The notes under the pieces were generated by a model. It saw only the letters and a program-made list of their open reading frames with translations, did not search any database and was not told the DNA's origin. Shown here in pieces: positions 1-64,000 of a stretch of 64,000 bases of DNA. The stretch comes from Isoetes taiwanensis (taxonomy: Eukaryota; Streptophyta; Lycopodiopsida; Isoetales; Isoetaceae): NCBI GenBank assembly GCA_021234155.1, contig JAJEKV010000010.1, forward strand, positions 21,974,833 to 22,038,832, given 5' to 3'. The stretch's first letter is position 1. Each line of letters starts with the position of its first letter. The translations under genes were made by a program, and so were the position numbers.

Positions 1-932
1 ACCAAAGCAACAAAGGTTAAAGTTGGATGATCGAGCAAGAATAGCCTTTCTTGTAGGATATGATCAAGAATCCAAGGCATACCGATTATTTGATCCACAA
101 AGGACAAAGATTTTGATCAAGAGAGATGTGGCGTTTGATCTAATCTCAATCTTATAAAAACATAAAGTTTTTCTCTGTTAATCCTAAAGAAAAGGAAGTT
201 CAGAAATTGAATACGAACTTTATTGATGATGATGATGAGCAGGATGCCAACAAACTCTCCTCTCAACAAGTTGGTGCTGAAGACGCTTCAGATAGTGTGA
301 CGGATACTATAGAAAAGGAGGTAACACAGCCAAAGGCTGGTAGAAGAACTGCAGCTCTCGGATCTTGCAACAAGAGGCTAATGTTGATCATGAAAGATTT
401 GGAAGAGATAACACGTAGAAGTAGGAGAATACAAAGTGAAGCAAAGAGGTGTAAACCTTATTGAAATCCTTGCCTTGCTGGATACTGAAGTACCAAAATC
501 TTATAGAGAAGCTATAAGTGTGGGTGATGCAAAAGAATGGGAAATTGCCATGAATGATGAGTTTGGATGCATTTAAGAGAACAGGGGCGTATGAGCTTGT
601 AAACTTACCCGAAGGTAGACATGCAGTGGGGTGTAAATGGATATTTAAAATCAAGCGAGGAGTACAACCTCACTCAATTAAGTATAAAGCTCGATTAGTA
701 GCACAGGGATATACACAGAAGAAGGGAATTGACTATGAGGAAACTTTCTCCCCTATAGTAAAAATGACAAGTATCAGGATGTTGTTAGCAGTAGCAAATG
801 CAAAGAATTTTGAGGTACATCATATGGATGTCTCTACTGCTTTCTTGAATGCTGACTTGGAAGAGGATATCTTTATGATGCAACCTCCTGGCTTTGAGCA
901 AGGGAAAGATAAAGTGTGGAAACTTAAAAAGG
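1..932 (+). mobile_element. Ty1/copia retrotransposon remnant, 5' end outside the window
   Basis: Seen: around 24-145 one frame reads the end of a copia integrase region (FLVGYDQESKAYRLFDP followed by IKRDVAFD). After a linker, the start of the reverse transcriptase follows. The frame is interrupted by a stop near 155 and again near 464. A one-base shift near 557 separates AMNDEF from the rest of the domain. Homology stops abruptly at about 930, where proline-rich sequence of another origin begins. No LTR lies inside the window. Inference: an old, broken internal fragment whose 3' part was lost when it was joined to the reverse-strand ORF next to it. Confidence 0.9.
554..932 (+). pseudogene. 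copia reverse transcriptase (RVT_2) N-terminal fragment
   Basis: The frame carries the conserved start of the copia-type polymerase: GCKWIFKIK, then KARLVAQGYTQKKGIDYEETF, then HHMDVSTAFLNADLEEDIFM and QPPGFE. These are the template-grip and first-aspartate segments (the D of MDVSTAFLN). The YVDD catalytic box and everything after it are missing because homology ends at about 930. The fragment cannot encode a working polymerase. It belongs to the copia remnant that starts at the window edge. Confidence 0.92.
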
Positions 933-1406
933 CTCCTCCTCCTGCTCCACCTCCTGGTCGTGCTCCATTGGTTGAGGCATTGCATTGTATGCCGCCTCCG
1001 GTAGTGGTTCGTGTTGAGGCATCCCGGCATAGAGGCTAGCCACTAAGAAACGAAGCTCCTCATTTTGAATCTCAAGCTGACGGTTGCGAGATTCACTCTC
1101 GATCAATGCATGTACTGCATGATCGAAGTGGTCAGCTAATAGGGCCAGCCTCCATGTGATTGCAAGGGCCTCAGAGTCCAGATTTAGAATGGCCCTGCGC
1201 TCTGAATTCATCATCATCACTTGATCCATGTACTGCAGGGGTTGCAAGATTTGAGCAACTGGGACTCCAGCCGGACTGGTGCTCGGATGCGGTTTAACCG
1301 GACTGGAGCTTGGAGCCGCAACTGGAGCTGGACTGTGTGATGGTTCCCCCAAATGTAATTCCAATGTATCTTCGTCATCAACCGGGTGATTAATGTAATT
1401 TGGCAT
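931..1406 (-). CDS. Truncated proline-rich/coiled-coil ORF of unknown family, possibly transposon-encoded
   Basis: An ATG at 1406 opens a reverse-strand frame of about 158 codons. It runs without a stop until it collides with copia sequence near 930, so the true C-terminus is missing. Seen: an acidic start, then a Pro/Ser/Ala tract (APVAAPSSSPVKPHPSTSP), then a heptad-like helix (ESESRNRQLEIQNEELRFLV) and a Met/Pro-rich end. I recognise no family. An array of perfect palindromes lies within 340 bp upstream, as expected for a gene whose own product or a local regulator binds there. It could be a transposon accessory or gag-like protein; this is inference. Confidence 0.45.
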
Positions 1407-1488
1407 CTATCAATAGGAACTTAGCGGAGCATCAGTATTCACGCCTGACATGCTATATTTATTTATTTATAAACTTAGAAACTAAGAG

Positions 1489-1740
1489 ACACGCCCGGCG
1501 TGTATAAATTAAAAGTTGAAACTAAGGATAAAATTGTTTTACACGCTCAGCGTGTAAACTGGTATATAGGAAAAACTATACACGCTCGGCGTGCATTCAG
1601 CAGAGAGAGGAAAAAAAAACCTGTACAGATAGATAAGTAAATAGATAAAGGCCAGGCAATTATTTACACGCTATGCACGCCAAGCGTGTATACATATTCA
1701 AGGCTAAGGTTAGCATGTATTGGAACACGCTTAGCGTGTT
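1489..1740. repeat. Five-copy palindrome array, consensus ACACGCTNAGCGTGT
   Basis: Perfect odd-length palindromes lie at 1489-1503 (ACACGCCCGGCGTGT), 1538-1558 (21 bp, centre C) and 1724-1740 (17 bp). Imperfect copies lie at 1580-1594 and 1666-1689, the latter with arms ACACGCT/AGCGTGT 10 bp apart. The sequence between copies is AT-rich and unrelated. The array lies between the start of the reverse-strand ORF (1406) and a long foldback (1795). The spacing and strand symmetry fit dimer-binding sites, for example subterminal transposase-binding repeats of a DNA transposon or an operator cluster. Confidence 0.75.
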
Positions 1741-1794
1741 TCAAATATTATCTTTAAGATTTTTCTAATGCTTTCTACTATTCATAATAGAAAC

Positions 1795-1972
1795 TTGCAT
1801 GCAACAGCTTGATTAATTCAGGAAGAGAAACTCAAGAATTTACTCGAAACAAGAAGAAGCAGATGAAGTTTATAAAAAACTATTCTGGTTTTCATAAACA
1901 TCATCTGCTTCCTCTGCCTCGAGCAAATGCATAAGCTTGTCTTCTTTAATTAAACCTGCCATTGACATGCAG
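1795..1972 (+). ncRNA. Long imperfect foldback, microRNA-precursor-like (candidate)
   Basis: Left arm 1795-1880 and right arm 1888-1972 are mutually complementary around a 7-base loop (TATTCTG, 1881-1887). The best paired stretch is AGAAGCAGATGA with GTTTATAA on the left, against the reverse complement of TTATGAAAAC-type sequence on the right. Pairing continues outward through TTTACTCG/CGAGCAAA and TTAATT/AATTAA to TGCATG near both ends, with scattered mismatches. Arms of about 85 nt with few bulges resemble plant MIRNA genes, but a small MITE would look similar. No expression evidence is available. Confidence 0.4.
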
Positions 1973-1999
1973 CTTAAAACTAAATCAAAACTAACCTTG

Positions 2000-2081
2000 A
2001 ATTCTGAGGCTTTTGGATTCAAAGAACGGAGCACTTTGCTTTTGGTTTTAATTCCGAGGCTTTTGGATTCGAAGACCGGAG
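2000..2081. repeat. Two tandem 50-bp units
   Basis: A 32-base segment starting AATTCTGAGGCTTTTGGATT at 2000 recurs at 2050 with four base changes. Period 50 bp. Non-coding. Confidence 0.8.
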
Positions 2082-2097
2082 TCCAAAAGCAGATACA

Positions 2098-2141
2098 ATG
2101 AGATTAATCTCATAGGTGCATAACAATGAGATTAATCTCAT
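2098..2141. repeat. Pair of identical 16-bp palindromes ATGAGATTAATCTCAT
   Basis: Perfect palindromes at 2098-2113 and 2126-2141, each preceded by ACA, are spaced 28 bp start to start. The core GATTAATC is a typical homeodomain or AGATT-type half-site pair, so these could be a paired protein-binding site. No gene start is evident next to them. Confidence 0.6.
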
Positions 2142-2667
2142 GCTTGCTATGGGTCTACAACGGTATTTGTCAACACATTTACCCATTACAAAGCATAGAC
2201 CGATTGCGAGCATTTACACAAGAGCACATTACCTCAGAATTAAGACAGACAGATGGGCCTGGGAAGAGCAAGAAAATATGGTTTGCCAATGCCGCAACTG
2301 GGAGCTATCTAATCAACATTCTCATAGGCTTTAGCAAATTCTAATTTAAGGTACATAATATGCTGACCTTTTAAACACTCCAACACTTTTCAGAATTGCC
2401 TAGCATTTGCATCTACCCAGTCAGGATATGCCAGGTTGATTACCCCTAGCCAACTGCTACATGTGATGATGGATAGGCCTTTAGTAAGGGCACTGACATC
2501 TTATATTCAAGAGATACGAGACATGCGGGCTCAATTATGCCCCTGACCACTACACTAACATGTACATATAAACAATTCATCATCAAGCTTATTACTTTTT
2601 CCTTCAAAAACCCTTCAGGCAGGGTTTTTTAATCCTGGACTATAATAGACCGTCTATTCTTTGTCTA

Positions 2668-2693
2668 TTTGTTTGTTTGTTTGTTTGTTTGTT
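2668..2693. repeat. (TTTG)n microsatellite
   Basis: About six uninterrupted TTTG units, just upstream of a LINE-type 3' end. Confidence 0.9.
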
Positions 2694-2714
2694 ACTGTGA
2701 CTCTGATCGGCCAT

Positions 2715-2762
2715 TTGGTTTTCGTAGACGATAAAAGCCAATTCAATTCTATTCTATTATAT
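2715..2762 (+). mobile_element. LINE/SINE-type 3' end, copy A (hairpin + ATAAAA + ATTCT tail)
   Basis: Hairpin GTTTTCGTAGAC (2718-2729; stem GTTT/AGAC, loop TCGT), then GATAAAA and a degenerate (ATTCT)n tail. The same arrangement occurs at 7668, 41172, 50106 and 52118. No coding part is recognisable upstream, so this is a short or strongly truncated copy. Confidence 0.65.
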
Positions 2763-3782
2763 CACATTTGAGTCCAAGAGCCAATACATTTTCTACATCT
2801 ATTAAAATGCAAAACGTCGTCTAAAATACTTTTCAGAATCTAGTCTTTCGATCAAATGACCTTCCATTTCCTATGGAGGATTTAGAATAATATGATGATG
2901 AGAATTAGAACTGCACAAAGATGATAAGAAGTAGAAGAATAGCACTAGTGACTCAAGTATCGAGTGGCAAATTGGGAAGATCGTGATGACGAAGAGAAAT
3001 AATTAAAAGAATTTCCAAAATGCTATTTTTAGGAATCATGCTAAGAGTGCATCCCAGACCATTATACGACCTTACTTTGCCATATGGCAATCCCAGTTAC
3101 GAATTTTGCCATTCCCATTATCCTCTCCCCAATTAGTTTTGGCTGACATGGCAAGGTTGCCTTCAAAATCTTTCAAAGTAGCGAAGGACTTCTAGATTGC
3201 CTAGATGTAACATGAGTTTGTCTTTTAGCAATAAGCTTTTGTCCTGTTGGGATCAAGCTTTTGTCCAGTAGTTACCGAATCAAAAAATCAGGATGTAATG
3301 GAAATGCAGGGTTCTTGTTTGGTGCCTTTGATTCAATGATGTGGCAAAGTAAACAAACCGAGTTTGATACAAGATATGATATTGTCACATGATATCGTCA
3401 ATTGGGTAAAAAATCTCGTCAATCATAAAAAAAGAAGGGGTCACATACGAAATTTTGATAGGGATGGAGCTCTGTTGATAGGAATTCGTTCCACCGGCTC
3501 TTGCATCGGATGGAAGTGTTCTCGTATAGGGAAATATTCACTTAGGTGACATTCCCCATGTGAAAACCTGCTGATGCGCGTCAGCACGAAGGCAGATTGA
3601 CATGAACATTCCCCTAACATGGAGAAAAGTTGCTTTAAATTCTATGCCACATGGCGAGACGCAGTTGGGTGATTTATGGAATTTGCATTAAAACAAGTAA
3701 AACGTAAAGTATAAGTAGAGGAGAATGTGAGGTAGATGTGGTAGAACCTGCAGTAAATGCTCTCATTAATTTGAGTAAAAAA
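2763..3782. other. No gene recognised
   Basis: AT-rich sequence with only short, unremarkable open frames, such as a 61-codon frame at 3364-3549. I see no conserved domain, splice pattern or repeat here. Confidence 0.5.
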
Positions 3783-3943
3783 GTATTGACATTCAGGAAA
3801 AGAAAAAGGTACACATGGTAGGATCTCATTGGAAGCCAAAGCAGAATTTAAAGTAACTTGTCTGTACTGACATTCAGGAAAAGAAAAAGGTACACATGAT
3901 AGGATCTCATTGGAAGCCAAAGCAGAATTTAAAGTAACTTGTC
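3783..3943. repeat. Two tandem 81-bp units
   Basis: The unit starting GTATTGACATTCAGGAAAAG at 3783 repeats at 3864 nearly unchanged. The two copies are over 95% identical by eye. The short reverse-strand frame across them is a by-product. Confidence 0.9.
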
Positions 3944-4906
3944 TTTACATCAACAGGGATTAGCAGAATGACAACACGTGGGAAAAGTTTTGGCACTTGG
4001 CAATAATCCCTCTACCGGGTCAGAAGTTAGGGTATTGCATCCATTTTTATTTTTTGGGCGGTGTACATGCTTACTTTGATGGAACATGTGGCCACGACCA
4101 AAAATAAGTGTTAATGTCAACAACAAGAAATCCCCAAAATCCCTGACATCATGTCACCGGATCCTCCTTAATGTGGAAAAGTAAAACAAGGTGCTGCACG
4201 GAGGGTTGCCCTCCATGGCCAGAGAGTTAAGTGGCTTAAGTTGTAGTTGTAGAGAATAGAGTGTTTGAGTCGAAATTGCTATTTTGAAACATTCACATTT
4301 TGTGAAGGTGATGGTACGCATTTGTATTACTAAGTTCTGCTTAGGTGTTGAGGTGTTGTTGGAGTAGGATGCAGTTGGACATATGGACTTTGGGGTTTGA
4401 GTGTAAGGTATTGGCGTTTGGTGTTTAGTATGGAACTAGGATGGCAGAGGCATAAGGAGAAGTGTAATAAAGGAGAGAATGCATGTACATGTTTTGTGAA
4501 GTGGATTAAATCGTAGTTGGGCTTAAATCGTAGTTGAAAGTTATGTTTTGACATTTTATTGAAATTGGTACTTTTAGACAATAGAGTACTTGAAACCATA
4601 ACTTTATTAATAGGATAATATACATTGGAGTACTTGATAGTTGATAACATATGAAACAATTTATGAAGAATCGAAATAGAGGAAGAAGAGACAGGGGGGG
4701 TGTGTGCAAAAGATGTTAAGATTTATAAATTGTTTTGCATGTGAATTTTGTTTAGGACATGAAGGAAGAATTCAATACTTTAAATTGAAGAAGGTTGCTA
4801 AGAATTTAATAGCATGGAATACATGGAAGTTACAAGCAAAGTAAAGCTGTTTAAAAATATGAAGGGATGTCTTTTGTTGTTCTATAGTTATGGATCATGT
4901 TTGAGC
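3944..4906. other. No gene recognised
   Basis: AT-rich sequence. Overlapping reverse-strand frames at 4330-4709 lack any domain, codon bias or plausible splice context, and I regard them as chance. Confidence 0.5.
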
Positions 4907-5340
4907 CTAGATCCTGTTGAAGGCAATAATTTGGAGTCCGTGGTTGAGCTGAAATGTGCATTTACTCCGGCTCTTCAGTATGCTTTGGCGGAATGATCGA
5001 GGATCTGCTTTCATTGTAGCTAATGTGCCTCCGAATGGGTAATTGAGAAATTTATCAAGCAATGCTCCTACCATTGTTACATGTAGCGTGTTGGATCTAG
5101 TGTCGATGTCGCCGAACATTGTTAACTCTTCTGTGATGTCGTCGTTTTTGCACGTGTTGCAGAGACTGTCCGGCACTACCTTGTTGCAAGAATTGCACGT
5201 CTTGACAACCTTATTTTTGCCAGTTATATCCAATCTTAATGTGCCTGTGATCTGTACATGCAAGGATGTTTGATTAGTGGAGAGCTTATGAAAGAAGGTA
5301 AAAAACGAAGACAATTTTGATATGACTCCAGTCAATGAAG
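4907..5340 (-). CDS. Candidate exon with CxxC...CxxC zinc ribbon, OB-fold-like (family uncertain)
   Basis: Reverse-strand open frame of about 140 codons entered from a splice acceptor near 5350 (TTATAG), with no ATG start. It contains KTCNSCNKVVPDSLCNTCKND, a four-cysteine zinc-ribbon pattern. Before it is ITGTLRLDITG and after it TLHVTMVGALLDKFLN. Beta-strand-like stretches around a zinc ribbon recall the C-terminal OB fold of replication protein A-like or meiotic ssDNA-binding proteins. That assignment is inference from pattern only. A 54-bp exon-like block with good splice signals (5500-5553) and the MKP1-like exon (5819-6655) lie upstream on the same strand; whether they belong to one transcript is unknown. 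Confidence 0.4.
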
Positions 5341-5818
5341 TGCAGCTCTATAAGATAATGTTACAGATAGCATATGGATTACCTTTCGACTCATCTCAAT
5401 AATAGTTGTATTCCAATAACATAAGCAACTTAATTCTAGGAACAATATTGTTGCACTTGTATAACAAAAATCAAGAAAAAGCAGGAAGCAACAATTACCT
5501 TGCTGTACAGCTTTCGGAACAGATGACTTGGTTGTCATGGTTAGTGGAAATATCTGTGTGAAAATAGACAAGACTGCCAATTAAAAGGTGGTATAGATGA
5601 TAACCAGCATATTGTAATTATAAATCAAATAAAGAAATGAGAGCTATTCCAGAAGAAAAAGGAAAACAAAAATATTTGGTATAGGTAAAGGCACCCTAGT
5701 TAACAGTTATATCTTTCCGTGGCCATGGATTGTCAATAAATACAAGAAAGTGGTAGACCACAAGACGTTGCCAATAATTTTCCAACCTGAAAAAATCTGC
5801 AAGTTCCTGAAAATTTAC

Positions 5819-6655
5819 CTATGAGGTTCTGCCAAAACTGTTTCCTCGTAATGGAAGAACTGAACTATCAGAGCAAGCACTGTTATATGTTTCATAGTCT
5901 TTATCATATTCTGAAACAAGCCTCGGCCCTGATCTGCATTCCTTTGGAGTTTCAAGAGAATAATTTTCTTCTAAGAGAGTAGTAAGAAACAGAGGAGGCT
6001 CCTGCCTTCACTCACACTCATAATTGAGCCTTGGGCATTCTCATAACGGACTAATTGAAAGGCTACACGATCACCAGCTGCCAGCATTTCCTTATCGTCA
6101 AACATACAATCTATTCATAAGCTGCACAACGAAAGCCCCTCGTGAACCTAAAGCATCAAAATTGTTAGAGATTGTGGCTTTTGGCACAAGCAGGGTTGCA
6201 TCATATGTTGATTGAGGTGATAGCCGACAAACACAAGGCATCTACTTGACAGACTGTCCAAGAAACCTATTATGTCGTTGCATCAACTGAAAAGAAAATC
6301 CAATATTGGGAGTGCTAACACTCCTAAGCTGCTTAACGTCCTTATATACATCTTCATATCCACAACGTTCTCTCCACACTATATAAGCTATGACAAGAGT
6401 AGCTGACCTGGATACATCCTCTAAGCAATGGACAAAAACTCTTCCGCCTGCTTGCTCCCTGACATCATCTATGAAATCAAAAACATCGTAAAGAACACAT
6501 ATGACATCTTCAGAAGTTGAGTACTCCAGCCAAATGGTCTTGTATAGAAATTCATCAGGAAAATACTCCAGACAAGCGCCACCCACATAGTTCGGTATGT
6601 GTGTAATTCTATTGCTTCTAAGAATATAATCATCCCTAGGCCATCTCGGAATGAG
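5819..6655 (-). pseudogene. MAP kinase phosphatase 1 (MKP1-like) exon, decayed
   Basis: One long reverse-strand exon (acceptor TATAG at 6656, donor GTAAAT below 5819) matches plant MKP1. It reads ITHIPNYVGGACLEYF, then the dual-specificity phosphatase core FLYKTIWLEYSTSEDV and the active-site loop VFVHCLEDVSRSATLVIAY. It continues into the gelsolin-like part (YDATLLVPK, SRGAFVVQL, FQLVRYENAQGSI). Damage seen: an in-frame TAG at 6242-6244, one frameshift near 6110 and another near 6010. The catalytic Cys and Arg of CX5R remain, but the P-loop glycine usual in CxxGxSR is Asp. The N-terminal exons are absent; a dispersed repeat lies there instead. Introns imply duplication of genomic DNA, not a retrocopy. 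Confidence 0.85.
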
Positions 6656-6734
6656 CTATACCAAGAAAAAAAAGGGAAAAAGACAGGCTTACCTTGCCGA
6701 TGGCCTCCATGCATCCTTCCTTTCTTCCGGTTAC

Positions 6735-6898
6735 CCGGTTTGAACCGTGCCCATCCAGCGACAGAGGCGAGGACAATTTACAGCTTACAACAAGTTTGGA
6801 GCAGTTTTTGGCATCTTCAAGGCATATACTGGCATATACTAGGAATATGCCAAAAACGACATAAGCAAGGGATTGTCCCTCTAGGGGCAACCCAAAAA
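6735..6898. mobile_element. Dispersed repeat ending in hairpin GGGATTG...GGGGCAACCC, copy 1
   Basis: Shares GTTACCCGGTT at its start, TTTACAG in the middle, an AGGAATATGCCAAAA-like stretch, and a 3' hairpin (6869-6893) followed by AAAAA with a second copy at 13290-13446. No coding capacity. Short size and a common 3' end fit a SINE- or MITE-like family. It replaces the expected upstream exons of the MKP1 copy. Confidence 0.5.
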
Positions 6899-7415
6899 AC
6901 AAAGTGATAGTTGGAGAATGCATGAATGACATATAGGCATGTTAAAATTTATGAATTGTTAACTCGTCTTTATAGTGTGAATTTTGCAAAAAGTTAGGGG
7001 TATTTTGTAGTTTTCCCCAATTTTATATTTCAATTTGATACACAAGAAAAATCCAGTTTTTTTTCCATCGTCAACTTCTTGGGGAGTCGAACATTGTACT
7101 AGGAGTATCTATTGTGATGTTGGATGTTAGAAGACGCATCTCTTAATTTATGGAACCTTTCATCAGAAGTTGAAAATCCTAGTAATTGCGCCCGATGCAT
7201 TTTGCTCGTAAGCCTTCCTAAGTCCATATCTTCACTATCTAACAAAAGGCCATAAAAACTTAATAACTTCACCCTTAGTGAAGCATATTGCTCTATTGTA
7301 TCAGAATAGAAACTAGGGGCTCGGTGATACAATGGATTGCATCCACTACTAATGAAATATTCTAATGACTTGCATCCGCTTGTTCATCACTCCTCCATAA
7401 ATGAAGGGGAAAAAT

Positions 7416-7509
7416 TTGCTTTCTATCTTGTACTATACAATGTGTTTGGGATTAAGTGGAGGAAGCATTTGCTTTTATCTTGTACTATACAGGGTGTTTG
7501 GGATTAAGT
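7416..7509. repeat. Two tandem ~53-bp units
   Basis: TTGCTTTCTATCTTGTACTA at 7416 recurs at 7469, with the same continuation to TTTGGGATTAAGT. Non-coding. The flanks 6899-7415 hold nothing recognisable. Confidence 0.85.
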
Positions 7510-7599
7510 AACTCCAATACATGAATATGGATTTTATAGTTGAAATGATGCAAGGGGGAAGTTGAAGTGTTGCTCACAAAAAGTAAAATACAAAAGAAC

Positions 7600-7729
7600 T
7601 GCGATTGATCGCCCCTGAGCCATGGGTTGAAGCCCCGACCCCTATCCAATTCCCGGGCTAATTGTCGGTCTCCGTGGACGATAAAAATACCTTCCTTCCT
7701 TCCTTCCTTCCTTCCTTCCTTCCTTCCTT
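7600..7729 (+). mobile_element. SINE-like insertion with LINE-type 3' end, copy B, and (CTTC)n tail
   Basis: A degenerate tRNA B-box-like segment (GGGTTGAAGCCCC, 7624-7636) lies about 30 bp before hairpin GTCTCCGTGGAC (7668-7679). Then come GATAAAAATAC and about ten CTTC units (7690-7729). The hairpin and the A-rich linker match four other places in the window. A tRNA-like head joined to a LINE-type tail is the usual build of a SINE; no clear A box is visible. Confidence 0.5.
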
Positions 7730-8063
7730 ACCCTTATTCTAGGAGATATTATAAACTACAAATCTATTAGAGCTACGTATAGAACACCAATTTGCATGCA
7801 ATATGATTTGTCATAAAAAACAAACGTCGTATGGACATGCCTCCAAATGAATATCACAAAGCCGTTTCTAACAAATGGGCGATGTCATATCAACATCCAA
7901 TCAGTCATAAAGATGAGGACAATCTAGTTTGAGCATTCAAAAATTGTTTGATGTGGGTCAATATGTTCGATGAACTGCATATACTAAAATCAATGGCATG
8001 GCCTAGCTTCGCCTTGCAACATAGTTGGCACACTTATGTACATTAATGCCTTCAGCCTTTACA

Positions 8064-8370
8064 ATTGTGAATGTAGTATAATGTCTGGCTAGCTTTTTCA
8101 TAATGGCAGTAGCTGTCCTGATTTATTAAGCTCTTTCCAACATGAAATCTTATGTAACATATAGCCCAAGAATTTCACATCCTTCAAACAATCAAATTTA
8201 CATTATCAAAAGAAAATTGTGAATGTAATGTATAGCTTTCCAATAATGGCTGTAGCTGCCTCTGATTTATTAAGCTTTTTCCAACCCAACAGGAAGTTCC
8301 AGCATGTCTTATGTAACATAGCCCAAGAATTTCACATCCTTCAAACAATGAAATTTACATTATCAAAAGA
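8064..8370. repeat. Two tandem ~152-bp units
   Basis: ATTGTGAATGTAGTATAATG at 8064 recurs at 8216, with matching continuation to CATTATCAAAAGAA. The second unit has a short insertion (CCCAACAGGAAGTTCC). The reading frames across it are not conserved. Confidence 0.85.
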
Positions 8371-8797
8371 AGAGAGGCAATTTAAACCAGTGTGTCATGG
8401 AACTTTATTGAATAAATCTTCCATCCAAATGAATCCACTATACAATATGATCTCCAATCCTCACAAAAAAGCAGCTGTGGAGACAACTTATTAAGGGCTT
8501 TGCAAACCGTCTTAGTGATACAAGTCCATTCACCATGCCATATTTCCATGATAGATATATCGGCATGCAGTTCATAGAACCTGCATATAAAATAATAATG
8601 ACTCAAAAGAATGGACCTAGAAAACCCTCAGATACTTCGGTCCTACCAATCAACAGGCCAGGCTCCTCAAAATAATAGAAGCCAATTCTTGCCATATCCT
8701 TGCGAATGGTGTAGAACTGTTAGTAATAAGACTGGATCTGGGATTCTGCTAAAGCTCCAGTTAATCATCTTAAATAATCCTAAGGCTGAGGTATAAC
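8371..8797. other. No gene recognised
   Basis: Unique AT-rich sequence up to the solo LTR. No conserved frame. Confidence 0.5.
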
Positions 8798-10187
8798 TGT
8801 TACGAACCAAAATTTTAGTACCAAAAATTTCGATTTGTATTCACATCAACCATCAGAGTATACAGAACAAGTACTGCCTCCCACGAGGCTATATACATGA
8901 AAGCCACGTATACAGATAACAAGTTGACAACATAAGACAACTATACACACGCATGCTCCGCCAGCTATCAAACAACCTGCACAAGCTTACACGTGTTAGC
9001 AACATGCATAAGAGTTATCCAGTATGTCAACACGAAGCAATGACTGGCGGACTGCAAGAACACACATATGGAATCCACCACACGCACCATAGCATCTGCC
9101 AAGCAGACACACCCCACCATATCTAGACACTACGTCGTCTAGAACCCCCGCGCTGGTGGATCCAGTGTAAGGGAGAAACTGCAGGCATCATAAGAACCCA
9201 GGCTACGAGACTGTTGGTTCCACATGCCACCGTCCCATACCAGCGACAAGCTTCACCTCACAAGTACCGCTTGTTCTTATCTAGACAAGCCACCCTCAGG
9301 TGTAATAATGCCATGCATAAAACTCCCTCGGGTTAGCACTACTGTGCTCACCCCAGTATCACTAAGATACTGCAACAGTGGAGCATCGCTCCACAATGAA
9401 TACTCTGCTTTCCCTGGACTGTCGGTAGACGTAGGATATTGTCCCATACCAATATCTTCCGTCCACCTCACCAGCACTCACAAGTATCCAGGTAACTAAG
9501 CATAAGCTTATTCACAGAAGGAATGGCTCATGCCAGCATAAACCTGGCAGCACTACAACAAGCATCAGCCTGCAGCACTACAGAGACCTTGGCCTGTGCC
9601 AAAGGGCAACACCCCAGTTGCCCACCCACAGAATTAGGATACTAGCTCAGTTTATAGCAGCCAGCACAATTCTGTTATGCCAGACCCAACAAGTAGAAGA
9701 AGAAGGTAAAGGACTAAGCTAGAGTACAGTCGTGCAAGTCTGCCCTTCTCCCAAGGGAGAATTTATCAAGCACTACTTATATTAGCAAGGAGATTCAGTC
9801 TTACAGCTAATCCTTCCGGTTACTGAGGTTAACCACCCCAAACCAGTCCTTGTGTTTCAAGTAGTACTTGCAATTCGACCTGCACCAGCCTCTCCGCAAA
9901 TCGTCCTTACTTCGACCTTCTCTCCACTACCTCTGCATCCTTCCGAAATCCTGATTTCCTGAATCCGGCTTCCTTCTGTAGCAATCCGGTCTGTCCTGTA
10001 ACAGGCCGCCGACCCATCTAATCGGCACACGCCAACGTGGCAAGGCCACGTGGCGACTCAGCTGCCATCATGTGGGTTTGCCGGATCACAGTCCGGCCTG
10101 GCGCCCAGCCCAAAAGGGGCAGTCGTCCCCACCTAATTCGTGGTGGCAGAACCACGATGGTGGTTGCCCCGCTATTCGGTGCTTACA
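8798..10187 (-). mobile_element. Solo LTR, probably Gypsy type, 1,390 bp
   Basis: The stretch is clearly more GC-rich than its flanks. It begins TGTTACGAACC and ends GGTGCTTACA, so it has TG...CA ends on either strand. Read on the reverse strand it starts TGTAAGCACC and has a TATA-like TAATATAAGTAG near 9775. Pyrimidine-rich sequence and a long leader follow, as in plant Gypsy LTRs. No polypurine tract, primer-binding site or internal domain adjoins it. The flanking 5-mers (ATAAC and CTTTC) differ, so no target-site duplication survives. The frames inside are not genes. Confidence 0.65.
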
Positions 10188-10195
10188 CTTTCATA

Positions 10196-10251
10196 CAATG
10201 GTTTTTTAAACCATTTATGCCCTTTTTAAACAATGGCCCTTAAAACCATTG
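10196..10251. repeat. Short inverted repeats around CAATGG/CCATTG
   Basis: AATGGTTT/AAACCATT (10197-10216) and CAATGG/CCATTG (10232-10251) form two small consecutive hairpins just beyond the solo LTR. Confidence 0.5.
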
Positions 10252-11783
10252 CCATATATGGCTACCCAATGGTATATAAACCATCAAAGGTATTTCCCTT
10301 AGCTTTTATTCCATGGGTTGACCACCCATTCAAGCATTGCCCCTTCCTATGCATTATTTTCATAATCCACTTAGGCAACCACGCAACCAATTCCAACACT
10401 AAATTAGTTGCGCCCCTAGTCTAAGATCTACCACACTAGACTAGAGACAACCATGCGACCATTCCACATCTATGGGCCAACCATAGAACATTCTATTATG
10501 CCAACATTAGCATGCATGCAAAATTATCCAACAATGGTCTGCAAATTTATTTAGGCATAACATAACTCCTTCCCAGCCTAATCAAAATGAACTAAGTATA
10601 TTTTCCAAAAGAAGGCGCAAGAATAAATCACTGTTTTATAGCTCTGCCAAAAGTGTTGTCTTGGCTTTAATGGCCAGTTGCTGAAACTCCTATTTCAAAA
10701 AAATGATGTCCAATCTCCAAGGCCAACACTTTCAGTATACTAACTTGTTCGTTATGCAAATCAGCCTCAGGACATGCTTAGCTAGCTTGCTCACCAATCA
10801 GGTCAAGACCAATCACCAGAAACGAAACTCCTTGAAACAGTAAGAAATGTACCTCTTGTGCTGACAACAAACTCCTAGCTGATGCAGTGAGCAGCCAAAA
10901 TGCTAATGCTACTCATCAATGGAAGAATACTATGTCAGGAATATTCATTTTTTAACAACATGCTATGATGATTCCCTGCATGGATGATGGCAACTTTGTC
11001 TCCTCCCTACAAACATTAGCTCGCTGAAACACTCCAGCCATGTTGCATTGGCTTTCAGAGATTAATATCAGTCCTAGCAATTAGTATAATGTACTTTTAA
11101 CCTGTATCAGTATCATAGAAAGATCGGGCTGACAAATTCGCAGGCAGTCAGAGCAAAATATGTCCAGCTTCTGGGGTGATTGCATGTTTAATAATAAATC
11201 AGATGCAGGATTTAAAATAATATTCTTTTTCTAGTTTTTGCTTAGCTGAATCTATGAACAAAGCAGGCTAATAAACTAGATTCAAAAAGCAAGAAAGAAA
11301 AATAGAAAACAGGCTATTTGTTTCTTACCATAGCTGTGGTCTTGGAGTAGTAAGAGCCACTGAAAAAGTTATGATTGCACAAACATGGGTTTGATTTTTC
11401 TGTGGAGAACTCAAATGCATCAGGTTAAAATGATAAAGAAAATAACTATGCTTGTCCACATTTGCGTAGGCAACCAAAACCCTCTTCTTCATATTCCTGC
11501 CTACTTATCGAAAAATCCGAAGTATCCTGCAAGCATCATATTGGTGATATAAAGCCGTTGCTATTATTAAAAATAAGCTCAATAAAATGAAATTATACCT
11601 TCATAATTCCTGCCAGAACAGCCCCTCCCAAATAAACCATGTGCTTTCTTCTCGGAAGATCCTCAATTTTGAGCTTCAGCTTCTGTAAGCATTCAATTTC
11701 ACATGTTGATAAAGGACAAGCACATAGGGAAATATGGATTGTGCAACATGTCAATCTCACCAACACGTTCTACATGTTATGTT
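10252..11783. other. No gene recognised
   Basis: AT-rich intergenic or intronic sequence. I find no domain, tRNA or clear exon. Confidence 0.5.
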
Positions 11784-11811
11784 ATGTTATGTTCAATCTT
11801 GAACATAACAT
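11784..11811. repeat. Perfect 11-bp hairpin with 6-base loop
   Basis: ATGTTATGTTC (11784-11794), loop AATCTT, GAACATAACAT (11801-11811). The left arm is part of a TATGT run, so it may have arisen from a microsatellite. Confidence 0.7.
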
Positions 11812-12550
11812 GTTTTATCTTCATGTTCAGATATATCTTTCATGTTTTTATCTGTCTCTGTTCAGACAGAACTTTAAGTTCATTCCACAATTGTTATATG
11901 TGCGATGCTGCTATACCATTAGGAATCTTCTTTTTTCCTCTTCCAAATTCTATGTGCTGGCTCTAGTACGGCGACATTTGTCAAGGACGGTATTGTTGGA
12001 CGTATATCTAATCCAACAATATTCATGCTGACCACATTAAGCCATACAACAGTGTCTTATCATCAATCTTCTATTGCACTGAGCTTAGCACATGATGCTA
12101 AATAACTTAAGAAATCGGAAACCAATAAGTTAAAAGTAATCAGATAAAAGATGGACTCAAGAAATTCCTTTTCTAAGCATAACCGTTAAGAAGCATTTAG
12201 TCATACTCTTCTAAGATACACAATCTATCTACACAACTGTAATAAAAACCTGAGAGAAGAAGAATACCCTGTTAAGAATGTATTATGTAGGAATCCAAAA
12301 GATGCCAAAGCTTTCTAGACACAAAGAAATACCAGTAGTAAGTCCAGAAATAAAGAAAGCCATTCAAACTAAAAAATGTGAAGGATGGCATCACATTTCA
12401 TGAGCAAACTTAAAAAAAAAAAAAAAAAATCTGTTTGTTTGACTGGAACACCGAAAAGAATACAAGTGAGAACTAAGAAAAACATTAGTGAGGTATGTGG
12501 TAAGTAAATAGACGGTAGAAATATCTCTCATTTGACAACATTGCACATAA
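11812..12550. other. No gene recognised; possible 3' flank of the reverse-strand exon
   Basis: AT-rich, with an A-tract at 12411-12429. It would be the downstream region of the exon at 12551-13290. No domain is visible. Confidence 0.4.
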
Positions 12551-13290
12551 TCAGGCATCGTCATAGAGCCTAACATGTAGTAGCAAAACTTGTGATCCAG
12601 AGTCACCTTCTTTTAAATTTCGAATTTCCAGGAACTCAGCCTCGGAAATATGAGATGAAAAGGGATGCCTAAGCTTAAAACTTCCCCTCTCCAACATACT
12701 GCTCCGAAGAGATTTCTCCATTTTCGCATTGGAACCTTCGACAACAGGCCAGGAACCATGCTCCTTCTGCTGAGAGCTTCCATAACTTTCTGTTATGCCT
12801 TGAATTTCACCTCCGAGTCGCTTCAAGCGCCATTTTATGCTCAAAGATGATGAACTCTCGGAAATCGGCAATGAAATGCTCGTTTTCTCATTACCTTTCC
12901 GATTATGGCTGCCCAAGCCGGCATGAAGGAGTTCATTATCTGACTTTGCTGCCTTCAGACGTATATCTAAACCTAAAACACATTCTGCTTTGCTTGCATC
13001 GTCGAATGTACAATCAAATACAAGATTCCAGGATCCTAAAAATTCCGACTTTGCTTTTAAAATCTCTTCCTTGATTTTACCATGGCCACCTTCTGCACAG
13101 CAATAAACGCACCTATTCGCACCTCCAACAAAATGCACCTGGCCAACTCTAACAACTTCAAAAATCAGAGGCTCCGGTGTAGAAGCTCCTCCCTCCAAAG
13201 CCAAAGCTTTTCTGGAAGCTCCACAATTGACAGAAACAGCGAGCCGGGCCTCCCAAAAGAAACATTATACGACCATGGAGCCTTGCCAGT
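12551..13290 (-). CDS. Unidentified 3'-terminal exon (~240 codons)
   Basis: The reverse-strand frame stays open for about 240 codons, from a TAA near 13277 to the TGA at 12551-12553. That is far longer than expected by chance at this base composition. No in-frame ATG occurs near the start, so it is most likely a last exon entered from an acceptor (a CAG lies near 13215). Seen: EPLIFEVVRVGQVHFVGG, a CVYCC cluster, WNLVFDCTFDD, then a serine-rich, polar middle and a C-terminal EAEFLEIRNLKEGDSGSQ. I do not recognise the family. Repeats occupy the sequence upstream, so the rest of the gene is missing or far away. Confidence 0.5.
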
Positions 13291-13446
13291 TACCCGGTTC
13301 ACTTCAAGAAATGAGACGTCGAAGCTGACCGCCAGTTTACAGGAAATAAGAGGTTTTTAGCAGTCACCAGCATATCCTACGGATATTCAAGAATATACCT
13401 AGGATATACCAAAAGCCGGGTTTGCCCCCCTAGGGGCAACCCAAAA
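13290..13446. mobile_element. Dispersed repeat ending in hairpin GGGTTTG...GGGGCAACCC, copy 2
   Basis: Starts AGTTACCCGGTTCAC and ends with hairpin 13418-13442 followed by AAAAA, as does the copy at 6735-6898. The internal TTTACAGG and AGGATATACCAAAAG also correspond. In both cases it sits at the 5' side of a reverse-strand exon. Confidence 0.5.
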
Positions 13447-13460
13447 ATGAGTTCAGGTCC

Positions 13461-15488
13461 TAAGAGTCTGTTCACATGAACTCGTCAACAAGGATAATTT
13501 TCTGTTGATGTGAAAGAGTTTTTTTGTGCTGGGGTCACATGAAGCACTCGATAGCATCAGCCTTCTTCCTCCTTTCACGCAGCAGGAGGATTTAAAATCT
13601 GTGGTGCTAGATGAAGAATGCAAACCACGTGTTGGAATTGAACGGATTCCTTTCAACAGGATTCTATGCAACCGAGGGTAGGAGCCCGACTACGTGCGGC
13701 AAAGTCCTAGGCGCTTCACAGAATTTCCGGTTCAAAAAATATTTTTTCGGTTCACGTAAAATATAGCAGGATATACAGCCGATAAAAAAAAGAGGCATAT
13801 AAGGATTTTTCCCATTCAATTTCATATAGGTAGGATTAATAGGTTATAGGATATTTTTTATATAGTTGGTTAGTATGTTTTTATTTTATTTTAATGGTTC
13901 TCTAATTATACTTATGTATCTCTCCACGTAATAAATGGCCAGGGCCAGGCCAAAAAAATAAAATTCAAAATTTTTGGTTCATTCCTTTCTTTACCCAACA
14001 AGGATTTGATAATAGAAGTTTGGCACGAAGAGCGGGACGGTGAGGTAGAGATTCGTTTCTCCCCTTTCTTTCTACTCCTATGCCGGATTTGGTCATTGCG
14101 GGCCTGCGATTGCCATATCAAAAATGTTTCAGATGATGAAATTAGTACTAGCGTGCATAACCATTTAGAAGATCTTTCGGACCTGTCCTTATTGGTGCAT
14201 CCAATCAGTTGTTTAATGTATTAAAAAACTATAATGGGATGGGCCTTTTCTCATTCTATAGTGCAATGAGATCAGCATTGGGGAACATTGTTGTTGTCGT
14301 TGGTAGAAGAAAGGTAGAAACTATACAATGTAAAGAGATGTATGTGATAGAAAATTCTTTGTCAGGTACAAATTCTTTTAGTTTTGAGACTTAAAAGGAA
14401 ATTTTCCAAACCAAATTTTTATTAGCAGGATAAATCCTGTCCAAACCGCAAGTGCCTTTCATCCTAAGGCTAGAAGGAAATTTTCCTATTCATTTCAAAT
14501 ACTTTGACGTAAACTGCAGTTTTGTGAAAATTCCTGGAATATTCCTGTTTGTTTACTTTAGGTATTTTTAGGTTTATGGGTGTCTGGTGGCGCCGCTTAC
14601 ATCGCCGCCATAACAGAGCTTCCCCTTATTCGAGCTTCCATGAGCAGAGCGCCATAGCAGAGCTTCCATAGCAGAGCTTCCCCTTGTTCGAGCTTCCATA
14701 GCAGAGCTTCGAGCGCCATAGCAAAGCGCCATAGCTTCGAGCGCCATAGCCGAAGTCTCAAAGTTTCTCACAGCAGAGCCTCCCATAGGCATCTTGCTTG
14801 TTTGCGGCAGAGGCAGAGCATTTGTTGGCTGGCCAGCAGACCATTATCTCCTGTTCTTGAGCTATCAGAGCCGAGCAACACAAATCTTGCCTGTTCTTGT
14901 TCTCGAACTTGCAGATCCGGCGGAGAAAACAGGGGCGGATCTTATCTTTCAGCACAAGCAGGGGAAGCAGGGAGTGCAAAGGGCATAATCAGCCCAAATT
15001 TAGTCGATTAGAGCAGCCGATAAGGCGCTTCTGCAAGCTGCAAGCTGCTGCTCTGATCCTGTTTCCAGACTCCTCTTCTTGCAGATCCTCTTTCCTTTTG
15101 CAGCAAAGAAGCTCGAATACGAAGAACAGAAGATAATTAACAGATTCTGCCGCTTCTTCAGTGATTGCAAATGAAAACTGCCCCTTCTTCAATGATTCTA
15201 GAGATTGAAGGGCCAAAATCGCAACGAAACACTCAAACACCACGCCAAACCAAGAACGGAATTTTTACAAAACTGCCGGTTTACGTTTGGTAGCCGGCCG
15301 GATTTCGGGGTTTCCGGCCGGTTACCTAGCACATATAGTGGAGCCAGAAGCAGCAATCCCTTTCAATACAATAGGGTTCCGTTGCTGTCATTTGGGTGCA
15401 TGTGACCCTTTTATTTCACACAATTGACAGGGAAGAAGCTCTATCAGGGAAGAAGCTCTATCAACAGCTTCATGTGACCAGACCCTAA
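13461..15488. mobile_element. Non-autonomous DNA element with long diverged terminal inverted repeats (~2.0 kb)
   Basis: The left end reads TAAGAGTCTGTTCACATGAA. The right end, reverse-complemented, reads TTAGGGTCTGGTCACATGAA. Correspondence continues inward in scattered blocks for about 250 bp on each side (GGGTCACATG, the ATTGAA/GATTCC-type block, GGAGCCCGACTA against GGCTCCACTATA, and CGGTT...CACGTAAA). The interior carries a degenerate GCCATAGC/GAGCTTCC repeat but no transposase. End sequence TAGGGTCTG suggests hAT; long inverted repeats suggest Mutator-like. No target duplication is obvious. Confidence 0.5.
14636..14757. repeat. Degenerate tandem repeat of GAGCTTCCATAGCA / GAGCGCCATAGC
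   Basis: About nine related 12-15 bp units built from GAGC, TTCC or GCC, and ATAGC. A similar sequence style (GGCATAGCCATTCC) recurs near 42400-42600. Confidence 0.7.
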
Positions 15489-15783
15489 TGGGGATGCGCC
15501 TTAATTTTATTTTATGAACCACCAAGTGCATTTCTACATTCGCTGCTCTTTCTTAAAATCACTGTTGTATTTTATTACAAAATATTTTACTTTTACTTTT
15601 AGCTTCTTGTGTTCAATAAGATAAAATTCTACAGAAAATGACTCCTTTATCAGAACGCATAAAGCTGGCAGTTTTTCATGTATGGACATGTCGGCTGGAG
15701 TCTTCCACAGACGAATAAGTATCCACAGTCGTTCTGTAGATGCAATAACCGGAGAAGATAAAACATGTTCCTGAACATTTATC

Positions 15784-18520
<2,737 letters not shown>

Positions 18521-19189
18521 GATTTGATGATAATGCAGCGTACCAAAGACATTCATATAATGGTTAGACTATCAATCCAATAATGGGATTAAGGGCAGCT
18601 TCTCAAATCCCAAATCAAATCATTGCTTGGTTAGCACTCGATCTGGTTCTGATGAATCCAAACACAAAACGACAGGCAAAGGAATCTGCAAAGGCCACTT
18701 CTAAAAGGCACGTATTTGCTTGGGACGTGTTATAAGTATTCACGGGATGCCTGAGTGCATAATTTGAGGCTGGATAGAGGGTCTCACCTTTTGTTCAGCC
18801 AGGACCGTCGCCATCAATGTCCTCTCTCGATTTGGGCGACGTCTTGCTTATTTCGCGACTAAATTTTGAAATGCCTGTATAGTTGTATGTAGCCATGGTC
18901 ATTAATAAGATGCGCTACCTTTTTTTGTATGTAAGTAAACATAAATGCCCATTAGAATGTTCCATTGACATGTTTGTTCCATTGCCCATTATTAATGTTA
19001 GATTGGCTTTCATCATGCATGCCTGCCAAATTGACCCATGTCATAGTACAAATAAATATATGTATACAAGAAATTTAATGCGTCCTACGGGGCATTGTTC
19101 CAGCTTTAGCATGTTCTTACGGTGCAAGGCCTGTCGTGCTCTAGATAACCAATGATTCTACTGAGATTCTTTTGTGATTCCTTTATATT
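18521..19189. other. Upstream region of the beta-glucosidase gene
   Basis: Contains the promoter of the reverse-strand gene. I see no convincing TATA box or other gene. The 90-codon forward frame at 18883-19155 has no recognisable features. Confidence 0.45.
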
Positions 19190-19960
19190 CTTCAACATTC
19201 TATGTATTATATTTAACATTCATGAAAATTCCCCTAGATTCTCTTAGAATTTTTTATTTTGATTGAGGTGCTTACCCATGAGCATTTAGAACCTTCCAAA
19301 ATAATCTATTTTAGATCTGTGCAACAATTCTAAAACACTTTCTATTTTTAGACTGAGGCGCTTGCCCTGAGCATCTAGAACTTTTTTTTTTCAAGATTTA
19401 TATTGTACACCTTTATTATGAAACATTTTAGAACATTCTATTGTGGCTCTTTGCAAAATCTTAAAAAAACTCTAAGATTTCATCAAGATTTTCTTAGATT
19501 CCCTTAGATATTATGAAGATTCCCTTAGATTCAACTAGATTTTAAGAGATTCCGTTAGACGTGTAAATATTTTCCTACATTCTCTTACAATTTATGAGAT
19601 TTCCTTATATTCCCTTTAATTCTCCTCGATTCCCTTACATTCTAGAAATTTCTAGAACATTCTAGAATTTTCTGGAACATTCTGAAACTTTCAAAACATC
19701 CTAGAACTTTCTGGAAGTAGTTCCCTATTCCCTTACATTTCCGAAGATTCCCCTACATTCTAGAACTTATTAGAACAATTTGGGCCTTTCTGGAAGGATT
19801 CTCTCAGATTCCCCCTAGATTCTCTTGTATTCCAAAATATTCTAGAATATTCTGAAACTTTCTAGAACTTTCTAGAACATTCTAGAAGATTTTAGAACTT
19901 TCCAGAGCCTTCAGAACATTCTAGAACTTTCTTAAACTATCTAGAATGTTATATTCTATT
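19190..19960. repeat. Degenerate minisatellite of TTCTAGAA units, heat-shock-element-like
   Basis: TTCnnGAA units recur with exact 10-bp spacing at 19640, 19650, 19660, 19670 and 19680. They recur again at 19840, 19850, 19860, 19870, 19880, 19890, 19900 and 19910, with a few base changes. This equals continuous nTTCnnGAAn pentamers, the layout bound by trimeric heat shock factor. From 19190 the field is looser (GATTCCCTTAGATT-type units). Two ~97-bp blocks with TGAGGTGCTTACC/TGAGGCGCTTGCC lie near 19263 and 19354. Origin as a simple satellite is likely; binding is inference. Confidence 0.8.
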
Positions 19961-20017
19961 TTATCTTAATTCGAGCATTACCCTTAAGTATATTTAAAAC
20001 CTAAATTGTTCATAGAA

Positions 20018-20092
20018 CTAATGCTTGGTCTAGTGGTTAGAGTGGAGGGTTTGTGGGGTTGAAGGCCAGGGTTCGAATCCCCCCAATAACAT
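20018..20092 (+). mobile_element. tRNA-derived SINE head with A and B boxes
   Basis: A box TGGTCTAGTGG (20026-20036) and a perfect B box GGTTCGAATCC (20070-20080) are correctly ordered and 34 bp apart. An A-rich stretch follows. The acceptor stem does not pair, so it is not a working tRNA. It fits the pol III promoter end of a SINE. Confidence 0.65.
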
Positions 20093-20124
20093 AAAAAATT
20101 TTAAATGCCTTTCCTTAAGGGACG

Positions 20125-20660
20125 AGCATTCAACATGAGCCTTAGGATCTTAGACTCGATCAACGATCAAGATCTCACCATATAAAAGCAATATGAGCCG
20201 TAGGATCTATTACATATAATCCCCAAAGCCATCTGGACCGTAGGATATGTGCCAAGCCACCTGAACCGTAGGATCTCGGATCGACGATCAAGATCAAGAG
20301 CAACCTGGGCCGTTAGATTGATTACATATAATTCCCAAGCCATGTGCACCGTAGGATGTGTCCTAAACCACCGTAGGATGTGTCCTAAATCAGGATCGAA
20401 TCAACCTGGACCGTAGGATCGCTTACATATAGTCTATACACAAACTCCCAAGCCATCCGGGCCGCACGATACGTCCCAAAGCCACGTGAGCCGTAGGATC
20501 TCGGATCAACGGTCGGATTCAAGAGGACAAATATAAGAACATATATATGCGACAAACAAACTCCCAAGCCATCTGGGCCGCACGATACGTCCCAAAGCCA
20601 CGTGAGCCGTAGGATCTCGGATCAACGGTCGGATTGAGTGTTACAAACATAAGAACATAT
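20125..20660. repeat. Array of CCGTAGGATC boxes with two 116-bp tandem units
   Basis: Twelve occurrences of (A/G)(A/G/C)CCGTAGGAT or close variants (CCTTAGGAT, CCGTTAGAT, CCGCACGAT) lie between 20125 and 20615. Many are followed by a CAACGATCAAGAT-type sequence. The 3' part is a near-perfect tandem pair starting at 20442 and 20558 (AAACTCCCAAGCCATC...). Related CCGTTGGATC motifs occur at about 31067 and 42250. Such boxes are frequent in plant non-autonomous elements; no ends are identifiable here. Confidence 0.75.
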
Positions 20661-21185
20661 ATATGTTATATATATGTTATGATATGATATAAATCTGGTT
20701 TGTAAAGTCCACTAAAGTAAATTCTCTCTACCTGGCTGTCATAAGAATCAAATTTGCAACATAAAGCACAAGCCACATGTAAAAGGTTCGTAGTAAACAA
20801 TTGTAGAATTTCAGAAAGTAAGAAATAAACAAGCCATCTTTTGCAACAAGAAAATCAACATAACACTACTATCATGATTTTCAGTTTGACGTGTTGGTTT
20901 TATTTGTAGAATTTCCAATATTTATGCAGTATTAATTTGATAGATTTAGGTTACTGTTTTAATTGTATTAAAATCAATTGAATGGTCGGTTGTTCTAGGT
21001 GATGCACAATCGCATCTAATTGTTCTAGGTGACGCACAATCGCATCTAAATGACATTACATATGACCTTAAGCAAGGCATAAACAGTGACATTTAAACAT
21101 TTAACATTTAATGATAGCAGTGACACAATATGTGGCATTGAGCTTGATCTAATTGCTGACCCAGTGACATAAGTAGTGCCACTAT
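20661..21185. other. No gene recognised
   Basis: AT-rich. A short direct repeat GTTCTAGGTGA(T/C)GCACAATC lies at about 20992 and 21024. Confidence 0.5.
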
Positions 21186-21752
21186 ATGTGTGGTAACAAT
21201 GCATCAATAAATGACGTTGATATTGACAATCATGTTGACAATATAAATGACAATGATATTGAAAACATAGATGGCATTATTTATGCCTTTACGAGTAACA
21301 ATGAAGTTGAGACAATAGATGGCATTATTTATGCTTTTATGAGTGACATTGATCTTAAGAAAATAGATGGCATTATTTATGACTTTATGAGTGACACTAA
21401 AATTGATATTAGACTTGACAGTATATATGGCATAATTTCTGACAAAGTTTTTAGCATTATGGGTGGTGTTATCAGTGACTTTACATATGACACTACCACT
21501 AAGGTTAATTGTGGCGTTATAAGTGACACTATATTTGACCTCGCCACTGACGATATATGTGACGCTATAGGTGACATTGCCATTGACGTTATAGGTGGCA
21601 AATGTGCTGACATTATGTATGACGTTTTAAATGCCACATTTGTGTCACCTGGCTATGTCATCCATAGCGTCAGTTATAAAAAATATTGGAGTTGCAATTT
21701 TAGCCCTAAAATTGACACAACCAATGACACTAATGGACCTCTTCTCTTGTAG
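21186..21752 (+). repeat. TGACATT-rich degenerate repeat field with three 48-bp units
   Basis: ATAGATGGCATTATTTATGC recurs at 21267, 21315 and 21363, exactly 48 bp apart. One forward frame stays open for 188 codons and shows a 16-residue repeat, IDGIIYAFMSD plus five variable residues. Further along, TGAC(A/G)TTATA-like units recur about every 12 bases. The openness can be explained by a repeat lacking stop triplets in that frame. A repetitive secreted or structural peptide cannot be excluded, but I see no signal peptide, known domain or splice context. Confidence 0.6.
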
Positions 21753-23526
21753 TGTCCATTTCTATCAGAATAGAGTTAAGGCAAACAAGGAAAATATTGC
21801 TAAGACAATGCATCAGTTGCATCAGATGATACTCTTAAGGATATTTACTGTTCAAGACATTCTTGCATTGTTATTTGTTCTAGAAATAGAAGTGGATTAT
21901 TCCAAGCATGGTTGAAGTGTGGTGAGTTGGTATAGGCCTAGTAATTATTATTTGTTCTAGAAATAGAAGTGGATTATTCCAAGAGTTCAAATTAGGCAGA
22001 ACCTTGAAAACCTCAAGATCGATACCACTTAAACATATGAAAGAAGGGCAACCTTATGAAGATACCAATCCACAAAGCATTTCATCAACATGCTTCATCA
22101 CATGTATAACCACATTTATAAATTACTTAAACTATATGCATCAACACAAAAGGATTGCTCATCAAGCTCATTAACATCCTAGATCTATGTCCCCAAAAGT
22201 AGCAATTGTCTCCTTATCTGGGATTCTCTGCAATAGAAATTGCAATTTAATATTGAAACAAAGTACTTCGCTTGAAGCACTATATCATCATGCATCTAGA
22301 TTGTGAGAAGTGAATTTAAATTGCTCAAGATTTATATGTCATTGGAAGTGTTAGAAAAGTTGGTTGAACAAAATGATGACATAGGCATATTCTCAAAATT
22401 CTAGCGACGGCTTGAGCCTGGATTAAATTTCTTAGGCTTTAAACTTACATCAAATTCGACATCCACACCATTATAAATTTGTGTGATGTTTGTCAGATTA
22501 CACTATACGTTAATAGTGGGTCCAACCTCACAGGATTGGAACCAAACCGCCGCGATAAATTTCTTGTAGGAATAATTATATGGAGGAAGATGAGATTGCT
22601 TCTTCTTCTTCCTAGAGAAGCAAAAGAAGTATGCAAGGGAAAAGTAATGTCACAAGTGGGAAGAAGACAATAACTATCCGTCATCAAAAGGTCTTCCAAA
22701 CAAACACAACACTCTCAATGTTCTAATTCAATGTAGAAATAGACGAGAAGTTCTTGCACTTCCAATAAAGAATAATGTGGCATATTTTTTGGCTCACTTA
22801 ACGCAAGAATTGCAGAGGAATACTTGACAAATATTAATTCGCCAACTAAACATTCCCATGTGCCACTGGCGGCATGAAATCTGGGGAGCGGATTCCAGGA
22901 AGTCCCCCGACCTGCAGAAGCTGGGAGCGGGTCCTGGAATCAGCAACCCAGTTCCAGGCTGCCACAACATGCTAACTGGGTCGCAGATGATTTGCCTTCA
23001 GATTTACCTTCAGATTTACCTTCGAATTACCTGCTGAGCAGAATCGCCATGCCATTTTCTATTCCCGAGGAAGAACGAGCGAGCCAATTTCCATGTTGTC
23101 AAAATTCAAATCAAGGGACTAGAGCTTTTCGAAACCTCCCCCATTGCTGAAAAATCTAACCCGGACTTCCCTCCAAATTTTGAGGGTCAGATTTCATAGT
23201 AAGACCCCATTATTCCAGGAATATTCGCCCCTTAAAAAGCGAGAAGGCGGGCATTTTCTTCAAACTTCTCATGGATCACGGAGAAAGTGCTCGCCACGTC
23301 AACGTACCAAAAGACGCGCCTGATCCGGCTATGGAGCATTCCCCTCTGCAATCTAGATGTCACTTTTTCACTTTGTTTGCTCCAGAAGAGCCGGCCCGTA
23401 AGGCAGAGAAAAATGGGTTTTTTTTCCAACTTACCCTAATCCAGATTTTGACAGCAATTTCTCAATGCTTCGCAGCATCGACTGGGGTTAAATTTTTGGG
23501 ACAGCTGAAACTTGAGCTTGGACGAA
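21753..23526. other. No gene recognised; includes 5' flank of the PG-rich repeat gene
   Basis: A 33-base direct repeat (TTGTTCTAGAAATAGAAGTG) lies near 21880 and 21950. The last 500 bp are the presumed promoter and 5' leader of the gene starting at 23527. I find no clear core promoter motif. Confidence 0.45.
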
Positions 23527-26500
23527 ATGCCCACAGAGTCTTTGCCTTCTATTTCGAGCGGTAAGCAGCAAAAGAGGATTCCTGGTTCTGGCACTTACAG
23601 TTCAGAGGTAAGTTCAAGTTTGCCCTCTGTTTCAGTTGGTAGCAAGTCTCCTTTGCAGCTTCCTGATATTTCTTCAGGTCCTAAAGTTAATCCTGGTAGT
23701 TCCAAATATACATTTTCTGGAAAAGCAAGTAGGTATTTGAATTTACAGAGTTCGGAGTCAGGTATTTATGAAGCTGGCCCGAGGTCAACTTCTTCAGCGT
23801 ATTCATTTGGGGGTGCAATATCTTTAGGAGCGGCAGATCACAATGCAAGGCCTCAAACCAGTTCAGTTGGCTTCAGTACGCCGACGAAACAGTCTAGAAC
23901 ATATAATGCAAGAGCGAGAGAGAAAAGACCTGCTTACAGCATTATATCAAAGACATCTAAATCCTTTGGGGATTCAAGACCAGGACCAGGATCGTATAAG
24001 TTAGATTCTAGATGCACATCACCTACGCCCCCAGCTTACACCATGGGTGCCAACATCAAGGCCCTTCAAAGAGATGCTAATCCTGGTCCTGGTACTTATT
24101 GTGTTAAAACCCCGCATGGAGGACCTGCATATTCACTCTCTGGCAGAGAGGGACCTCTGCACCGGAGTGATACGCCTGGACCTGGAGCATACGATGTGCT
24201 CAAGGCTAAAGATGCCCCTGCCTACTCTTTATCAGGAAGGTTATCACCACTCAGTAACATGTCGATTCCGGGTCCTGGGAGTTATAAGGTTGAATCAAAG
24301 CCAAACGGCCCATATTTCAGTATGAAGGGTAGAGTTCCAGGCCCTCAGAGCAGTAGCACACCAGGACCTGGCACATATAGCCATGAAAGGAGGTCCACCT
24401 CACCATCCTTCTCTATTTCGTCCAAATTTGAACAGAAAGGTTCGAAGGATGGACCAGGACCAGGCGACTATGATGTAAGAACATCTCGTGATAGTGCTGC
24501 ATATAGTATGCCAGGCAGGTTAATATCACCTATCAGATCAGACTCACCAGGACCAGGATCATATTATACAGATGTTAGACTAAGCCCATCCCCTCCATCT
24601 TATACAATTGGCCCCCGTCTTGACAGGGATAAGCCACTGGAGACGCCTGGACCTGGCACCTATGAAAGACAATGGAGTCCTTCAGGACCTGCATACAGTC
24701 TTACTGGCAAAACACAAGAACGGGCACAAAATAGGAGCCCTGGGCCTGGAGCATATGATCTAGATTGCAGTAGTTCCACGCCTGCCTATAGCCTAGGAGG
24801 CCGTCTCCAGCCAGTTGGGCTGTCTAAAAACCCTGGACCTGGAGCTTATAATCCAAAATCATACCCTTCAGGTCCTTCATTTAGTTTATCAAGAAAGGTC
24901 ATGCAAGCCATGGCACATTCTACCCCTGGCCCTGGTACATATGACGCCAATTCAACATGTGTTGTGTCAAGTCCTCCAGCATTCAGTTTGGGAGGTCGAG
25001 TGAATGGTCTTCACTGTGAGCCAGTTCCAGGACCTGGTGCTTATAATGTCTTTGGTCACGAAGATGGGCCTTTTTACTCTATCAGTGGCCGTCTTTCTCC
25101 AATAGAAAAGAATGATACTCCTGGACCCGGTGCCTACCAAGTTAAATTGCGCCCAGGTTCCCCTTCCTTTACTCTGGGACCTCGTCTAGAGCCTATTATT
25201 GATGATGGTTGTCCAGGACCTGGCACATATACAATACGGTCTAAGTCTGCAGGTCCTGCACACTCCATGTCGTGGAGGACGAGGAATTGGAAACTTGATA
25301 GTGGGCCAGGGCCAGGTGCATATTCAGATATCATACATGTTGTTGGGAAGGACACACCAGCTTTCAGCATTGGATGCAGAGTTAATACCTTAGGAAGACC
25401 AAACACCCCTGGACCAGGTGCCTACAAAGCTGCTGATACCTTTGATGGTATCGCAGTTACTCTCACAGGAAAGCCAAGGTCCTCTTTGGCTTCCCCAACT
25501 CCTGGACCTGGTGCTTATGATGCTAAAGTTGGCCAGGTGGTCAGACAGGCACCTGCATATGAATTTGGAAGGCGTATTGGTGAATCAACTCACGAGGAGA
25601 CTCCTGGACCAGGATCATATGTAATCAAAGCAGTCCCTGATGGTCCTTCATACAGTCTTTATGGCAAAGCTGAAGCTGTTTCAAAGAACACAAACCCTGG
25701 CCCAGGGACATACATCCTAAACATGAGGGGTTCCTCTCCAGAAGCTCCTTCTTTCTCTCTTGGCTGTCATATTGGGCCCTTAAGTAGGGAGAGCAACCCT
25801 GGGCCTGGTGAGTATAATCCTCGTTTACAAAGTTCAGCTCCTGCCTATACATTACATGGGCGGACTACAACACCTAAGAAGTTTGATACCCTTGGGCCTG
25901 GTGCATATGATCCTTCTATCGCCTCTGCAGCTCCATCCTTCAGTCTGGGGGAGCGTATTGATCTGCCTTCTCGTAGCAGGTCACCAGGTCCTGGAGCTTA
26001 CAACCCCAGGCTTTGTCCTGGTACTCCATCTTTCAGCATTCTACGGAAGTTGGACATCAATTCACATAAGGATATACCTGGTCCAGGGACATATGATGTG
26101 ACAAGAGACCCACATGGTCCGTATCATTCATTTGGAAGTAAGCTTGAGCTCCATATGATAGCTGATTTCCCTGGCCCTGGTGCATATGAGCGTTATTCTC
26201 GGCCAGAATCACCAGCTTACAGTTTTGGTGAGAAGATCAATACTATCAAAAGAGAAGAAGTGCCAGGTCCAGGAACATATTTGCAATTAGTAAAAAGGTC
26301 AGCTCCATCATTCTCTTTTGGAGAAAGATTAGGGCCATTAAATCCTTCCGAAGTCCCTGGACCAGGCACATATATTCCTTCAAGAGGAGTAAATGGCCCT
26401 TTCTATTCTTTTGGAGCACGGTTATATCGTCTGAAACTTGGAGGAAATCCTGGTCCAGGAGCTTATGATCCACTTGAAGGCATCTGCCATACAGCATCTC

Positions 26501-27595
26501 CAGCATATTCTCTGGGTGGCAGATGCATGTATGTCTCCAGAAACTTGACTCCAGGTCCTGGAACTTATGAGTTAAGGCCAGGTTCGAACTCTCCTGCATT
26601 TAGCATGTATGGGAAACTGAATCTTGGAGTGCAGAAGGACACACCTGGTCCTGGAACTTATACAGTTAAATCACATCCAGATGGGCCAGCAATCTCTATC
26701 CATGCTGTTTTGAAAGAAACAAATTACGAAATGCTTCCAGGGCCAGGTACTTATGACCTTATTCCTATATTTGTTGTGTGATTTTATAACTGCGTAATTA
26801 TGGAGTGATGTTTTCTATAGTATGTCATCAATCTGCTTTCTTGGACCTTAGTTTTCTCCTTTCTTTCTTTTGCTAGGGGAATATCAAATCAAGACATTCC
26901 CCGATACACCATCTTTTAGCTTTGGAAATAAACTTCAATATATGAAGGCGTCAGAGACTCCTGGCCCTGGCACATATACAGTTCCAGACAGACCAAGCAC
27001 CCCTTCATTTAGCTTGTATCCAAGGCTGCCTGATTGCAACAGGATCCCAACTCCTGGGCCAGGGGCATATAATGACAGAGGTCATAATGCCTGCAAGAGT
27101 CGAAGTCCAACAGTTATTATGGCTGGAAAGCTGCCATTTACAGCCATGGATGCAAAGTTAGGGCCTGGTGTTTATGATCCTGATGTTCGATTCACAAGAC
27201 CTAGTTCTCCCGTATATAGCTTAACTGGCAGATCTGATTACCTAAAAGCACCTGAAACTCCAGGTCCTGGGCAATACAACCCTCAAATGGCAAAGGACTC
27301 TCCCCATTTTTCTATTTTAAAGCGTCTGGGACCAAAAATGAATGATAACATTCCAGGCCCAGGGTCTTATTCAACAGACAAAGCTGCAACAAACCGCCAT
27401 GCGCCAGAGATTAGTTTTGGGATCAAACTACCACCGTGTAACAGATCAGAGACCCCTGGCCCTGGCACATATGCAATAAACTCAAGTATTGAAGGACCTG
27501 CATACAGTTTTGCTGCAAAACCCCTCCATGATGAACTTATGGTTTATGGTTCAGAGGCATATGATGTTGATGACGAAGCTATGCAGGTAGAGTAA
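23527..27595 (+). CDS. Sperm-tail PG-rich repeat (STPGR/SHIPPO-like) protein, 1,312 residues
   Basis: Exons 23527-26746 and 26877-27595. Donor GGGCCAG|GTACTT and acceptor TTTGCTAG|GGG restore an unbroken PGPG repeat (LPGPGEYQI) across the junction; without splicing the frame ends at 26781. I count 36 copies of (P/L)GPGxY at about 33-residue spacing, each followed by a PAYSLGGR-like segment. Two or three weaker copies lie at the N-terminus. The family (ODF3/CIMAP, SHIPPO) lines microtubules of cilia and sperm flagella as outer-dense-fibre or microtubule inner proteins. In plants this would act in motile sperm; that is inference. It is far longer than the few repeats of vertebrate ODF3. The C-terminus is acidic (AYDVDDEAMQVE). 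ATG 23527 is the first ATG of the frame. An internal GTAAGT at 23608 could be a donor, but the frame continues with repeat-like sequence. Confidence 0.9.
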
Positions 27596-27720
27596 TGAAA
27601 AAATAGCCTGAAAAAGTTAACCTTATGGCATCAACCAGGTTTTGGCTGATTCATGTTGTTCAGGCCTTGGAAGCATACAATTGTTCCCTGCTCAAACAGT
27701 TGTAAATCATACATCAACCT

Positions 27721-28180
27721 AAGGTAAAGCAGAAAGCACATTATTCTCTTCTTGTCAATCATGAAGCTGTGCAATTGCTGATACTGACTTCCCCTTCTTT
27801 CATTAGGATTGTAAACTTTGAGAAGCTTTTGGGAACTGCTAAGGTTTTTGCCTATTATCCTTTACGGTTATGGTTACGAATGTCCTTACTCTTGTCAAGG
27901 AAGGAACGTTTACGGTTAATTGGAGCCTTAACTCTGTGTTTGTCAAGTCAAGGTAAAGTAGAGAGCACATTATTTTCTTCTTGCCAATGATGAAGCTGAG
28001 CAATTGCTGATACTGATCCTTTTCTTTTATTAGAATTGTAAGCTTCGAAGCGGGTGGTGAAGTCCTTCTAATCTAAAATGCATCCGCTAAGGTTTTTTCC
28101 TATTACTGTTTATGGTCATATTATGAATGCCCTTGCTTTTGTCAAGAATGCAACATTTATGTTAAGCTTTAACCATGTGG
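27721..28180. repeat. Two tandem ~230-bp units in the 3' flank of the PG-rich repeat gene
   Basis: AGGTAAAGCAGAAAGCACAT at 27721 recurs at 27951 as AGGTAAAGTAGAGAGCACAT. Parallel sequence follows through TTGCTGATACTGA, GCTAAGGTTTTT and CTTTTGTCAAG. The copies are about 75-80% alike by eye. Confidence 0.75.
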
Positions 28181-30477
28181 AAGTTCGCACTGCCCCACAA
28201 GCAGAAACTATTTGTAAATTGTCTCTTACGCTATTTCCTTTACTGCATAAACTGTTACCACACTTTCTTATGTATATCCCATGCTTGCAGAATTGTCATC
28301 TCAAATGCAGAAACGGAGTCTTGCATGAAGCTGAAGCAATATTTAAGATCTTTTAAGAGAGGCTAAGGTACTTCACTTTATCTTTATTTGTTCAGTTGCT
28401 GTTTAGAAGGGTTTGTTCTAGCCATATCCTTTATTGCCTTTAGATGGAAATTAATTTGATTGGCATCATATCCATCCACAGGCACACTGGCACAGTCAGC
28501 TTTTCATCCAAGCATCACTTTGTAATCATTAGACGTCTCTCCAAAATCTCTATGCTTCACAATCTCAAAGAATAATCTCAGCCTGGCTGCTCGGGATTTG
28601 GGAGACTCATCTTCTTATCCTTCCATTAGTAATAACTCTGAGTGGTGCTCCCCAAGCCATTTTTTGGGAATACTCCATTCTCACATTTACCTGCATTTTC
28701 TATGGTAAGGGACTGTAAGTACTACAGACTAAGCAGGTATAGACAATAAAACTGCAACATAAAGATGATTACAGCTTAAGAAATTAACTGCTTGCCAATC
28801 AAAAAAGCATGAGGAAACTCATTTACCTCACAGGCATAAGCAGCTGATTCCCATTCTGAGACCTCCGTTCAGCAACTATGATGCACAACCTGTAGCAAAA
28901 GGTATCCCTGTATGAAGCTATTGTAGAAGCCATACCTTATATTTCGAGCGAAATGCGTGTTGCAGATGTCAGTAGAATTGGAAGGTTTGGGAACGTAGTT
29001 ATCTCAATTACAGAGTCTGTGGCATCTTTCAAGTGCCTCTTTATTTCATATCCATTCCATTACCCCATTCAATGCAGTTTGCAAGACCCGGAGGTTCATT
29101 GTCAGTGATAACAAACAAAGGGGAAAAATGAAAGAGAAACTACGCTCAGAATCATTGATGTAACAAACATCAAACCAAAAACCAGCCTGTTTCACCAATT
29201 CGAAGTGCAGATATACTGTTGCCTCATCTCTCTTTGTAGGGAATAAAGCCAACCAAATTATTAAACTTAGCGGCTGTTTCTAATGTTTCGACGATATCAG
29301 GCGATCTACTGTTAGTACTGATATGAGATGTCGGATTATGATCAACTCACATCTCGGCATTCTCCGAAGGTGCTGCTCCATGAAATGTGTTTTGTGGAGT
29401 ATCTGTATTAGCCAGTGAAGTGATCCTTTATGCCATTCCTCTTCTTCCTCCCACAAAGAGAAGGTTCTGAATCTGAAGGAGCTATTTTGTTTGTTACTTA
29501 GATAACGATATAAGTATGCAATAAATTTCACATCTATTTCCTCTATTATGAGGGAGCAGACAGAGGTTATTCAGGAAGGGCGCATATAGATGAACTCTCT
29601 TTGCAATTGGATAATGTTGAAAAAGACAGGCAGTTTGTTGCCTTGTATTATGAGCTGAAAGGCTTCCAGGAATCATGGACTTTGTCCTTAGTGCCCTGCA
29701 TGCGTTGAATAATATGCATACGAAGTCCTTAATAAGATAAAATCAATCAACATGTGATGTGAGGTGCCTTATTTGATTGTCTTAATCGGGAATCATTTTT
29801 TGTTACAGTTAATAATGTCAATATTTTGCGCATGAGGCTGTTGATATGACTGGCATTTCTTGGTACTCTATGAGAATCAATGTGGAGGCTGGCTTGGTAA
29901 AACTTGAACATACAATGAGCAAAAAGATGCAAAGGACAATTACCAAAACAGAAATGCTTTAAAGGTAGCTACTCTTATTTGAATGCAATAAGTGGAAACT
30001 CCAAATATCCTTATATATATCTTTATAACAATATAACAGGAAACAGCACCTCCAGATTTGTAAAGATACGCCATTCATCTATATTTCTTGAAAGTAGAAC
30101 ATTCGTCAGAGCAATCTTCATCGCAATCATTTGAACCAAAATACTACCCAGGCACGTCCATACACGAGAAAGGAAAAATAGCAAGCCTTTCCTTAAAATT
30201 AAGATGCTGTAATATACTTTCAATGTGGAAGATTCACCCTTCTGCAACTTTGGGTACTGCCTGTTTTCCAAACCTACCAATAATGCAAAAGAGCTGTTAA
30301 TCAGATATGACTTTTCTGTAACAATAATCTCTTACTACCAGATGGAAAGCTCCTTATATTACTGTTTTTTGATGTAGGCTGAACTGGAAACCATGCCGGA
30401 CATGTTTATAATATGGAGCTACAATTTTTAAAAAATGCCGAAACTTGTGAAAATGTTCACTAAGAATTGCAAGTAAA
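28181..30477. other. No gene assigned; a few exon-like reverse-strand stretches
   Basis: Short blocks look coding on the reverse strand, such as about 28960-29060 (RHLKDATDSVIEITTF in one frame) and 28830-28890 (CIIVAERRSQNGN, before a GTAAAT donor). Their frames do not join cleanly and I recognise no family. An eroded gene is possible. The rest is AT-rich sequence. Confidence 0.35.
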
Positions 30478-30560
30478 AATTCATGTGGGATTTACTGGAA
30501 AGTGGTAGTGTTGCGGGAGTCCTCCGGCATTTGTGGGTTCGAATCCTGCGGGACTTCCTA
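30478..30560 (+). mobile_element. Second tRNA-like SINE head (perfect B box)
   Basis: B box GGTTCGAATCC lies at 30536-30546, preceded by AGTGGTAGTGTTGCGGGAG. The T stem pairs (GTGGG/CCTGC with wobble), but the acceptor arms match only partly and the A box deviates. A tRNA-derived repeat is likelier than a tRNA gene. Confidence 0.5.
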
Positions 30561-31382
30561 TTAAATATAGGGTTGAGATGAAAACGGCCATTTCCACATG
30601 CAGCAGGCAATGGTCGTTTTGGAGGATTCTCCGTGGATTTAATTTGTCTTTTGAGGCAGCGGTTGCCCATGGTCAATTACCATGATAATGTGTATTTTGA
30701 AGCAGCGGTTGCCCGTTATTACTATAGTAATGTGTGATTAAAAAATGTTGCATAGATTGCAAGATCTGGTAACCAGATTTTAGGACCCTTCTATGCAAGA
30801 ACGACAAGTTTCCATTTTCGGAGTAGGGTATATAGAATATAGAATGGGATTGTTACATGAGTACATTACGAGGTTTAGCATAGGCTGGAGCTCGGGTCTT
30901 CAATTTTGCTATCCAAAGTTTATCATAGGCTGGAGTTCGGGCCTTTCAATTGGAAGAAGAGGAGCTACAATTTTGCTATCCAAACTAGCGACGGTGCCCT
31001 TGGGCACAATTTGGCAACCTGTAAATATTAGGAACTTGTGCATTTAGGTTGATTAACTTCTGGGCCGTTGGATCATCTTCGGAACCTGTAGTGTAACTTT
31101 TGGGCCCTTAGATCATTTGGGAACTTTTTAAATCCAGGATATGTTGTGGATGCATTACACACCTAAGATGGTAACAATACAATATGATAATAATGAAGTT
31201 AAAACTATGATATTGTAATATAGAGATAGAACCATTTTCACGTAGTTCAACACAAAATCGTACAATACAACAAATATAGATAGATAGTAATACATCTAGG
31301 GTAAAGCTTGTAATCCGATGATGTACCATGTTCTTAAAGGTCCCTTTTAGATTGTGATAACATTTGGAATATGGGCTAGATT
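30561..31382. other. No gene recognised; small duplications
   Basis: GCAGCGGTTGCCC (about 30656 and 30702) and ATAGGCTGGAG(C/T)TCGGG (about 30881 and 30925), with CAATTTTGCTATCCAAA, occur twice each. A CCGTTGGATC motif lies near 31067. Confidence 0.5.
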
Positions 31383-31532
31383 CCTCTGATGAGGCATTAT
31401 GGTCCAGGAGAAATGGCCGAGGTGGCCATGTGGCTAGGAAATGCTGAGGCCATATGGCAGTACGGCCGAGGCATTTTCTGGCCACATGGCCACCGAGGCC
31501 ATTTTGGATGGGCCATAACGCCTCATTAGAGG
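31383..31532 (+). ncRNA. 150-nt foldback with 62-nt arms (candidate hairpin RNA or MITE)
   Basis: Arms 31383-31444 and 31471-31532 pair around a 26-nt loop that itself contains GCCATATGGC. By my alignment about 12 of 62 positions differ. Several differences are G-U wobbles when transcribed on the forward strand, and most of the rest form one internal bulge (CAGGAG against CCATCC). The best stretch is GGTGGCCATGTGGC. The reverse-strand 206-codon frame across it has no domain. Either a microRNA-like precursor or a palindromic MITE fits. Confidence 0.45.
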
Positions 31533-33199
31533 ACGTTACCAAAGCATTTGGCAGAGCCGCTATAGCCAAGCTTGGTAGCCCGCCCTGCATTTCGGCACAA
31601 CTCTGTGTGCTCTGATCAAGAATAATGAACCAAATGTAAGGCTCTGTTTTCAAAACAGAGCATCTGCTGCAACGACGAGCAGAGGAGCTCATAATCATTT
31701 GCATGTAATATCTTTCTTGCCACTTCAACTTTTGACGATCTGGGCAAAAAATTAGGTTCTTTTTCGATGTTAGAAGCTCCGGCTGCGGTGATTGCTTAAT
31801 GCAGAGCTCCGGTTGTGAGAAGCTCTATTTTAAAACTGAGATGCCCCTTCAACGGAAAGATAGAAGGTGCTTGGACGCTTGGCTATGAAGGCTGGGCTAT
31901 GGAAAGATGTGGAGGCCTGGCTATGGCGGACTTTTGCAGAGGATTCGACCACGACGAAGAGGATTTGACCACGACAGAGATGTTATGGGCATAACATCCT
32001 TGTTATGGACATAATACATCTGTTGTTTCTTAACGGATTAGACCCGAAATTGTTAGTAGACATAACATCTTGGAATAGACAGAATGGACGCCTGAGATCA
32101 AAACCTACAGCTAAATGCTGAGGCCAAGGACGTTAAGAATTCATAATATGCATGTGCTACAATTTATTAGCGAAGACGATAAGTGCTATCTATTCCATCA
32201 TTTCGCAATATTTGGTGCTCAGAAATGAGGTTTTTCGTGCAATGCCATAGCCATATCTTCTTGTTTTTGTGCTTTGAATTTGTGCCCTAAAACCGAAGCT
32301 CTATTATTCTCTGTGATGAGATATGATGTGAAGGCCTTTCTGATTAGCCTTGAAGCCCTATGAAGCACGCCCATTCCCCCTAAAGCCCTGTGAACCTTGC
32401 CCTAAAGCCCTGCTTATCTATGAAATCCGACAGTAAAAACCAAAGCTTGTAAAACTAAAGCCGAATGCAGAACCAAAGCATCCAAAACTGGATTGGATAT
32501 GGGAGGCAGATTGGATATGGAAGCCGGATTTATTTCATTTAGAGATTTTTAACCGTCCTTTCATTATAGTCGCTTAGATATTTTCTATGGTGTAGAAGAA
32601 AAAACCACCTATAAAAACCTCTTTTTTTATTTAAACTTTTTGCAAACATAATTTTATGGGAGATCTTAGTTATGTTTTGCACGCATTTTAGTTATGGTGT
32701 GTTATGGAAGATCTTGTTATTTTGGTTGAAAAAAAAAGAAGCAAATTCCATACATACTACAACTAAAAATTTCAAATTTTTTTGTGCGTATGATAGACGT
32801 ATACAGTTCCTGTGTGCCTGTATATGCTTGTTTGAAATTTTAGTTGGAGCTTTATAACCAGGACAGAAAGAAGATCATTCGTCTCTTCAAATCCTTTTCA
32901 CATACCCATATCTCTACCGCATGAGCTTGCCCAGCCTATTTCCTGTTTTTAGCCACGGTGAAAAGGTGATCCATCCACGACGAAAAGAATGAGCTGGTTT
33001 GTCTCTATCCAGCCAAAACCCTGCTACAAACAAGCACAGAAGCTCTAATCTCCAAACTGAAAGCTGCACCGAAACCCAAATAAAAAAGGGTCTACTCCAG
33101 AGATATAATATCGGATAATTCAACAGGTATCTGGGTTCGGATCTTCACCCCAGTTTCAAAATTCTCCAAATTGCCTGTAATTCTATACTATCCTAGAGG
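31533..33199. other. No gene recognised
   Basis: Low-complexity, repeat-like sequence (GAGCTCCGG twice; GCCCT(G/A)TGAA and CTAAAGCCCTG repeats near 32350-32420). The 5' limit of the LINE that follows is not sharp. Confidence 0.45.
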
Positions 33200-34061
33200 G
33201 GCATAGAAAACCTACTAGAGTGGCGAGAAGTATTCCGCTACACATACCTATAGTCCCTCAGGATGATGTGGTGGTGCAGGTTTGGAAGGTTCATCCGGAT
33301 GTTGTGTCTTCTTGTTTTGTGCGGTTTTGTTACCGGGTGTTGACTATTCATGACAAGCAAGTGGTCTCTGCAGCTTCCGGGTTCTCGATGGCGCTCGGTT
33401 TGGACGTGGACATGGAGCTCACTTCCCCCACCGAAGGTTAGGGTGCTTCTGTGGCAGGTGGTGCACCGCTGTATCAGGGTGAATGTTCTTGTGAGTCAGT
33501 TTAGGCTGGGTGTGAGCCCTCTTTGCCCTTGTTGTGGCCTTCATCGTGAGACTGTAGAGCATTGTCTGGTTTTATGCCCTCACTTGCAGGCTGCCTGGGA
33601 TTGGGTCAGGGCTCTATTTCAGGTGAGATTGACTAGCCAGCAGTTGCTGCTTCATGTGTATCCTGGTGCTTGGCCGCTCTTGCGGCAACAAGCCTTGCAT
33701 CTGTGCGTGGCTTGGTTGGCGTGGTTGATTTGGAAGCGGCGGCGGTTGTGGATCTTTCAGGGGATTCAGCAGCCTGCAGCCTCTCTGATTCCTCGACTCA
33801 GGTACAAGCTATTTCAAAGTTTTCTGGTGTTCCCGGGATTAGTAGAGCGGAAGTTTGCCATTTGGCGGGACTTCTTGGGTGTTGTAGATGGTGATGGTCG
33901 GTTTGTACAGCAGTAGAGTTGCAGTTTGTTTGTGAGTTTGTTGTGGAGTGTCGAGGTATCGTTGTCTCTTTGGGGCAGTTCTCCTTCCTCCTCACTTGCT
34001 TTGTAACATTACCATTCTTTTAATATATTGATGACACAGTTCTTCAAAAAAAAAAAAAAAA
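33200..34061 (+). mobile_element. 5'-truncated L1-type LINE: zinc-binding RT tail and poly(A)
   Basis: One frame gives VVQVWKVHPD...RVLTIHDK. After a frameshift near 33350-33400 another gives PPKVRVLLWQVVHRC and CPCCGLHRETVEHCL, the reverse-transcriptase zinc-binding (zf-RVT) domain typical of plant L1-like elements. It continues to a stop at 33914. A poly(A) run at 34046-34061 ends the element. The polymerase and endonuclease are missing, so it is immobile. Confidence 0.88.
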
Positions 34062-34189
34062 CCTACAAATCTTGCCACGAAATGAAAAATAAAAAAAATG
34101 ACATCTCTCACAGCATGTCAAGCAGCTGCAACGACCAATCCTTTGCCACATTTCATTTTGACAAACTGATTCATAAAGCATCATCAAGA

Positions 34190-36827
34190 CATTGGTAACA
34201 TTATTGAGCTTAATCTCCCTAATTCGAATGATTCTTTGTGTAGTCAGCAATATGCTGATGATACTTTCTCCTTTTTAGAAAATAAGCCTAATAATGTTGC
34301 CTTTTATGGACATTCTGAGCCAATTTAGTGCTGCATCTGGAGTAACCTTAAATTTGTCTAAATGTGTTATTGTTGGAGATATTGCTGACTCCCATGTGGC
34401 TGGTATAAAGGTAATTAAGACCACTGAAGCCACTAAACTCTTGGGCATGCCTCTGTCTCTTAACATAAATCTTACTGGTCTGTGGTTTCCTATTATTGAG
34501 AAAATTAGAGCTAAGCTTCATATGTACAGAAATTTCCTTTCTCTGACTAACTGTTATTGCCAATCAAGTTCTTACTAGTTCTCATATTTATTTCTCCTCT
34601 GCCTTAGTTGCTCCTGCTAGTGTATACAAGCAAATCGAGAAAATTATAAGGGGATTTATTTGGAATGACAATAGCATGGTTAATTGGGATACTATTACAA
34701 GGAAGAAAAAGGAAGGTGGTCTTGCGTGCAAAAAACTTCATAAACAAGCTCAAGCACTTGCTAGCAAATTTGTTCTAGTGTTGCTTCAAAATTCATTGTC
34801 TACTGGCTTCAAAAGAGTTCTCCAATGGGGCATCCTACTGTTGTCCATGACTTGCCCAATTCTGCCTTCTGCGAGCTCTCTTTGGCTGCTAACATGTCTC
34901 CTTTAAGAAGGCATAGAATAATATGTTCTTGGCTTTTAATTATGATTATAGAAACAACCTTCATTTAGCTATGCCCATTTTTTGGTCACCTACTTTTAAG
35001 GATCACCCCAATTATGTGCTTGCCTTGAAGCATCCCCAAATTTACAAGAAATGGTGCTCATATGGTATTAAAACCTTGGGTGATCTTTGGAATAATGATA
35101 GATGGACTACTTGGTCAAATCTTAAAATAAAGATCAGAGGTTCTACTTCAGATAAGAAAATCTATAATCATATCAGAGGTATAGTTGGAAACTCGACAAG
35201 ATGTTGGTTTAGACTGGCAGTTAAATAAAAAATCATGCTACAAGGTAAAGATCAATTTATAGCAACTTGAATCAAAGTATTAGTCTTTTTAAGTCTTCTG
35301 CTGTTTGGAATATTGATCAATATGGTACTAAAACTTTGTTTGCCAATGTTTGGAATTCTTATGTTTCCAAGAAAGTATCCTTCTTTATTTGGCTCATTGC
35401 CAATAAAAGTATCCCATGTCTTTAGATTGGTGCCAGGAGAAATCCTCACTTGTCTGAAAATTTTCCTTTGAATTGTAATGGCATTGAAGACGTGGAACAC
35501 ATTTTCTTCTGTCCGAAGTTGAATTCTCTATGATCTTGGTTTGATAGACATTTTGGTCAATATGACAAAACCTCCATCATCAGCTTTTTGCAAGGGAATG
35601 ATACCTACAAAAATAGTATTGTTTTTTGACTTTATGGAATATTTGGAAATCTAAATATTTGGTCAATATTTATGGCCATAAGAGGTTTTCCTTGACTTGG
35701 ATTAAATTGCATATAAAATATGATGTTGAACTATGTGCTACTGCTCATAGAAATGCTTATGCTGATAATTATGACAGGTGTTGGGATCAACTTGGTGAAT
35801 ATGTCGGGTATCATAATTTATTTATATCAAATATTCCTTTTAGAGGTACTAACTAAAGTTCTATTCATAGGAGACATGGAGCTTTGCAAAGGGCCTCACA
35901 CAAATAGATATTTTATAACAGCAAATAGCTCTTCACTTATGAATGAGGTAGCAAGGTATGGGGTGGACAGGAAGCATGAACATCATGTCATTTATCCCCC
36001 CTAATAATCAGTGGACAGTAAGACAGATGATTTATGATGTTGAAGTTAGGAAAGCAATTGAAAGAGTATGGGCAAAGATTTTTACAAGAGAAGTGATGCA
36101 AATGGTTTACATATTTTGGTTTATTGAAAAACATCATCATGACTTCACTGATAGGCAGTTCTTGAGATATAGAGATATGTATTACACTCACAGGATGCTA
36201 GCTGATAGTTATGGTGCCTTGATTCTTCTCATGGTACATCAAGATTTCTTCAGGTTAATCAGAGATCAGTTATGGATGGCTAAATCTTACACTTTTGGTA
36301 CTTTTGACAATTTTACCTCTCGATTCAACCAGCTCTTTCTCTCTGCTGATCCTAATGACCTTAAAATCCCAACAATCCCATCGGGCACAATTGATAGCAT
36401 TGCCTCAATCTAGATGCAGTAATCTTGTTTGTTTTTGCAGGGTACTTAGTCCATTCAACGAAAAGATTGGTCATGGGATGTGGAAAATTGAAGTTTATAT
36501 GCTTGCTCTTCAAAATTTTGGTCACCACTCTCATCTGAGGTATTGGATCAAAGATTTTTGCTACCTTTCATGTAAAAGGGTAACACTTTTGGAAGATTGG
36601 TGGTTGTCTCTCTTCAAAGACAGTACTTGAGTTTCTGATCTTCAATCCTTCGACAAGGCTTTCACTCAAAAACTGATATAGACTTTTGTGATATTTTCTG
36701 TCACTTTGTTTAAAATATTTTGTGATGGTTTGTTAAGTTTATACGAGGACTTAATAACACTTTGTATGGTTTTCCTTAATTAGTGAAAAAATCATCTCGT
36801 ACCTTCAAAAAAAAAAAAAAAAAAAAA
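34190..36827 (+). mobile_element. 5'-truncated LINE with YADD box, zf-RVT remnant and poly(A)
   Basis: Starts inside the reverse transcriptase: SLCSQQYADDTFSFLENK (catalytic YADD), then after a frameshift FSAASGVTLNLSKC and ATKLLGMPLSLNINLTG. Later blocks are VNWDTITRKKKEGGLACKKL, IKTLGDLWNNDRWTTWSNL and a damaged zinc-binding domain (about 35290-35560, CNGIEDVEHIFFCPK). A 150-codon frame (35958-36413) without known similarity follows, then a poly(A) run at 36807-36827. Several stops and shifts are present. It begins almost directly behind the poly(A) of the preceding LINE. Confidence 0.85.
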
Positions 36828-37692
36828 GCTTGGAAGGAGCCTGGATGCGATTTTGGCAGCCATGTGAGCTTCTTATATTGTTATTTTTGCTCGGAATCAT
36901 GTTTGAGTAGCAACGATTTATTGGCTGCCAAATTCCGTTTGAGTGATTTTTTGTTGGATTACTAAGTATTACTTGTAGGTGGTCGGATTTCACTAGTAGC
37001 ATTTTGTTGACTGTCGATCCATGGTTTGTTCTTAAGAAATGGAATAACATAGCCATAAAAGGTTTTCTCTTCTAGATTTAATGCTTTTTCTTGTTTTGAT
37101 TATGTCTTAGTTGGAGTTGCAATGAGAAAAGCGCCCAGGAAAACGAAACTGGAGACGCATAATCTAATCGCAAAGGTAGATGCAGGAGAAGGGTGCAGCC
37201 ATGTCAATGTTGTTTATGTGCGAGTACTTTACATTCACATTCCCTTACTGTACCATACTTCCAAGTTGATTGGTGCGAGACATACTTAACAAAAAGAAAG
37301 AAGGGGAGGGGGAGGATGACATCAATCCTCCAAGAAATAAAAAATGACATGGAAAACACGCCAAACAACCTCAGTGAATTTTTCTCACTTCTTCCATTTT
37401 TTCTCTTTCCTACTGCCATACGGGATCAATGGTAATTGAATTTTCCTAGCCTTTCACAATGTCAATTCTGTTAGTAGGAGTCACATTCCAGGTACCAGAA
37501 GCAGAACACTGTGTATGTCCAGTTGGGCGTTCAATCCAAAGTTCAGATGTTCTTGGTTAATTACGCATTTTATCAAGACCTCACACCCAAAACAACCACA
37601 GACATTTCTGTTGTTTGAGTTCTTTGTAGCTGCAACACATTATTCCCGGATCAACAAATGTTTCAATATTAACATCTTTTTCTCTTTACTAG
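36828..37692. other. No gene recognised; upstream flank of the kinesin fragment
   Basis: AT-rich. I looked for the N-terminal kinesin exons (the strands before the P-loop) and did not find them. Confidence 0.5.
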
Positions 37693-38443
37693 AGACGGTT
37701 TTTGCATATGGAGTCACTAGCAGTGGCAAGACACTCATCATGCATGTAAGTACTTTAAGTCTTCAATATCTAGCATTATAACAGGGGTTTTTTTTGTGAT
37801 TTTATATGCTTTTTGGCATGGTTTTCATAAGATTTCCCGGGCGTATTCACTTGGACGTACTAAACGGTATTTCTAGAGTGCACCCATTTGTTAGCCATTG
37901 ATTTTAAAGAAGAGGGAAAATCGTGTGGTTGTGGGGCTTTTATTGTTTGCATGTTTTTTTAGCTTAGGTTTCAAATATTAGGATAATATTAGGTTTGTGG
38001 TTTGCAGCGATTAGGGTTCCAGATTTGGCATCGATGGGTCTGATACAGGGTTAATTGGTCCATGGCGGAGGAGTTCCATGAAGAGCCAGATTTCAGAGTT
38101 GTTTGAAGGGCTGATGCACAGGAGCGAGCACAGGACTGATGTTTTGCAGTGTTGATGCAGGAAAGCAAGCAGAATAGTGTTGATGTAGAAAAGCAAGCAG
38201 ATAGTGGGTTTTGGGGATGTTTTGCATAGGCCTTGATGGCATGGGCATGCCGGATTTGCCAGATTTGGATACATGGCTTCTGCTCCATTGCAACAGGGCT
38301 AGCGCACAGGACACCGGAGATGTTTTAATGTCTGGTAGTTCATAGTATTCTCTCATGCTCCGAAGGTACTGAGGAAGTCTGGGCATTTTTGTGTCTGGGC
38401 ATATTATTATGTTATTAAGGAATTGACACCTGATTTGGAGCAG

Positions 38444-39327
38444 GTTATAAATATGGAATGGAGAAACTTCTGGTCATCTTATCTTCCCAGAGTTCTATTA
38501 GATGAAGCTTTAGATGCTGATAGTGTGAATCTTGGAGATCAGGTAGGCACAAAAATTTATTGTGTTAACTATGTGATACTTAGGGTGGTCAATATTATAG
38601 GTTTTTGAGAAGCTCGTATCAGGAATGTACTTGGGTGATATTGTAAGAAGGGTCTTGTTGAGAATAGCCCAGGAAACAACGTTATTTGGTGATACTATTC
38701 CACACAGGCTTACAATCCCCTTCATTCTGAGGTATAAATCATCTGTTGCATTGAATCTAAAGCATTTCAGCCTCTATTCAATTTATACTCTATTGTGTTT
38801 CAGGACTCCAGATGTCTCTTCTATGCATTCAGATGAGTCTGCAGACTTGCGAGAAGTAACAAGGGTTTTGAAAGTAGTTTTTGGGGCAAGTGACCTTATG
38901 TTGAAAAGTTTTAATTTAGATTGACTCATATATTATGTATGTACGACTAATCCCCATACAACTTGCAGATTCAGTCCTCTTCATTGTGCATGCGAAAGAT
39001 GGTAGTAGATGTTTGTGATATGGTAGTTCAACGTGGGGCTAGACTGGTTGTGGCTGGCATAGTAGGTGTTCTTAAGAAAATAGGGAGGGTGGTTCAACAG
39101 TCCAGGACTCTTTAAAACAAAAGAATCACTTCGTGGCAAGCAAAAGGACTGTTGTGGCAATGGATGTAGGCCTTTACGAGCATTATGTGAAATATAAAAA
39201 CTATATGAATAGTGCCATCGTTGAGTTGTTAGGTAAAGAAGCTGCAGAGCAGGTGAGTGTAGATCTTGCCAAGCATGGATCCGGGATTGGAGCTGCATTA
39301 CTGGCTGCATCACATCCAGAAGTCTAG
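38444..39327 (+). pseudogene. Hexokinase C-terminal half, 5'-truncated and decayed
   Basis: Four exon blocks match the second half of plant hexokinase. They are 38444-38542 (VINMEWRNFWSSYLP), 38601-38731 (SGMYLGDIVRRVLLRIA, IPFILR), 38804 to about 38885 (TPDVSSMHSDESADL) and 38969-39327 (KMVVDVCDMV, GARLVVAGI, VVAMDVGLYEHY, GSGIGAALLAASH, stop). The N-terminal half with the phosphate-binding LDLGGTN motif and catalytic Asp is absent. In the last exon a one-base shift near 39090 breaks KKIGR from the rest, and the conserved AMDGG reads AMDVG. The third intron would need a GC donor. Retained introns indicate capture of genomic DNA. It lies inside the kinesin fragment, same strand. Confidence 0.9.
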
Positions 39328-40162
39328 TATTCTTATGGCAGTTCATTGTGCTGCCCATTCAAAATAAATATTACTTCAGCTTTCGGCATTGATTCTTTGT
39401 TAGAGGTTGGTAGGAATGAGTTTAATGGTCGATAAAATGCACGGCCATTACATGCCATAATTATCCAGCTCTATGTTATTGTTTGCGCTAAAGCATGGCA
39501 GGCATAATGAGCATAGTTGAAAGGTGTCAAAGAGGAAAATCAAGCATAGAAACATGAGACCTCCTGCAACTATCAGGTTCAGGGCTAGTTTTGTAGCATC
39601 TTTGAAAGCTGTTAAGCTTTTTCGGCTTGAATTGTACAATCCGATGGATATGTGATTGTACTAGCCAATTTATTTATTTGAATGTTTTGGCATAAAACTA
39701 AAAAAGTCTGAGTCTCAGTTTACAATAGAAGGGGGTATTTTAAACTATTTTGACAGTTGATTCTCGTGAACTAGTGGTACTGGCTTTATATTGGGCGCCA
39801 TGGCCCCTTTCAGTAAACCTTATGATGTTATTGTTGTTTTTGCCCATTTTATAACAGTGCGTTTGCGTATACTTGGGCGGCTCTTGATGTTATTGTGCTT
39901 TTTAGTAATTAATGTTTAGATCCATAAAGTTTATCTATGTTTGCTTTAGTTAGGGCCCGAAGGGCCCAAATTTTTTTTAATATAACAATCAACACACAAC
40001 TACAATTAACATTATTAACATAAACCATTGCATTTAACACATTTAAATTAAAATCCCCCTTAAACCCCCTTTGGTTTGGGTGCATATTCACACGGGGGGC
40101 TGTCGGATGTCCGTGTGAATAAGTTTGCTAGTGGGAACACTCAATTGATCTATGTATTACAG
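39328..40162. other. No further gene; remainder of the kinesin intron
   Basis: AT-rich sequence between the hexokinase stop and kinesin exon 2. No clear mobile-element ends were found around the hexokinase piece. Confidence 0.45.
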
Positions 40163-41137
40163 GATGATCAAATTTCTCTAGGGATAATTCCAACGGCAAT
40201 ACAAGATGTATTCAAGATTATACAAGAAGTGAGTCCGTGTTATTTTGGCTGTTTTAAAATCTATCCATTAACTGCAAGGGCTGGCTACAATAATCATTAT
40301 GGCACTGATGATTTTATGCTCGTGAATTTACAGACTCCAGGGAGGGAGTTTCTTTTACGCGTTTCTTACCTTGAGATATATAATGAGGTATGCTATTTCG
40401 ATTACATATTCTTCTTACAGCTAACTACTAATATACCATGTCTTGTTGTTGGAGTGAACGTTTACAAAAGTCTAAAATAACTAGTTTTTAGAACTCCATA
40501 AAAAGCTTCCTGTTTCTGTTTGGGCATAAGTAACAATCTTTCTCTAGGTCATTAACGATTTGTTGGATCCGGCTGGCCAAAACCTTCGTATGCATGAAGA
40601 TACTCAGGGATGCTTCCACTAGCTATCTTGTTCTAAAAGTAGATTCAAGCACATACGTCGTAAATGCAATCATATTGTTTCATATCCATAGGGAACATAT
40701 GTTGAGGGAATCAAGGAGGGAAATCAAGGAGGAAGTTGTGTTATCTGCAGCAGATGCACTTTCATTGATTACTGCTGGAGAAGGTGATTTTAGATCCATA
40801 TTTTTTATATCTCCTGCTTTGCATTGTTTGAGAAAGGCTTCTATTTGGCTCTTGTCTCATAAGTTGTACTTAGTGTTGTTCATATTTAATAAATGGTGCC
40901 ACATGCAACCTTATTATGCTTTCTTTTTTCTTTCATAGAACATTGACATGTTGGATCAAACAATTTTAATCTATTCAGTAGTCGGAGCCACACAATTTTC
41001 ACTTTGGTAAGAGATAAAACAAGCAAGTAGGAAGATTCAATTTGTTCCCACATTGTTTTTTGTGTCTTATCTTTACGTCCCTAGCAAGAAATGGAAATTA
41101 TGTCGTGTTTATTTTACGTAGAAGATACTGAATATAG

Positions 41138-41190
41138 AAAGGAAGAAAGAAAGAAAGAAAGATTTATTAGTGTCTACCGAAGACCAACTG
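41138..41190 (-). mobile_element. LINE/SINE-type 3' end, copy C, with (CTTT)n tail
   Basis: On the reverse strand: TTGGTCTTCGGTAGAC, hairpin GTCT/AGAC with loop TCGGT (41184-41172), then ACTAATAAAT and a CTTT run (down to 41138). The most diverged of the five copies, but the stem is fully paired. Confidence 0.55.
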
Positions 41191-42283
41191 GATCTCTAAG
41201 ACCAATAATACAATTGTAAAGTATGGACAGCCAGGAGCAAGTATATTCTAGCAATATGTAACCTAGGTACAAAATAAAAACGAAATATTAAAGAGTAACA
41301 GCTGTCTAGCTCTTGGATAACCATATTGTGTGTAGTCGAATTGGATGATTTATACTGTTAAGAAATTGACTAATGAAACTCTGTTCTTGGATGATTTATA
41401 CTGCCTATTGCTTCGGAATCTGCCATGTCAAGTAGCTTCATTTAGCAATTTGAATTTTCGTCTAATCTTTCACAAATCTAGGCAAAAGCAAATGGCCATG
41501 CCCTCAGGCTCTTTTCTTTAGTGGCCATGTCTTGCTTCCATTTCTTTTTGTAAACGGCGTTAAGCATGCTGGAATCATCTGCTTATTTGATTACAGATTA
41601 TGGGCATTTGCTCAAATGCTGGACTGTAAGTCATTAACCTTGCTTGGGAAGCCTTTTTAGCTTAATTGTGGTTTAGATCAGCATCTACAAGGCTGGCATG
41701 GCAATTTTATGTATATCTCAAGAGCTCTAGCCATGAGCATCCTTATTTACAATCCATCGTGTTCAATCTTATTTGCAACATAGCTGAGCAAGAGCAAATA
41801 ATACTAGATCCTCAAACGAAAGGAATTTAATTGCATTTTATTTCATGCAGGATATGTTGTGCAGTCTATTTAATCTTCTTGGGTGAGCTCTTCAATCTTG
41901 ATCTTATATTGTTGTCTTCATATGAAAAGGAAGAAAATGTTTTCAAAACAATGCAGTCTGGCAGGGATCCTGGAAGAGGTCTCATATGCTATGTACAAGG
42001 ATATGCTACACAGTTTTTCTCCGTTGCATCTTTTTTTGTGGACCACTACTATTTCATTTACACTGCATCGAACCCTTGTGCGGCATAAACCAGATGTGGA
42101 GGAGCTGGGACCTATTTTCCGTTTCTATATTTCGGGTACCTTAATTAGCCTTTATCAATCAACACGGCATGTTAATTCAGATGCATGACAAAGTTGATTA
42201 GGTCTTAACCACTTGTCCTTGCAGGTTCTAAAGATCCAACCGCTATCCACCGTTGGATCATAGAGGGTTATATTCCAGAACCT
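41191..42283. other. No gene recognised
   Basis: I searched for the next kinesin exon (DLAGSE region) and found none. Frames at 41831-42188 have no similarity. Confidence 0.45.
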
Positions 42284-42600
42284 CCCGAATATTCTTTTTA
42301 TTAGAATATTCAAATGATTACCACAATAATCTCTCGGATATTCCTTTCCAGAGAATATTCGGAGCTCTGGCGCTTCCCAGAAACCCAGCATAACTCTTTC
42401 GGCGTAGTTCTTCGGCATGGCTCTGCTTCGCCATAATTCTTCTGGCGCTTCCGGCATAGCTCAGCTCTGGCATGATTCTTCTGGGCTTCCTGGCCATTCC
42501 GGCATAACCATTCCGGCATATTTCTGGGCATAACCATTCCGGCATATTTCTGGGCTTCTTGGCCATTCCGGCATAGCCATTCCGGCATGATTCTGGTGCT
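42284..42600. repeat. Inverted repeat GAATATTCT/AGAATATTC followed by degenerate GGCATA(G/A)CCATTCC repeats
   Basis: Perfect 9-bp arms (42287-42295 and 42303-42311). From about 42380 to 42600, many units such as TTCCGGCATAACCATTCCGG and TTCTGGGC(T/A)T recur with variable spacing. Reverse-strand frames over this field are by-products of its base bias. Confidence 0.7.
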
Positions 42601-42986
42601 GAGAAGGGCAGAACCGTCTAAGAAAATGGTGGAGTGCTCCAACCATCCTCAAACGAAGAACAGAAGGTAATTTTTTGGTTCAGAAAGTGGTGAAGTCTCT
42701 CATGCAAGAACACAGTTTCCTTTAAGCTCTATTACCAGAAACATCTAATACAGCTCAAGAACAGAATCTGCATCAGGGTTCCACTCACTCAGAAATTTAA
42801 GGAGTTGCTCCTTGAAACCGATTAACTCCGGAGGGCAGAGCTGGTTAACAAAGAAAATCTTACCCTAACCCACAAGAAAACAGTATATCTCAACAGAGGA
42901 GGCAAAATACTGGTCAGATCTAAGCTCAAACTGGCTATGGATATGGACTATGGAGAACCTGCTTGGACCAGTGGTTAAGGGAGATC

Positions 42987-43077
42987 AACCTCCTCCTCTC
43001 GAGGGTCATGCAAAATAAACCCTCTCGGCCTGCCGGCCTCGAGGGTTATTTTGCATAACCCTCTGAAGGAGGAGGTT
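42987..43077. ncRNA. Tight 91-nt hairpin, ~44-nt arms and 4-nt loop (candidate MITE or hairpin RNA)
   Basis: Left arm 42987-43030 (AACCTCCTCCTCTCGAGGGT onward) pairs with 43035-43077 around TGCC. The conserved inner part is GCAAAATAA(A)CCCTC. Just upstream, 42963-42979 reads TTGGACCAGTGGTTAAG, close to a tRNA A box, but no B box follows. A palindromic MITE, a SINE-derived foldback or a small-RNA precursor are all possible. Confidence 0.5.
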
Positions 43078-43636
43078 AACCTCCTCTTCTTTTGTAGATA
43101 TTTGTTAAATAATTAATAATGTCTTCCTTCAGGTACATCCCTCATCATGACTGTTTTACCATCAATCGGAAACTGATAATGCTCAAGCCTTTACTTGGTG
43201 TTGGGTCCAGGCAGGAACCAACATGCTCAGGTGGTTCAGTTCTACGTCACATGAGCATCTTGAAATTGTTACTTGGATCTCACGACTATTTGGAGAAAAG
43301 CATATTAGTCGAAGAAATACAACATGTTAGATCTATGTGTTTTAAGAAATGCAATGTTTTTAGTTCACGAAATGCTCGTTGTTCATCAAAAAAATCCACC
43401 TTCACACAAATCGTTTTGCAGGCTAGCGCTTTTGTTGCACACAGATTGAAGAAACTTGTGGAAGTGATGTGGCAAGGCTTGTAATGCCAACACTGATTTC
43501 GTGAGAGAATAGAGTAGGCTCACCAATTTGTGAGATCATGTAAAAGCACCTAAACAAATCTAAAACCAAGTCTAATGATGAAGATGATGAGGAGGAAGGA
43601 TGATTATCTGGAGATTTTGTTCTAAGCACAACAAAG

Positions 43637-43954
43637 TTGGGGAAGGAAGCAGAAGTCAGACTTGAACAAGCTCTGCAATTCGAATGTCAAGTGCTTTCAA
43701 TGAAAGTCATCACACCTGAGTTAGATGTCGAATACTGTATTAGAAGACCAAATGAAACTTACAAAGTGAGAATCTGCAAATATCCAGAGTGCACATGTGC
43801 AGATTTCTTGGCTAGAACAGCAAAACAACAATATACTCCATGCAAACATTTGATGTTTGTTCTAGCCAAGATATTGAACCATGACCCTAGATTGCATTTA
43901 GACGTCATCCAACCTGTGATCACAGATGATGTCCTACGCTTAATCCTTCGTTGA
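43637..43954 (+). pseudogene. SWIM zinc-finger fragment, MULE/FAR1-like or ZSWIM-like
   Basis: The frame contains YKVRICKYPECTCADFL and, after a spacer, YTPCKHLMFVLAK. This is the CxCx(n)CxH pattern of the SWIM domain. SWIM follows the DDE domain in plant Mutator-like transposases and FAR1/FHY3 factors and also occurs in ZSWIM proteins. A stop at 43952-43954 follows an ordinary-looking end (VLRLILR). No transposase core is recognisable upstream (43119-43484 is open but unmatched). I treat it as the 3' part of a gene or transposon relic. Confidence 0.6.
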
Positions 43955-45392
43955 TGTCCTGTTTAGTCCTACGTAACACATCTCTTTGAAATTATTTCCA
44001 TATGTTAATGTTATCTTCATATTAATTATTAAGCGAAGTGTGCACTATGTCTCATGAAATGCTTATTCATTCTAAGTTGTGAGGTGCAAATTTATAAATT
44101 TTAACTTTTTTTTTTTTTTTTGTATTTAACCCTCTTTGCCATCATGAAAAAAACCCTCTAATAGAAATCCCCCGTTTTAAGAATCTACTACACTCTTTAT
44201 TTAAAGTTTAAAGTAAGTTGGAATAACTTTAACTAGAACTATTCTGGGTTGAAAATTTAGAGAAACACTTATCTACTAGATTAATATAGCCTGGTCTATT
44301 ATTTAAAACTTAAAGTTCTTCTCTTATTAATTGTCATTGCAACTATCTCAAACTATAGCTTAGAAACAATAGTTTCAAAAATGACATAAAATATTTAATC
44401 TAATATACATAAAATACATATTTCACGTATCTAATGGGTATTTAACAATTTCAAAAAATGTATTTAAAGTAATTTTTAAAACGAAAAGTACGAAAACAAT
44501 ATTAAATATGTTTACATATAATACCGGTATCGTACTAGACGTACCTGTGACAACGTTGACCGACACCAAGAAAGAAGAAAGAGGGAAGGGCAAATTATTC
44601 CAACCAAGTTAGAGTCACTTTCTTGATGCTAGTCTTACTTTAAGCTCCACCAGCAAAGACATTGATCTTGCATTCTATGATAAAATGTTTGATTCTCGGA
44701 TTTCTTTCACATGGGATAATTTAAGGGTTAAACTTAGCTATTTGGCAATTTCTTAGTACATTTTAAACAAATGTTGGCTAAAGCACATGGAGAGAGTAAT
44801 AATTTTAGCTTAACTTTTTTCACGCACGCACCAACTTTCAAGCTCTTCACCAAATGCTAGAAAGTAAGAGAGTGAAAACTTGTAACATTGAGTCAAACCA
44901 TAGAAAAACTTGGAATGATTTCCTAGTTAGTTCAGCTAAATTATATGCAAAAAGAAATATATGATTCATAACTTATCTCCTAGCATATAGATAAAATTGA
45001 GATCTAGAATTAGTCTTAGCATATTTTGACAAAGAAAATGAACTAAAGTGAACGCAAACAAATTGGAAAGAAGTAAACAAATTCTAGTTTAACGTTTTCA
45101 GTGCCCACAATAAAGAGAAAAAAAAATTCAATGAATTTCGGGTTAGTTTAGCTAAAATGCTAGGAAGTATGAGAGGTAATATTCGTAGAGTCTAGCTAAA
45201 TCGCAGAAAGCTTTAGACATGTTTCAGGCAAGTTTACCTTAAATCATTATGGCTAATAAGAAATATGTGATTAGTAATTTGTTCTCTGTTTCACACTGGA
45301 TATCTTTGATATCGAGTCTCTGTGTTCATTGACAACTTAGAGGGTTAAGCACCAATCTATTAATATGGTAAATTCACGCCAATTGGAGAATT
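43955..45392. other. No gene recognised
   Basis: Very AT-rich with a poly(T) run near 44107-44121. No open frame above 60 codons and no domain. Confidence 0.6.
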
Positions 45393-45524
45393 TTAGACTA
45401 GCAAGCATAACCCATTTGCCTAACTTTAAGCTAGCAAGCAAGACATATTTTTTACTCATTTTAAGCTAGCAAGCTAGTCACATTTTACTCATGTTAAGCT
45501 AGAAGACAAGACACATTTGACTCG
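45393..45524. repeat. Four degenerate ~34-bp tandem units (TTAAGCTAGCAAGCAAGACA type)
   Basis: Units start near 45394, 45421, 45456 and 45493, each with (A)GCTAGCAAG and a CATTTTACTCA-like second half. The last half-unit is repeated after the L1 insertion at 46874 (ACAAGACATATTTTACTC). Confidence 0.75.
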
Positions 45525-46873
45525 ATAGAAACCCTAGGCGGCGATTAGGGCGGCGGCGGCCGCCGCCCGATCCTTGCAGACTCCGACACTACAGGGATAG
45601 CTGGATGAGCCGCATCAGCTGCTGCTGCATCTTCGAATCCAAAACATCAGCAAGGGACATGTCTCTCCTTTCTTGTTTTTTTCTCGAGCCTTTGCATCTG
45701 GGTCGGTAGTCTGAGGTATGGCTGATGCCTTGGTTTTTTTGCTTTGTTGTATGGCTTTGACAGGGTAAGGAGCCAGTTTATGCTCTTGTGAATGTGAGTT
45801 GGGTTTGAAGACAGTGCCGAATAGCAGATAGCGAGGCAGTTCATGGCTTCTGGGCAGCATAGATCTCTGCAACAGCGTGATCTTAGTGCTCTTGGTCCGT
45901 TCGTTTTCGCTAATGCTAGGGAGCTTAAACAGTTTTAAAGCACAATCTTTCAGCTCGAATGCTTAGTGTATAGCAGGGCTTCTGCGTTGTGTGCTTCTTT
46001 ATTGTTACAAACAGCTAGGGAACCACATGGATTCTTGTGTATTCCCGAGGGATGTGGCTATGCTAGCCTATTGCACTTGGAATGCATAAGAACTTGGAAT
46101 TCTTTTGCTGGTAACCATCCCCTGTCCCAGTGGGGGGAAGATCAGATGCTACAGGCTGGTGAGAATGGGCAGATTGGATATTAGGATCCAGGTGAACCTG
46201 GGCGGGAGACTGGGTTACAACTGGAACACTAGGGAGTCTTACTGCCTAGGCTGGCAAGTGAGGATGCTTACAGGGAGTGAGCAGACCACCCTATTTGGGT
46301 ATGTTTGGATGTTCGACATAGTGGGAAGATAGTGCAGCGGCTCTTATAGTACCACCATGAAGGATGATAGTGCAAGTCAAGTTAACGCATGGGATGAAGT
46401 TTGCTCAGTTGAGCCCCTCATGTGCGTAGCAAGGGCTTAGGCTCCGGATAGTGATTCCTTGATTCGATCTGGTTATGACTGCATCAGCTCTAGACTCTTA
46501 TCTCTGGTTATTTGTTTGGACACCCAAGTGGTAGGGTGGATTGAAGTTCTACTAATGGGCGGAAAAGATAAAGGATGCTCCTTTAGTATGAGCTGTTGGT
46601 AGGAAGAAGCAGGAGCTTGTAGAGGCAGGTCCGCCATAGTACTAGCATCAGCACAGAAGAGGTAGAGCTTTCGATACTCAAGTACATAGTTAGCTAGTTC
46701 TTCACCACCCTCCCCCTTTGGGTGTGGTGTGAATACTTCCTATATAGCCTATTTAAGAGGCTTAAATGTTTCTGTTATAATTCTTCCTATTTGGCCCTTA
46801 TGGGGTCTAAATAAGGTCTTGTACCATTACTTATATTATTAATAAAAATCTTGCATTCAATAAAAAAAAAAAA
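45525..46873 (+). mobile_element. Internally deleted L1-like element with GC-rich 5' end and poly(A)
   Basis: It starts with CCCTAGGCGGCG and a CGG/CCG-rich block (45545-45570), as many plant L1 5' ends do. A short frame follows (MASGQHRSLQQRDLSALGPF, from 45843) that resembles an ORF1 start but stops after about 31 codons. The 3' end has AATAAAAATC and a poly(A) run at 46861-46872. ACAAGACACATTTGACTC before and ACAAGACATATTTTACTC after are probably a diverged target-site duplication. No reverse transcriptase remains, so it would need help from another L1. Confidence 0.65.
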
Positions 46874-47639
46874 CAAGACATATTTTACTCAAACCGAAAG
46901 ACAAGTTTATTCTCCATTCTTATTATCATTCTTATCTTTATTGCAACTAGGTCTCTTAACTGAGAACCACGTCGCTTGGGATCAACACAGTTGAATGCAT
47001 CCCTTCAACCGTCCATGCATAGTCAATATGTTAGTATGGAGGGCATCATTAGGGTTAGACTTCCACCTCTTCTGCCAACAATCAACATGATTATTAGGAT
47101 AAGGTATAACCTTCCTATTGACAGTCTCCCATCAAAAGACATATATCTCTTAGTAGTGAGCTCGTTTGGTTTTTCTATAGGGTTTTCTTCTGTATAAGCT
47201 AACCATGTAGGGCAGTTATCACCTGGCCTCACAAGCAAGAACGTACCCTTCCTAAAATTTTGATATGGATTAAAGATTTGAAGTGGATACTTGGGCCTCT
47301 AATTACTAGGGCCTACATATGATGGTGGAAGGAGTTTCTTGCTGGATGACCATTTTAGGTTCAACTGAAGCATCCTGCCACATGTAAGGGAATTCATGCA
47401 TGTCAGATGGACCAACATCCACCTCTCCAAGCACACATAGTAGACCCAATTAGTAGTTGGTAACCTCATTCATGTGTGCATTAGACCATGAGTGCTCCTC
47501 CTCCTTTTGAGATGGCTATCCAATGCATGATGTATTTTGTTATGGAGCTTCTTAAAGCACCAATATCCTTAGAGCTTTGACTGGGAGTACCGTCTTTGGT
47601 TCTCCTTGAGGAAGCATAGGTGCACCATCTGCATCTGCC
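46874..47639. other. No gene assigned; likely 3' part of the transposase relic
   Basis: No conserved domain is visible. Frames on both strands are short. Confidence 0.4.
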
Positions 47640-48490
47640 TTTCACATTTTGATCCCCTTCTCCAACGACCACTCACTTGGTCCAGATTTCATCTTATAAA
47701 CGTTAGAGGCCAACCGTCTCTTTGGCAGAACTTGAAAAGGAGCAGTTTTAGATGGCCAATCAAATGTTACTTCTTATCAAGAATGTAGACTTTCACAAAG
47801 CCCTTCCAATCAAGGACCTCGTGCACAAGATAAGGCGTTGGAACCTTCGAGCTACATTCCCAAAACAACTGCATTAACTCTGGAATGGTGAGTGCATCCG
47901 ACCTTCTCAAAAGAGTTGAGTAATTGCCGAATAGTGCATCTATATCATCATGTGTATGGCAAACCATCATGAACCCCAATTGCACCTCATCAAACACGCC
48001 CTGCCATACAAGTTAAGAAAAGTACGAGTCGAGAACACATATCTGTTCTTGTTTTGGCCAGAGCAATTATCAAGATGAAGGTAAAGTCTCCTCGGTAGCT
48101 TTTTCGGTCGTGAGATCTCCTTAAAGGCACATCATATAGTTTATCTGACTTATTGGTTACCTTGGTCTTCAAAGCCTTAGATTTAAGAATTGTAGAATCT
48201 CATGGGTTTAGCTATGTCATGTAGATGGTTCCACTTATCTTTGATTGAATCTTCTAATGTCTTCAACACATGATTTAGAGACCCAACGTGAATAAGAGTC
48301 ATCTTGCCAAAGCTCAACAGAGAAATGGCCTGGTGGTCCTGTACCATGAACATGCATTAGAGCTCCAGTGACATCAGCCTTCACGCTCCCCTCTCTATAG
48401 CGACTTGACTAACTTTTCAAGCCTAGGCTATAGTCTTATTTTGGTCCATTTTATCATGAATGATTGTAAGTGCGACGCTTGGTGCTCGAT
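47640..48490 (-). pseudogene. RNase-H-fold transposase-like relic (LDNC..NKNR / HTHDDID family)
   Basis: Read on the reverse strand from 48490: IIHDKMDQNKT, VTGALMHVHGTGPPGHFSVE, LYLHLDNCSGQNKNRYVF, FDEVQLGFMMVCHTHDDIDA and PYLVHEVLDWKGFVK. These blocks occur in this order in a widespread family of large uncharacterised proteins of mosses, ferns, algae and invertebrates, regarded as transposase-like (DUF7869-type). The conserved aspartates in DKMD, LDN and HDDID would be the catalytic triad (inference). Blocks lie in different frames with stops between, so the gene is dead. Its ends were not found. Confidence 0.7.
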
Positions 48491-49911
48491 GAGACAGTGT
48501 GCACCATGACCAATAAAGGCTTCTGCGACATAGTTGTGCAAACATATGAGCCTTCCTTTCTCATGCTAATTATTTTCTCTCCAATGGATCCCGTGTTTAG
48601 CCAGCTTCTCTTTGATAACTATATATGTATTGGAAAAAGCTGTGCGCTTGGCTATGGCAATTTCCGAATGATTATCCCTCCAAATATGCAAGAAAGACTT
48701 GTGACACATGCTTACCAGTCAGCTCTTTTACAGCAATATCAACTTTTTGATGTACATCCTTCTTGGTCAGAATGGAGGGCAACTTTAATATATTCTCTCT
48801 TGTCCCTTAAGTGGTCTTGTTCGATCTATATGGCAAAGTCTCAGCATTCTCATTCACATAGAATGTGAATATGCTATCTGCTGGCCAAAGTATGAGACTT
48901 CGATTTCATTGACCTGAATTTCCATGCTCAGCTACCTTGTGTTCGACCACAACATTCTTCTTCCATTTGAAGAAAGTCGACAAAGTTATGTCATAAGCCA
49001 TCTGCTATTGACAAACCTTCTTATTATTGAGCACCAATGTACCAACATGACCATCAAGTCAAACATGTTATAGATAAAGTTCGATCTGATGATTTCATAT
49101 TTCGGTAAAAGGTCCTAAGGCTAGTAATCTCCTTAACCGAAACATAGAACAACAATGCTTCTCACAACATGAAGATGTTATGAATTCCTTCACTGCTTGG
49201 TCGGTTGTCTTTTTAGCACATTTAGAAGTTTTTTTGCTTGCTTTCCTCTTCTTTTACTGCTATTATAAAGTCTCTTCAAACTAGTAGAATCTAGTTCTAG
49301 CTTGGGCTTCATCTAAAGCATCTCGATACAAGCTGTACACCTCATTGAAGGATTTGTAGGCATATGAAACACCTCCACTACTGTAGCAGCAATGAACTCA
49401 TCCCCTCAAGGCAAACCAGATACAGAATGATTTGGATCCGTGAATATTATTCTATCCATGCCATAAGGTCTGTCACAACACATGCATTAGCTTGTAGGTG
49501 CATTCGATGAGGTCACCCTTAGTCACAACCTTAGTTGGAGGACTTCCTTCCTTATCTGAGACTTGCCAATTTATTTTCTTGATTTGCATTTTGCATTGGC
49601 TTCCGCAGAATCTTTTGAAAATAGCTACGAATGCACACGGAGCAAATCTCCATGTAGAGGTGAGTTGCATAGGCACTGGAACTATTCCATTTTGCAAATC
49701 TGAAGTAGGAGGTCCAAGAGGTCCTTATGAAGTAAGTTTGTGAAAATAACGTTTTACATTTTACCAAAACCAAAAATAGCAAAACTTGCATGCATACCTA
49801 TTATGAAGACATTGAAATAAGAAGCCAGACAATTTGCTACTATATCTCCTTGATCAAATCTCTTAATCGTATTACAGGTTTTTGTTAGAAGCCTTTTTCT
49901 ATGCAGGAATG
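48491..49911. other. No gene assigned; probable N-terminal part of the same relic
   Basis: Short frames on both strands without recognised motifs. Confidence 0.4.
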
Positions 49912-50080
49912 CCTACGTGGACATTAAAATATTAAAGTGCCATTGTCGTGGAATGATACCCATAGAAAACCCATTTACTTTATGTGATTTTTAGTGCCAC
50001 GTAAATAATAAAAATTCACATTTAATTATCATAGTGGAATCTCACCCTTACATTTATGTTATGTGGAATGCAAAAAATCG

Positions 50081-50290
50081 AATAGAATAGAATAGAGTTT
50101 TTAACGTCCACGGAGACCAATAGACCATGGACCTGTACAAGCTAGAATAACGCAAAACATCACCAAACGTAATGAAAACATTATAAAGCTTGGGCAACAG
50201 CCCAGAAGAAACTTTGACTCGGCCCTTGGGTCAGACAATCAAATCAGACTTTTAGATTCTATGTAATATCAAGATATCTAAACATAGCCA
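50081..50290 (-). mobile_element. LINE 3' end, copy D, with (CTATT)n tail
   Basis: Reverse strand: hairpin GTCTCCGTGGAC (50117-50106), then GTTAAAAA and a CTATT tail (50096-50081). The preceding GGGCTGTTGCCCAAGCTTTA resembles a LINE 3' UTR. The tail abuts the inner edge of the left inverted repeat of the enclosing element. Confidence 0.6.
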
Positions 50291-50395
50291 AACCAATGGG
50301 TGGATAGCCAATGGTCTAGAATAATTATTGTACCTCAATGATAAACTGCCCACTTCCTTTGGATCTGCTCTTCTCTCATTTTGCATAACTCCTCC

Positions 50396-50819
50396 CTATG
50401 CTTGCAAAGCTGAAGAGGAGAGAGGTCTTCTCGTACTGAGAACTTGAATTTTTGAGATGATTGTCATGCTGAAGAATATAGAGTCGGCTGCTCCTACCCG
50501 ACAAACAGAGACTACTCCATCAACATGTACATGCATGCCATTATTCAAGAAATGCAAAGCCTCATCCAAATCGGGAAATGCTTGCAAGCCCTATGATATG
50601 GATATTTAAAGATCTAGTATCCAAGCCACGATTTTGCTCACCTCTCAGATATGCATGGTCTTGTTCCATTGTACCTTTTGGTGAAGAAGATTTCACTTCC
50701 ATCTCAATTTCCACCGTCCGTGTAGAGTTCTGACCATCATAGTCAATTACTGAGGTAATAACTAACTGTAAAAGTTGTTCCCAAGTTGAAATAGACATTA
50801 TCAGAGATGTGGTTATCAA
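50396..50819 (-). pseudogene. Two exon-like blocks of an unidentified gene inside the inverted-repeat element
   Basis: Reverse strand 50819-50642 (LQLVITSVIDYDGQNSTRTV, KGTMEQDHAYLR) ends at a good donor (GAGAG|GTGAGC). Block 50580-50396 starts after CTTGCAAG. The phases join to give AYLRAFPDLDEALHFLNNG, followed by HVHVDGVVSVCRVGAADS. The intron would be only 61 bp. I recognise no family. The coding-like quality and splice signals suggest a captured host gene fragment. Confidence 0.45.
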
Positions 50820-51239
50820 GCGTCCCTCAAAATGAATAATTTGAATATGATCTTATAATGCAGAAGGCTAATATTGAACTTTGAGCATCCAAAACATGAA
50901 TGAGGCCATTATGCTGCTTCGTATATCCTTGGGAACGTATCTCTAACAATGGCTATTGAGAACTAAATATTCCCGCAATACTAGATCTATTATCCTTGTC
51001 CAATAATGTCCTCTGAAGACCAAATAGTTTAGAAGGCGGAACACCCATCACTGACTGAGTGCCAATCTGAGACCGGGTTCTGAAAAAATTTTATGAGGTG
51101 AGAATTTTCTCTCGTATAAAAACCATTAGAATGCATAAGACTGTTTTATGACTATTTTAAAGATTGTGGTGGTCGATGGAACTTATTGCTGCTTCTTATT
51201 GTGTTGGAGGTTTGGCTTGCTGATAATGGGGGCGACGGA

Positions 51240-52157
51240 GCTCACCTTCTGTACCGGATCATCAGGCAGTTAATATATGCTGATGATGTGGACCTCCTAG
51301 CCATCTCGATGCCCTAGACACATTCTGCCAAGCGACACATTCTCGATGCCCTAGACACATTCTGCCAAGCGACTGATATGCGGGTCAACCTGGCCAAGAC
51401 TAAGGTGGTCCTCATATCATCCTCGCGTCAGCCGAGGATCCCCTCCTTCAGTTACCTAGGACAAAATATGGAAGTGGCACCCACATACAAATATTTGGGA
51501 GTGGAGTTTCCTTCTACTATGCACTGGGGCACATCCACATAGCTACGAGTGACGACAGGTTGGAAGACACTATATGCAATGCAGAATAATAGTCGCATAG
51601 TGGAGCTATATGATTAAGCCCATCAGTCGCACCTGTTCAAGGTCTTAGTGGAGCCTGTCCTTTTATACGGGGTCAAAGTATGGGACTCAGTAGTGTCCCT
51701 CGCTACCTGGAATGACTTGAAGCAGGTGCAGAAAGCCTTCTTGGTACGAGCACTGGGGGTGAAGTCCACAGTCCCATATCAAAGTTCGTTGCAGGAGACG
51801 GGTTTCTTGCCTCTTTAGAGGGCGGCCCTTGATCGCCACATTGTTTATTTTCAGAAGATGATCAATATGGAAGATGTTCGTCTCTCTAATTTAGCTTATA
51901 TCATGGCAATGGGGCCGCAGCCTGCTGGGTGAAAAAGAGAGCTCAATGGCTGGCTAGATGGAATGTGCAGAAGCACAGGTGCATACATGTGGAAACAGAG
52001 GCAGATCGCCATAGCGATTGTCATGATTTTTCCTTTAAAAATTGGGGCGTGAGTTTCTTTTAACCCAGATAGTAATAAGCTTAATGCGTTCCTTCATTGG
52101 GTTCCATAAACTGATTGGTCTTCGTGGACGATAAAAATCATTCTTTCTTTCTTTCTT
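51240..52157 (+). mobile_element. LINE reverse transcriptase remnant with 3' end copy E and (TTTC)n tail
   Basis: RT core: QLIYADDVDLLA (catalytic YADD), then TDMRVNLAKTKVVLISSS, PTYKYLGVEFPSTMHWG, LFKVLVEPVLLYGVKVWD and VQKAFLVRALG. A 37-bp tandem duplication (units at 51304 and 51341) and several stops break it. The element ends with TTGGTCTTCGTGGACGATAA (hairpin 52118-52129) and a TTTC tail (52141-52157). This is the copy that links the small hairpin tails elsewhere in the window to a LINE. Confidence 0.88.
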
Positions 52158-52590
52158 GTAATTGTCAGGGATAAAACACAAGTTATGTGAACTCACTAGT
52201 AGAGTCAAAAAAATAAAGCAATCTAAACTAGGACCGGATCTGATTCAAATCAGTCTGGAGAGATACAATAAATTCAAGAAATCAATAGTGCAGATCCCAT
52301 AAGAATTCTTCAACACATTATTAATGCCAGCTGAAAAATTGTTGGACTGCATTTTGGCCTTAGCAGGGCCTAAGGGTGAGATTCCACTATGTTACTAACG
52401 TCCTTGCCAAGGTTGGAATGCATTTCCTCTTTGCATTCCATAAAACGTAAATGTAAGGGTGAGATTTCACTATGACAATTAAATGTGAATTTTCATTATT
52501 TACGTGGCACTAAAAGTCACATAAATAAATGGGTTTTTTATGGGTATCATTCAACGGCAATGGCACTTTAAGATTTTAATGCCACCTAGG

Positions 52591-53746
52591 TCAGTTGGCG
52601 ATAGCCAGCTGCCCCTGCCAAGTTCAAAATGCACTCCCTCTTCGCAGTCCACAACATCAAGGAAGCATAGAGATGATGGAACAAGGAAAGCACAGGTATA
52701 GCTCCAAGAACATAGAGTTTTATTTTTTATTTTTTGGCCAAGAATGGAGATTTTTTGGGTATGGAAGAGATTATTTGGCCAAGAACAAGGCAATGGCTTA
52801 ATTGTGACCTTGCGTCTTAATCCGACAATAGATATAACTACAATGAGTGCAGAGATGAATACGGCGACAGTGACGAAACTGTGTTGGATATAGAGCAACA
52901 TGCTGCAATAGGGCATGCCAGAATGGAGATGAGTTTATAATTATACTCCGAACTAATGGATTCCAGAGCAAAAAAAAAAAAAAAAGGCTTTCGGAATCCC
53001 ACCTAATCTTCATGGAATCCGTTCATCCCACTCCATTGGGACAAGCTTGATGGATGTCAGGTTGATCCAGTAAATTCTAATTATCGTTTGCGACAACAAA
53101 TCTGACCCATTACTTAGGTCCCACGCGCAAAATCCCTCCGGCATATTCCAAGTTGTGGGAGCACATCCTGCAGAACCCTCACGGCAGGATACCAATGCGC
53201 GGGATTCCAGTGCAAGGTGGTTGCTTCTGACCCGAAGCTGTCCGCCCTGGCGCTGATGTCAGACTGTACTAGACGTCAATCAGGCCTGTCTGATCAAATT
53301 CCGCCGTCAATGCTCTCCATGCATCTTTGTCGTCCGTCATAACTCCATAATCCAGAATCACAGAAATCTACCTCAGAGCATGGTATTCAATCTCCACGAT
53401 ACCGATGCAAGGAATCCCACCGTGACGGATCCCGACATAGAGCAGTCGCATTCAATCTCAATCGATGGATAGCCATGGCGCATCTTGTGCGTCTGCTCAT
53501 GGTCTGGAACGTGATCTCAGTTGCGGTTTGTCGATGAGGGTATCTCTGAACCTGGGATCCTTGCCTGAAAACCCCGACGTCGCAATCCTTCACTCCAAGG
53601 GTCCCCATGCGGAGGATTCAAGGCTAATCCATGCCGCCAAATAGATGATTGTGCATCCTGTTCGTCCGTCCGAGCATCTGGAATCCCGTCCAGTTCAACT
53701 GAATGCTGGAATCCCCATCTCTAACTCCAAGTGAAGCTGAGCTTCC
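52591..53746. other. No gene recognised; GC-rich GGAATCC-containing flank of the large transposon
   Basis: An A-tract lies at 52971-52984. From 53000 on, GGAATCCC-type words recur irregularly (about 52984, 53190, 53411, 53690, 53718). Frames here have no domain. Confidence 0.45.
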
Positions 53747-53750
53747 ATAG

Positions 53751-53779
53751 GGGTCTAAGTTAGATATTGGGGTACAAAA
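53751..53779 (+). repeat. Left terminal inverted repeat (29 bp)
   Basis: Begins GGGTCTAAGTTAGATATTGG and ends GGTACAAAA. Identical to the reverse complement of 61282-61310. Preceded by ATAG. Confidence 0.95.
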
Positions 53780-54033
53780 AAGCGCGACAAGCGGAAGCAG
53801 ATTAAGCACGCGAAGCAGCTATTTTTCGCACCTTCTCGTTTCCCGCGCGTCTTTTCGCAAACAATGATCTGGGATGTCAGACCCGTAATCATTCGCGCCG
53901 AAATCGATAATTGATCTGCTGTACGCAGATTATACCCTATTTTACAGTTCGAATTGTACCCTCTGCCTTCCGAGATTTTTTCCTTCCGGCGCTTGCTTCA
54001 TACCTTGCTCTTTGGTTAATTCACTGCTTTTGC

Positions 54034-55813
54034 GATGGCCGGAGAAGGGATTATTCCTCAGCCAGAAACCGAAGTGGCTGCGGATACCGTGGATGAAGAA
54101 GATTGGAACAAATGTATGGACCGAAACCATTCAATCCTTTAAAGAAAAAGGCAAAATAAAAATTTATTTTGCCCGCACTCATCTGAAGCAACAATTGGAG
54201 GACTTGGTCGAGTTCCTGTATCCTGAAGCAGGATTACCAAACAACGAATTGAGGAAACTCGTTGCTTTGGCATTTGCTTGGGAGCATTGTGGTCGTCGCG
54301 AGCAAGATCATGAGGGTCATAAGATAAATTGGGATGCATACAAGTCACGCGAGTTCTTGTTTGGTCGAGAAAAAACAAGGGATGATATGGATGTAAAGAA
54401 AGAAGATGTTAAAAAAATGAAAACCGTACATCCTTCGGGCCAAAGCACACCTCGGCCTTGAGCGTAAGAACACCTCGATGGAATTAAAAGCGAAATCAGG
54501 TCAGCCAAATGAATTTTCTGTTTGCAATTGTAGTTTCAATATTTCTTTGATTGATGAGGAAGTAAAGAAGTTGGAAACGAGAGTTAGATAACCACAAAGC
54601 AGATTTGGCTAAGATTATTAGTAAGATTGAGGTTGATAACAACTCCCTAGCACGGGAGCAAGTAATGATTGATATAGCAAAGAAGGAGGTGAGTAGACTA
54701 CAGAATGAGTTATCTGCTTTGAATGACAAAGCAGATAAAACAGATGAAGATTTGACCCAGATTGCAGATTTGAAGCATAAAATAAGTGGAGAGCTTTACT
54801 TCTGCTCCAAACTGGAAGCTTGCCTTCCAAAGGTAAGTGTTGAAGCAGTGAGACGAAAAGGAGAAGAAGCAAAGGCTAAAAAGCCTCTTTAGAATTCAGA
54901 CTTCAAGAAAGCGGGGGTCTCTTTAGAAGTCGCTAGGCGCTTGATGCACCAGATACTTCAGGAATCTCTATCATGACTATGAAGAGCGGTTGCCGGTTTT
55001 ATGGAGAACTCATGTCTTTGCATGTGGATTGGTATTCAATCCACAATATACTTTGAGTATGAAGTTGCCATGTGAACATGCCTATCACTTGGCATGTTGC
55101 ATGCTTCTGTATGAAAAGAAGGCATGCTTCAGGTGCTTAAAGGAAGTTCCCAGGGATTTGTTTGTGGAACTTGGTTTAGAAGTTGGAGCTGAAGATGGAG
55201 CTGAGATAGCCATCGTGATGGGTTTGGAGCAGGCACTAGTAGTGCTTTTGCTTCACCCTACAAACAAATCAACTTCTTCACCAATATTTGTTCTTTGAGT
55301 CTCCATTAGTTCTGATTATACTCTAGCAAAATTGGCATCACCAAAACACATTACAAAAGGCGTGGCATCACCAAGTCTGTTACAACAGCGGTTGAAGCAT
55401 TAAAAAAAGGTAACCATTTGGTGTTTTTATGTGTTTGTTTTGTAAACTTTATTTCATGTCTATTCTAACTAGTTTCCTTCTTGATTCAGTTGGTAAGGAA
55501 AAGCCCAAAAAGAGAGTAACACGTGCACTAGTGGTTGGCAAAGATGATGAAGAAGAAGAGAGCTGGAGCAATTTTCGGTTGCTTTGTGAGCACCATAAAG
55601 TCGAGGTTGAGGAGTAGAACTGCGGGAGAAAGCTCCAGGGTTGATGAAGTTGTAGATCCGGATAAAGAAGTCGGTGGTGCTGATCACATTGCAACAAAGG
55701 CTGCTGATAAAGGGAAGAATGTAGAAGAAGAAGAAGAAGAACAAGTACAAGCACCTGCGGTGGAAAGAAAGAAGAAGAAGGGTAGGCCCCTAAGAAGATG
55801 CCCCAAAAGGTGA
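54034..55813 (+). pseudogene. 5' part of the transposon's forward gene: acidic N-terminus, coiled coil, RING-like finger
   Basis: ATG 54034 opens MAGEGIIPQPETEVAADTV. After a shift near 54110 the sequence continues WTETIQSFKEKGKIKI and LKQQLEDLVEFLYPEAGLPN. A second shift near 54590 leads into a coiled coil (54599-54890; DLAKIISKIEVDNNSLAREQ, EVSRLQNELSALNDKADKTD). 54990-55298 holds LPCEHAYHLACC...KKACFRCLKEVP, a RING-H2-like CxHx2Hx2C...CxxC whose first cysteine pair is degenerate. A small intron near 55409-55488 (AAAG|GTAACC...GATTCAG) leads to a basic/acidic tail. I infer one multi-exon gene continuing at 56061; exact splicing is unknown. Confidence 0.55.
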
Positions 55814-55910
55814 TCCTCGAAATGTTATTTACAAAATGTTAAGCGGTCGGTGTCGTGTTCATGATCTCGAGTTCACGAAAACTTTGAAATAACACTTGAA
55901 AGTTCTTTGA

Positions 55911-55950
55911 AAACTTTGAAAACTTTGAAAACTTTGAAAACTTTGAAATG
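55911..55950. repeat. Tandem 9-bp repeat TTTGAAAAC
   Basis: Four to five copies in a row, between the two blocks of the forward gene. Confidence 0.85.
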
Positions 55951-56060
55951 ACACTTGTGTTAATTTGTTGAAAGACAGCAATTTGAAGTTGTGAACTAAT
56001 TTGTTTTGTTAAGACTGTTAAGTTGATGTCGAGAATTGTTGATGTTTGAGTTTTTGTTTT

Positions 56061-57037
56061 ATGAATGTTCCGACCCTTAGAAAAGAAAAACTTGTCATCC
56101 TAGACTTAAATGGAGTTCTGGTGAGCACATTTCAAAAAGAACCGAAATTAAAATTCAAACAGAAATTTGAAGAAGCATTATGCGGGGGGAAAGTGGTGTT
56201 GTGCGGACCCGTATCTGATAAAGTTTTTAGAAGGGTGCTTTGCCAGATTTGAGGTAGCCATATGGTCTTCTATGATGAAGCACAACATCATAGAAATCCT
56301 AAATGTTATAGTGCCACCTTCCTTTATAGGAAGGTTCAAGTTCATTTGGGGTTAGAAAGAGTGCGAGGTGATGCCTTTCAGTTTTTCAGGGAATCCGAAC
56401 AAGCCAGTGCTTATGAAGCCAATTGTAAAAGTGTATGAGGCTTTTGAGGATGTAGGGGAGTTAGTGCTAGTTGATGACTCATTGTACAAGACTTTCTTGT
56501 CCCCACAAGACACTTGCTTCATAATTGAAAAATTTGATAATGACATCAATGACAAAGGTTTCAATTTCTTAGCTGCATTTCTACAAACTTGGCTCAATGC
56601 CAAGAATCCTCAAAAGTGGTTGCACGAGCAGTATGTTGAAGATAAAGTTCAAGAAGAGGACATCGACATACTTAGGCTTCTGGCTGACCATCTAAGTGAA
56701 CTAGCGAGGTGGAAAGTGGCTATTCTCAAAAGCATTCAGTTAATGAAGGAAATTGTTAAGGTATGTTGTTTAATTTCATTTAGTTGTGTTGTTATGCTAT
56801 TGAAGTGATTGTAGTAATGTCATTGCTTTCAATTCATTTAGTTGCATTTTTTGTATGTTGTTTGATTTGAATTACTTGGTTTGACAGAACCTAGAAGTTG
56901 CTTGGCCTGAGGAAGCAATTGAGGTAACTACTGCTGCATCAGCTCATAATAAAAATGATAGCAACATAGAAACAGATAAGCAACAGGTTGACAAGGAGCA
57001 TGTTTTGGAGAAAATAGAAACAAGTACAAGTTGGTAG
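56061..57037 (+). pseudogene. FCP1/NIF-type (HAD superfamily) phosphatase domain, 3' part of the transposon's forward gene
   Basis: ATG 56061, then KLVILDLNGVLVSTF, the HAD catalytic motif in the DLNG form usual for plant NIF-domain proteins. Then GCFARFEVAIWSSMMKHNI, FKFIWG and VGELVLVDDSLYKTFLSP (the conserved DDS motif) follow in correct order. Damage: an extra A near 56218 shifts the frame, and TAG at 56353-56355 interrupts IWG. A clean intron (GT 56761, AG 56887) joins MKEIVK to NLEVAWPEEAIEV, and the frame ends at TAG 57035-57037. The normal job of this family is dephosphorylating Ser/Thr, as in the RNA polymerase II tail. Its role in a transposon is unknown; it may be captured host sequence. 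Confidence 0.8.
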
Positions 57038-57259
57038 CCGGGAGATGTCTAAGCTACAAGGCTTGATAGATGATACAAGTATAAACATACTTGATGCAAA
57101 GTGGGAGATAAAGTACATGAAGATAATAATAACAATCCTGCGGGGTAATAATACTTGATTTTGTCAATGAACAGGGATGAAGAGCACGCAAGAGAAGATA
57201 AAACACAAGATACTACTCTTATTGCGTCTACCGGCACTTCAAGTGATGCGACAGAACAA

Positions 57260-57296
57260 ATTCTCCTGAGAAGGAGAATAAGAGTCTATAGACTCT
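57260..57296. repeat. Two adjacent palindromes between convergent genes
   Basis: ATTCTCCT-GAGA-AGGAGAAT (57260-57279) and AGAGTCTATAGACTCT (57281-57296, perfect) sit 220 bp after the forward stop and before the 3' end of the reverse gene. They might help stop or process both transcripts; that is inference. Confidence 0.6.
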
Positions 57297-58127
57297 TTTC
57301 AATATTTATGTAACTTAGCTGTATGTAACCTGAATAATGCAAACAAGTGAGTTATACGATTTTGTACATATATTGTAACAATTTTGTATCTAATGAATAT
57401 AATATTTACCTGCACTTGCAGAGTTTCTACTTGCAAAATTGTTGTCCCAGTTTATATTTGAATGTAATGGTTTCTCCTATGCTTGTCTCGTATCCAAAGC
57501 ATGAAGTCCAAATCCTAATTGGTTAAACAAACAAACACAGATATGAAGCCAATCTTTGAACATATGCATGTAAAAAGGTTTAAGAGTATTTACTTTGTGC
57601 ATTGTCTTGAGCAGTCCCCAATTGAACACTTGCAGAAAGTTTCCACCATTTGTTTCCAAGGACCAAACTGAAGGGACAGACAGTTAAGCATAAACTCTAA
57701 AAACAATTAGCACGTCAGCAGACAAAGCAGAAACAGACAAAGCACCAGCAGCAGTACATTGATCAAGTCAGTCAGGACTACAAATTTCTGTGCAACAAAG
57801 AATTTGTTAGCTTCCATTGATAGGTTTGTTAGAAACAATAGGTTTGTTAGAAACAATGTAGCAGCAATGAGCCACTTTACATGTTAATTGAGTGCTTCTG
57901 CCGCTTCGAAGCAGAAGCAGAAAAAACAGTCAGCAGTGTTAGCACTCTACAGGAAGGGATGCCATCACTTTTTGGCATGTCTCTTCACTCATCTTGAACT
58001 TGTTGTTGCCAAGACTCTCCATATCAAATTTCACTTGTCTAATAAGGTGACTGTACACACTAGCAACTGGCTTGTCCACTAATAACTCAAAGTGGAGTGC
58101 ATCTGTCTGCTTGTAGTAGTGGCGAAA

Positions 58128-61100
58128 CTATGACTTCTCCCACACCAAATCACGAGAACCCCATGAGTCTTCATATGCATCTAACAATGTATTTTTAGTC
58201 TCTGTACACCTAAGAACATAAAAGTCAACTCCTTCATCATCCTCTGGATCTGCATTTACAGCAAAGTTATCTCCAACTTCTAGAACAGAACTGAGGTATT
58301 CATTAGCCTCATCATCATCCTCTTCTTCATCCGCATCCTCATCTTCATCTTGAACTGCTTTTGTTGGCTGATTGTTTTCTGTAGATTTCTTCAACTTCAG
58401 TTCTGTTGTGGACCAAGCTCCCAATCGAGCTTTGTTCATGCAATCATCCCATTTTCCATGAAAGCAAAAGGGACAAAAAACAAGAGAGACACACGTGGGC
58501 AACTTTTGCGAGGATTTGTTTTGTCACATGGTCTGATGGAATGAAGTTTAGAGCTCCCACAAAGTGATCTCCATTCCCTCTTTTCAGATTTGTCTACATT
58601 TTCGGGTTCAATATGCCAAAAAAACCTGCAATATAGAACAGAAAAATGTCACCTCAAATGAAGAAGAATGCAATGGTACTGATTGAATTTACCTTCTTAT
58701 ATTTGGGTCTGGTGGGTTGTTCATCATATACCAATTCATGAAATCCACAACGTCTTTGGCACGCTCCAATTTCCAGGAATCATACTTCAATTGTTCTCTT
58801 GCCAAAATCCTTTTTAGGATTGCACCTTGTCCATCATGTTCTCCTTTCCCATGAGAGCTGGCAAAAAATTCCATTCATACTCAATTCCTTCACTATTGAC
58901 ATAGTTCCTTCCTAAATACCAAAAAGGTCTTGCTCCTTTGAACTGTGCTGTGCAACCATCACTCCAAAAAATATGTTTGTTGTACAAAATATTTTGTACT
59001 CTGAGCCAGTCTGCATGAACTTTCAAGCAATGTTGTACAAACTCACTGCTATGATCTCTATCATCTGAAATATAAAAATGTACTTCCTTTATGATTCTCC
59101 TCTCATTACTGCTGATGATCTGCTGAGTTGTCTTCCTCTTTCTTTGCTGCTTTTCCTTCTCTAGTTCCCTTCTCTCTGCTTCCTTAGCTTCCATATCTTC
59201 TATCTCATCTCGGGTTGCATGTCTATATGTGATATGAACCAATATTGATGCCGATCAGGTGCCGCGGTGGCAAGATTGTGCCTCTTTCTGAATTTTAAAA
59301 CTGTAATTTTCAGCAAAATCAATAACCGAGACAACTGCACCTTCAGGAAAAGTATCCAAGCACTTCCTGAATTGCTTTGCCTGCCAGTGTGCAACATAAT
59401 TGTGTGGGATGAATTGTACCAGTGTCTTCGAAGCATGCTGCTGGAATTGGGCCAGGCTCTCTTTCTTGTATACAAGTCTAGTTACCTTTTTGGTTTCTTT
59501 CCCGCCATTTTTTCTTGGTGGTCTCCTTCATGTAACCAACCTCTTGCTTGTTTTTTGGAAAACAAAGATCAGTTTGTAAGTTTGCAAAGACAAGCACAAC
59601 AATCACAAGCACAAAAATCATTTAAGCACAAATGCCAAATACACTACCTTTTCAAACTGTTTCCACTCCACTTTGTAATCGACTCCTCCTTCTCCTTTGG
59701 ACATATTGGCAACCTTTGTTTGTAAGACCACCGAAAATTTGTTTGTAAGATGTTGCATCAATCATCTTAACAACTCAAAATAGAATGTTCAAACATCTTA
59801 ACATTAAAAAAAGAGTACCTTTTCAATCCACAATCCTTGCATGCCACCTGCAGACAATTATGTTTGTGCCACTCTTCATCTTCATCCTTAGGGCGATCAT
59901 TTGCCTCCAAAAATCACTAGTGGATTTATAAACATGGTTCTTGGTCGCACAAAAGTTACCATCACCACAAACAAAGACAAGTACAAATGCTTGCAATCTT
60001 TATGCACGCCATTTGGATCTGTTTCGATTTTGTTGAGTGCTTGCATCACATATTCAAAGTGCATGTGATATTGGCGTGACAAGTTTCTCTTTCATTTAAA
60101 GCCCTCACTAATGATGGCTTCAACAATTCAAATGTCTTATTTGGGTAATCTTAATGTCATTGAATTCCTTCTTGAAGTTCATGTAAAATTGCAACTGCAA
60201 ACAAAGAAGATCTATATAGAAACAGATATATGCAACAGAAGAAACATACTAAGCAGGGAAATCACCTGAGATATTTCAAGCAGTTGTATTGGATGATCAA
60301 TTTTATCGCCATCTGCTGTAACAAACTTTCTCACATGCTTCCTAGATGGTGAAACTTCGTGTGTTTTATGTCCAGAACTTGTAAACACAATTCCTAACCT
60401 CGTCACTCAATGCATCACACCTCTTTTTCCTTGAAAACATTGACCACGGACCACATTCTTGGTCTGCCATTATTCTTCTTCTGGTTGCAGCAACAACAGA
60501 TTTTCTAGATATATGAAGGAGACGTGCGACAACAGATTGGTTGATGGATTTTGCTGATGAAGATACCATTTGCAAAGTAGACTTTCTTGCTTGCAATACA
60601 TCTGTCTTCCTTAATTTCTTTTGTTCATTGAATGTCTCCTGAACATTTTTAATCACATTCTTCATGATCTTGCTTTGTTCATGATCAACAAAATCCACTT
60701 CCAGTGGCAATTTCGCCTTCACTCTCTTCACAAATCTGTGCACCACCATTGCTTTATCCCCTTCTTTCAAAGGCTTTGTGATTTCGTTGAAATAATCGTC
60801 CATTTTTTTGGACAATTCTTGAAGCCTTCTCGCACTCAGGCCTCGTTCAATTTCGTGGTGCAAGTTTTCTTTCTCTCTCTCCCTTTCTCTTTTTATTTTT
60901 GTCTTGATTGCCTTCTTCTCTCGGCTTGAATTTCCGGAAAACTTTGAGTCTCTTTTCCTCATCCAAATCAGAACCCGATTGATCCATTGAGGATCGTGAT
61001 GTGCGAGAATTTTGCGATCTGAGAAACCGTGATCTACAAAGAACAGTTTCGTTTGAGGTACAAGCCGAATGATCATTCCCGCCACAAAAGAATTCAAGAA
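58128..61100 (-). pseudogene. Transposase-like gene (DFAENY / SDGC / SHGKG family), frameshifted
   Basis: Reading down from 61100: basic helical N-terminus (EIERGLSARRLQELSKKMDD, MVVHRFVKRVKAKLPLEVDF), VSPSRKHVRKFV, FELLKPSLVRALNERETC, YHMHFEYVMQALNKIETD, WHKHNCLQVACKDCGLK, FIPHNYVAHWQAKQF, VVSVIDFAENYSFKIQKEAQ, YISDDRDHSSEFVQHCL, IFWSDGCTAQFKGARPFWYL, FFASSHGKGEHDGQGAILKR, GKWDDCMNKARLG. The C-terminal part is very acidic and ends VLEVGDNFAVNADPEDDEG. The aspartates in DFAENY and SDGC fit an RNase-H-fold (DDE) nuclease; this is inference. One-base shifts occur near 60370, 60140, 60080, 59990 and 59880, and a TGA follows KEAQSCHRGT near 59257. GT-AG introns are visible between several blocks. 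Confidence 0.72.
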
Positions 61101-61281
61101 ACAGACCCCGCCATCTCAAAACAGACCGCGCCAGATCATTTCGGAACCGAATTTGATTTTCGGAGCAGCCATGTCATCGATCCGGAAGCAATTTGCTAAA
61201 AACGGATCATCCTGTTCCCGCTCTCCAAGCACCCCCAGCACAGCAGATCAAGCACGAAAAGCAGAGCGTCCGGACGGGTGC

Positions 61282-61310
61282 TTTTGTACCCCAATATCTA
61301 ACTTAGACCC
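61282..61310 (-). repeat. Right terminal inverted repeat (29 bp)
   Basis: Exact reverse complement of 53751-53779. Followed by ATAG (61311-61314). Confidence 0.95.
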
Positions 61311-61388
61311 ATAGTAGCTTTCACTTTTTTAAGCAGGTCCCGTCGTAGCATGTTTTTGTTAAACTCTTCCATAAATGAGATTTTGAAA

Positions 61389-61730
61389 TCATTTAGAATA
61401 CTCTTCATAGTTTTTACTCATATTCTTGCTGCTCTCATCACTTCCAAACACCTCAGATTCAGATCTTGTTGTGCCTGATGTCGAAATTGGATCTGATGCC
61501 GAGGCCATTCCTATTGAATCCGATGCAGTTGGACTTGATTTGTCTTCTGTGCCCTTTTTTATAGTATTTTTAGGTTCTCTAGATGCTTTTTCTAAGCCTT
61601 CATCATCGGTTCCCATAATGATATTTTTGGCTCTATTCATTGCAGTATTCCTAACCTTTTCAGTTGCAACAGCATTGTTCTCATCGATTATGACATTGTC
61701 TCCAAGGAGCACCACCGGTATCGGGTTTTA
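61389..61730 (-). CDS. Doubtful polar ORF of unknown function
   Basis: A reverse-strand frame of about 110 codons (PIPVVLLGDNVIIDENNAVA, then a Ser/Thr/Glu-rich half) with no ATG at its start. The opposite strand is open too. A real exon is possible, but nothing supports a function. Confidence 0.2.
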
Positions 61731-64000
61731 GTTTCCTTCCTGGGTTTCGCCATTGGCACAGCAGCGCCCTAATTTTTGTGAGAAAGAAGGGAGGGAATAT
61801 AATTGGTTTTTTTTTTGGGGGGGGGGGGGGTAGGAGGAAAAGGAAGGGAACTGTTGAGACGAAGAAGGAACGATGATTTGAGAAGCTGAAGAAGACCAAT
61901 GGTCCAAAATTGCAGCCGCTCTTCCTCATGAGAATGTCGACACAATGGATTGGATCGATAGCATAAAATACAATGGAAAATAGAGATGGAGATATGGCAT
62001 TGGGGAAATTTGTAGCGCTTTAGCACCTTGTTAGATCCAAGGGCTATTGGAGGTAAACAGCTACTTAATTGGTGGATAGTTTCTTGCAAAACATGCATGG
62101 AATGCAACTCAAAACCTTCTACCCGTGACTACACACAAAGGCACTCAACATGTTTGTATCCTAGCATGCATTTGTATTTTAGGTTAGTCCCTTTTACTTG
62201 AGCTAAGGAGATGGCGCATGTCATTCATGTTATTCATCGTGCATAACTATGCATGTTATTCATCCTGCATAATAATTGTCAATGTGAGGCCTAAAAAATG
62301 ATATCTTGAATTTTGAGCAATTGTTAAGATAGATATTGATGGCAAATGGTTTCTTGCAGCTATAGTTGCCTTCTAATATGTGAAAGGGATATAAGGGGCA
62401 GCATATATCAAGTGCTAAATGATGAGATGCAGCATTTCGGCTGTTTGATAGGAAATAGTATGGGAACACAACTAGACTCTGAATCTAAGGATACTAGATT
62501 TGTTTCCTGTAAATTGATACTAGTCCCACTCTTATATGATTTTTGCAAGACATTATTTCTATGTTCCAATAAATGAAGTTGGTACTTGACATTTGTGCAA
62601 CTCATGACTGTCCTTGCATTGCTTTCATCTCTTCATTATATCATTAGGGAATAATTAACCTCCACATGTTGGTGCAGGAAATACGTTAACAAATAAAAGA
62701 GAGGTATTTAATTTTTTCAATATTTTAAGTTATAATCAATGCAAGTAGAGATATATATATACAAGTTTTTGTACTATGAGAGAGTATATCAAGTCAATTG
62801 GTAGCTTGTGAGATGTCAAAGTCAAAGTTGTGCAAAATCAACCAATAGTTGCAGCTAGAAAGTTAATGTCAAAGTCAAAGTTGTAGTCGCGGTCAACACT
62901 TGCTCAAACTCTTTTAAGAAATCAAGATCTAGGAAAAGTTTTCCACATACCAGCTATCCGCCAGTTTTAGACTATACTCCCGGCACGTGCCCAATGGGGC
63001 TTTGCCCTACCACGAATGCGGCGTCGGCTCGAGGCAAACTCTTTTAAGTTAGCCCTCCAAGTCGGTGTTTGTTTCTTATATTCCATAAAAGTTTTCATTG
63101 GATTGCTCAACAGCAGGTTTCATTAAAGTGGTCGCTACGTATATTCTTCAACTACCCTTAAGAAATAAGATTTTGTTATGGTATTCAGAACTTAACAACC
63201 TTGAAGATGTTAACGAAGGGTTGTTCTTTTCGAAGACAATGATGGTCCAATTTTTCCAAAATAGAAGAAACATGCACTAGCTAAAATATTGGCAGTGATA
63301 TCAAAGTTGCAACACGCTCAATTAAGCTCGGTCAATTGCGATGTGGCTTTAGTTTCAATAAGTCAATTTCAATGTCTTCTTTGATGAAATAAAGAACCTC
63401 AACAAGTGTGAAGGTGCAAAATAATTTAACCATGTGTAAATGTTATACTTGGGAATTACATAGCCATGATTGTTTAAAAATCATGTTGTTGAAGGCATAT
63501 ACTAGAGGGTAGTTGCATAAAGAAGGGTGATGAACTTTAGCAATGCAGTATAAAAAAAATGTCTAGACCAAAGGTTGAATGTTTGATCTTTATGTGTTGT
63601 TCATTTGTTTAATAGTCCTTACTAATAGTGACCAAATAGTATCGCCTCATATCCTTGGGTGTTTATTTCAATAAATAGAAACTCCCTATTTAACATTACC
63701 TAAACATCAAATTGTAGTTCATGCTTTCTACTTAAAATATCATTTGAACCTTGACACATAAACATACTATTGTCAAAATAGAATAGAACAAAGAAAGATT
63801 AAATTTGCCATTGCCGACAATCCACGAACAAATGTGCAATTGTTTGCCATTTTATGCATGCTCGATTGCATACATGATCCAATTGCTTGAAAGCACCTCC
63901 AACCATATGCAGATTCAAATGAATTAACAATTTTGTCTAGTTATGGAAATAAATTTAGCAGCAATAGACACAAGTATAAACAACAGCAAAATTGATGACA
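61731..64000. other. No gene recognised
   Basis: A poly(T)/poly(G) run lies at 61807-61830. GTCAAAGTCAAAGTTGT occurs twice near 62818 and 62869. The remaining frames are short and unmatched. Confidence 0.5.

Follow-up and report, generated by a model that had tools for sequence, protein, structure and literature searches.

A probable two-gene DNA transposon family with Sola-like features in Isoetes taiwanensis

Ends and insertion site of the element

Within the 64,000-nucleotide stretch of Isoetes taiwanensis DNA analysed here (the window), positions 53751–61310 are occupied by a 7,560 bp element carrying two disrupted genes, a putative transposase gene on the reverse strand (gene 1) and a partner gene on the forward strand (gene 2). 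The first 29 bases of the whole element are identical to the reverse complement of its last 29 (0 mismatches), giving a left terminal inverted repeat (TIR) at 53751–53779 (+) and a right TIR at 61282–61310 (−). The left flank ends in CCATAG and the right flank begins with ATAGTAG; comparison of the flanks and the empty sites places the target-site duplication ATAG at 53747–53750 and 61311–61314. When the flanks were joined with one ATAG, 14 other matches were found in the genome, 13 of them spanning the junction, and all six that were retrieved show a single CATAG in uninterrupted sequence, without the insert. These related empty sites demonstrate the insertion of the window element directly, and bear out the perfect, ATAG-flanked ends that an initial reading of the sequence alone (the sequence-only reading) had described.

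Allowing up to 3 mismatches, the 29-bp end occurs in the window at two places only, the element ends, and was absent from 100 shuffles. The same threshold applied genome-wide returned 528 matches (259 forward and 269 reverse), against 0 forward and 0 reverse matches for the reversed control. The possibility, raised in the sequence-only reading, that the ends occur only here is contradicted by this search. A chance origin of the ends is ruled out by the genome matches relative to the control, by the duplications and by the window shuffles. The window copy is a disrupted member of a TIR DNA transposon family.

A convergent pair of genes

Gene 1 comprises four exon regions on the reverse strand. 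The N-terminal region (60366–61115) contains a stretch that by eye resembles a helix-turn-helix and has homologous exons in copies L089 and L101. It is followed by a Cys/His-rich, perhaps zinc-binding region (approximately 59830–60200) with relatives at L090:5994-6467 and L101:4549-6093, the strand of the latter being in doubt. The disrupted catalytic region (58689–59527; DFAENY, SDGC, HGKGEHDG) was recognised from open reading frames (ORFs), predicted fold and conservation, and the Cys-rich C-terminal region (approximately 57939–58650) from ORFs and relatives. All four conserved blocks singled out earlier were located in reverse-strand ORF pieces: DFAENY in 59255–59527, SDDRDHS and SDGCTAQFK in 58814–59254, and SHGKGEHDG in 58689–58874. 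The gene is broken, as had been proposed: an in-frame stop separates the first piece from the second, and the reading frame changes between the last two.

Alignment of 37 catalytic exons revealed conserved acidic residues, the third acid of the putative triad being either E or D of KGEHDG. A first AF2 model (pLDDT 48.6) was too poor for use and its search meaningless. A second model, built for L114, which comes from a lineage for which no ends were identified, reached a pLDDT of 69.7 and a pTM of 0.64, with strands and helices in RNase H order. Its best PDB match in Foldseek had an E value of 2.5e-3. VIA-align Z-scores were 8.9 for a retroviral integrase, 8.7 for Mos1 (165 residues) and 8.2 for IstA, on a scale where values of 7–8 are common and where chains of the Argonaute type and one de novo design score as high as the integrases. 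The structure-prediction check suggested by the sequence-only reading yielded a predicted RNase H-like fold, with similar scores for integrases, Mos1 and Argonautes. The likeness to Mos1 and retroviral integrases is one of fold only, an RNase H-like core with three acids, predicted here; identity in the structural alignments is 8–17% and no sequence-level relation was seen. A Sola transposase was absent among the PDB structure matches listed. The BFVD search gave five matches at E ≤0.001, mostly plant pararetrovirus polyproteins by name and with TM-scores of at most 0.3, which are uninformative beyond the RNase H class.

The catalytic exon shows a dN/dS of 0.16–0.19 between subfamilies (six pairs) and 0.73–0.88 within them (four pairs). 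Because of its conserved acids, its predicted RNase H-like fold and this low dN/dS between subfamilies, gene 1 very probably encodes a DDD/E transposase.

Gene 2 spans 54035–57050 (+), its start taken by eye as the first ATG and its end approximate. Its disrupted ORFs encode, in order, an N-terminal helical region, a coiled coil, a RING-like region, a basic region and a NIF/HAD region. The RING-like zinc-finger piece (54945–55298, +) matches Pfam RING weakly, with E values of 0.02 in the window and 0.0077 in L092 that both fall below the cut-off; its Cys/His pattern is retained in L100 and L101. The disrupted NIF/HAD phosphatase-like piece (56043–56808, +) itself reaches only E 0.013 against Pfam NIF, and was recognised through its relative L090:2293-3009 (E 3.4e-15, 56.5 bits, cut-off 21.8).

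A NIF exon was listed within 10 kb of 41 of 50 transposase hits and none was listed for the remaining nine. It is unlikely that gene 2 is a captured host gene carried as a passenger with no role in transposition. Gene capture is frequent in plant transposons, and in two other lineages the NIF part was not detectable, both of which would suit a passenger. Against this, the RING part is present in those two lineages too, the 41 transposase/NIF neighbours are all convergent (41/41; median gap 2.0 kb), the domain order of the window is retained in a lineage with different TIRs, and the dN/dS of the NIF exon between subfamilies is about 0.2 (0.19–0.23, six pairs). Both genes are under constraint. 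Gene 2 is a conserved second component of the transposon family, a status that the sequence-only reading did not contain, and its product is most likely an accessory protein.

Copies of the family and a second set of ends

Exact 4-bp target duplications flank 15 of 23 sampled pairs of window-type ends, compared with 2 of 506 mispaired controls. Duplications with one mismatch numbered four, eight of the 23 pairs lacked an exact duplication, and exact duplications of 3, 5 or 6 bp were found in none. Copies range upward from 258-bp miniature elements (MITEs), with long pairs of 7.2–7.6 kb, and many are disrupted and non-autonomous. The pair L061/L062 has palindromic flanks. A general preference for hairpin targets was rejected, the mean score of 4.8 not being outstanding beside 3.9 in mispaired controls.

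A more diverged lineage, its exons 53–61% identical, has different terminal repeats. Its ends were predicted from one copy and then matched 622 times in the genome. Exact 4-bp duplications were present in 20 of 22 pairs and absent in two, and long pairs measure 8.9–11.6 kb. In both TIR families the duplications vary in sequence between copies. The subterminal motif AAGCAC is common to lineages with different terminal repeats.

The sequence-only reading had proposed that the protein family could be tied to defined ends and a 4-bp duplication, and the ends do recur hundreds of times in the genome with such duplications. Its concern that the protein might also occur outside TIR pairs was answered in part. 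Most close relatives of the protein lie next to the same ends, 25 of 28 having an exact end no more than 9 kb away on at least one side, while searches for the own ends of lineages L100, L101 and L114 found none. In L072, a left break considered as an element end was refuted by L071 and L074, which share sequence past it. Distant relatives were absent from the viral, prokaryote, plasmid and phage sequence collections searched.

It is very improbable that the two genes form an ancient host locus that was carried by another transposon, the source of the inverted ends. The many disrupted, non-autonomous copies would be in keeping with such an origin; however, two TIR families enclose different gene-pair lineages, each with 4-bp duplications, and the ORF lists of L089 and L090, scanned in part, contain no further large gene.

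The ends, copies, empty sites and conserved convergent gene pair uphold the proposal of a two-gene DNA transposon. We put the probability at roughly 85% that this is a TIR DNA transposon family, Sola-like by its features, with a gene 1 transposase of predicted RNase H fold and an accessory gene 2. In the mechanism we propose, the gene 1 protein would bind the inverted ends, perhaps with the nearby AAGCAC repeats, and its putative DDD/E active site would excise the element. The excised element would be joined to target cuts staggered by 4 bp, resulting in the 4-bp target duplication, and the gene 2 product would act as an accessory component. The perfect ends of the window copy coexist with disrupted genes, in line with the earlier suggestion of mobilisation in trans; such movement is plausible for this copy.

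Placement of the family

Target duplications are 8 bp in hAT, 3 bp in PIF/Harbinger and 2–3 bp in CACTA, while Chapaev and Academ make 3–4-bp duplications with transposases of their own. Parts of a review describe duplications of 7–12 bp for Mutator and TA for Tc1/Mariner, and a Gypsy-like integrase with TIRs of 40–270 bp for Ginger (PMC10741241). The 4-bp duplications rule out hAT, Mutator, PIF/Harbinger and CACTA, whose Pfam transposase models were also unmatched, and their varied sequence rules out Tc1/Mariner and its TA duplication. Ginger was rejected with no integrase-core Pfam match in the 37 catalytic exons (E ≤0.1) and a TIR of 29 bp. Chapaev and Academ, compared by duplication length only, are compatible with 4 bp.

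Sola was reportedly described as a superfamily by Bao and colleagues in 2009, with Sola1, Sola2 and Sola3. Its elements are characterised, in the sections consulted, by a 4-bp duplication, a DDD-type transposase, a size of mostly 2–9 kb (with elements over 15 kb also allowed) and TIRs of 11–1124 bp, and have been reported from moss and fern genomes (PMC10741241). The element size and the 29-bp TIR fall within these ranges, the duplication length is the same, and the predicted RNase H-like core with conserved acids would be in keeping with a transposase of the Sola type. By these described features the family probably lies in or next to Sola.

That it is a superfamily of its own outside Sola, also producing 4-bp duplications, is the less probable reading. 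In its favour, the gene 1 protein matched no transposase model in Pfam or NCBIfam, nor PHROGs or PDB sequences, and the RING/NIF partner is absent from the Sola descriptions examined, among them portions of PMC10741241, PMC12477816 and PMC3627910. The agreement with Sola in duplication length, size, short TIR and predicted DDD/E-type core, and the reports from moss and ferns, argue against it. Of the earlier description of the superfamily as unplaced, the lack of a library match stands, whereas the features fit Sola.

MuDR, En/Spm and PIF/Harbinger are two-component plant transposons, with a transposase and a second protein. They resemble the present family in having a second protein, but the proteins and the duplication lengths differ. 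According to parts of the respective papers, Sola1-1_Ec32 of Ectocarpus (21.5 kb) encodes a ParB-like/DNA methyltransferase protein on the strand opposite the transposase (PMC12477816), and Sola2 elements of amoebae carry Fanzor1 (PMC3627910). Both are transposons with 4-bp duplications and a second gene, as here, and the former shares the opposite-strand arrangement; the extra genes differ from the RING-like/NIF/HAD partner. Among open-licence papers, none on the family was found by title and abstract start, by motif strings or by NIF, transposon and TIR together.

We suggest tentatively, as an idea we consider rather doubtful, that this may be either a separate plant superfamily or a new, deeply branching part of Sola with two-component movement, in which a DDD/E transposase works with a selected convergent coiled-coil/RING-like/NIF/HAD partner, possibly acting on host ubiquitin or CTD phosphorylation. 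If so, the partner may aid transposition or evade silencing via those pathways. The conserved partner makes this a testable two-component system. A transposase-like protein without a library match is now linked to ends, footprints and miniature copies, so the family becomes recognisable to annotators of seed-free plant genomes, and its two end sets with matching transposases provide material for studying end recognition.

Terminal repeats and target sites

The element at window positions 53751-61310 is a unit of 7,560 bp, whose outermost 29 bases on each side are exact inverted copies and which is flanked on the left and right by ATAG. Within the window, the 29-mer occurs at the two element ends only. 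When the flanks were joined by a single ATAG and searched against the genome, 14 further matches of 70-84% identity were found besides the element's own two, and 13 of these span the junction. All six of the junction-spanning sites retrieved are uninterrupted, with one CATAG and no insert. Because these related empty sites carry a single copy, ATAG is taken as a duplication created on insertion, and the boundaries drawn in the sequence-only reading are confirmed. That reading had also described the internal genes as frameshifted, and the pieces of one gene on the reverse strand and of a second on the forward strand were indeed found to be disrupted.

The ends had further been proposed to define a mobile family, and a search with them as an inverted pair supports this. 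With up to three mismatches allowed, the 29-mer gave 259 forward and 269 reverse matches in the plant's own 1.658-Gb genome, while the reversed control gave 0. From 100 exact places listed, the sample took all adjacent convergent pairs no longer than 8 kb together with a single 13.8-kb pair, leaving out others of at least 12.8 kb. The resulting 23 pairs, including the window element, fall into size groups of 258-273 bp (four pairs), 2.2-4.3 kb (seven) and 7.2-7.6 kb (eleven), plus the 13.8-kb pair. An exact 4-bp duplication flanks 15 of the 23; exact matches of 3, 5 or 6 bp were found in none, and mispaired ends matched at 4 bp in 2 of 506 cases. In the other eight pairs, the two flanking 4-mers mismatch at a single base (four pairs), at two (two) or at three (two). 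L032 and L033, 122 kb apart on contig C156, are seemingly one miniature (MITE) insertion in inverted orientations, arising from a duplication or an assembly artefact, and are thus non-independent members of the sample.

Among individual copies, L090 is 92.6% identical to the window element from end to end, L092 is an internal deletion, L091 has only the ends in common with it and L093 is interrupted by sequence judged by eye to be LINE-like. The last lies in the 13.8-kb pair (L061/L062/L093, C908:17760376-17774169), which has palindromic flanks.

More diverged relatives of the reverse gene carry other ends. Counting exact listed ends only, window-type ends lie within 9 kb of 28 matches of at least 58% identity on both sides in 9 cases, on one side in 16 and on neither in 3, while ten matches of at most 51% identity (contigs C1-C911) have none within this distance. 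The right end of the diverged L072/L119 lineage suggested different ends, a prediction that held: its 25-mer, with up to two mismatches, matched 317 times in forward and 305 times in reverse orientation (control 0). Among the matches listed, an end of this second type lies within 9 kb of six of the ten diverged matches, and on both sides of three. In a sample of 22 of the listed convergent pairs, with lengths of 271-282 bp (five pairs), about 1.7 kb (ten) and 8.9-11.6 kb (seven), the 4-bp duplication is exact in 20, against 6 of 462 mispaired controls, so the diverged lineages have distinct ends and a common 4-bp rule. Compared with the catalytic exon of the relative L002, those of this tier show 53-61% identity.

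The commonest 6-mer in the end regions pooled across both families is AAGCAC, although their terminal repeats differ. It occurs 3-5 times per ~270 bp in each of nine miniature copies, against 37 times in the 56,440 bp of window sequence outside the element. Among long copies the signal is weaker and uneven, with 1 and 3 occurrences in the outer 250 bp of the window element and 14 in its inner 7,060 bp. AAGCAC is a possible transposase-binding motif, and only a lead, because it was chosen post hoc and the miniature copies are kin.

The reverse gene and its constraint

A genome search started from a single piece of the catalytic exon, in which 150 of 5,545 candidates were scored, revealed rough identity tiers near 95%, 77% and 50%, and intermediates between them. 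Many relatives keep an open catalytic exon of ~285 aa, so intact exons exist despite the broken window copy. In an alignment of 37 exons, conservation is at least 90% for the aspartates of DFAEN, WSDG and HDG and complete (37 of 37) for the glutamate of KGEHDG. A first AF2 model from 23 sequences was poor (pLDDT 48.6); a second, from 37 sequences with the compact relative L114 (58% identical to L002) as query, reached a pLDDT of 69.7 and a pTM of 0.64. Its strands and helices follow RNase H order, with acids at residues 77, 171 and 210/212. The top Foldseek match in the PDB was Rous sarcoma virus integrase (E 2.5e-3, non-significant by itself). VIA-align, for which Z scores of 7-8 are common, gave 8.9 for an STLV intasome and 8.7 for Mos1 transposase (165 residues, 3.7 A), with IstA at 8.2 and SETMAR at 8.1; a de novo design (8.9) and Argonaute-type chains (8.7 at most) tie with these. 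The modelled core is therefore likely to be RNase H-like, and among such enzymes a DDD/E transposase is preferred because of the conserved acids and the element ends. No transposase match for the gene was found in Pfam, NCBIfam, PHROGs or PDB sequences. Pfam matches to an IFT80 propeller (7.6e-5, 2 of 37 exons) and Pro-kumamolisin (0.0029, 14 of 37) were taken as chance.

Among stop-free catalytic exons, with sequences shared among pairs, dN/dS was 0.16-0.19 for six pairs across the 95% and 77% tiers, 0.73-0.88 for four within-tier pairs and, in the 50% tier, 0.14 between L075 and L079; deeper pairs were saturated. This is the pattern of protein constraint during family spread, with freer decay after insertion. 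It fits the earlier suggestion that broken copies are mobilised in trans, to which the perfect-ended miniature copies likewise point. For the window copy itself, movement in trans is plausible rather than proven.

The forward gene and placement of the family

The forward-gene exon of L090 matches Pfam NIF (PF03031) above the curated cut-off (E 3.4e-15). This part is preceded by a coiled coil and by a RING-like Cys/His stretch with Pfam matches below cut-off (E 0.0077-0.02). Across the whole genome, the NIF exon gave 4,691 first-look candidates and 191 matches, with 150 places listed. A listed place lies within 10 kb of 41 of the best 50 of the 150 scored transposase matches, convergent in 41 of 41 (median gap 2.0 kb); for the other nine there was none among those listed. 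In the 50% tier (L072 and L119), the N-terminal, RING and NIF parts keep their order on the strand opposite the transposase. NIF dN/dS was 0.19-0.23 for six between-tier pairs and 0.29-0.48, on few changes, within the 77% tier, and one 95%-tier pair has 3 nonsynonymous and 0 synonymous changes. The forward gene is a partner of the transposase gene.

Two lineages, L100 and L101, with catalytic exons 52-54% identical, have the RING part, and no NIF part was found in them by tblastn at E 0.01. The RING part of L101/L118 lies on the same strand as the complete transposase and opposite a second transposase remnant, leaving its owner unsure. Phosphatases of the NIF kind carry DxDxT/V, whereas the motif in this family reads DLNGV or DINGV, which makes phosphatase activity uncertain. 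A third transposase lineage (L083 type; C935:46973/49568 and C1038:9250734/9252960) has a convergent NIF exon 1.6-1.8 kb away, 41% identical to that of L090 among the listed matches.

As summarised in PMC10741241, Sola elements have a DDD transposase, a 4-bp duplication, lengths of mostly 2-9 kb and terminal repeats of 11-1124 bp, and occur in moss while being uncommon in flowering plants; PMC6786969 reports SOLA elements in fern genomes. The features that could be compared agree, and we call the family Sola-like by description, although the superfamily is defined by sequence similarity. Its conserved second gene leads us to count it as a novel Sola-like variant.

Elsewhere in the window, PG-rich repeats are encoded by long ORFs (1,090 and 247 aa) at 23509-27595 (+). 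The longer matches the Pfam sperm-tail PG-rich repeat (SHIPPO-rpt, E 3.5e-101), as expected of a plant with swimming, flagellated sperm. At 33344-33916 (+), a zf-RVT (reverse-transcriptase zinc-binding) match (Pfam E 1.3e-12) marks a retroelement remnant.
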